DNA of 35,247 nucleotides from Gammaproteobacteria bacterium (GTDB lineage: Bacteria; Pseudomonadota; Gammaproteobacteria; Pseudomonadales; Azotimanducaceae). Within the stretch, counting starts at the first letter, position 1. The number at the start of each line of letters is the position of its first letter. Where the stretch lies: contig JAPPIX010000195.1 of NCBI GenBank assembly GCA_028820495.1, positions 1 through 35,247 on the forward strand, given 5' to 3'. The translations under genes and the position numbers were made by a program. Shown here piece by piece: positions 1 through 35,247 of the stretch. Below the pieces are notes generated by a model that had not been told where the DNA came from, did not search any database, and worked only from the letters and a program-made list of their open reading frames with translations.

Positions 1-66
1 CTGGTGGGCGTGGCGTTCAGCCGGGAGGACCGCAACCTGGCGGCCGTGAAGGTGGTCCCGGCCTGA
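1..66 (+). CDS. C-terminal fragment, probably of an AAA-ATPase-like/PD-(D/E)XK nuclease family protein
   Basis: Frame 1 is open from the first base and gives 21 residues before TGA at 64-66. The segment reads LVGVAFSREDRNLAAVKVV, which resembles the closing strand of the large AAA-ATPase-like proteins with a C-terminal PDDEXK_9 nuclease-like domain, whose ends typically read 'IGVsFs.e.RNi..w.v'. That match is from memory and short, so the family is only a suggestion. Everything upstream is outside the window. No terminator is visible between this stop and the convergent MATE gene. Confidence 0.45.
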   Translation: MVGVAFSREDRNLAAVKVVPA

Positions 67-263
67 TCGACCCCTGTTCCCAAGCGCGCCGCCGCATCGT
101 CAACCCCGTCCAAGTCGGGCCTCATTCAACCAGTGGCCCCTCCTCTTGGCATCGACGACCGCTTGCCGGACAGGTTCTTAGACCCAACGACGGGCAACGG
201 CGTTCGCAACCGAAACATCGTCGTCGAAGCGCTGGCTTTGGGCTCAATGTAATCGACCAAGCC

Positions 264-1619
264 TCACGTACGCACGGCCTTGGCGGGCAAGTGCCACAGG
301 AACAGGGCCACGGCGAGTATGCAGGTGGCCGCTTCGGCAGCCGGCAGGGCCACCACGAATCGTTGGTCGGCGAGCAACCAGTAGGCGAGAGCCAGAAACG
401 CCGCCGGCAGGATCAGGCTATGGCAGAGGGCCACGGTCCCGGATTGAAGCGGGCGGTGGATCGCCGTCAGGTAGCCCGATAGCAGGATGTTGACGCCAGC
501 GAACAGGAACAGGGGCCAGATGTAGGTGACGAACTCGGTGGCCATGGCCACCGTGGCCGCGCTATCCTGTTCATCAACGAACAATCGGATGATCGGCTCG
601 CTGACGGTCAGCAGCACCGTGATGAAGATGGCGCTCAGCATGGCGATGGTGCCGGCGGCCGTCTTCAGGAAGGCGGTCATGCGCACCGCGTTGCGGGCGC
701 CGAAGTTCTGCGAAATCATCACCTGAATGGTGTCCGAGATGGCGAAGAACATCATGTAGCCCAGCAGCATGGTGTAGTTGACCACGGTCATCGCCGCGAC
801 GCCATGCACCCCTATTCGCTGCAGCAGCATCCAGTTGAGGATCAGCACGACAATCCCCCCGGCGACCTCGTTGATGAATTCGGAAACGCCGTTGTAGGCG
901 GCTTGGAACACCTCCTTCCAGTTGCGTTGGCGAAAGCCGAAGCGCAGCCTGCGGCCGGGCTTGCGCCAATAGATCATCATCACCGGCAGCGGCAGCGCCT
1001 GGGATATACCAGTGGCAAAGGCCGCTCCGGTCAGCCCCCAGCCGAACCGGCCAATGAACAGGTAGTCAAGCAGGATGTTGACCAGGGCGCCGATGGTCAG
1101 CGCGGTGGCGACCAGATTCGGATAGCCGTCCAAGCGGATGAAGTAGTACAGGGCGAGGACGATGAGCTGCGCCAGCAGAAACGGCATGATGATGCGGTAG
1201 TACTCGCTCATGACCGGGAAAAGCTCCCGGCTTGCGCCGAGCCCGGTGAAGAGCGCCTCCTCGAAGGTGAGCGCCAGCGAAATCGCGACCGCCCCGTAGA
1301 GCGCCATGAACATCAGGGTCTTGCTGAAGATGGCCGAAGCGGCTGGCTTGTCCTCCTCCCCCAAGTATTTGCCGGCCCGCACCGAGCCGCCAATGGAGAG
1401 CATCATGCCGACCCCGAACAACAGGGTTGAGATCGGGATGATCAGATTGACGGCGGCCAGCGCCTCGACACCGACGTAGTTGCCGATGAACAGCCCATCG
1501 ACCAGCATGGCCGAAGTCATGGCGATGAGCCCGAGCACGTCGAGCCCCAAGTACTTGAAGAAGGTGGGAACGATCGCGCCGTGAAGCGCCTGGCTGTCTT
1601 GGTCGGATGCTGAGGTCAT
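264..1619 (-). CDS. MATE family multidrug/cation efflux transporter
   Basis: A 451-residue, very hydrophobic protein with about twelve predicted membrane segments, the usual size and layout of MATE antiporters (inner membrane; export of cationic drugs or metabolites driven by a Na+ or H+ gradient). The N-terminal half has the family pattern of an early hydrophobic helix followed by 'MLVDGLFIGNYVGVEALAA', then 'P.S.L.FGVGMMLSIGGSVRAGKYLGEED'. The second half repeats this layout ('GVSEFINEVAGGIVVLILN', 'FFAISDTIQVMISQNFGA'), as expected for the two six-helix bundles. The closest style is the MepA/DinF-like branch; substrate cannot be read from sequence. The ATG at 1619 has no strong Shine-Dalgarno. 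It stands alone, with the VOC gene upstream in the same orientation across a 161-bp gap that holds a REP-like repeat. Confidence 0.9.
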   Translation of the reverse strand: MTSASDQDSQALHGAIVPTFFKYLGLDVLGLIAMTSAMLVDGLFIGNYVGVEALAAVNLIIPISTLLFGVGMMLSIGGSVRAGKYLGEEDKPAASAIFSKTLMFMALYGAVAISLALTFEEALFTGLGASRELFPVMSEYYRIIMPFLLAQLIVLALYYFIRLDGYPNLVATALTIGALVNILLDYLFIGRFGWGLTGAAFATGISQALPLPVMMIYWRKPGRRLRFGFRQRNWKEVFQAAYNGVSEFINEVAGGIVVLILNWMLLQRIGVHGVAAMTVVNYTMLLGYMMFFAISDTIQVMISQNFGARNAVRMTAFLKTAAGTIAMLSAIFITVLLTVSEPIIRLFVDEQDSAATVAMATEFVTYIWPLFLFAGVNILLSGYLTAIHRPLQSGTVALCHSLILPAAFLALAYWLLADQRFVVALPAAEAATCILAVALFLWHLPAKAVRT

Positions 1620-1698
1620 GTGCGGAACGCCAACGTCGAACTCGGATTTTGCCTTAGCCTGGGCTTCGGGCCGTTCAGCGGCGACCCATGATTCGCAA

Positions 1699-1725
1699 TC
1701 GAGGGCGGGACGCCCTCGCTCCGGG
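1699..1725. repeat. REP-like palindromic intergenic repeat, copy 1
   Basis: A 27-bp unit containing the inverted repeat GAGGGCG-gga-CGCCCTC followed by GCTCCGGG. The identical 27 bases recur at 8265-8291. It lies in the spacer between the VOC and MATE genes, both on the minus strand. Two exact intergenic copies with an internal stem of 7 bp fit a REP-type dispersed element. Confidence 0.75.
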
Positions 1726-1780
1726 ATCCCGCTCTTGGTCGAATTGGGCGGAAGGGCGGTCGATGATTCGATCGCGGCGC

Positions 1781-2239
1781 CTACTGCTGCGCCATTGCCG
1801 CGGCCGCCGCCTTCATCTCCTCGGGTGACACATCGCGGATGTGCTGCGAGAAGGTCCAGTGATGACCTTCCAAGTCCACTGTGCGATAGGTGCGGTCGCC
1901 GTAGAACTGATCGGCGATCGCCTCGGTGATTTCGGCGCCAGCGCCCTTGGCGCGCTCATAGTGCGCATCGACATCGTCAACGTAGACCATCACTTGGGCG
2001 TGCACGCTGCCGAGATCCTTCGGGCTCGCGTGGCCCATTTCCTCGAACGCCGTGGCAAGAAACACGACGTTGTCGCCAAGGTGAAGCTCGGCGTGGCCCA
2101 GTACACCCTCGCCCATCTCCATCAGCAGACCCTCTTCAAAGCCGTAGGCGTTGCACAGAAACTCCACCGCTGCCGGGGCATCGGCGTAAGCTAGATAGGG
2201 AATGACTCGCTGGTTGCCGGTAGGCGGATTGTCAACCAT
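1781..2239 (-). CDS. VOC family protein (glyoxalase/PhnB-like fold)
   Basis: A 152-residue protein with the signature of the vicinal-oxygen-chelate superfamily, PhnB/YkcA-like branch: start 'RVIPYLAYADAPAAVEFLCNAYGFEE', centre 'GHAELHLGDNVVFLA', then 'VMVYVDDVDAHYERAKGAGAEI' and the closing 'FYGDRTYRTVDLEGHHWTFSQH'. These are the two beta-alpha-beta-beta-beta units of the fold. The metal-site positions are partly conserved (H in GHAEL, the D-x-x-G-H-x-W-x-F strand), but the PhnB-like branch often lacks defined catalysis, so no enzyme activity is claimed. A C-terminal helical tail rich in Ala (KAAAAAMAQQ) extends past the fold. Start ATG at 2239; no clear Shine-Dalgarno. Confidence 0.88.
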   Translation of the reverse strand: MVDNPPTGNQRVIPYLAYADAPAAVEFLCNAYGFEEGLLMEMGEGVLGHAELHLGDNVVFLATAFEEMGHASPKDLGSVHAQVMVYVDDVDAHYERAKGAGAEITEAIADQFYGDRTYRTVDLEGHHWTFSQHIRDVSPEEMKAAAAAMAQQ

Positions 2240-2688
2240 GGCTAGTTCGTCGGTAGTTGCGGAAACGCCGATTGTAGATCATTCCGCCGGTCTCGGTCGG
2301 CTGCTATGCACTTCGCCGCCGTCATGTATCTTCCTTCACGACGGGCGTTCGTCGAGTTGACCATGGCCCCATCATTCCAAGCGGCTTAAGCCGTTGATTG
2401 GGACCACGGCCTAATCATCCCAACTCAGGCCGTGAGAGTTCTTTGCAGCACCGCGTGCCAATCGCGAACTGGCGAGCTACCCCGTGCACTTGAGCTACGG
2501 GATCTTGTCCTAGTCGCCAAAGGGCAAGCTCTATCCGAAGGCCGAATTCCTGCATCCTCACAACAGCCCTCAGGAATTGAAAGGCAGGCTGGCTGCTATC
2601 CCGCTGCGCCACCTAGTCAATCAGTGATTGGCCATGCTAGTGTGCTTGGGCGATGTGCGGTGAAAGCGCTCAACGAAAGGAGTTGTTC
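2240..2688. other. Intergenic region with two long perfect hairpins
   Basis: Between the divergent VOC and RecQ-like genes. It contains the 12-bp palindrome CGGCTTAAGCCG at 2382-2393, an inverted repeat CACGGCCT/AGGCCGTG at 2405-2412 and 2427-2434 (14-nt loop), and an inverted repeat AATTCCTG/CAGGAATT at 2545-2552 and 2571-2578 (18-nt loop). Short ORFs cross it but none has family resemblance or a convincing ribosome site. The minus strand has scattered tRNA D-arm-like words but no complete tRNA. It must carry the promoters for both flanking genes. Confidence 0.5.
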
Positions 2689-4764
2689 ATGCAGTATGAT
2701 GGCCAGCGGGCGCTGGAGCTGTTGAGGTCTGGGACCGGAGTCTCCGGCATCTCCTTTCGTCCTGGGCAGGAAGCTGCCGTCCGTCACGTCGTGGAGGGGC
2801 GCGGACGGATTCTCGTCGTACAGAAGACCGGATGGGGCAAGAGCTTCGTTTACTTCATCGCAACCAAGCTGTTGCGCGAGGCAGGAGCCGGACCCACCCT
2901 GTTGATCTCGCCGCTCTTGGCGCTTATGCGGAACCAGATTGCAGCCGCGGAGCGCATGGGAGTCGTTGCCGACCGAATTACGTCGGATAACAAGGAACAT
3001 TGGGCGGAGGTGGAAGCGCGCCTCTGGCGTGATGAAGTGGATGTTCTGCTAGTCTCGCCGGAGAGGTTCGGCAATCAGGACTTTCGCGACGGTGTACTAG
3101 CGGAAATTGCTGAACGGGTCACTTTCCTCGTCATCGACGAAGCCCACTGCATCTCGGACTGGGGTCATGACTTCCGACCCCACTACCGACTGATTGAGCG
3201 CGTTGTAGGGGCGTTGCCTCCGAATCTCCGGGTGCTGGCGACGACCGCAACCGCGAACAATCGCGTGACGGACGACCTCCGTCAGGTACTCGGCCCGAAC
3301 TTGCAAGTGTCGCGGGGGGATCTCAACCGACCTTCGCTCATGCTTCAGACAATGCAAATGCCCGGGCAGTCGGAAAGGCTCGCGTGGCTTGCCGCTCAAG
3401 TGCCCAAGCTGCCCGGTCACGGGATTATCTATACGCTCACCATTCGGGATGCGAACCAAGTGGCAGAATGGCTCCAAACCAAAGGAATCCAGGTGGAAGC
3501 CTACACGGGGCAGACAGAGAACGACCGTCGCGAGGAACTGGAGCAGGCATTGCTTGACAACCAGATCAAGGCGTTGGTGGCAACCACAGCACTCGGAATG
3601 GGATTCGACAAGCCGGACCTCGCATTCGTGATTCATTACCAAAGCCCACCGTCGGTGGTGCACTACTACCAGCAAGTGGGCCGCGCCGGACGTGCGATGT
3701 CCGCCGCTTATGGAGTACTTTTGAGCGGCCAGGAGGAGACTGAAATTGCGGACTATTTCATTGACAGTGCGTTTCCGACGCCGGATGAAGTTCACACAGT
3801 AATCGAAGCACTTGAGACGCATCCAAATGGCCTTTCGATTCCAGCGCTGCTTGGGGAGGTCAATGTTGGCCAAGGCCGCATCGAAAAGACGATTCAGCTA
3901 CTCTCTCTGGAGTCCCCAGCCCCTGTGGTTAAGGAGGGTAGTAAGTGGCAACTGACTGCCGCTGCATTGAGCAGTGAATTCTGGGCGCGAGCGGAACGCC
4001 TAACCCGCCTTCGGCGTGAGGAGCAACGCCAAATGCAGGAGTACGTGGAACTGGAAGAAGGACATATGGCATTTTTGATTCAGGCGCTGGATGGTGAGCT
4101 TGAGCACGTCACTCCGCCGGAGCTGCCGCCCCTGCCTACTGGCACCTCGAAAGACCTAGTGCGCGACGCGGTAACATTCCTCCGTCGTACCAACTTGCCT
4201 ATTGAACCGCGCAAAAAATGGCCCCTTGGCGGCATGCCGCAATACGAAGTGAAAGGACACATTCCGTTAGAGTACCGGGCTGAGGTCGGTAGGGCGCTCT
4301 GCATCTGGCGCGACGCTGGCTGGGGTGAGCTTGTTCGAGATGGCAAGTATGATGATGATCGATTTGCCGACAATTTGGTCGAAGCCTGCCTGAAGCTGAT
4401 GGAGCGATGGGATCCACAACCGGCACCCGAGTGGGCGACATGCATCCCTTCTCTACGTCACCCAAATCTGGTGCCGGAGTTCACAGAACGCTTGGCGACG
4501 CGACTGGGCCTGCCATTTCATCAAGTGCTGGAGAAGGCCGAAGATCGGGCTGAGCAAAAGTCGATGGCGAACAGCACGCAACAGGCCCGCAATGCGGACG
4601 GCGCCCTAGCCGTCTCGTCAGAGTCACTGCCAGTGGGACCTGTCTTGCTAGTGGACGACATAGTGGATTCGCGCTGGACGTTGACGGTCGCCGCTTGGTT
4701 GCTACGTTCGCACGGAAGCGGTGAGGTATGGCCGCTCGCACTGGCCCAAACGAGCCGCAACTAG
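2689..4764 (+). CDS. RecQ-like DEAH-type DNA helicase with C-terminal phosphoribosyltransferase-like domain
   Basis: 691 residues from the ATG at 2689, chosen for its Shine-Dalgarno (aaaggag, 6 nt upstream); the frame is open 12 codons further upstream. Superfamily-2 motifs appear in order: motif 0 'RPGQEAAV', Walker A KTGWGKS (about 46-52), DEAH with the RecQ extension [11 protein letters not shown] (about 150-163), TATAN, motif IV 'GIIYTLT', motif V '[14 protein letters not shown]', motif VI 'QQVGRAGRA'. The zinc-binding cysteines and HRDC domain of classical RecQ are missing. The last 45 residues contain [20 protein letters not shown], the PRPP-binding loop of type I phosphoribosyltransferases, so the protein is a helicase-PRTase fusion. 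It probably unwinds 3'-tailed DNA. It is the first gene of an operon with the DprA-like gene (37-bp overlap). This combination differs from housekeeping RecQ and suggests an accessory DNA-processing or defence role (inference). Confidence 0.88.
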
Positions 4765-6299
4765 TGTTCAGCGATATCTCATCCAACACCCAGGCGATCT
4801 TGCTGTTGACCGCTCCGTTGATTGACGGACGGCGCAAAGGATCCAGCAAGCCTCTGACTCAGGGCGAGTATCGTCGGCTCGCGCGCCGGCTCCGGGATCT
4901 GGAACGGGAGCCAGCCGACCTGCTGAATTCCGGCGCTGGCGCTTTTTTAGCGGAATGCGCCTTTGGTATCGAACCCCGGCGACTTGAGCAGCTTCTGGGT
5001 CGGGGGTTTCTCCTCAGTCAGGCATTGGAACGATGGCGGTCGCGGGCAATCTGGGTGGTGAGCCGCGCCGATTCAGGCTATCCCCAACGATTGAAGCAGT
5101 GTCTGGGGGATGGTGCGCCGCCGATTCTCTACGGTTGCGGTGACGCCTCAACCCTGAACGCAGGTGGCATCGCGATCATCGGTTCCCGGAACGTTAGTGA
5201 ACAACTGATCCAGTACACCGAAAATGTAGGAAGACTGACTGCCGAGGCGCGACGCTCAGTGGTATCCGGTGGTGCCAGAGGGATCGATCAAGCTGCCATG
5301 CGCGGGGCGTTGGACGCAGGCGGAGGTGTTGTTGGCATCTTAGCCAACGGTCTGGAAGCGGCGTCGGTGCGCAGGGAGAATCGGGAGCCGTTGATGGATG
5401 GACGATTGGCCTTGATAAGCGCACATGATCCTGCCGCTCGCTTCAACGTTGGACACGCCATGCAGCGCAACAAGCTGATCTACGCGTTAGCGGACGCCGC
5501 ACTGGTGGTTAACTCGGATTACAAACGAGGCGGTACTTGGGCAGGTGCCACGGAACAGCTAGAGAAGCTCAAGTTCGTTCCGGTGTACGTGCGCATGGAT
5601 GACCACACGAGCAAAGGCCTTACCGAGTTAAAGCGGCTAGGCGCGAGGCCGTGGCCCAATCCGAAGACGGCGCGGGAGTTGGAGGAGAGCCTCAGTTTGC
5701 CCACCACTGTTGCGTCTGCAGCACCAGGGCCTAAGTCGAATTCGTTGGATTTCCGCGGCGAGCCGGGGCCGCTCGAACGCGTTCAATCGGCCAAGGTCGC
5801 AGCAACGAGTGAGCCCCAAGTTCCCGCATGCCCATCGCCCGCTGATGAGTTGTTCGCAAAGTTCGCAGAGTTACTCGACCAAATGGACGGACCTCGAACC
5901 GATACCCGTATCGCCGAGGTGCTGCAGATTCCGAGGCGCCAAGCCAGCACATGGCTGAAACGCTACATGGAATTGAAGCTCGAAAAGCTATTCGAAAGTT
6001 CGAGTGCAAACAAAGCAGTGGCTGAAGCCGCCGAAGAGCTGAATCTGCCGGCACGCCAAGTGGGTAGTTGCCTGAAGCACCTGCTCGACGCGGGCGTGAT
6101 TGAGAGGCTTCCACAGTCCCGACCGATCAGGTATCGCTCCGCCGCTTGTTCAAGCTCAGCTTCATCTAAGAGCTCTTCATCCACGATTGGATCAGTTGAA
6201 ACCTCTTCCGATCGGCTAGCTAATTCCGCCAGCTCTGTCGATGCGGGGACTCCAGTTCAGGCGACAATGGAGTTTCAAGAAACAGCGAATCCGAAGTGA
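4728..6299 (+). CDS. DprA/Smf-like Rossmann-fold DNA-processing protein with C-terminal winged-helix repeats
   Basis: 523 residues. The DprA core is clear: '[11 protein letters not shown]' (about 147-157), '[22 protein letters not shown]' (about 178-199), GILANGLE, '[19 protein letters not shown]', then [12 protein letters not shown], the Rossmann-like ssDNA-binding fold that in competence loads RecA on incoming ssDNA. An N-terminal helical part (1-105) precedes it. After a low-complexity linker, residues about 365-460 hold two short winged-helix-like units ('[21 protein letters not shown]' and '[25 protein letters not shown]'), then a Ser-rich tail. The ATG at 4728 overlaps the helicase gene by 37 bp and has GGTGAGG just upstream; a GTG at 4764 sharing a base with the helicase stop is the alternative. 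It is larger than chromosomal DprA (about 360-400 aa), and its pairing with a helicase-PRTase argues for a specialised module. Confidence 0.85.
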
Positions 6300-6488
6300 G
6301 GCTCTTGTAAGTCGCCTTACAGGGGGTAATCGGAACAAGGAGAAACATGCCCCAAATCGTGCTCCACTAACCTCTTGGCGCTCCCAACTCAGGGCGTCGC
6401 CGACTCGCCAAAGCACTGCTCGGATCTCTAGCTATCGGGTTTCATCACTGCTTCGCCGACAACGTCGTCCACCGCAGTGTCCTGACAC
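6300..6488. other. Intergenic region with a strong ribosome site on a 7-codon ORF
   Basis: Downstream of the DprA-like stop there is an AAGGAG Shine-Dalgarno ideally spaced from an ATG at 6347, but the frame stops after seven codons (6368-6370). The same frame past this stop reads on for about 40 protein-like codons into the hipA 3' end. This could be the broken start of a third operon gene or a chance site. No terminator with a T-run is visible between the convergent operons. Confidence 0.3.
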
Positions 6489-7748
6489 TCAAACTCCGAA
6501 CTCCCGCACCAAGCGCCGCGCCACACGGGTTTCCTCATGGTCGAACGCGCTTTCGTATCGCTTGATCTCAGCGCCCGTCATGCCTGCGGCCCGGCAATGG
6601 CCACGCCAACGCTCGGCAATCATCCCGATCATGCGGGCCAAAGTGGATGCTGCGTCGTCGGCTCCCACTTCGAAGAACGGCGCGGCTTCCAGCGCTGCCT
6701 CTATGGACGCTACGTTGCCGCTCAATTCGCTGATGCCCGTTTCCAGGTGGCGGTGCCGATGCGGCTGGGGGTTGATGTCAAAGGCGGGCGACAACGACCA
6801 ACGTCCGCCGCCCCCGTGCAGCAGGCCGTGATTCTTGAGGTGATCGTCATTGTTGGAAACCAGGATGGTGAACAGGATGCGGCGGTAGAGTTCCCCCAAT
6901 TCCGCCTTTACGTCCACGGCATGAGCCCGCAGCATGTCGGCAATATCGGTGTAGTAAGCATCTTCACCACTGGTCACCCCGATGAACGATTGCGCCGACA
7001 GGTAGTGAATTCGCTCCCCGGAAGCGGTGCGGTCGAAGCGTTGGATGACGGCCACGGGCCGAGCGGTGCGCGCTAGTTCGAGCCTTGCGGAAGCGGCTGA
7101 CAAGCCAGCGTCTCGGGCCAACGCCAAAGTGGCCACTTCCATGCGTTCGATTGGCATGGCGTCCTGCGCCGTGGTGAACTTCGCGACGGCCAACGCGCCC
7201 TGCCCTTCGCGGATGCTTGCCTTGGGCCGAGCCCCACCCAGGGAACCTGCACTGCCCAGCAAACGGTCCCGCAGGCCGGAATCAAGCTCAACTCCCTCTG
7301 CGGCGACAACCATTCGGCGCAGATCGTCGAGTTCGTTTAGACGTGGCACTGGCGGGTAGGTGCGAGCGAGAGGCTGGCCCTCTTCGTCCAGATAGCGCAA
7401 TGCGCCCTGCCGGGAAGCATCGCCCACCGCCAGCAGATAGTCGAGTTCCGTGAGCCTGCCCGGCCGCACCTTGCGAATGAGGCCGCGTCCCCAGGCATCC
7501 GGTGCTCCGTCCGACACGGGCCCCGGCAGTGCGGAACGCTGGTTCAAACGAGAACCGGATTGATGGAAGCGCATTTCGGCCAACGGCAGATTCGGCGCCA
7601 AGGGGAAGCTGTCCGCACGGTCGAGCCACTCCGGAGCGTAGCGGAACAAGCTAGTTTGGCGCTTGCCATCCGTTTCGAACAGGAGTTCCCCAACCGGCGT
7701 GAGCGCCTCGCCCAAGGCAACGCCGACGCGATGGGTGGACTTGCTCAT
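6489..7748 (-). CDS. hipA: HipA-type serine/threonine kinase toxin
   Basis: 419 residues from the ATG at 7748 (a TTG at 7760 is in frame). HipA kinases inactivate targets such as glutamyl-tRNA synthetase by phosphorylation, halting translation. Family landmarks: N-terminal 'VGVALGEALTPVGELLFE' subdomain, 'GRLTELDYLLAVGDASRQGALRY', a glycine-rich loop GSAGSLGGARPK (about 166-176), the Lys strand 'ALAVAKF', 'VAVIQRFDR' (about 232-240), catalytic loop SNNDDHLKNHG (about 298-308) and the DFG-like SPAFDINP (about 320-327). All catalytic positions look intact, so the kinase is probably active. It is preceded by a Xre-type gene with a 27-bp gap, the usual hipB-hipA order, and converges on the DprA-like gene. 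Its target cannot be predicted from sequence. Confidence 0.93.
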   Translation of the reverse strand: MSKSTHRVGVALGEALTPVGELLFETDGKRQTSLFRYAPEWLDRADSFPLAPNLPLAEMRFHQSGSRLNQRSALPGPVSDGAPDAWGRGLIRKVRPGRLTELDYLLAVGDASRQGALRYLDEEGQPLARTYPPVPRLNELDDLRRMVVAAEGVELDSGLRDRLLGSAGSLGGARPKASIREGQGALAVAKFTTAQDAMPIERMEVATLALARDAGLSAASARLELARTARPVAVIQRFDRTASGERIHYLSAQSFIGVTSGEDAYYTDIADMLRAHAVDVKAELGELYRRILFTILVSNNDDHLKNHGLLHGGGGRWSLSPAFDINPQPHRHRHLETGISELSGNVASIEAALEAAPFFEVGADDAASTLARMIGMIAERWRGHCRAAGMTGAEIKRYESAFDHEETRVARRLVREFGV

Positions 7749-7775
7749 CTCTTCATGCAACAGGCGGAGACGCGG

Positions 7776-8147
7776 TCATCTCGGCCCCGTTGTTCCTTCG
7801 ACTTGGGCCACGCGCCTTGTTTGGGCAAGCTGAGGGCTCCGCCCCCGCGCCCTGATGCGCTGCGGAAGGCTGGCCACATCCAGCATCAAGCCGGTGTCGT
7901 CGCGGGACACGTCCAGAATCTCCTCAAGCCGGCCCGATTCCCCGAGAGCCAACAATGCCATGGCCAAAACCCCGATCGACACGCCGGGTTCACCACGCTC
8001 CAGGCGCACCAAGGTGCCTTGGGAAACGCCCATGCGCGCGGCAAATTCCGCCACCGGCAGACGCCGCTTCTTGCGGGCAATGCGGATGTCGCGCCCAAGG
8101 TTGCGCACCGTTCGCTGAATGGAAGGTGGATAGGCTTTTCGTTTCAT
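7776..8147 (-). CDS. hipB: Xre-family HTH antitoxin (HipB-like)
   Basis: 123 residues with a Xre/Cro helix-turn-helix at about 18-68: 'DIRIARKKRRLPVAEFAARMGVSQGTLVRLERGEPGVSIGVLAMALLALG'. The C-terminal tail is basic and probably disordered, as in HipB where the tail is degraded by Lon. It should neutralise the downstream kinase and repress the shared promoter. The ATG at 8147 is followed upstream by an AT-rich palindromic region. At 123 aa it is slightly longer than E. coli HipB (88 aa). Confidence 0.88.
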   Translation of the reverse strand: MKRKAYPPSIQRTVRNLGRDIRIARKKRRLPVAEFAARMGVSQGTLVRLERGEPGVSIGVLAMALLALGESGRLEEILDVSRDDTGLMLDVASLPQRIRARGRSPQLAQTRRVAQVEGTTGPR

Positions 8148-8185
8148 AAGTTACAATATATAGAGGTATATAGACTATAGCCATT
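8148..8185 (-). promoter_or_regulatory. hipBA promoter/operator region
   Basis: A very AT-rich stretch immediately upstream of hipB in otherwise GC-rich DNA. It contains TATATA-gagg-TATATA (8157-8172) overlapping the perfect odd palindrome TATAG-a-CTATA (8169-8179). Several minus-strand -10-like hexamers (TATATT, TATAGT) fall inside. The layout fits an operator bound by HipB and covering the promoter; the exact transcription start cannot be fixed. Confidence 0.6.
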
Positions 8186-8264
8186 TATTTTTGCTACTAA
8201 AAGGTGGAAGCTTGAACACCGCGAGGCTATCGCGGGCTAGGGGTCACTCCCCGTTACCAACATT

Positions 8265-8329
8265 TCGAGGGCGGGACGCCCTCGCTCCGGGCTTCATTCG
8301 GGGCCATGTCTTGGAGGGCGTCCTGCCCC
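8265..8329. repeat. Inverted pair of REP-like units (BIME-like)
   Basis: 8265-8291 is identical over 27 bp to the unit at 1699-1725. A second, partial unit at 8313-8329 (GGAGGGCGTCCTGCCCC) matches its reverse complement at 14 of 16 positions, so the two form an inverted pair with a 21-bp spacer. Just before them a hairpin CCGCGA-ggcta-TCGCGG lies at 8219-8235. The pair is between the 5' end of hipB and the 3' end of the RACo gene. Confidence 0.7.
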
Positions 8330-8366
8330 GTCTTGAATCAGGGCAATGCAGTGGGAGCGCGCTGCT

Positions 8367-10376
8367 CTAGCTCCGGCGGCGGCGCTTGGCGGCGGTGGCT
8401 TGGCTCTTCTTGGGTGGCGGCAGGGCGATGGTTTGGCTGAGGTTCGGGAAGGCGTCGGTTTTGTGGGGGATGGCCATGGCGTTGACGAATTGGTCCTGGA
8501 AGTCCGTTGCGGTGGCTGTTTCGATTTTCTCGATGCCCTTGACCAAGGCTTCGATCTCGGTGCGCGAAGCGGCGTTCAACAGGGCGATGCGGGCGCCGGT
8601 GCCAGCGGCGTTGCCAGCGGCGGAGACCTGGTCGAGAGCGCAGTCGGGGATGAGGCCAAGGACCATCGCGTACTTCACGTCGATGAAGCTGCCGAAGGCG
8701 CCGGCTAGGCGGATGCGATCGACGCTCTGGGCGCCGAATCGCGCCATCAGCAGCTTGACGCCGGCGTAGAGGGCCGCCTTGGCGAGCTGCACGGCGCGCA
8801 CGTCATTCTGCGTGATTTCGATGTCCGGGGCATCGCCGCCGCCTTCCCGCAGCAGATAGGCGCAGGTGCGGCCCTGCTGCCGGATGCGCGGCGTGCGGGC
8901 GACCAAGGCGGCGTCGATGACCCCATCCGGATCGATCACGCCGGAAAGGTAGAGCTCCGCCAAGGCTTCGATGATGCCGGAGCCGCAGATGCCGGTGACA
9001 CCCGTGCCCGCAACGGCTTCCTCAAAGCCCGGCTCATCGGACCAGAGCGCGCAGCCGATCACCTTGAAGCGCGGTTCGAGGGTCTCGCGGTCGGTGCGCA
9101 CCCGCTCGATGGCGCCCGGCGCGGCCCGCTGGCCGCTGCTGATCTGGGCGCCTTCGAAAGCCGGGCCGGTAGGGCTGGACGCGGCGAGCAGGCGCTCGCG
9201 GTTGCCGAGCAGGATCTCCGCGTTGGTGCCCACATCGACGATGAGATTGACTTCCGAACGCTGGTGCGGGGCTTCGGCCAGCAGCACGCCGGCCGCATCG
9301 GCGCCCACATGGCCGGCGATGCAGGGCAAGGCGTACACCGTAGCGCCCGGATTGATCGCTAGCCCCAGGTCCGCCGCCGAGGCCCGCAAGGCGCCGTCCA
9401 CCGCCAACGCGAAAGGGGCGCCGCCAAGTTCCACCGGGCTCAAGCCGAAGAAGAGATGGTGCATGACAGGGTTGGCGGCCACGGTCAGGGCCAGCACCGC
9501 ATCGGCGCTGACGCCGGCTTCAGCGATGAGATCGGCAATCAGGCCATTCACGGCCTCGCGCACCGCGGCGGTCAACTCCGCTTCGCCGCCGGGATGCATC
9601 ATCACCCAGGACACCCGGCTCATCAGGTCCTCGCCGAAGCGAATCTGCGGATTCATGCGCCCGGCCTCCGCCAGCACTTCCCCGGTGGCGAGATCGCACA
9701 AGTGGGCCGACAAGGTGGTTGAGCCGATGTCCAACGCCACCCCGTAGAGGCGCTCCTGGAAGCCTGGCCACAGCGCCACAACCCGTCGTTCAGCCAGCAC
9801 CGCCGCCGTGACCCGCCATTGGCCGTCACGGAGCAACGCCTGCAGGCCGGACAGCAGGCGGAGATCGCAGGAGAGGTTTTGCAACGCCCACTGGTCGGCC
9901 AAGGCGGCGAGCAGCCGCTCTTGATCTCCGGCGGGGCGATCCAACTGCGGCGGCGCGACCTCCACATAGCAGAGCCGCACCACGGGATCGATCTGTATGT
10001 CGCAGGCCTGGGCGCCCTTGCGCACCACTTGGCGATGGACCTGGCTGTCCGGCGGCACGTCGATCACCACGTCGCCCTGGAGCTTGACGTGACAACTGAG
10101 CCGCCGTCCGTCGGCCAAGCCGCGCCGATCCGCAAAGCGCCGTTCGGGTTCGCTCAGGGGCGTGATGTGCGCAGCCGTCGAGGTGATGCCGTGCTTAGCG
10201 AACTGGCCCTCGGCCAGTTCGATCTGGCAGCGCCCGCAGATGCCACGCCCGCCGCAGACCGAGTCGATGTCCACGCCGAGTTGCCGCGCGGCTTGGAGCA
10301 GCGCGGTGCCCAAGGGAAAGCGCCCCCGCCGGCCGGAGGGCATGAACAGCACGAGCGCATCGCGCGCTTCGTTCAT
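8367..10376 (-). CDS. RACo-type reductive activator of corrinoid proteins (2Fe-2S ferredoxin + DUF4445/ASKHA domain)
   Basis: 669 residues. The N-terminus is a plant-type ferredoxin domain with cluster ligands C41, C47, C50 and C95 (C-x5-C-x2-C spacing). The middle and C-terminal parts form the ASKHA-fold ATPase of the DUF4445 family, with 'YGVALDIGSTTLSAHL', 'ALTVAANPVMHHLFFG', 'NLIVDVGTNAEILLG', 'ASSPTGPAFEGAQISSGQRAAPGAIE' and 'AGAFGSFID'. Such proteins use ATP to reduce accidentally oxidised Co(II) corrinoid back to Co(I), keeping methyltransferase systems active. A basic Lys/Arg tail ends the protein. Its ATG overlaps the stop of the upstream methyltransferase gene (ATGA, 10373-10376), implying translational coupling. 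The partner corrinoid protein is not in the window. Confidence 0.92.
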   Translation of the reverse strand: MNEARDALVLFMPSGRRGRFPLGTALLQAARQLGVDIDSVCGGRGICGRCQIELAEGQFAKHGITSTAAHITPLSEPERRFADRRGLADGRRLSCHVKLQGDVVIDVPPDSQVHRQVVRKGAQACDIQIDPVVRLCYVEVAPPQLDRPAGDQERLLAALADQWALQNLSCDLRLLSGLQALLRDGQWRVTAAVLAERRVVALWPGFQERLYGVALDIGSTTLSAHLCDLATGEVLAEAGRMNPQIRFGEDLMSRVSWVMMHPGGEAELTAAVREAVNGLIADLIAEAGVSADAVLALTVAANPVMHHLFFGLSPVELGGAPFALAVDGALRASAADLGLAINPGATVYALPCIAGHVGADAAGVLLAEAPHQRSEVNLIVDVGTNAEILLGNRERLLAASSPTGPAFEGAQISSGQRAAPGAIERVRTDRETLEPRFKVIGCALWSDEPGFEEAVAGTGVTGICGSGIIEALAELYLSGVIDPDGVIDAALVARTPRIRQQGRTCAYLLREGGGDAPDIEITQNDVRAVQLAKAALYAGVKLLMARFGAQSVDRIRLAGAFGSFIDVKYAMVLGLIPDCALDQVSAAGNAAGTGARIALLNAASRTEIEALVKGIEKIETATATDFQDQFVNAMAIPHKTDAFPNLSQTIALPPPKKSQATAAKRRRRS

Positions 10377-11275
10377 GCGCGGGCCCGGCGGCGGCTTCCC
10401 CGGCGGCGCTCGCGGCCCACAACGACCGGTGCCTGTTCACGGTAGGCCTCCATCCAGCGGCGGCAGTCCGGGTCGTGACCGAGCATGACGTCGGCACCCC
10501 GCACGGCGGCCATCACCTCGGCGTGCAACGGGTTGGTGATGGCGGAGGTCATTCCCGCCCCGGCCGCCATGGTCAGGAAGGCAGCGTTCAAGCCGTTGCG
10601 GTTGGGCAGGCCGAAGCTGATGTTCGATGCCCCGCAGGTGGTATTGACCTTCAGTTCCCGGCGCAGGCGCCCAATCAGCTTCATCGCCTGGCGTCCCGCG
10701 TTGTTGATCGCCCCCACCGGCATGACCAGCGGATCGACCACCACGTCGGTGGCTGGGATGCCGTAATCCGCCGCCCGCTCGACGATCTTCTTCGCCACCG
10801 CGAAGCGCACGTCGATGTCCTCGGAAATGCCGGTCTCGTCGTTGGATATGGCCACCACGGCGCAGGCGTGCCGCTTGACGAGCGGCAGCACCCGCTCCAA
10901 AACCTCCTCTTCGCCGGTGACGGAATTGAGCAACGGTTTGCCCTGATAGACGGCAAGCCCGGCCTCCAGGGCCTCCACCACCGAGGAGTCAATGGACAGG
11001 GGCACGTCGGTGACGGCCTGTACGCGGCGGATGGCCTCGGCGAGGATGCCGGGCTCATCGGCTAGGGGGATGCCCGCATTGACGTCCAGCATGTGCGCGC
11101 CAGCGGCCACTTGGGCAGCGGCATCGGTTTCCACCCGGGCGAAATTCCCGGCCTTCATTTCCGCCGCCAACAGCTTGCGGCCCGTGGGGTTGATGCGCTC
11201 ACCGATGACGACGAAGGGGCGCTCAAAGCCGAGCGCCACTTCGCGGCTGGCGGAACTCAACAGCGTATCGGTCAT
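10373..11275 (-). CDS. Methyltetrahydrofolate:corrinoid methyltransferase family protein (pterin-binding domain)
   Basis: 300 residues from the ATG at 11275, preceded by AGGAG at good spacing; the frame stays open upstream but that part is not homologous. It is a DHPS-like TIM barrel: 'VVIGERINPTGRKLL' at the start, 'GAHMLDVNAGIP', 'PLSIDSSVVEALEAGL', 'LLNSVTGEEE', 'DVVVDPLVMPVGA' and the pterin-binding 'CGASNISFGLPNRNGLN'. This is the pattern of MetH/AcsE-type enzymes and of MtgA/MtvA that move methyl groups between a methyl-corrinoid protein and tetrahydrofolate. Beside MttB and RACo it most likely takes the methyl group from the corrinoid carrier to THF, feeding C1 metabolism. The C-terminal tail is Arg-rich. 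It is coupled to RACo and follows DUF1638 after 79 bp. Confidence 0.9.
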   Translation of the reverse strand: MTDTLLSSASREVALGFERPFVVIGERINPTGRKLLAAEMKAGNFARVETDAAAQVAAGAHMLDVNAGIPLADEPGILAEAIRRVQAVTDVPLSIDSSVVEALEAGLAVYQGKPLLNSVTGEEEVLERVLPLVKRHACAVVAISNDETGISEDIDVRFAVAKKIVERAADYGIPATDVVVDPLVMPVGAINNAGRQAMKLIGRLRRELKVNTTCGASNISFGLPNRNGLNAAFLTMAAGAGMTSAITNPLHAEVMAAVRGADVMLGHDPDCRRWMEAYREQAPVVVGRERRRGSRRRARA

Positions 11276-11354
11276 GCCAACTCCTGGTGATAGACCCGCT
11301 GCATGGCGCCGGCGTGGGATACCGACCAATAGCGCACCGCCCGCATAATGACGC

Positions 11355-12038
11355 TCAGGCCGCTCGCCAAGCCAAGGTTGCAAAGGCGTTGCGCGTTTCC
11401 AGCGCTTGGCGAAGTGGCGCGAAGCCGGTGTGACGGTACTCGAAGGCAAGGTTCAAGGCCGTGGCGTGCCGGGCGGCGGCTTCGCGCAGCCCGGCCTCCC
11501 CGCTTTGGGCGAGATGCACCACCCGCCGATAGTTGCCGAAGTAGTCGCCAAGCAATTGAGGGAAACGGTCGAGACCCAGCCCTCGGACAATCAAGCGGTC
11601 GAAGTGGCGGACCAGGAAATCGGTCAGGAAAAAGCTGCCGGGCTCCTCGTCCATGAGCGCGTTGAACTGCGGTGCGCCAGCCAGGAATTCATAGCAGTGG
11701 GCGCCCGGCAGGCGCTCGACCCCAGCCGCATCGAGCACCGCGTCGAGCGACCCGCCGGTGCCGCAGTCGCCGTAACCGACCAGCACCCGGTCATGGCGGC
11801 GCTTGACCGCTGCGATCTTCGCCGCCACCGCCTCTGGAATTTCCGCCGGACGATTGTGCAAATCGGCAGGCAGGCAATACAGCTTGAAATGGGTCCAACG
11901 GTTGATGCGGCCGAGCTGAACCAATTCCCGGGCGATTGCCCCGCAGGCGATGATGCCCAGCGGCTCGCCCTCGCGCCTTTGCTGCACGAGTGCCACATCG
12001 TCGAGCGCGGTCAAGTCGAGGTCATCGCCGTCGGACAT
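11355..12038 (-). CDS. DUF1638 domain-containing protein of a corrinoid methyltransferase operon
   Basis: 227 residues from the ATG at 12038, which has GGAG seven bases upstream; a TTG at 12044 is in frame but too close to that site. Family features: 'LGIIACGAIARELVQL', 'YCLPADLHNRPAEIPEAV', and the conserved 'VLVGYGDCGTGGSLDAVL' followed by 'GAHCYEFLAG' and 'PGSFFLTDFLVRHFD'. DUF1638 proteins are repeatedly found next to MttB-like and pterin-dependent methyltransferase genes; the biochemical role is not established, though conserved Cys and His residues would allow metal or corrinoid binding (inference). It is the first gene of the minus-strand operon, divergent from mttB. Confidence 0.88.
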   Translation of the reverse strand: MSDGDDLDLTALDDVALVQQRREGEPLGIIACGAIARELVQLGRINRWTHFKLYCLPADLHNRPAEIPEAVAAKIAAVKRRHDRVLVGYGDCGTGGSLDAVLDAAGVERLPGAHCYEFLAGAPQFNALMDEEPGSFFLTDFLVRHFDRLIVRGLGLDRFPQLLGDYFGNYRRVVHLAQSGEAGLREAAARHATALNLAFEYRHTGFAPLRQALETRNAFATLAWRAA

Positions 12039-12259
12039 GCGCAAACTCCGTTGAGAAGTCCATCGCTAAGCGGGCGCAAGCCTATGCCTGACCTAGTGCG
12101 CAAGCCCCTTTCAAGGCGACACGAGTTTACGCAAACACGACTCAGGCTAAGCCCTTGTTTTTGGGTGACGCAAGCAGGCAGCCCAAGGTCGCAACCGTCC
12201 TACAAAGGCGCCGGGTGGCCCCCCATACTTCCGCATTCATAACGGCGGAGAACATTGCA
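12039..12259. promoter_or_regulatory. Divergent promoter region of the methyltransferase locus
   Basis: 221 bp between the DUF1638 start (minus) and the mttB start (plus). Both transcription units must be driven from here. I see no convincing -35/-10 pair and no riboswitch that I can recognise; in particular I cannot show a cobalamin riboswitch. An ORF frame open into this region from mttB begins with TTG but shows no homology. Confidence 0.45.
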
Positions 12260-13804
12260 GTGAGTGGTCAACGGGCAGGTGGCAGGCGCAGCGGCGGGCG
12301 GGCGGCGCGCATCAAGGCTCGCCAGGAGACGCAGGTGGAGGCTGCCGCCTACATCACCCGCCGCATCAAGCCCTTGGAGGTGCTCGACGAGGAGGGTTTG
12401 GAGCTCATCGAGCGCAATGCCGACCGGTTGCTTGAGGAGGTCGGCATCGAGTTTCGGGACGATCCCGAAGCGCTTGCGGTCCTAAAGGAAGCGGGCGCTG
12501 AGGTGGAGCACGAACGGGTGCGCTTTCCGCGCGGCCTGTGCCGATCCGTCATCCAAGCCCATGCGCCCCGGGAATTCATCCAGCACGCCCGCAACCCCAG
12601 CCGCAGCGTCCGCATTGGCGGCCCGCACACGGTCTTTGCGCCGGGCTACGGGCCGCCGTTTGTGCGCGACCTTGAGGGCGGGCGGCGCTACGCCACCTTG
12701 GAGGATTTCCGGAACTTCGTGAAGCTCTCCTACCTGTCGCCCTACATGCACCATTCCGGAGGCACGGTCTGCGAGCCGGTGGACGTTCCCGTCAACAAGC
12801 GCCATCTGGACATGATCTACGCCCACTTGCGCTACAGCGACAAGGCGTTCATGGGCTCGGTCACCCACCCGGAACGGGCACAGGACACGGTGGCGATGGC
12901 GAAAATCCTGTTTGGCGAGGACTTCCTGCGCAAAAAAACCGTGGTCACTTCGCTTATCAACGCCAATTCGCCCATGACCTTCGACGCCACCATGCTCGGC
13001 GCCGCCAAGGTCTATGCGCACAACAACCAAGCCTGCATCGTCTCGCCGTTCATCCTCTCCGGAGCCATGTCGCCGGTCACCGCGGCGGGCACGCTGGCGC
13101 AGATTCTCGCCGAGGTGCTGGCCGGGGTATGCCTGCTGCAATTGATCGCTCCCGGCGCGCCCTGCGTGTTCGGCACCTTCTCAAGCTCCATCTCCATGCA
13201 GTCCGGGGCGCCCACCTTCGGCTCCCCGGAAGCGGCCTTGGTGGTCTACGGCGCCGGTCAGCTGGCCCGGCGCCTCGGGCTGCCCTATCGCAGCGGCGGC
13301 GCCCTCTCGGCATCCAAGATCGCCGATGCCCAGGCCGCTTTCGAGAGCGCCAACACCCTGCAGCCCACCTTGCTGGCCGGCGCCAACTTCGTCCTGCATG
13401 CGGCGGGCTGGCTGGAGGGCGGGCTGGTGATGAGCTACGAGAAGTTCGCCATGGACCTCGACCAGCTCGGCATGATGCAAACCTTCTGCGAAGGCGTGGA
13501 TCTATCGGAAAACGGCCAAGCCCTGGACGCCATCCGCGAAGTCGGCCCCGGCAGCCACTTTCTGGGCTGCGCCCACACCCAGGCCAACTTCGCCACCGCC
13601 TTCTACCAGTCGAGCATCAACGACAACAACAGCTTCGAGCAGTGGCGCGAGGAAGGACGCCTCGACGCCAGCCAACGCGCCAATCAAGTCTGGAGGCGAA
13701 TGCTCGAGGAGTACGAAGCGCCGCCCATCGACTCGGCGCTGAACGAGGCGCTGCTCGATTACATCGCCCGGCGGAAGGCCGCCATGCCGGACTCCAACGT
13801 TTAG
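12260..13804 (+). CDS. mttB: MttB-family (non-pyrrolysine) amine methyltransferase
   Basis: 514 residues from the GTG at 12260, chosen because GGAG stands nine bases upstream and because the length then matches the family (about 480-520 aa). Recognisable family segments: 'LIERNADRLLEEVGIEFRDDPEAL', 'VFAPGYGPPFVRDLEGGRRYATLEDFRNFVKLS', 'LHAAGWLEGGLVMSYEKFAMDLDQLGMM' and 'GPGSHFLGCAHTQANF'. True trimethylamine methyltransferases carry an in-frame amber codon for pyrrolysine; this gene is read through with sense codons and ends at a single TAG, so it belongs to the non-Pyl branch. Characterised members (for example MtgB) demethylate glycine betaine or other quaternary amines onto a corrinoid protein. 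Substrate here is inferred only to be a quaternary amine; the nearby GMC oxidoreductase fits choline/betaine metabolism. Confidence 0.9.
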   Translation: MSGQRAGGRRSGGRAARIKARQETQVEAAAYITRRIKPLEVLDEEGLELIERNADRLLEEVGIEFRDDPEALAVLKEAGAEVEHERVRFPRGLCRSVIQAHAPREFIQHARNPSRSVRIGGPHTVFAPGYGPPFVRDLEGGRRYATLEDFRNFVKLSYLSPYMHHSGGTVCEPVDVPVNKRHLDMIYAHLRYSDKAFMGSVTHPERAQDTVAMAKILFGEDFLRKKTVVTSLINANSPMTFDATMLGAAKVYAHNNQACIVSPFILSGAMSPVTAAGTLAQILAEVLAGVCLLQLIAPGAPCVFGTFSSSISMQSGAPTFGSPEAALVVYGAGQLARRLGLPYRSGGALSASKIADAQAAFESANTLQPTLLAGANFVLHAAGWLEGGLVMSYEKFAMDLDQLGMMQTFCEGVDLSENGQALDAIREVGPGSHFLGCAHTQANFATAFYQSSINDNNSFEQWREEGRLDASQRANQVWRRMLEEYEAPPIDSALNEALLDYIARRKAAMPDSNV

Positions 13805-13823
13805 CCACAGGTTTGGAAAGCTC

Positions 13824-13843
13824 AGCCACACAACTGGCTTTTG
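13824..13843 (+). terminator. Weak rho-independent terminator after mttB
   Basis: Perfect 5-bp stem AGCCA/TGGCT with a 6-nt loop, running into TTTTGTT, 20 bp after the mttB stop and before the convergent fic gene. The stem is short, so efficiency would be modest. Confidence 0.4.
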
Positions 13844-13859
13844 TTGGCGGGCTTCGACC

Positions 13860-14930
13860 TCATGTAGGCGAATACCAAGTGCCGCGCCCAGCTCCGTGCC
13901 GATTGAGATGGCCTGCTTCGACCAAGGACCGGAAGTGCCCCTTGAGAGTGTTTCGGCTGGCCCCTGTGACCAGTACCGCGTCGGCAACGCTCACGCGGCC
14001 TCGGTCACGGGCGAATTCCAGTATTTGAGCGGAGAGTTCCGGGAGGCTGCCGAATAGGAGTCGCTCGCGGTCGATTCGTTGCTGTAGCCTGTCCTTCTGT
14101 CGTTTCATAGCGTTGAGGAAGTAGCGGAGCCAAGGTTGCCAGTCGGGCGCATCGGTTCCGAGGGAGCCCTGCGTTCTGCGCAGTGCGAGGTAGTAGGCGT
14201 CCCTAGTCTGCTCAACGACGCTTTCAAGGGAGCTGTACGGCATGTACAAGTATCCCGCCCGCAGCAGCAGCAGGGTGGTGAGGATGCGGGACAAGCGTCC
14301 GTTGCCATCCTGAAACGGGTGTATCGCGAGAAAGACTGCCACGAAAACACCAACGACCAAGAGGGGATGGAGCGTCCCTTGGTCGAGGTTGGCCTGCGCC
14401 CACCCGATCAGGTCCGCCATCCGGCGAGGCGTTTCGAAGGGTGTGGCAGTCTGGAACACCACACCAAGGCTGCGCCCTTCGGCGTCGAACGCTTCGACAT
14501 GGTTGGTGAGCGTCTTGTACTGCCCGCGATGACGGGCGTCCTTGTCTGTATGTCTCAGTAGTTCTTGATGCAGTTGCTTCACATGGTTTTCGCTAAGGTC
14601 GATGGCCTGCCAGTTGTCGAACACGGTCTCCATCGCGTCTGCGTAGCCAGCGACCTCCTGTTCGTCCCGGGAGGCGAACGAGCCCAAGTCGATGTTCGCA
14701 AGCAAGCTTTCGACTTCCCGGTCCGTAAGCTTGGCGCCTTCGATCCGGGTGGAGGAACCGATGCTCTCGATGGTCGCCACGCGCCTAAGCCGGTTCAGGC
14801 GATCAGGTGCGACACGGCTGATCGCCTGCCAAGCGCCCTTGAACTCGTCGACCTCGGCGACGATCTGAAGCATTTCATTGGTAACGACGGGCGTTGACGC
14901 GAGAAACCGCCCATCCATTGATTCATCCAT
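13860..14930 (-). CDS. Fic/DOC family protein (AMPylase-type) with C-terminal winged helix
   Basis: About 356 residues. The canonical Fic active-site loop [12 protein letters not shown] is present (about 204-215), including the catalytic His. The N-terminal inhibitory-helix motif S-x-x-x-E-G ('STRIEG', about 60-65) makes this a class II, self-inhibited Fic enzyme. An N-terminal Fic_N-type domain precedes the core and the C-terminal ~60 residues form a winged helix ('[30 protein letters not shown]'). Such proteins transfer AMP to protein hydroxyls, often their own or gyrase-type targets, and may bind DNA. The start is uncertain: several in-frame ATGs (14972, 14960, 14936, 14930, 14918) lie over the end of the GMC gene and within a short direct repeat; none has a strong ribosome site. 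Confidence 0.88.
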
Positions 14931-16623
14931 TTCCATCCGATAAGCATGCCCGGATGACATCCAATTGTCCATCCGTTTCCATCCGATTGCTGTGCGCCGA
15001 TTCAACGACAACGGGCGACGGCGGCAGCATCCGTTCGAGGACGTGGTCCGCCGCCTTCTCCCCCACCATCATGGATGGCGCGTTCAGGTTGCCGTTGGTG
15101 ATGCGCGGAAAGATCGAACTGTCGGCAACGCGCAGGCCATCGACACCAATGACGCGGCAGTCGGGGTCCACCACGGCCATCGGATCATCATGAGCGCCCA
15201 TGCGGCAGGTGCCACAGGGATGGTAAGCACTCTCGGCGTTGGCGGCGATGAAGGCATCGATCTGTGCATCGCTGCGGACGGCTTCGCCGGGCTGGATTTC
15301 GCCGTTCGCATAGGGCCGCAATGCCTTTTGCGAGAGTATTTCCCGAGCCAGCCGGATGCAGCGGCGGAATTCCACCCAGTCCTGCGCTTGGCTCATGTAG
15401 TTGAATCGAATGACTGGAGGCGATTCAGGGTCGGCGGAACCCAAGGCAACCGTGCCCCGGGAGGGTGAGCGCATCGGCCCGACATGAACTTGGAAACCGT
15501 GACCTTCGGCAGCCGTTCGGCCATCGTAGCGCACGGCAATGGGCAGGAAGTGAAGCTGAATGTCCGGGTACTCCACACCTGCCTCGGAGCGGATGAAGGC
15601 GCCGGCATCGAAGTGATTGGAGGCGCCGGGGCCGGTTCGTCCGCAAAGCCATTGGGCGCCCGCCCACGCCTTGCCGAACAGGCTCCAGTGGCGGTGCAGG
15701 GTTATGGGTTGCCGGCAAGCCACCTGCACGGTGACTTCCAAGTGGTCCTGCAGGTTCCCACCGACGCCGGGCCGGTCGGCGGCCACCGGAATCCTCAGCT
15801 TGGCCAGCTCGTCCGCCGGCCCGATGCCGGACAGCAGGAGCAGTTTGGGCGAGTGGATGGCCGAGGCGGCGAGAATCACTTCCCGGCGCGCGCGGACCAA
15901 GGTGATGCGCCCCTGCCGAAGTTCGACGCCTTCAGCCCGGCCATCGGCGATCCGCACTGATCGGGCGAGGCCCCGAACCAACTGCAGGTTGGGCCGGGCC
16001 AATGCGGGGCGCAGGTAGGCCTGCGCCGCTGACCAGCGCCGCCCCTTCCAGATGGTACGGTCGAATGGGCCGAAGCCCTCCTGTTGGCGGCCGTTGCAAT
16101 CCAGCGTCCGCGGGTAGCCTGCCTCTTGACCGGCTTCTATGAACGCCGCCGCCAATGGATGCAGACGCCGCGCCCGCGTGACCCGCACCGGGCCACCGGA
16201 GCCACGCCAAGGCGCATCGCCGCCGTGCCCGCCGTCGTGCCAGTCTTCCAAGCGCTGAAAGTAAGGCAGCACGTCGGCATAGGCCCAGCCCTGCGCGCCG
16301 CTTGCCGCCCAGTGATCGAAATCCCTGGCGTGACCGCGCACATAGACCATGCCATTGATCGACGAAGAGCCGCCCACCACCCTTCCGCGTGGAACGGCCA
16401 GCCGTCGGCCGCCGAGGGCGGGCTCCGGATCGGTGCGCAGCCCCCAGTCATAGCGCTTCATGTTCATCGGATAGGAGAGTGCCCCCGGCATCTGGATCAG
16501 GGGGCTGCGACCGCGGCCGCCGCGCTCTATCAAGATGACGCTGCTGCACCCGTCCTCGGACAGCCGATGGGCCAGCGCACAACCCGCCGAACCGGCGCCC
16601 ACGACTACAAAGTCAGCTTCCAT
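14923..16623 (-). CDS. GMC family FAD-dependent oxidoreductase (choline dehydrogenase-like)
   Basis: 566 residues starting at an ATG with GAGG seven bases upstream. The N-terminal FAD-binding fold has VVGAGSAG (about 7-14) and an acidic strand end 'ILIERGG'; GMC signature 1 is at '[20 protein letters not shown]', signature 2 at '[17 protein letters not shown]', and the C-terminal catalytic His lies in '[12 protein letters not shown]' (H468) with the second catalytic residue near 514 in 'ITNGNLNAP'. This is the BetA/alcohol dehydrogenase pattern: oxidation of a primary alcohol with FAD and transfer of electrons to the respiratory chain. Genomic context with an MttB-type methyltransferase suggests a choline-like substrate but does not prove it. 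The last ~30 residues extend beyond the family core and coincide with the short direct repeat before fic. Confidence 0.92.
14924..14986. repeat. 17-bp imperfect direct repeat at the GMC 3' end / fic 5' end
   Basis: Plus-strand copies at 14924-14940 and 14970-14986 agree at 16 of 17 positions (CATCC-R-TTTCCATCCGA) with 29 bp between. Further TCCAT words lie around them. The repeats sit where the fic promoter and start should be, so they may be regulatory sites, or only a local coding duplication. Confidence 0.55.
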
Positions 16624-16767
16624 GGGGAAACCTCTTGGCTTCTAGGGACATTCGCACGAAACAAATGGAGACAACCCATGGGCTGGCCTGTTGTTCCTTG
16701 GGCATTGGCGGCTTAGCGCACTGGGGCAAGCTAAGGCTTCTCCCGAGTGCGACATCCCGCTTCCCGC

Positions 16768-18570
16768 TCAGTCGATCAACGCCTGGTAGGTGAAGCTGGT
16801 AAGCGACTCGCGCAGGCCGTAGGTTCCTCCGGGATAGACTTGGGTGAAGAACAATCCAATGAGCTGCTCCTTGGGGTCCACGAAAAAGTAGGTGTCGCCC
16901 CACCCAGCCCATTCGTACTGGCCCAGCGAGCCCGGCTTCCCTGATTCGGCAACATTCTCCAGCACGCCAAATCCCAGCGAGTAGCCGTATCCGGGCAACG
17001 CAGCCCGAATAAGCCCCAACTCAGCGTTCCCCACGACGGTGGCGGTGATGAGATCGATGGTCTTGCGCGAGACGATGCGCGCCCCGTCCAGCTCGCCGCC
17101 ACCCAGCATCATCTGGGCGAAGCGCAGGTAGTCGGAAACCGTGGAAACCAAGCCGCCGTTCGGGGAAAGAAACCGCCTGCCGGGCTGCCAACGCGCCATG
17201 TGGTCGGCGCGGGTCACGGCTTGCAGCGAACCCGGACCCGTGATGTCGTAGGAATTCGAGAAACGATGCAGCTTGTCTTCGGGAACGGCGAAGAAGGTGT
17301 CCTCCATGCCAAGCGGGTCCAGCACCCGCTCCGCAATGAAGTCATCGAGCGGCTGGCCGGAAGCGACCTCCAGCACCCGCGCGAGCACGTCGAACGAGAG
17401 GCCGTAAACGAAGACCTCCCCAGGATGTCCCGCGAGGGGCAGCCGCGCGATTCGCTGGGCGACCTCTTCGGCGGTTGGATTGCCTTCGTGGATCGAGGCC
17501 CTCGAGTAGATTTCAGCAATGGTCCTTTCGGCGAACAGGTCGCCCCCGGTGGCGATTCCCGCCGTCTGCGAAAGCAGTCGACCGAGCTTGGGCGCCGATG
17601 GGGGGTCTGCAAGTTCGGGCGCATCCGCGGTGCCGCCAACCAGGACCTTCACGTCGGCGAATTCAGGAACGTACTTGGAGATAGGATCCTGAAGGCTGAG
17701 CCGCCCTTCCTCGACCAGCGTCAGGGTCGCGACGGAAAACAGGGGCTTGGTCATGGAATGCAGACGATAGAGCGTATCCATCCGGGTCGGCTTGCGTTCC
17801 TCGATGTCGGCCCAGCCGATGGTTTCGAAGTAGGCGAGCTTGCCGAAACGGGAAACGGCAATGGTCGCTCCCGGAATCTTCCCGGCATGGACCATTGCTC
17901 TTGCGTAGTCGGCAAATCGAGCCAGGCGCTCGCTCGACAGCCCGACTTCTTCCGGCGTCACATCGGGCTCGCGCGCCAGACCCCCGGTGGCTTTGCCTCC
18001 GCCGACCAGCAGAGTTAGTAAACTAAAGCCCAAGAGCACTATCAGAACCGATGTTATCACTGGTCTGATTTTGTACTTCTCATACCACCGCAGGCCGCCG
18101 AGCTCCCGACGCTTCCCTCGCCTTCCGCACGCCCAGCCCAAATCCCACCGCTTCACGGTTAGAATCCACCGCCCCAAGAAGAAACCCGCTTCAAGCTTCG
18201 CCCGGTCCCAGTCATGCTTCAACAAAAGGCTGATCTGTCTCGCGAACCTATCGGCCTCTTCCTCTCTCTCCTTTGGTGGCTTAACAAGCTTCATGCCATT
18301 CAGGATCTTTCGGTCTTCAGGATCGAATGGGTTTAGGAGCGCGCGAAACTCGCCTTTTAGACGTAACAAAGCAGTTGCGTCGTCGAAGAGAATCGCGTCA
18401 TGCACCAGCAGTGCCTGCGCTCGGATCCTCTCACGCCATTTCGCCCGCTCCGCTGTAATGTGATCCGCTGCGATTCGCCGTTGGGAAATCGACCACGTAA
18501 CGATGGCCGTGAAGCCGACGCCCAACAACGTGATGAGCGCTACGACCAATGGCACCAATGCCTCCGTCAT
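16768..18570 (-). CDS. Two-TM membrane protein fused to a serine beta-lactamase-like hydrolase domain
   Basis: 600 residues in an unbroken frame. Residues 5-27 form a first membrane helix; 30-165 are a charged, probably cytoplasmic helical region ('SQRRIAADHITAERAKWRERIRA'); 170-190 form a second membrane helix. From about 205 a class C beta-lactamase/EstB-type serine hydrolase follows, with SMTK as the SxxK nucleophile box (S272, K275) and a YGL triad candidate in 'VFVYGLSFDVLARVLEVASG', predicted to face the periplasm. Stand-alone hydrolases of this family have a signal peptide and about 400 residues, so the N-terminal 190 residues look like a separate domain fused on. ATG overlaps the stop of the DUF4145 gene (ATGA), so the two are co-translated. 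Function unknown: peptidoglycan, ester or D-amino acid hydrolysis are all possible. The architecture is unusual to me. Confidence 0.8.
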   Translation of the reverse strand: MTEALVPLVVALITLLGVGFTAIVTWSISQRRIAADHITAERAKWRERIRAQALLVHDAILFDDATALLRLKGEFRALLNPFDPEDRKILNGMKLVKPPKEREEEADRFARQISLLLKHDWDRAKLEAGFFLGRWILTVKRWDLGWACGRRGKRRELGGLRWYEKYKIRPVITSVLIVLLGFSLLTLLVGGGKATGGLAREPDVTPEEVGLSSERLARFADYARAMVHAGKIPGATIAVSRFGKLAYFETIGWADIEERKPTRMDTLYRLHSMTKPLFSVATLTLVEEGRLSLQDPISKYVPEFADVKVLVGGTADAPELADPPSAPKLGRLLSQTAGIATGGDLFAERTIAEIYSRASIHEGNPTAEEVAQRIARLPLAGHPGEVFVYGLSFDVLARVLEVASGQPLDDFIAERVLDPLGMEDTFFAVPEDKLHRFSNSYDITGPGSLQAVTRADHMARWQPGRRFLSPNGGLVSTVSDYLRFAQMMLGGGELDGARIVSRKTIDLITATVVGNAELGLIRAALPGYGYSLGFGVLENVAESGKPGSLGQYEWAGWGDTYFFVDPKEQLIGLFFTQVYPGGTYGLRESLTSFTYQALID

Positions 18571-19292
18571 GGCTGTTGCTGTTCGTTAGGTTGAGATGGC
18601 TGCCCACACCGCTTCGCGCACTTGCTTTTAACCGCGGTATCTCGACCTTTGTCAGTTTTCCGCCCACCAGTCCTGATTCCTTTGGAGAGGTGCGGCACGA
18701 TGTAGATGACCCGCAGCATTGACTCCGCTACCACGAGAGCGGCGAGAACTTCGTCGCGGCGAGGTCGCGAGATTTCGTGGGCAACCTTATTCCCCATGAA
18801 CCGCAGCCTATGCAGGACCTTTGACTGCTTTGTCGACAACACCCCGCGATCTGTTAGACCATCGATCAGCACTTTCAGGTTTCTCGCACTAACTCCCTGT
18901 TGCTTGCAAATCGCCTCGATCAACGCCCTTAGTCCTATTGCAGCCAGCAATAGCAGGTCACTGTTGATCGACTTGACCACCTCAAGATAGATGGCCCTCA
19001 CCCTAATCGGGAAGAGAAAGTAGTTGTCGAGCGGCTTCTGTTCGCCTTCAGGAGTTGGATACACGTCCCACTCCGGCACCATCCGATCCAGCCCGTGATC
19101 GTAGGTATCCTCGGTCTCAGTTGCCGTAGCATAGCAGTACGTTTCGCATCCCGCGCACTGTGCGAGATAGTGCGTCCTGCTCCAAATCCCATCGTCCGGG
19201 TCAGCCTCTTCCCTCGCCTTGCACAACACAGAGTGATTCGTCTTACGAGAACACCTCCTACAGTAGATCAGCTCAATCTCGCCTGTCGCCAA
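18567..19292 (-). CDS. DUF4145 domain-containing protein with N-terminal zinc ribbon
   Basis: 241 residues. The start is TTG at 19292, supported by GGAG eight bases upstream; no in-frame ATG competes. The N-terminus has paired cysteines (C-x-x-C at 'YCRRC' and 'CAGC') forming a likely zinc ribbon. The C-terminal half is DUF4145: 'IYLEVVKSINSDLLLLAAIGLRALIEAICKQQGV', 'NLKVLIDGLTDRGVLS', 'VLHRLRFMGNKVAHEISRPRRDEV'. DUF4145 domains occur as stand-alone proteins and attached to restriction enzymes and other defence effectors; their role is unclear. The tail is basic and Gln-rich. It is upstream of, and translationally coupled to, the TM/beta-lactamase protein. Confidence 0.85.
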   Translation of the reverse strand: MATGEIELIYCRRCSRKTNHSVLCKAREEADPDDGIWSRTHYLAQCAGCETYCYATATETEDTYDHGLDRMVPEWDVYPTPEGEQKPLDNYFLFPIRVRAIYLEVVKSINSDLLLLAAIGLRALIEAICKQQGVSARNLKVLIDGLTDRGVLSTKQSKVLHRLRFMGNKVAHEISRPRRDEVLAALVVAESMLRVIYIVPHLSKGIRTGGRKTDKGRDTAVKSKCAKRCGQPSQPNEQQQP

Positions 19293-19637
19293 GTTACTGT
19301 CTCCATGAAAATCAAACCAAGTGTGAGCATACGCCCTTTTCCGTCATCGATGCAGCGTGTGCCACGCTGAAAGGCAACACTCCTCCGGTTGATCAAGTCT
19401 GTCGCGATGAGTATGTGGATACTCCCAAAGTCGCAATCTCGACTCTGCCGCCGACCTGCGTCCCATTTGCCTTCGGCGAACCGACTCCCCCGCGACCTCG
19501 ACCCGTTCGGGCAAATGCCACCAAAGCCCGCACCCTCAGGCACCAAATGTCCGCCTTCTCTAAATCGACGACAGGTTGGTTGCCGTCCGCTCCAGCGATC
19601 TCAACAAACCTGAACTGAGCCGCACAGGACAATCACT
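19293..19637. other. Intergenic region left of the IS element
   Basis: 345 bp between the DUF4145 start and the IS. Overlapping minus-strand frames cross it but none shows family resemblance or codon pattern convincing enough to call. It should contain the promoter for the DUF4145 operon. No terminator or repeat recognised. Confidence 0.4.
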
Positions 19638-19641
19638 CTAG

Positions 19642-19657
19642 CCCGGATATTGCACGA
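19642..19657 (+). repeat. IS left terminal inverted repeat
   Basis: CCCGGATATTGCACGA, matching the reverse complement of 21220-21235 at 14 of 16 positions. Confidence 0.8.
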
Positions 19658-19728
19658 TCGTAGTTGAAGGACGGCGGAATGCCCTTGATAATCAGGGTGT
19701 TAGGTTCCATCTTACGAGGACACCCGCC

Positions 19729-21054
19729 GTGCCAAAACGTTACCACAACGTCATTCGTTTCACATCCTCCGGAAGGCGACGCGTCGAGGCCGAGTTCACG
19801 GGCGCGGAGGTCACCGCCAACGGCGGCGCCCCGCTGCTGGCCGAGGCCGACCGGCGCCTGGGGCTGACGGAGGCGGCGGCCCGGGCGATGGGCGACGACC
19901 GGCGGCGCAAAAGCGTGGTGCATTCCACCATTTCCATCGTGCGGCAGCGCCTGCACGCCCTGGTCCTAGGGCACGAGGACCTCAACGACCACGGTGCGCT
20001 GCGGCGCGACGCGGCGCTGCAGGCGGCGGCGGGGCGGGACGGCGAGCTGGCCAGCCCGTCAACGCTGTGCCGGTTCGAGCGGCGGTCGTCGCCTTCGGAG
20101 GCGGCGGCGCTGCATGGGGTTTTGTTCGATCAGTTCGTGCAGGCCCACCCGGTCCCGCCGAAGCGCGTGGTGCTGGACTTCGACGCCACCGACATCCTTC
20201 TGCACGGGATGCAGGCGGGCCGCCATTGGCACGGCCACTACCGAAACTACTGCTACCTGCCGCTTTACGTGTTCGCGGGACGGCACCTGCTGGTGGCGGC
20301 GCTGCAGCCGAGCGACCGGGACGCGGCGTGGCGGGCGGGCGCCGTGCTGGCCCTGCTGGTCAAGGCGCTGCGCGCCGAGTGGCCGGGGGTGGAGGTGGTG
20401 TTCCGGGCCGACTCCGGCTTCTGCCGCCGGCGCATCCTGCGCTGGTGCGAGTCCCGGGGCGTCGGCTACGTGGTGGGGCTGCCGTCCAACAGCGTCCTGG
20501 CGAGGCTCGCCGCCCCGGCCGTGGAGGCGGCCGCCGCGCTGCACCGCCTCAACGGCGGCAAGCAGCGCCTCTTTGACGACTTCGAGTACGCCGCAGGCGC
20601 CTGGCCGCGCCGGCGGCGGGTCGTCGTCAAGGCGGAGCACACCGGCCTGGGCCCCAACACCCGCTTCGTGGTCACCAACCTGGACATGGCCGACGGCCCG
20701 CAGGGGCTCTACGACGGCATGTACTGCGAGCGCGGCGACATGGAGAACCGCATCAAGGACCAGCAGCTGGGCCTGTTCGCCGACCGGGCCTCGTCGAGCG
20801 ACTTCGACGCCAACCAGCTCCGCCTGCTCCTCAGCGGCCTCGCATACACCCTCATCGAGGGGATGCGCCGCATGGCCCTGGAGGCGACCGAGCTGGCCAA
20901 GGCGTCGCCGAACACCATCCGGCTGACTCTGCTCAAGGTGGGTGCCGTGGTCCTGTCCAACACCCGCCGGGTGCGCCTGTTGATGAGCCGCTCGCACCCC
21001 AACCAGGCCCTGTTCCGCCGCGTCGCCGCCGCCCTCGCCGCGCAGCCGCCCTGA
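19729..21054 (+). CDS. IS1380-family DDE transposase
   Basis: 441 residues from a GTG at 19729 with GAGGA eight bases upstream. Catalytic triad candidates are in the expected family motifs: 'VLDFDATD' (D150/D152), 'FRADSGFCRR' (D228) and 'YCERGDMENRIKDQQLGLFADR' (E339). The N-terminus has the usual 'GLTEAAARAM.D.R....V.HS....RQRLHALVLGHEDLNDH' DNA-binding region. No frameshift or early stop, so the element may be active. The coding sequence is extremely GC-rich and generates long antisense frames that are not genes. Confidence 0.95.
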   Translation: MPKRYHNVIRFTSSGRRRVEAEFTGAEVTANGGAPLLAEADRRLGLTEAAARAMGDDRRRKSVVHSTISIVRQRLHALVLGHEDLNDHGALRRDAALQAAAGRDGELASPSTLCRFERRSSPSEAAALHGVLFDQFVQAHPVPPKRVVLDFDATDILLHGMQAGRHWHGHYRNYCYLPLYVFAGRHLLVAALQPSDRDAAWRAGAVLALLVKALRAEWPGVEVVFRADSGFCRRRILRWCESRGVGYVVGLPSNSVLARLAAPAVEAAAALHRLNGGKQRLFDDFEYAAGAWPRRRRVVVKAEHTGLGPNTRFVVTNLDMADGPQGLYDGMYCERGDMENRIKDQQLGLFADRASSSDFDANQLRLLLSGLAYTLIEGMRRMALEATELAKASPNTIRLTLLKVGAVVLSNTRRVRLLMSRSHPNQALFRRVAAALAAQPP

Positions 21055-21219
21055 TCCCCCCTGAGCGCTGTCCCCGGCGCGTCGATAAAGCATGGGGGTT
21101 GGGGGAACTGCGCCCGGAGCGCGCCAAGTGGCTTGGAATGTGGCATCCGAAGGGCCTGCCCCGTCCGAGAACGCCAAGCGGCGTGACAAAGCCCGCCCGA
21201 CTCTCTTAGTCTCGACAAC

Positions 21220-21235
21220 TCATGCAACATCCGGG
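21220..21235 (-). repeat. IS right terminal inverted repeat
   Basis: On the minus strand CCCGGATGTTGCATGA, the partner of 19642-19657; followed by CTAG at 21236-21239. Confidence 0.8.
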
Positions 21236-21239
21236 CTAG

Positions 21240-22005
21240 GGTAGGCCGCGCCGCCGGATTCGGGCGCAGTACCACAACCACACACGCCTGTCGTCGCGTC
21301 CTAAGCCTACCACTAAGGGATCGTTGTGTGGGTCACGGCTGCCGCGATGACAATCATCGTCACCCTGACTGGCTAAGCGGCGTACCACCAGTCCCAATCC
21401 AACGTGAAGCGGCGTCAGATCGCCTTGTGTGTGCTTATCCCGATCCAACGCATCCACCACCGCCTCCACCCGTCTAGGACACTTTTTGTTGGGCTCGACG
21501 GCCCAACGCCCCCACACGCAAAGCGCCGCAGCCGACCCGCGCTGAACGTCCACATCGATCATGACGTTGCGCCCGGTCAGGCGGAGGAGCGGCATATCGA
21601 GGGGGCCACATCTACTTCTCTGAGCGTACGCGGACGCACAGAATGGTGAGGTCTTCGGCCGCTTCCGCGCCGAAGTTGTCCTGCTGCGCTCAGTTCGCCG
21701 AAGTGCAGCGCCATTTCCGATCAGTGTCGCTCGGGGCCCGCGGCCGACCGCTTGCCCTAACTAGCCGCCGACCAGTACCGCCATCCCTGCGTGCTACCTA
21801 CGCTTTCTCGCCACTCAGAGCGTCTTTGGTGTCGCTCCATGCCCGCAATCCTGTTAGGATGCCCCGCGAGCAACCTTGCGAGGTCCTGGCTGCCAACGGC
21901 GGACCGCCCCACGGTGGAGGAAAGCCTGCCTTGACGCACAAAGCCCAGCACACGGACGCTACCCTCCCCGCGTTTGAGGACAGCAAAGTGCCCCCAAGGC
22001 AAACC
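21240..22005. other. Intergenic region upstream of sspB
   Basis: About 770 bp between the IS and sspB. The sspB frame stays open 121 codons upstream of the chosen start, and a 119-codon minus-strand frame ends at the IS border, but neither has recognisable homology or a plausible composition. It probably holds the ssp promoter together with degraded sequence. No RNA gene or clear hairpin terminator found. Confidence 0.4.
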
Positions 22006-22917
22006 ATGCGTTTTCAACCGGACCACGTAACCTTCGGCCGCCACGAGACGTTTCACCTCCGTTTCGGCTGGATTGCCAAGGGCCTAAACGCCTTGAAGCA
22101 AAATCCTGCCATCTTCTCTCGGGAAGACGCTACCGTTGACCTAGGTGTCGGGAAAAACATGGTTTCCTCCATGCGGTACTGGCTCCAAGCGGCTCAGCTA
22201 GTTCGTCCCTTACCCGAAGGCAGGGGATACGCAGAGACCAAACTTGCTCAAGTTGCCTTCGGAGAGGAAGGCGACCCGTTCTTCGAAGATGACGCGACGA
22301 TTTGGCTCATTCATTGGCTCTTGGCGTCAAATCCCACCGGCGCCACCACCATTTACTGGTTCTTCAACCACTTCCACAAGCCCGCATTCAGTTCGGACGA
22401 AGTGTCAGCAGAGCTATCGAACTACGTCCGCCGCGAAGCCGTGAAGCGAACGTCCCCGACAACGCTCGTGCGCGACGTGACCATGCTGTTGCGGATGTAC
22501 ACGCGCACGGCCTCGTCCTCCCGAATCGCGCTGGAAGACACACTTGACTCTCCTTTGTCGCTGCTAGACCTACTCCACCGGGTAGATGCTCACCACCTTA
22601 GTTGCACTCCCCAGTCCCGGTATGATCTCCCGCTACCCGTCTTCGCGTTCGCGATCTCCGAAGCTTTCGGCCAGCTAAACTCGCCACATGTCGCGATCCA
22701 AGACCTCATGTATAGCGGCACGAACCATTGCGCCCCTGGAGCAGTGTTCCGGATGACCGAGGAGGGCCTCACACACAAAATTGAGGAGCTTTGTGAGTTG
22801 TCGCCGTCGGACTTTCGATTCGATCGCACAGCTGGCGTGTATCAGCTCTATTGCCTCCGTCCTACCGCCCCATTGGAACATTTTCGAGACCGCCACAATC
22901 GACGGGTGGCCGCGTGA
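22006..22917 (+). CDS. sspB: DUF4007 family protein, SspB of single-strand phosphorothioation system
   Basis: 303 residues from the ATG at 22006 (AAGG six bases upstream); a GTG at 21988 with GAGGA spaced seven bases is the alternative. The N-terminus 'FGRHETFHLRFGWIAKGLNAL' is the hallmark of DUF4007, followed by 'VDLGVGKNMVSSMRYWLQAAQLV', which looks like an HTH, and 'ATIWLIHWLLASNPTGATTIYWFFNHF'. In Ssp systems the DUF4007 protein SspB is a DNA-nicking component that works with SspC and SspD to place a phosphorothioate in one DNA strand. Identification rests on the domain and on the diagnostic order DUF4007 - large ATPase - PAPS-reductase-like gene. Its stop overlaps the sspC start. The cysteine desulfurase SspA is not encoded here; a housekeeping IscS may serve. 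Confidence 0.85.
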   Translation: MRFQPDHVTFGRHETFHLRFGWIAKGLNALKQNPAIFSREDATVDLGVGKNMVSSMRYWLQAAQLVRPLPEGRGYAETKLAQVAFGEEGDPFFEDDATIWLIHWLLASNPTGATTIYWFFNHFHKPAFSSDEVSAELSNYVRREAVKRTSPTTLVRDVTMLLRMYTRTASSSRIALEDTLDSPLSLLDLLHRVDAHHLSCTPQSRYDLPLPVFAFAISEAFGQLNSPHVAIQDLMYSGTNHCAPGAVFRMTEEGLTHKIEELCELSPSDFRFDRTAGVYQLYCLRPTAPLEHFRDRHNRRVAA

Positions 22918-25900
22918 ACCTCGCCCAACGAATCAGCGTCAACGCCCGGTATACAAGGTCCACGAACGTAGAACGTGATCGAGGCTCCAGGACACTCATA
23001 GAGGCATACCTCCCAAGCCCTGGGGGCGTCGAACTCCTAGACGCTATCGCTGAAACGCTCGGCGACTCAGACGCGCCCCGCGCTTGGAGCGTTGTCGGGC
23101 CCTACGGCGCAGGGAAGTCGTCGTTCGCCTTGTTCCTGCATGAACTCCTCGGTGCCGGCCAAGTAAAGAAATCTGCGCAGACGGTTCTCGCAAAAGAGAG
23201 TCGGCGCGTTGCTCGGCGGTTTGCAAATCAGCGCCCTTGGTGTCGTGTCGTGTTGCAGGGCAGCGAGGAGCCCCTCCCGAAACGACTCATTTCAGCGTTG
23301 GATGACGCCGCCGTTTCCTATTGGGCGGGGCGACTAGGCCGCAAACCCGCAGTTCTTGAACGGATCCGCGCGGCGCGGGAATGCGGCAACTTGCCAGAAA
23401 GCGATCTGCTCGGGCTGATCGACGACCTGCAGGACGCGCTTGAGCAATCGGGAGCCGGAGGTCTGCTCTTGCTGTTCGACGAACTCGGCAAGTTTCTTGA
23501 ATATGAAGCCCGACAAGGCGGTGGCGGGATTTTTCTGCTCCAGCAGCTCGCGGAACGAGCCTTCAAAGGCGGCCCTACGAATCTTGTAATCCTCGTATTG
23601 CTGCATCAAGGGTTCGATCTCTACGCCCGAGGTCTCGGCGAGAGTCTGAGGAGCGACTGGACAAAAGTACAAGGCCGCTTCCAGAACGTCCCTTTCGTCG
23701 AACCGCCGGAACAGACTCTGCGCCTCCTCGCCACGGCTTTCGATAACAATCTGACAGAGCCACAAGACCGACAGGTTCGACAACGTGCCAAGGGGTTTGC
23801 CAAGGCACTGAGCGCCGCGAATGCGCTTCCACCGACATTGAACGCGGGCGAAGCTGCTGACTTATTCGCGCGCTGCTATCCCATCCACCCCATCGCACTT
23901 CTCCTCCTCCCCGACCTCTGTCATCGTTTCGCGCAGAACGAGCGAACTCTGTTCACTTATCTAGCCAGCCGAGAGCCGCATGGTTTTCGCGATGCAATCG
24001 CTTCGCTCAACAAGGTCGGCGAGTGGCTGCATCCCGCCTCAATCTATGACTATTTCACAAGCAATCAACCCGCCGTGCTCTCCGACCCGCTCAATCACCG
24101 CCGTTGGGTGGAGGTAGTCACTGCGGTCGAACGCGCTGACTCAATCGATGCCGCCCATGACAGGGCGCTTGGCCAGCCCTCCGATTCCGCTCTAGCAAAA
24201 GCAATAGGCCTGCTCAACCTAGTCTCCCGGGCAGGCGGATTAAGAGCATCCGAGCCTGTGCTCCGTCTTCTCACTCCCCGCGGGTCAGCATTCCGCACCA
24301 TCATCCAACGTCTGCGGAAAGCATCCGTGATCCAGTATCGGAAGTTCAGCGATGAATACCGGGTCTGGCAGGGTACTGACTTCGACATCGACGAACGCAC
24401 CACAATAGAAGCGGACAAGCTAGGATTTTTCAGCTTGGCGCAGGCCCTCAGAACCCGCAACGCCATCCCAGCCGTCGTAGCGCGACGCCACTCCATAGAA
24501 AAAGGCTCTCTCCGCTACTTCAACATCGAATTCGCCGATCCTGACGCACGGTCACTAGCGAACGACGGGGACGACTCTGTCTCACAGCGAACCCCTCCTC
24601 GCATTGTTTTCGTCCTTTCTGAGCGCCGGGACCACGAACAGGCATTCCACGCGATGCGTGCCGATGCTGCAGAAGGAGAACTCTGGGCGCTGTATCGTGA
24701 CGGCGCAACAATTCGTGCCGCCATTGCCGATGTGCTGAGTTTAGAGGCCGTCCAGAGAACGGCCCAAGAGCTTGCCTCCGACCCCGTAGCAGCCCGGGAA
24801 GTTCGTGAGCGCATAAATGCCGCGCGAGTCGCCGAGCACGACGCGGTCAAACTTCTCCTCGGCGACCCCGCCCAGTCCCAATGGTACGACGGACCCCATC
24901 GTCTCGACATCCCCAATCGCCGATGTCTCCAGTTCGAGTTGTCACGCATTATGGACCGCGTTTACAAAGACAGCCCGATCATCCGCAATGAACTGATCAA
25001 TCGGAACCGCCTCTCCCCCCAAGCCGCTGCTGCTCGGAACAAGCTCTTCCAACACATGCTCGACATGCGAACACAGCCAGACCTCGGCATCGATAAGTAT
25101 CCCCCGGAACGCGCGATTTATCGGTCCATACTGCAGGCTGGGGGATTGCACATTGAGACACCACAAGATTGGACCTTTGTTCCGCCTGTCGATGACTCTG
25201 ACATTTTGCGGCTCCGCCCTACATGGGACCGGCTAGACGACTTGATGGCCAGTTCAGAAGAGACGCCGATTACGATCGAATCGCTAAGTGATTCTCTAGC
25301 GGCTCCGCCAATTGGCCTCAGACGAGGAGTCTTCCCGATCCTCTTCCTACATTACTACCTCCTTCACCGATACGAGATTGCCCTTTATGAAGACGGCACT
25401 TACGTGCCGAAACTCAACTATGAGCATCTCGAACGCCTCGTCCGACGACCGGATCTACATTCGGCACAGCGTTTCAGGATCGCCGGTGTCCGCGCAGAGC
25501 TTTTCGACGAATATTGCCGCGCCCTGTTCGACCGACGTCTCGACACCGCTGATCCGCTACAGCTCGCACGCGCAATGGTCCAGTTCGTCGATGGGCTGGA
25601 CGAGTACACTCTGAAGACCCGTCGCCTTTCGCCCGATACTCTACTCGTCCGCGAGGCTCTTTACTTGGCCAAGTCACCTCAAAAGCTACTCTTCGAAGCC
25701 TTGCCTCGTGCCTGCGGCTACGGGTCGAATGACGACCTCAACGGATTCGGAGAAAAACTCCAAAACGCACTACGTGAACTCAGGAACGCCCAGTCCGATC
25801 TCTTCGAAGAGATGCGCCGGGCATTCTGCATGGCTTTCGACACCGATGAAACGACCCCACTCTCCCTCCTGCGAGAAAAGCTCCGCAGCAGGGCCGAAGG

Positions 25901-26402
25901 TTTGGACCGTTATACGATTGACACCGAGGGACTGCGCAGCTTCGTTCTCCGAGTCGCGAACCGCAGCCCTGACGATGATGGGGACTGGTTTGCCGGGGTT
26001 CTCCGAATCCTCGGTCGCAAGCCCACGGAAAAGTGGACCGACCAAGACCGTGCAACCGCTGAGTACCGCCTAGCGGAGTTCGCAGCTCGACACCTCGACC
26101 TTGAGAAGCTTAGGTTGCATTTCGGAGCATCGTCTCAACACGGCGGCGCCCACGAAGCGATCCTAGTCAAGCTCATCAGCACAACCGATGGCGAATTCGA
26201 AGAGGTGGTGGTTCTCAACGCCGACAAGGACAGAGCGATTAAGGAAACGCTCCGTGACATCGAAGCCAAACTTGCCACCATCGATGACGACGATCTTCAG
26301 ATTGCTCTCATAGCACGTCTGTCGAGCCACCTCCTCTCTGCCTACCGTGAAGCCCGCCTATCTACATCTAGGGAACAAGGTGAACTCAGAAGATCGCAAT
26401 AG
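22914..26402 (+). CDS. sspC: Large P-loop ATPase, SspC of single-strand phosphorothioation system
   Basis: 1162 residues from the GTG at 22914, which overlaps the sspB stop (GTGA) and has GGTGG upstream. Walker A is GPYGAGKSS (about 62-70) and Walker B LLLLFDE (about 184-190), followed by 'LGKFLEYEA'; the early part 'RYTRSTNVERD' and the arrangement of a P-loop close to the N-terminus with a very long helical C-terminal region recall BrxC/PglY-type large ATPases. As the middle gene between DUF4007 and the PAPS-reductase-like protein it corresponds to SspC, whose ATPase activity is needed for modification. The C-terminal 900 residues show no motif I can name. Composition matches sspB and sspD. 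Confidence 0.82.
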   Translation: MNLAQRISVNARYTRSTNVERDRGSRTLIEAYLPSPGGVELLDAIAETLGDSDAPRAWSVVGPYGAGKSSFALFLHELLGAGQVKKSAQTVLAKESRRVARRFANQRPWCRVVLQGSEEPLPKRLISALDDAAVSYWAGRLGRKPAVLERIRAARECGNLPESDLLGLIDDLQDALEQSGAGGLLLLFDELGKFLEYEARQGGGGIFLLQQLAERAFKGGPTNLVILVLLHQGFDLYARGLGESLRSDWTKVQGRFQNVPFVEPPEQTLRLLATAFDNNLTEPQDRQVRQRAKGFAKALSAANALPPTLNAGEAADLFARCYPIHPIALLLLPDLCHRFAQNERTLFTYLASREPHGFRDAIASLNKVGEWLHPASIYDYFTSNQPAVLSDPLNHRRWVEVVTAVERADSIDAAHDRALGQPSDSALAKAIGLLNLVSRAGGLRASEPVLRLLTPRGSAFRTIIQRLRKASVIQYRKFSDEYRVWQGTDFDIDERTTIEADKLGFFSLAQALRTRNAIPAVVARRHSIEKGSLRYFNIEFADPDARSLANDGDDSVSQRTPPRIVFVLSERRDHEQAFHAMRADAAEGELWALYRDGATIRAAIADVLSLEAVQRTAQELASDPVAAREVRERINAARVAEHDAVKLLLGDPAQSQWYDGPHRLDIPNRRCLQFELSRIMDRVYKDSPIIRNELINRNRLSPQAAAARNKLFQHMLDMRTQPDLGIDKYPPERAIYRSILQAGGLHIETPQDWTFVPPVDDSDILRLRPTWDRLDDLMASSEETPITIESLSDSLAAPPIGLRRGVFPILFLHYYLLHRYEIALYEDGTYVPKLNYEHLERLVRRPDLHSAQRFRIAGVRAELFDEYCRALFDRRLDTADPLQLARAMVQFVDGLDEYTLKTRRLSPDTLLVREALYLAKSPQKLLFEALPRACGYGSNDDLNGFGEKLQNALRELRNAQSDLFEEMRRAFCMAFDTDETTPLSLLREKLRSRAEGLDRYTIDTEGLRSFVLRVANRSPDDDGDWFAGVLRILGRKPTEKWTDQDRATAEYRLAEFAARHLDLEKLRLHFGASSQHGGAHEAILVKLISTTDGEFEEVVVLNADKDRAIKETLRDIEAKLATIDDDDLQIALIARLSSHLLSAYREARLSTSREQGELRRSQ

Positions 26403-27198
26403 CACTCCTAAACCAGTGGAGTTGAAGGAGACCCGGCACATCCTTGGGCTCTCGGGAGGCAAAGACAGCGCCGCATTGGCCATATACCTCAAACAGCAGG
26501 GTAGGGCGGATCGGATGGAGTACTTCTTCTGCGACACTGGCGCGGAACTCCCAGAGGTCTACGAGTTCCTTGATCGCCTTGAGGACTTCCTAGCACGTCC
26601 GATCACACGCCTCAGCAGTGGTCGCGATTTTGACCATCATCTGAAACGCTTCAACAACTTCCTACCCGCGCCGCACGCACGTTGGTGCACCCGTGTCATG
26701 AAGCTTGAGCCCCTTGAGGCGTACGTCGGTGACGACCCATGCGTGAGCTACATCGGAATCCGAGCCGACGAACAACGTAACGGCTACATCAGTCATAAAC
26801 CGAACATCAAGGCTGCGTACCCTTTCGTCGAAGACGGCATCGCACGAGCTGATGTCTTTCGAATCCTTGAGCACTCCGTAGGCATACCTGAATACTACCG
26901 CTGGCGTAGCAGGTCCGGCTGTTACTTCTGCTTCTTCCAACGACAGGACGAGTGGCTCGGTCTCGCCGACACACATCCCCATCTCTTCGAACGTGCCAAG
27001 CGCTACGAGAAGGTAGATCCTTCCACCGGGAAGCAGTTCACTTGGGTGCAAGGAAGATCGCTGGACGACGTACTTGCACACAGAGAGCAAATTGAGGCAA
27101 CCAAACTCGCACGGGAAAGACGGTCAGGAGAATCGTGGCAGCAAATCATTCTCGACGACGATGAAGACGACCAAGCCTGCCTGATTTGCACGCTCTAG
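26380..27198 (+). CDS. sspD: PAPS reductase/DndC-like sulfur transferase, SspD
   Basis: 272 residues from a GTG at 26380 (AGGG six bases upstream) that overlaps the end of sspC; a GTG at 26347 is also in frame. The PP-loop 'ILGLSGGKDSAALA' (SGGKDS about 25-30) marks the ATP-pyrophosphatase fold of PAPS reductases and DndC. Downstream cysteines at about 103 (RWCTR), 181 and 184 (GCYFC) are positioned as iron-sulfur ligands, as in DndC/SspD; 'YIGIRADEQRNGYIS' is also typical. A second CxxC ends the protein (ACLICTL). It should activate the backbone phosphate by adenylation and deliver sulfur. It ends 15 bp before the convergent operon, inside a hairpin. Confidence 0.9.
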   Translation: MNSEDRNSTPKPVELKETRHILGLSGGKDSAALAIYLKQQGRADRMEYFFCDTGAELPEVYEFLDRLEDFLARPITRLSSGRDFDHHLKRFNNFLPAPHARWCTRVMKLEPLEAYVGDDPCVSYIGIRADEQRNGYISHKPNIKAAYPFVEDGIARADVFRILEHSVGIPEYYRWRSRSGCYFCFFQRQDEWLGLADTHPHLFERAKRYEKVDPSTGKQFTWVQGRSLDDVLAHREQIEATKLARERRSGESWQQIILDDDEDDQACLICTL

Positions 27199-27207
27199 TG
27201 TGCAAAT
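27184..27207. terminator. Hairpin at the convergent ends of sspD and the minus-strand operon
   Basis: Perfect 8-bp stem ATTTGCAC/GTGCAAAT with an 8-nt loop that contains the sspD TAG stop. No T-run follows on either strand, so it is a candidate bidirectional transcript end or an mRNA-stabilising structure rather than a classical terminator. Confidence 0.5.
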
Positions 27208-27213
27208 TGGCGC

Positions 27214-28401
27214 CTATTCATCCTTGATGCGAAAAGCGTAAACATGCCCTTGGCGGTCGATCCCTAATCTCACCTTTGATTCTGGAGCCTTCGATTCTAC
27301 GAGCAAGGACGCCCTAACTCCTTCAATTTCCCAAAGGGGGGTGCTCGTATCCGTTCGCTCCGTGAATTGAGCCACACACAGTGCCGAGGCTGTCTCAAAA
27401 ATCGGCATGTAACCCACTGATGTCGCTAGCGTTCCCGTTTCGGCTTCCAATCTCTCTCGAATTGCTTCCCATTTGATCTCGTCAGCGATTTGGCGATTCT
27501 GGGAGTCGTGGCAGGAGAAATAGTGGGCGATCAGTGCTCCCCCGTCCTCACTGGCGAGACAAAGAGAGCGCATCCTCTGCCCTACCGCAGTCAGCGCGTA
27601 TCCCGACAGGCCGTGCCGTTCTCTCTTGCTCAAGATCCCTGCATCCACCAGAAGTTCCAACCGGGGGACGAGAAACCAAGACCAAGGTTGTCCTAAGTTG
27701 AGCTTATCGCGGACATTTCTCTCCGTGATCTTCAGGAGCTCGTTCAGCCGCGTCCGTACCATGGCGGTCGCTTGGTCCGGCCTGACTCCACGGGCAGTCA
27801 GCAGATATCTCCAGCTTTCCAGAAGAAGCTGTACACGGTTCCCTACCGAAATCTCGAAGTCTAGGTCGTCCGGTAGTTGACTCAGGAAAGCCCAGACCCA
27901 GTCGCAATCAACATCAAGCAACCATAGTCCGAGGAACAGCGCATCACGATCACCGATCACAAATGGATCATCCTTTACCCAGCCGGTAGACAAGCTAAGG
28001 CGTCCTCTAGCCAAAAGAAGATTCTGCCTCTTATCTACGAGCTTCAAGGTGTGCGCTAGCCCTAGAGCATCGTCGAAGTAGTCTTGCGTTAAGGCGCCTA
28101 CGGACGAAGGTAGCCTCTGATCTGATAGCAACAGGTCCTGGTGTTCCACAGGGACAGACTGACCGTTCTGAAACGCCCGCCTCCAAGGTGAGTACCTTGG
28201 TGAGCCGGGCTTTTTCAATAAGTACTCTCGAAACGCTCCTACATGCTCGTTCGGCACTTCCGTCTTTCGGGTGAGGAATGCCTTGACTTCCTTCGCAACA
28301 TCTTCAGCGAAACTCGATCGACCATGATGAGTGTACGAGGTCGCTAAAACCGCCACTCCGTAGCGCATCATGTATAGCCGGAACGTGAGGGCGACTCTCA
28401 A
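27214..28401 (-). CDS. Unrecognised protein with winged-helix-like segment, last gene of the convergent defence operon
   Basis: 395 residues from a TTG at 28401, three bases after the HerA-like gene stop and with GAGG eight bases upstream; ATGs at 28371/28368 are alternatives. I do not recognise the family. Visible features: a helical N-terminal half with 'SSFAEDVAKEVKAFLTRKTEVP', a central Trp-rich region ('DCDWVWAFLSQLPDDLDFEIS'), and 'WFLVPRLELLVDAGILSKRERHGLSGYALTAVGQRM' (about 243-279), which looks like a winged helix-turn-helix with the phrasing 'vdaGil...yaLT..G'. The C-terminus has 'LLVESKAPESKVRLGIDRQGHVYAFRI', beta-rich. Tight linkage to the HerA ATPase suggests a partner or specificity protein (inference). 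Confidence 0.7.
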   Translation of the reverse strand: MRVALTFRLYMMRYGVAVLATSYTHHGRSSFAEDVAKEVKAFLTRKTEVPNEHVGAFREYLLKKPGSPRYSPWRRAFQNGQSVPVEHQDLLLSDQRLPSSVGALTQDYFDDALGLAHTLKLVDKRQNLLLARGRLSLSTGWVKDDPFVIGDRDALFLGLWLLDVDCDWVWAFLSQLPDDLDFEISVGNRVQLLLESWRYLLTARGVRPDQATAMVRTRLNELLKITERNVRDKLNLGQPWSWFLVPRLELLVDAGILSKRERHGLSGYALTAVGQRMRSLCLASEDGGALIAHYFSCHDSQNRQIADEIKWEAIRERLEAETGTLATSVGYMPIFETASALCVAQFTERTDTSTPLWEIEGVRASLLVESKAPESKVRLGIDRQGHVYAFRIKDE

Positions 28402-28404
28402 GGA

Positions 28405-29799
28405 TTAGACCTCTATGCCGCCGTGCGCAGTTACCCTAGGCCGCACTTCGACGACACACGAGCGCCATGCGTCACCGTGGCTCACATAAGCCTGTCCCTG
28501 AGCCAACTCCCGAATCAATTCCTGCACTGAAAGCGCCTGAGCGCCACTTGAAATCTTCTCAGGACCCCTACCTTTCGCGCTTCGGAGAACCGCTTCGATG
28601 TCTGGCTGTACAGTCAATCGGTGCGCTACGACGCAATCCACCTGAGAGAGAACCTCGGAATGGATAGCACTGGGTTGCTGTGATGTAAGCATCAAAGAGA
28701 GCCCGTGATTCCTTCCCTCCTTGACGTATTGGATTAACGTCGATGTGCAAGGGTTGGCCTTGCTCGGTGGTGCATATCCCTGTGCTTCATCTATGCAAAG
28801 TAACGTCCTAGGCACAGATTCTTCGATTGTCTGAGCTGCCGCAGCGCGTTCTTGATCCGAAAGGTCTCGTTGCAGCTTTAGTGTTTTGCCCGCTTCCGAC
28901 GCCGCCGACCGTAGATTGAATAGCTGCCTCACCAGAATGGCTGCGATCAGGCTGCGAGCAGGCGGGGACAGATCTCCTAACAGTAGTACTGTCACTTCGC
29001 CAGCTGCGACCATTGACGAAATCGAGGTCGGCGGCGACGAAAACAATGGATCCCGAGCCAAGCTCTGCATTCGGCTACGAAGTGCGCGTACCGTGGTCCT
29101 TTCAAATGTACCGTCTGTGTTCCTCTCATCTGAGAGGAACTCTATCAACTCGGCAAGACCCGCAACGTCACTTCCTGCCTTAGCATTCGTTCCGGACATG
29201 TAGCCTGCAGATTTGATGCCATCGTATGCAGCCAACAGAAGATGCCCAGTCGGGTCTCGAAACAGGTCAATATCGAATATGTGGGCGAAATCTTCTGGTC
29301 GCATCAGCGCCGTGTCTAGTGCGAATGCTCGATAGTGCGGCCTATAAAACCCCTGACGATGGCCTTCCGGGTAGTATGTCTTTATCGCTAGGTCAGTCTC
29401 TTGGAGTCCGAACGCGCCAAGCTTCGCTGACAAGCTGCGTCTTAGGGAATCATCTGCAATATGGGAGACGGGTACAGCAGCAAACTGATATATGTTCAAT
29501 GTGTCTAGCAAAAGGACGGCGCGGTCGCTCACGTTTTGACCGATGTTGGCCTCGAGATCCGACGCACCTAGGCTCTCTACTATCGATCCAAGCGTGTACG
29601 ATTTGCCCGAACCTCGCTGCCCGAATATCCCCACAACGATCTCACGCGCCAGACCGAGCATCACTGTTGGCCGCATTCCCTGCTCGCTCAAGCGTCCGAG
29701 ATTCGCGTGAGTTATTTTCTCCAAATCCGCCCGCTCACACCCAAGGCAGATCAACCCGTCGTCGTCCCGAAGGCTCGGCGATACCCGGTACCGAAGCAT
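28405..29799 (-). CDS. HerA/DUF87-like ATPase (hexameric DNA translocase type)
   Basis: 464 residues; ATG at 29799 with GGGAG eight bases upstream. Walker A GQRGSGKS (60-67), Walker B LLCIDEAQ (333-340), and the HerA-type sensor segment 'LMLTSQQPSAIHSEVLSQVDCVVAHRL' (about 369-395) identify a FtsK/HerA-superfamily motor; the N-terminal 'LGLAREIVVGIFG' region is the usual lead-in. HerA ATPases pump DNA and pair with nucleases such as NurA, Sir2 or PLD proteins; DptH/DndH, the restriction ATPase of phosphorothioation systems, is also of this general type. Here it follows two AAA ATPases and a PLD nuclease in one operon (18-bp gap upstream, 3 bp downstream), so it is a strong candidate for the motor of the restriction arm facing sspBCD. 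Confidence 0.86.
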   Translation of the reverse strand: MLRYRVSPSLRDDDGLICLGCERADLEKITHANLGRLSEQGMRPTVMLGLAREIVVGIFGQRGSGKSYTLGSIVESLGASDLEANIGQNVSDRAVLLLDTLNIYQFAAVPVSHIADDSLRRSLSAKLGAFGLQETDLAIKTYYPEGHRQGFYRPHYRAFALDTALMRPEDFAHIFDIDLFRDPTGHLLLAAYDGIKSAGYMSGTNAKAGSDVAGLAELIEFLSDERNTDGTFERTTVRALRSRMQSLARDPLFSSPPTSISSMVAAGEVTVLLLGDLSPPARSLIAAILVRQLFNLRSAASEAGKTLKLQRDLSDQERAAAAQTIEESVPRTLLCIDEAQGYAPPSKANPCTSTLIQYVKEGRNHGLSLMLTSQQPSAIHSEVLSQVDCVVAHRLTVQPDIEAVLRSAKGRGPEKISSGAQALSVQELIRELAQGQAYVSHGDAWRSCVVEVRPRVTAHGGIEV

Positions 29800-29817
29800 T
29801 TACGCGCTCCCTAGCCC

Positions 29818-30993
29818 CTACAGGAATTCCGTAAAGATCGCCTGAGCTGGCTTCAGGTCTTCATGATCGATTGTGTAGGAATTCCTTCGAGCTGCCTGAA
29901 CCGCGCATTCGTTTATCGCGGAAATAAAATTCCGAGGTAAACTCGCTGTAGGTGCACTCGTCGCCAACGCCACTAACTCGTCCATCGCGTCGTCGGTAAG
30001 CGGATACGATTCTAACCCTTTAGCAATATGGCCGGCCTCCTCCATCGCAGACTTCATCTTGGGATCGATTACAAGGGCGAACAAGTCAGTCAGGAACTGT
30101 CGGATATCTTCATCGCGCTGCAGATATTCCAATCCGTGAATGTTCGACCGGTTCAGACGAGTAATGATTGCCTCGGTGTATATGAACTCCGGAATGGTCT
30201 CCTCACGCATGCCGAAGACCGACAAGACGAACCCAACGACATCATTGTCGTCATCCGCCAACTTCCGGAAACCCTCCTGAAATGACTCCCGGCAGTCCAC
30301 GTTTCGCACATTCTGAAGTCCTTCCATTTCGTCAAAAAGGAACAGATAGTTGATGTCCTTTTGAACGAAGAGCCGCATGATTCCAACTAGGGCCCTATAC
30401 ATCTCGGATACGGTATCCATGTTCTTTGTGAGATTGTAGGATCCGAGTTCTCCCGAACTTAGTGAACCGCCGCACAACCACTTCCATAGTGCGATAGGTT
30501 CCCCCGCGTACCCCAAAGCCCGGACTGCGCGCGCCGTGTTGGCATCGCCAAAGTCTCGACGAAGGTTCGCCTCCAACTGAGGCCCTGCATTGTTTGCCAA
30601 GTACTCTTGCACGACCTCACGGACAGCCTCTAAGGTCACAGCCTCCATCATTTGCGCATGCAAGTAGCTGTAGTCCGTCTTCTCTTTGAACTCACAATCA
30701 ATAGGGCAACATCGCACCTCGTACGCCGTGTTTCTCTTGGCTTCTGGGCTTTCCTCAAGGTGATACTTGATGTTGAATAGCGTGTGCGTTTTCCCTGCCC
30801 CAAATTGTCCATAGAGGTATTTCTTTGGTTGACTCCCGAGCATGTAGCGCTCGCGGATGCTATCGATGATCGCCATATTCACGCCCGCCTTCCCAAAATA
30901 AGCGGCCCGATCATCAGGATTGATTCGAAAGTTGATTGAGAAGTTCTTTCTCGGCTGTCTAAGACAGAACCGCTCGCTTAGTAGTGTGGCCAT
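29818..30993 (-). CDS. P-loop ATPase B (BREX/ORC-like AAA type) of the convergent operon
   Basis: 391 residues; ATG at 30993 with GGGAG five bases upstream. Walker A GQFGAGKT (62-69) is followed by HTLFNIKYHL; Walker B is FLFDE (218-222) in 'YLFLFDEMEGL'. The N-terminus 'FSINFRINPDDRAAYFG' precedes the P-loop. The same P-loop phrasing, FGAGKTHTL, occurs in the first gene of the operon, so the two are likely ancient paralogues, both of the AAA class that includes ORC/Cdc6-like and BREX accessory ATPases. A C-terminal helical region ends in 'NFISAINECAVQAARR', resembling an AAA lid or winged helix. Its role is unknown; loader or regulator of the nuclease/HerA pair is an inference. 12 bp downstream of the PLD gene. 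Confidence 0.8.
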   Translation of the reverse strand: MATLLSERFCLRQPRKNFSINFRINPDDRAAYFGKAGVNMAIIDSIRERYMLGSQPKKYLYGQFGAGKTHTLFNIKYHLEESPEAKRNTAYEVRCCPIDCEFKEKTDYSYLHAQMMEAVTLEAVREVVQEYLANNAGPQLEANLRRDFGDANTARAVRALGYAGEPIALWKWLCGGSLSSGELGSYNLTKNMDTVSEMYRALVGIMRLFVQKDINYLFLFDEMEGLQNVRNVDCRESFQEGFRKLADDDNDVVGFVLSVFGMREETIPEFIYTEAIITRLNRSNIHGLEYLQRDEDIRQFLTDLFALVIDPKMKSAMEEAGHIAKGLESYPLTDDAMDELVALATSAPTASLPRNFISAINECAVQAARRNSYTIDHEDLKPAQAIFTEFL

Positions 30994-31005
30994 GCTATCT
31001 CCCTA

Positions 31006-31497
31006 TTATGCTTGGACCGTTTCAGGGGTCACACGCAGCTCGATTGCCAATTGCTCAAGTGCGTCAACCAAGATTTCACCGTCCCCTTTTGCCTCAATGA
31101 TGACGCCGAGTTCAAATGTCTGACTCGACCATTTGTACAGATTTGCTGAACCCAAAAGCGCATAACGGCGATCTGGAGTCTCGGCGACGTAGAACTTTGC
31201 ATGCAGCGTCGGCATGTAAAAGACTGAAGCGGCCGCAAGCTCCCGTACGTCGCGTACAAACTCCTCGTGTGGACTGCCCGGATCAGGCTCCCGCGTGATA
31301 ACTGTCAGATTCATGGATGATCTTGCGAACTTTCGGAGCAGATGTCGCGTAGTTGCCCTACGAAAGTCCAGATGCGTCATCCACGGGGACACCCAGTAGA
31401 CTGCCTTCGGATTGTCCTCGCCAAAAAGCCGCAACAGGAATGGCTCGACCACTTGGCCGACCCCGTACCGTAGCTGTATGAAATCAGTCCTGGCCAT
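31006..31497 (-). CDS. Single-HKD phospholipase D-like nuclease
   Basis: 163 residues from the ATG at 31497; a GTG at 31524 is in frame and neither has a strong ribosome site. One HKD-type motif is clear: 'LHAKFYV' (H99, K101) followed by 'ALLGSANLYKWSSQTFELGVII' (GSAN 116-119). The preceding region has 'AVYWVSPWMT' and 'LTVITREPDPGSPHEEFVRDVREL', typical of small PLD-fold nucleases such as Nuc/BfiI that dimerise to make one active site. It is expected to cut DNA without a metal ion. It lies between two AAA ATPases and upstream of a HerA motor, so it is the likely cutting subunit of this operon. Confidence 0.82.
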   Translation of the reverse strand: MARTDFIQLRYGVGQVVEPFLLRLFGEDNPKAVYWVSPWMTHLDFRRATTRHLLRKFARSSMNLTVITREPDPGSPHEEFVRDVRELAAASVFYMPTLHAKFYVAETPDRRYALLGSANLYKWSSQTFELGVIIEAKGDGEILVDALEQLAIELRVTPETVQA

Positions 31498-31554
31498 CTT
31501 GAACACTATGCTGGGGCCTACCACACACGTCGTTAGACTGCCAGACCACGTGAT

Positions 31555-32685
31555 TCACTTGAGTTCCACCAGCTCTGCGAGAACTCTTCGAGCGAAGGCG
31601 GGGGAAACAGTTTCGATCTTCCCCACCTCGATATCGAAATCCGCTTCACGTAACACTGCATCAAACGCCTGCATTATCGCCCTGGGCTTGAGGTCCCCAT
31701 GGTCTTTGATATCGTCGATGATTGTTCGACAGGACTCCTCCGTGAACGGAAAGAACGCGTCCACGGATTGATCGTCGATGCTCCTTGAGTGCTGCAGAAC
31801 GTCTCTAACAAACGTCAATGCATCGTTAGTGTCCATGGGCGGCAAGATCAGCACTTTCGTTCGCCCAATGCGGTCCTTCAACTCGGGGCTGAACCACTCC
31901 GGAAGACTCTCGGTCGGATGGCCGGAAAACGAGAGGATCATGGTGAGCCCGGTCGGACAAGCGTTAAATGTTGAATGAAGCCCCGTATTGATCTCGTGAC
32001 GGACACGAGGCGGGAGTTGGTCAATCCGCTGAAGTTCGTCAAGCAACCAAATCAACCTCGAATTGATCTGATTCTGTGATGCCGCAGACAAACCGAAGAC
32101 CCGAATGATTCCGATCAACACGCGTGTTGAGTCCTCCGAAGACACTATCCGTCGAGAAATGCCTAGCTTGCGACAGTCTGCAACCGGCAGAGCTTCGGCA
32201 CGTATCCAACGCATCGCCAGCTCTTGGTCAGGCGCGTTACCGATCACCAGCACGTTTAATGCTCTGGCAAGATCCGAGGACGTCTGGAGCAGGTCTCGCT
32301 CAAGTCTCGCGGACTCTTCTGCTGTCGCGATCTGTAGATAGGCCTCGGACAACTGTTCTCGATCTAGCTGTAGCGCAAAGCTCTTGTAAACGTCCACGAA
32401 TGAGCGTGGGTTCCGGGGGAACTCACTGTACACGGCGGCTAAGTGGCTTGTTCCCTGATTGTTTATCTCAGCCGCCTTGTTTGAGATGTAGTGCAGCGTG
32501 TGTGTCTTCCCGGCTCCAAACCACGACCAAATAGGGTGTATCGACGATGCGTTTTGGCGCGAGAGAGTTCGCAACAGCATTTCGACATCGCGATGGAATC
32601 GCTCCCTGTCAGCAATGAAGTCGCAAAGGTTCGGCTCGGGAACCACGAAAAACGGCCACCTGCGAAGGCTGAGATGATCGTACAT
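31555..32685 (-). CDS. P-loop ATPase A (BREX/ORC-like AAA type), first gene of the convergent operon
   Basis: 376 residues; ATG at 32685 without clear Shine-Dalgarno. Walker A SWFGAGKT (54-61) followed by HTLHYISNKA, Walker B WLLDE (213-217) in 'LIWLLDELQRI', then an arginine-containing 'PPRVRHEINTGL' and a sensor-like 'GLTMILSFSGHP'. N-terminal 'WPFFVVPEPNLCDFIADRERFHRDVEMLLRTL' resembles the lead-in of ExeA/ORC-type ATPases that recognise a nearby ring or DNA end. It shares the FGAGKTHTL core with ATPase B. The PLD gene follows 57 bp downstream. Function: probably DNA sensing or complex loading in the restriction arm (inference). Confidence 0.8.
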   Translation of the reverse strand: MYDHLSLRRWPFFVVPEPNLCDFIADRERFHRDVEMLLRTLSRQNASSIHPIWSWFGAGKTHTLHYISNKAAEINNQGTSHLAAVYSEFPRNPRSFVDVYKSFALQLDREQLSEAYLQIATAEESARLERDLLQTSSDLARALNVLVIGNAPDQELAMRWIRAEALPVADCRKLGISRRIVSSEDSTRVLIGIIRVFGLSAASQNQINSRLIWLLDELQRIDQLPPRVRHEINTGLHSTFNACPTGLTMILSFSGHPTESLPEWFSPELKDRIGRTKVLILPPMDTNDALTFVRDVLQHSRSIDDQSVDAFFPFTEESCRTIIDDIKDHGDLKPRAIMQAFDAVLREADFDIEVGKIETVSPAFARRVLAELVELK

Positions 32686-33277
32686 AGTCGAAGTTAGGCC
32701 GATACACGCGGGGAATGGCGCACAAGGAGATCAGAGTGATGGCACACTCCAAACTCTCGGGCTCGAAGACTCAGCATGTTGCTTGACGTACTCGCGAGTG
32801 GGATTGCGGATTATATTCGCTCAGAGGTCCCGAAGCGAGACAGCACAGCCCAATTTCCCCGACGAGATATAAAGTCGTCCGCTAAACACCCTGAGATTCC
32901 CGCCGAAGACGTCGACCGCTCCTACCGTAGCAACCCACTTTCGGCCCCAAGGCGCATCTGTAGCCAGATGCCCAGCCTACACCCCATCAGCATCCGCCGT
33001 CGCACGATGCAACTACTTTGGGTGGGTGTGGCAGTCGGGGCGATGGGTGGTCTTTGGCTTGTGTGCAAGCGGTCGCCTGACAACGGAAAGCGCAGGCGGA
33101 AAGCCCTGCAACCCGACTAAGGGCATGCACCCAAGGGAGGCCAAATCCGCAGCGTAGCGCCCGTTGGCGACTAGAGCGGCCACAATCGAACCCGCTTACC
33201 GTGAGTAGAAATCATCCCATCCGATTCGCGGAGCCCCTTGGGCTGACTCAACGGTCGGCATCACCTTGCAGCGGCAA
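32686..33277. other. Intergenic region upstream of the convergent operon
   Basis: 592 bp that must hold the operon promoter. A TATAAT lies on the minus strand at 32810-32815 without an obvious -35. A plus-strand 114-codon frame (32776-33120) could encode a small one-TM protein near its C-terminus ('LLWVGVAVGAMGGLWLVC') but has no clear ribosome site or family, so it is not called. A 15-codon ORF at 32739-32786 has AAGGAG upstream. Confidence 0.4.
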
Positions 33278-34651
33278 TCAGGTGTTGGCGACCAGCGCCG
33301 GCAACCGTTCCACCAAGTACAGCGGCAGCGAGATCAGGCGATAGGCCGCTTCGGTTTGCTTCCCGCCGCGCTGCACTCGGGTTCGGATCTGCTGCGCCAA
33401 TGGCGGCGTTGCGTCAAAGCGAACGGCGACGGGCGCACCCTTCTCCGCAACGAATTGATGCAGGGACTTCAGGCTGCCGCTAGCGCCCGCCTTGACTTCA
33501 ATGGGCACGATGCGACCGTCGAAGGCTGCAACGTAGTCCACTTCCGCGTTGGCGGACCGGCCCTCGCGCAGCCAATAGCTGAGTTCGCGATTGGCGGAGG
33601 TGGCCAGCAAGGCTTGGAGGTGCTGGCCGATGAACTGCTCCGCCATGGCACCTTCGTTGACTAGCCCTGTTTGGTTCATCCGTTCGATCGCCGTCCAGCC
33701 CAAGCCGCAAACAGCGTTCATCAAACCAACGTCCATGAACAGCAGCTTGTATGCCCGCGGGTCGGCTTCCGCCTGCAGGGGCAGGCCGTTGCAGTGGCTG
33801 CGGACCACCTTGGCAAGCACCCGCGCCATGCACAGGAGCTCGATGCGCGCCTTGGTCGCCGCCGCCGTGTCCTCTTTGGAGAAGTGGACGTACTTCACCT
33901 TCCGACCGACATTGCGGGCCGCGAAGTTGAACACGGTGACCATGCCGGCCAGTCCCTGTGAGCCAACGTACTTGGGGAAATCCTCCCGGTAGGTGTCGAT
34001 GATGGAATTGTGCACCTCGGTGATGTCGCGCAGGCGGCCGGAGTGCGCGAACGCTTGGACGGCTTCCGGCATGCCGCCGGTGAAGAGGTAGGTTCGCAAA
34101 GCTGCCATGAGGCGATTGTGGATCGCTGGGTCCAGCCCGCGTTCCATCTCGAACGTTCGTATGGCACGGGCGAGGCCCTCTGCGCCAACGGCTTCGAGAT
34201 GTTCGGTGAAGGTCATCGGGCCCATGTGCAGGTAGCCAATGCGGCCCACCGGCATGGGCGATGCGTGGTTGGCGAGGGCGAAGTCCAGCAGCGAGCCCGC
34301 CGCCAGCACGGGGAGTTCGGGCATGTCCTCCCGAAAGTAGCGCAACGCCGGGATCGACTCCGGCACGGCTTGGATTTCATCAAGGAACAACAAGCCATCC
34401 GGGCCTATCGGCCCAACGCCCGGCAGCGCTTCAAGGATGTTCAGCAGATAGGCCGGATCGTTGCGGGCGAAGGCGGGCCCCAAGTCGGGATGGCGCTCCA
34501 AGTTCACTTCCACCAATGGACGGCCGCAGCGTTCGGCAAACAGGCGCGCCAAGGTGGACTTGCCGACCTGCCGGGCGCCGCGAATGATCAACGGCTTCCG
34601 ATTCGGTGCTGCCAGCCAGTCGTCGAGGAACCCGAGTTGGTCGCGGTGCAT
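33278..34651 (-). CDS. AAA_14/DUF4143 family ATPase
   Basis: 457 residues; ATG at 34651. The N-terminal AAA_14 domain has Walker A GARQVGKST (about 25-33) and Walker B 'GLLFLDEIQAVPESIPALRYFRED', with 'LPVLAAGSLLDFAL' as sensor. DUF4143 follows ('YLFTGGMPEAVQAF', 'KYVHFS', 'LLFMDVGLMNAV'), and the C-terminus has the PD-(D/E)XK-like 'EVDYVAAFDGRIVPIEVKAG' (E..D..E.K), typical of this widespread family. These proteins are abundant in accessory regions, probably mobile-element or toxin-like DNA/RNA processing enzymes; no function is established. An AT-rich stretch at 34690-34790 lies upstream and probably carries its promoter. Confidence 0.92.
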   Translation of the reverse strand: MHRDQLGFLDDWLAAPNRKPLIIRGARQVGKSTLARLFAERCGRPLVEVNLERHPDLGPAFARNDPAYLLNILEALPGVGPIGPDGLLFLDEIQAVPESIPALRYFREDMPELPVLAAGSLLDFALANHASPMPVGRIGYLHMGPMTFTEHLEAVGAEGLARAIRTFEMERGLDPAIHNRLMAALRTYLFTGGMPEAVQAFAHSGRLRDITEVHNSIIDTYREDFPKYVGSQGLAGMVTVFNFAARNVGRKVKYVHFSKEDTAAATKARIELLCMARVLAKVVRSHCNGLPLQAEADPRAYKLLFMDVGLMNAVCGLGWTAIERMNQTGLVNEGAMAEQFIGQHLQALLATSANRELSYWLREGRSANAEVDYVAAFDGRIVPIEVKAGASGSLKSLHQFVAEKGAPVAVRFDATPPLAQQIRTRVQRGGKQTEAAYRLISLPLYLVERLPALVANT

Positions 34652-34834
34652 GGTGGTCTCCGATGCCTGACTGGCGAGAATAGCGTAACAGGGGAGTCTT
34701 TTGAACTACCATGCATTAAATAGAGGGGTGTTTAGTTGAAAATGTATAAAAAGTAACAGGATGTTTGGCCTTTGCATGTGTGAGAATACGCACTGGAGCA
34801 AGAAAATGGTGCGAGCGATGAGGTAGTTGTCGGA

Positions 34835-34891
34835 TCAGAGGGGCTCGCGCAACAGAATGGCCATCAACGCAGAAGTGTCGATCACGGTCAC
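34835..34891 (-). pseudogene. vapC: Truncated VapC-type PIN-domain toxin
   Basis: A GTG at 34891 overlaps the antitoxin stop (GTGA) and opens a frame reading VTVIDTSALMAILLREPL, the classic VapC start with the first catalytic Asp (VIDTSA), and then stops at TGA (34835-34837) after 18 codons instead of about 130. No further PIN-domain sequence is found in the other frames down to the DUF4143 gene, so the rest was deleted rather than frameshifted. The RNase toxin is therefore lost and the antitoxin is orphaned. Confidence 0.75.
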
Positions 34892-35145
34892 TCTGGCAGT
34901 CCTTCATCACCATACAGAAAGTCTTGGCTTCGAGCAGCATTCGGCCCTTCCGTCCTTTTGTTTCGAACGGCTTCCATGACGGATTCAATCACCTTCCGCC
35001 GACCCTCAGCGCTTGGTGCGTACCTCAGCGGCGTCAGCGTGACACTCACTCGACCGGGCCTTGTTAGCACGATTTCCTCACCCCGCTCTGCGCGACGAAC
35101 GAGATCGGTCAATTTGGCCTTGGCTTGACTGACGGAAATGTGCAT
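34888..35145 (-). CDS. Phd/YefM-type (prevent-host-death) antitoxin, orphaned
   Basis: 85 residues from the ATG at 35145, preceded by AGGTG seven bases upstream; the frame extends 15 codons further but without homology. 'MHISVSQAKAKLTDLVRRAERGEEIVLTRPGRVSVTLTPL' is the Phd/YefM N-terminal DNA-binding fold; the C-terminal part ('RRKVIESVMEAVRNKR') is the toxin-binding tail. It normally represses its own operon and blocks a VapC-type toxin, whose gene here is reduced to 18 codons. Confidence 0.88.
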   Translation of the reverse strand: MHISVSQAKAKLTDLVRRAERGEEIVLTRPGRVSVTLTPLRYAPSAEGRRKVIESVMEAVRNKRTEGPNAARSQDFLYGDEGLPE

Positions 35146-35171
35146 TTCTTTCACCTGAAGAACGAGAGATT

Positions 35172-35185
35172 GTCCAATTTTGGAC
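35172..35185. promoter_or_regulatory. Probable antitoxin operator
   Basis: Palindrome GTCCAA-tt-TTGGAC, 27 bp upstream of the antitoxin start, with a shorter GACC/GGTC inverted repeat right after it (35183-35196). Position and symmetry fit a Phd/YefM autoregulatory site. Confidence 0.5.
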
Positions 35186-35211
35186 CACATTTTGGTCTAA
35201 AACAGCAGACA

Positions 35212-35240
35212 CCTAAAAGAAAACAGGGGAGTAGCCCCTG
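35212..35240 (-). terminator. Rho-independent terminator of an upstream minus-strand gene
   Basis: On the minus strand a 6-bp GC-rich stem CAGGGG-ctact-CCCCTG (35224-35240) is followed directly by TTTTCTTTT. It would end transcription of a gene lying beyond the right edge of the window, before the antitoxin promoter. Confidence 0.8.
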
Positions 35241-35247
35241 CAAGGAT

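What the first reader, a model, noticed from the sequence alone, without database searches (positions are those of the whole stretch)
27214..32685. Five-gene ATPase-PLD-ATPase-HerA-wHTH operon converging on sspBCD: candidate new or variant restriction arm
Five tightly packed genes (gaps 3-57 bp) end 15 bp from sspD, separated only by a hairpin. Two related AAA ATPases bracket a single-HKD PLD nuclease, followed by a HerA/DUF87 motor and an unrecognised winged-helix protein. Phosphorothioation systems are known to pair with restriction modules (DndFGH, SspFGH, SspE). I cannot confirm that this five-gene set equals SspFGH, and the PLD nuclease and the paired AAA proteins make it look like a multi-subunit sensor-motor-nuclease complex.
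Basis: partly seen in the sequence, partly recalled or inferred. Interest (0 to 1): 0.85.

Follow-up and report, generated by a model that had tools for sequence, protein, structure and literature searches.

The report
Swappable five-gene DNA restriction module
A five-gene set (two loader-like ATPases, a nuclease, a DNA motor and a probable DNA-binding protein) lies beside genes that put sulfur marks on DNA, and relatives of the set lie beside DNA methylase genes instead, so it looks like a rare, apparently undescribed cutting half of a microbial immune system that can be paired with different self-marks.

Summary
A minus-strand operon AAAa-PLD-AAAb-HerA-wHTH (27214-32685) converges on sspBCD. 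None of the five proteins matches PADLOC's SspE/F/G/H or DndFGH models; HerA's best named match is Mad8. The set is a conserved unit: in 12 loci (window plus 11; Acidobacteriota, Chloroflexota, one archaeon, one viral-collection contig) PLD-AAAb-HerA-wHTH keep that order; AAAa is seen in 8. In 10 of 12 a DNA-modification gene or a piece of one lies beside the module: SspBCD in 2, methyltransferases in 8 (two of them only pieces). Of the other two, one has a GNAT-ABC fusion and one only methyltransferase-like fragments. The two PT-linked arms are 61-72% identical while their SspC proteins are 26% identical and fall in different clades, so arm and mark were re-paired. Best reading: an undescribed restriction arm in which ORC/Cdc6-like ATPases load a HerA translocase that feeds unmarked DNA to an HKD nuclease; the mechanism is inferred, nothing was tested at the bench. 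Closest described kinds: HerA/FtsK 'capture' systems with Orc/Cdc6 ATPases, and the BREX-related BRC system. The module is rare: 0 of the 11 other ssp loci sampled carry it, so it can explain only part of 'orphan' sspBCD.

The parts
31555..32685 (-). AAAa: AAA+ ATPase with Walker A GAGKT and Walker B DE, 376 aa
   Evidence: paralogue of AAAb; seen in 8 of 12 loci
31006..31524 (-). PLD: small single-HKD nuclease-like protein; likely start at 31497
   Evidence: PLDc_2 above Pfam cut-off; HxKxY in 11 of 12 relatives, the twelfth frame being cut short
29818..30993 (-). AAAb: AAA+ ATPase of the ORC/Cdc6, RFC, DnaI type, 391 aa
   Evidence: remote match to the SspC ATPase region, 95.4%
28405..29799 (-). 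HerA/DUF87 translocase, 464 aa
   Evidence: DUF87 above cut-off; mad8 5.5e-18; profile match to BRC HerA 100%; solved HerA relatives
27214..28401 (-). Fifth protein, probable multi-winged-helix DNA binder, fastest evolving member
   Evidence: conserved in 12 of 12 loci; no Pfam family above chance; family model pLDDT 90 without a significant fold match
27178..27212 (.). Hairpin between the convergent operons, overlapping the sspD stop codon
21643..22917 (+). sspB (DUF4007); the true start is probably downstream, DUF4007 begins at residue 131
22851..26402 (+). sspC ATPase
   Evidence: PADLOC SspC, 1149.9 bits
26347..27198 (+). sspD, PAPS-reductase-like
   Evidence: PADLOC SspD 6e-104

Best explanation
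The five genes encode a restriction arm that is not tied to one DNA mark. Shown by sequence: a conserved unit PLD-AAAb-HerA-wHTH, often with AAAa, lies next to DNA-modification genes of different chemistry and has been re-paired with different ones. Inferred: AAAa and AAAb, AAA+ proteins of the ORC/Cdc6-RFC-DnaI loader type, form an ATP-dependent loader or gate; the fifth protein binds the DNA site; where the site lacks the self-mark (here the SspBCD phosphorothioate) the loader places the hexameric HerA motor on DNA; HerA drives the DNA into a dimer of the small HKD nuclease, which cuts it. Marked host DNA is spared. The arm would act on unmarked DNA, as SspFGH does, rather than being switched on by the mark, as SspE is.
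For: Conserved gene order in 12 loci. A modification gene or piece beside the module in 10 of 12. Convergent on sspBCD in both PT loci although the SspBCD sets differ: SspC 26%, SspB 28%, SspD 48% identity against 61-72% for the five arm proteins, and in the SspC tree the window sits in a 4-row set (98/100) and L031 in a separate 7-row set (98/98). Walker A and B intact in 8 of 8 AAAa and 12 of 12 AAAb; HerA Walker A and EGRNxGLS in 12 of 12. Weak loader and clamp-loader matches for AAAb (DnaI, ORC1, RFC; E 0.0025-0.08). Background: 4 to 16 matching places of two methyltransferase families per genome in five host genomes, so adjacency in most loci is unlikely by random placement. The fifth protein is the most divergent (12-25% to the window outside L031, against 27-34% for HerA), as expected of a target reader.
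Against: No bench evidence of any activity. 0 of 11 other ssp loci sampled carry the arm, so the pairing with PT rests on two loci. L036 has a GNAT-ABC fusion of unknown role, L054 only pieces resembling a methyltransferase, L034 only a 163-aa piece. Clustering in defence islands was not modelled. Winged-helix nature of the fifth protein and the loader role are unproven. The window's genome is a 418-contig assembly with 5.2% contamination, and the named relatives in genomes are all MAGs.
Confidence: 0.6

Rival explanations
1. A stand-alone HerA/FtsK 'capture' defence system (translocase, Orc/Cdc6 ATPases, nuclease, DNA binder) that needs no self-mark and merely shares defence islands with modification genes.
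For: Same parts list as the published HerA/FtsK plus Orc/CDC6 neighbourhoods (PMC10853773 section 22). L054 and L036 show no recognised methylase or PT gene beside the module. Another defence system, PsyrTA, lies in the same window.
Against: 10 of 12 loci have a modification gene or piece beside the module; tail-to-tail placement with sspBCD is kept in two genomes although SspBCD differs; in L052 the methyltransferase overlaps the module's last gene by 4 bp.
Confidence: 0.2
2. A PT-activated effector, in the manner of SspE: the arm is idle until it senses the host's phosphorothioate state and then attacks invading DNA.
For: The PT partner in two loci; SspE sets a precedent for PT-stimulated defence (PMC8092258 passages).
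Against: The same arm pairs with methyltransferases of two families, which a dedicated PT sensor would not explain; no SspE homology.
Confidence: 0.12
3. A divergent SspFGH or MADS-type system whose subunits were split and reshuffled.
For: HerA matches mad8 (5.5e-18), as does the SspH C-terminus (4.4e-21); the large methyltransferase partner matches mad2 (1.4e-29 in L033, 1.6e-25 in L062); in relatives weak mad8 matches also appear for AAAb of L035 (7e-4) and AAAa of L033 (0.005).
Against: No SspF, SspG, SspH, mad1 or mad3-7 match for the window's five proteins; profile comparison with SspF/G/H shows only Walker-region signal; methyltransferase and HerA matches are shared by many families.
Confidence: 0.08

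Closest known systems
HerA/FtsK capture systems with Orc/CDC6 ATPases (PMC10853773; sections 17, 22 and passages read)
   Same: HerA/FtsK motor, Orc/Cdc6-like AAA+ ATPase, nuclease, wHTH protein; a second Orc/CDC6 protein occurs in some published neighbourhoods
   Different: Those carry REase and inactive-REase domains, with iREase inserted in the Orc/CDC6 protein; here the nuclease is a separate HKD protein, both ATPases have intact Walker A and B, and a modification gene is adjacent
BREX-Related Capture (BRC) system (PMC12839542; section 36 read)
   Same: HerA of the same family (hhalign 100%; Haloplanus plasmid locus L003, whose identification as BRC is mine from its gene list); AAA+ partner; GNAT near HerA, distantly like the GNAT of L036 (3.6e-5)
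   Different: No PglZ, DUF6079, STAND NTPase, DUF4007 in the module, no TGT; HKD nuclease instead of PglZ
SspFGH (PMC8092258; section 9 and passages read)
   Same: A restriction arm beside sspBCD with Walker ATPase and translocase-like subunits
   Different: No sequence match to SspF, SspG or SspH; five small proteins, not 600/500/1800 aa
MADS (paper not held; gene list recalled)
   Same: HerA matches mad8; partner methyltransferase of six loci's family matches mad2 where scanned (L033, L062)
   Different: No mad1 or mad3-7 match in the window's five proteins
BREX type 4 and other PT-for-methylase swaps (PMC12839542 passages)
   Same: Precedent for a defence system that exchanges methylation for phosphorothioation
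   Different: BREX core (PglZ, BrxL) absent here

Membership tests
SspFGH restriction arm | Homologues of SspF, SspG and SspH | tested here: not met
   no PADLOC hit at E up to 1; positive control L022; hhalign at most 23%
SspFGH restriction arm | Adjacent to sspBCD | tested here: met
   window and L031
SspFGH restriction arm | Damages DNA that lacks the PT mark | not testable with these tools
   needs expression with and without sspBCD
HerA/FtsK capture system with Orc/CDC6 | HerA/FtsK translocase | tested here: met
   DUF87 above cut-off
HerA/FtsK capture system with Orc/CDC6 | Orc/CDC6-family ATPase | tested here: inconclusive
   only weak ORC, BrxD and loader matches; AAAb to SspC ATPase 95.4%
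HerA/FtsK capture system with Orc/CDC6 | REase and inactive-REase domains | tested here: not met
   no REase Pfam hit in the five proteins; HKD nuclease instead
HerA/FtsK capture system with Orc/CDC6 | wHTH protein | tested here: inconclusive
BRC system | PglZ and DUF6079 with HerA | tested here: not met
   no such family in the five proteins
MADS | mad1 to mad8 | tested here: not met
   only mad8 for HerA among the window's five
DISARM | DrmA helicase and DrmB beside DrmC | tested here: not met
   only weak DrmC matches for PLD (E 9e-5; below NCBIfam cut-off)

The most novel reading that the evidence does not exclude
One restriction machine, many passwords: a loader-HerA-HKD complex whose working parts stay the same while the self-mark it obeys is swapped between backbone sulfur (SspBCD), base methylation by two methyltransferase families, and possibly a GNAT-made mark in an archaeon. 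The AAA+ pair would load HerA as ORC/Cdc6 or DnaI load replicative helicases, and the fast-evolving fifth protein, perhaps with the exchangeable AAAa, would be the adaptor that decides which mark counts as self.
Probability: 0.45. Interest if true: 0.85.

Novelty: new variant of a known kind. Interest (0 to 1): 0.68.

Why it matters
The authors of PMC8092258 report (section 9) that 2,211 of 2,678 sspBCD loci (their figure 83.9%) lack SspE and SspFGH, and ask whether other restriction partners exist. This module is one concrete candidate, though rare. It also offers a natural experiment: related copies of one nuclease machine beside sulfur marks and beside methyl marks, so the subunit that reads the mark could be found by swapping parts.

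Tried and rejected
Considered and rejected: identity with SspFGH, SspE, DndFGH, DISARM, BREX or BRC for the window's five proteins. Relatives' HerA do give weak DndH matches (L035 0.004; L062 8e-4), which I read as shared HerA/FtsK motifs. Rejected: SspH's translocase as the source of this HerA (hhalign 2.5%, Walker A only). SspE elsewhere in the own genome: three weak N-terminal matches (E 3e-5 to 1e-4). SspF: none, but the tool warns that nothing rang in its controls.

Led nowhere: tblastn of AAAb and PLD on plasmids and of HerA on phages found nothing; HerA on plasmids gave distant HerA proteins without the module in the five neighbourhoods opened; AAA relatives on plasmids gave one match, beside a TGT gene, and one empty search; four viral-contig scans found no relative and one only refound L062's contig. 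The family model (headed by the L033 homologue) gave no match at E <= 0.001 in either library. Mosaic origin of AAAa is suggestive only: the window's AAAa nests among those of L035, L036, L052, L055 (97/94 with L052) while its AAAb and HerA group with the L032/L033/L034/L053/L054/L062 set (99/98; 92/90), but AU tests give p 0.03 and 0.055.

Rows dropped before the 12-locus count: L061 (lone AAA on a 5 kb contig), L063 (weak HerA only), L064 (AAA beside a TGT gene), L003-L007 (HerA relatives without the core), L065 (same contig as L062).
Full report
WHAT IS THERE. The five minus-strand frames and plus-strand sspBCD are present as described. ORF gaps are 3-30 bp, or 57 bp before PLD if it starts at the ATG matching its closest relative. 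The operons meet tail to tail with 15 bp between stop codons; the hairpin there is real (z -3.08) but includes the sspD stop and lacks a T-tract. The ATPases are paralogues (26% identity; profile probability 99.7%). PLD carries HxKxY...GSxN...E, one HKD half; HerA carries Walker A, DEAQ and EGRNxGLS. By 1.5 kb windows the module is 52-55% GC, sspBCD 57-62%, and 1-18 kb and 33-34.5 kb are 58-70%; a DDE transposase (19729-21054) lies upstream of sspB. This suggests acquisition by transfer.

NOT A LISTED SYSTEM. In PADLOC (E up to 1), Pfam and NCBIfam (E up to 1) only HerA and PLD pass a curated family cut-off (Pfam DUF87, PLDc_2). HerA hits mad8 at 5.5e-18; PLD hits DrmC weakly (9e-5); AAAb hits BrxD weakly (4.6e-4); the fifth protein hits nothing. 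In one phylum sample, SspC was found in 11 of 398 genomes, 12 places including the window and a second locus of the own genome. None of the other 11 neighbourhoods (19-20 kb each) has the module by phmmer; with profiles, L021 shows a PLD (4e-7) and L024 a weak HerA (8e-4) but no module. Those 11 carry: SspFGH in 3 (L022, L029, L030), SspE in L020, a helicase-GHKL-PLD set in 5 (L020, L021, L025, L027, L028), PbeA in L026; L023 and L024 matched none of the queries used. Profile comparison of the five families with SspF, G, H gave at most 23%, over Walker A.

RELATIVES. A scan of the genome collection with the ATPase pair gave 116 stretches, 7 relatives, 6 loci (L031 Acidobacteria, L032 and L035 Chloroflexi, L033 and L034 Anaerolineae, L036 Aenigmatarchaeota). 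Whole-genome searches gave four more with the core: L052, L053, L054 (4 of 400 genomes matched, one being the centre) and L055 (2 of 347, one being the centre). A HerA scan of viral contigs gave L062; whether that contig is viral or host DNA was not examined. Own phylum: 1 of 398 (own); own class: 1 of 274 (own); phylum of L036's genome: 2 of 145, the other (L061) without the core on its 5 kb contig. All 12 loci keep PLD-AAAb-HerA-wHTH. AAAa precedes PLD in 6, lies after the modification gene or its piece in 2 (L033, L034) and is not seen in 4 (L032, L053, L054, L062); in three of these genomes the AAAa search found only AAAb (L032; L053 and L054), and for L062 17 of 50 kb was viewed.

PARTNERS. 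SspBCD: window and L031, convergent in both; L031 also has an aminotransferase class V gene, as a cysteine desulfurase would be. Large N6/Eco57I-type methyltransferase: L033 (1186 aa), L062 (1203 aa), L053 (two frames, 190 and 785 aa), a 198-aa N-terminal part at a contig end in L032, and a 163-aa N-terminal piece in L034. N4/N6-type methyltransferase: L035, L055 and, convergent with a 4-bp overlap, L052. L036 has a GNAT-ABC ATPase fusion. L054 has two proteins resembling parts of the large methyltransferase (6e-14 and 1e-10 to L033's), one with an Mrr_N domain, but no recognised methylase. So 10 of 12 have a modification gene or a piece of one (8 of 12 whole or in two frames). Background: two methyltransferase families gave 4 to 16 matching places per genome in five host genomes, several places per gene; island clustering was not modelled.

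RE-PAIRING. Window and L031 arms are 61-72% identical protein by protein; their SspC, B and D are 26, 28 and 48%. In the SspC tree (13 rows) the window sits with L020-L022 (98/100), L031 in a separate 7-row set (98/98). The same restriction arm has met two PT lineages. AAAa may also have moved between modules, but the AU tests are borderline.

THE FIFTH PROTEIN. No Pfam match better than 0.065 in any of 12 members. A 12-row alignment headed by the L033 homologue gave a confident model (pLDDT 90.0, pTM 0.91), mostly helical with strand pairs. Foldseek found nothing at E <= 0.001; partial matches include winged-helix pieces of ORC1, ESCRT-II and Cdt1 and a viral winged helix and small viral HTH proteins. 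Winged helix is a reasonable but unproven label; kinship to SspB, DndG or FokI was not established.

MECHANISM. From family knowledge, HerA is a hexameric double-stranded DNA translocase and single-HKD nucleases act as dimers; AAAb's weak PDB matches are helicase loaders, ORC1 and clamp-loader subunits (E 0.0025-0.08). I infer loader, motor, nuclease, with the fifth protein as site reader and the modification as veto. The veto direction rests on analogy with SspFGH, which damages DNA lacking the mark (PMC8092258 passages), and on the pairing with methyltransferases. None of these steps is shown.

KNOWN OR NEW. Literature searches (open-access library only; listings capped at 20 rows in 103 and 118) showed no title or abstract describing this set. 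Read: PMC10853773 (abstract, outline, sections 17 and 22, passages), PMC12839542 (abstract, outline, section 35 part 1, section 36, passages), PMC8092258 (section 9, passages); other papers seen as listings only; the MADS paper is not held. HerA plus Orc/CDC6 plus nuclease plus wHTH systems are published as a theme, and exchange of PT for methylation has precedents, so I file this as a new variant of a known kind; the HKD version with exchangeable modification partners is the new part.

Noticed in passing
L020:15313-19710, L021:11175-15623, L025:11316-15668, L027:12153-16490, L028:15774-20000: A three-gene set, SF2 helicase (542-557 aa), GHKL/HATPase protein (586-633 aa) and PLD protein (304-320 aa; cut by the stretch end in L028), lies near sspBCD in 5 of 11 other ssp loci; a candidate further restriction arm.
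   Followed up: partly
L023 (own genome, contig C76): Second, distant sspBCD locus of the same genome (SspC 26% identical), with an aminotransferase class V gene, a 781-aa HATPase protein and a 657-aa protein without Pfam match.
   Followed up: partly
window 2653-6299: PsyrT (1.1e-272) and PsyrA (1.1e-125) pair, another known defence system, in the same window.
   Followed up: no
window 19729-21054: DDE transposase (DDE_Tnp_1_4, 2e-143) just upstream of the ssp genes.
   Followed up: no
L064:7107-10176: Haloarcula plasmid pHsi139: an ATPase distantly like AAAa follows a tRNA-guanine transglycosylase gene and a hypothetical gene, hinting at a link to 7-deazaguanine DNA marks (long branch).
   Followed up: partly
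L036:6596-8488: Aenigmatarchaeota partner gene: GNAT domain fused to an ABC ATPase; GNAT part resembles the GNAT of the Haloplanus BRC-like locus (3.6e-5).
   Followed up: partly
L033:543-1622, L034:684-1769: PLD proteins with an extra N-terminal stretch of about 180 residues absent from the window's; in L033 residues 14-69 match PADLOC candidate PDC-S50 (1e-7).
   Followed up: no
L052:5384-9869: An integrase gene lies between two methyltransferase-like frames beside the module.
   Followed up: no
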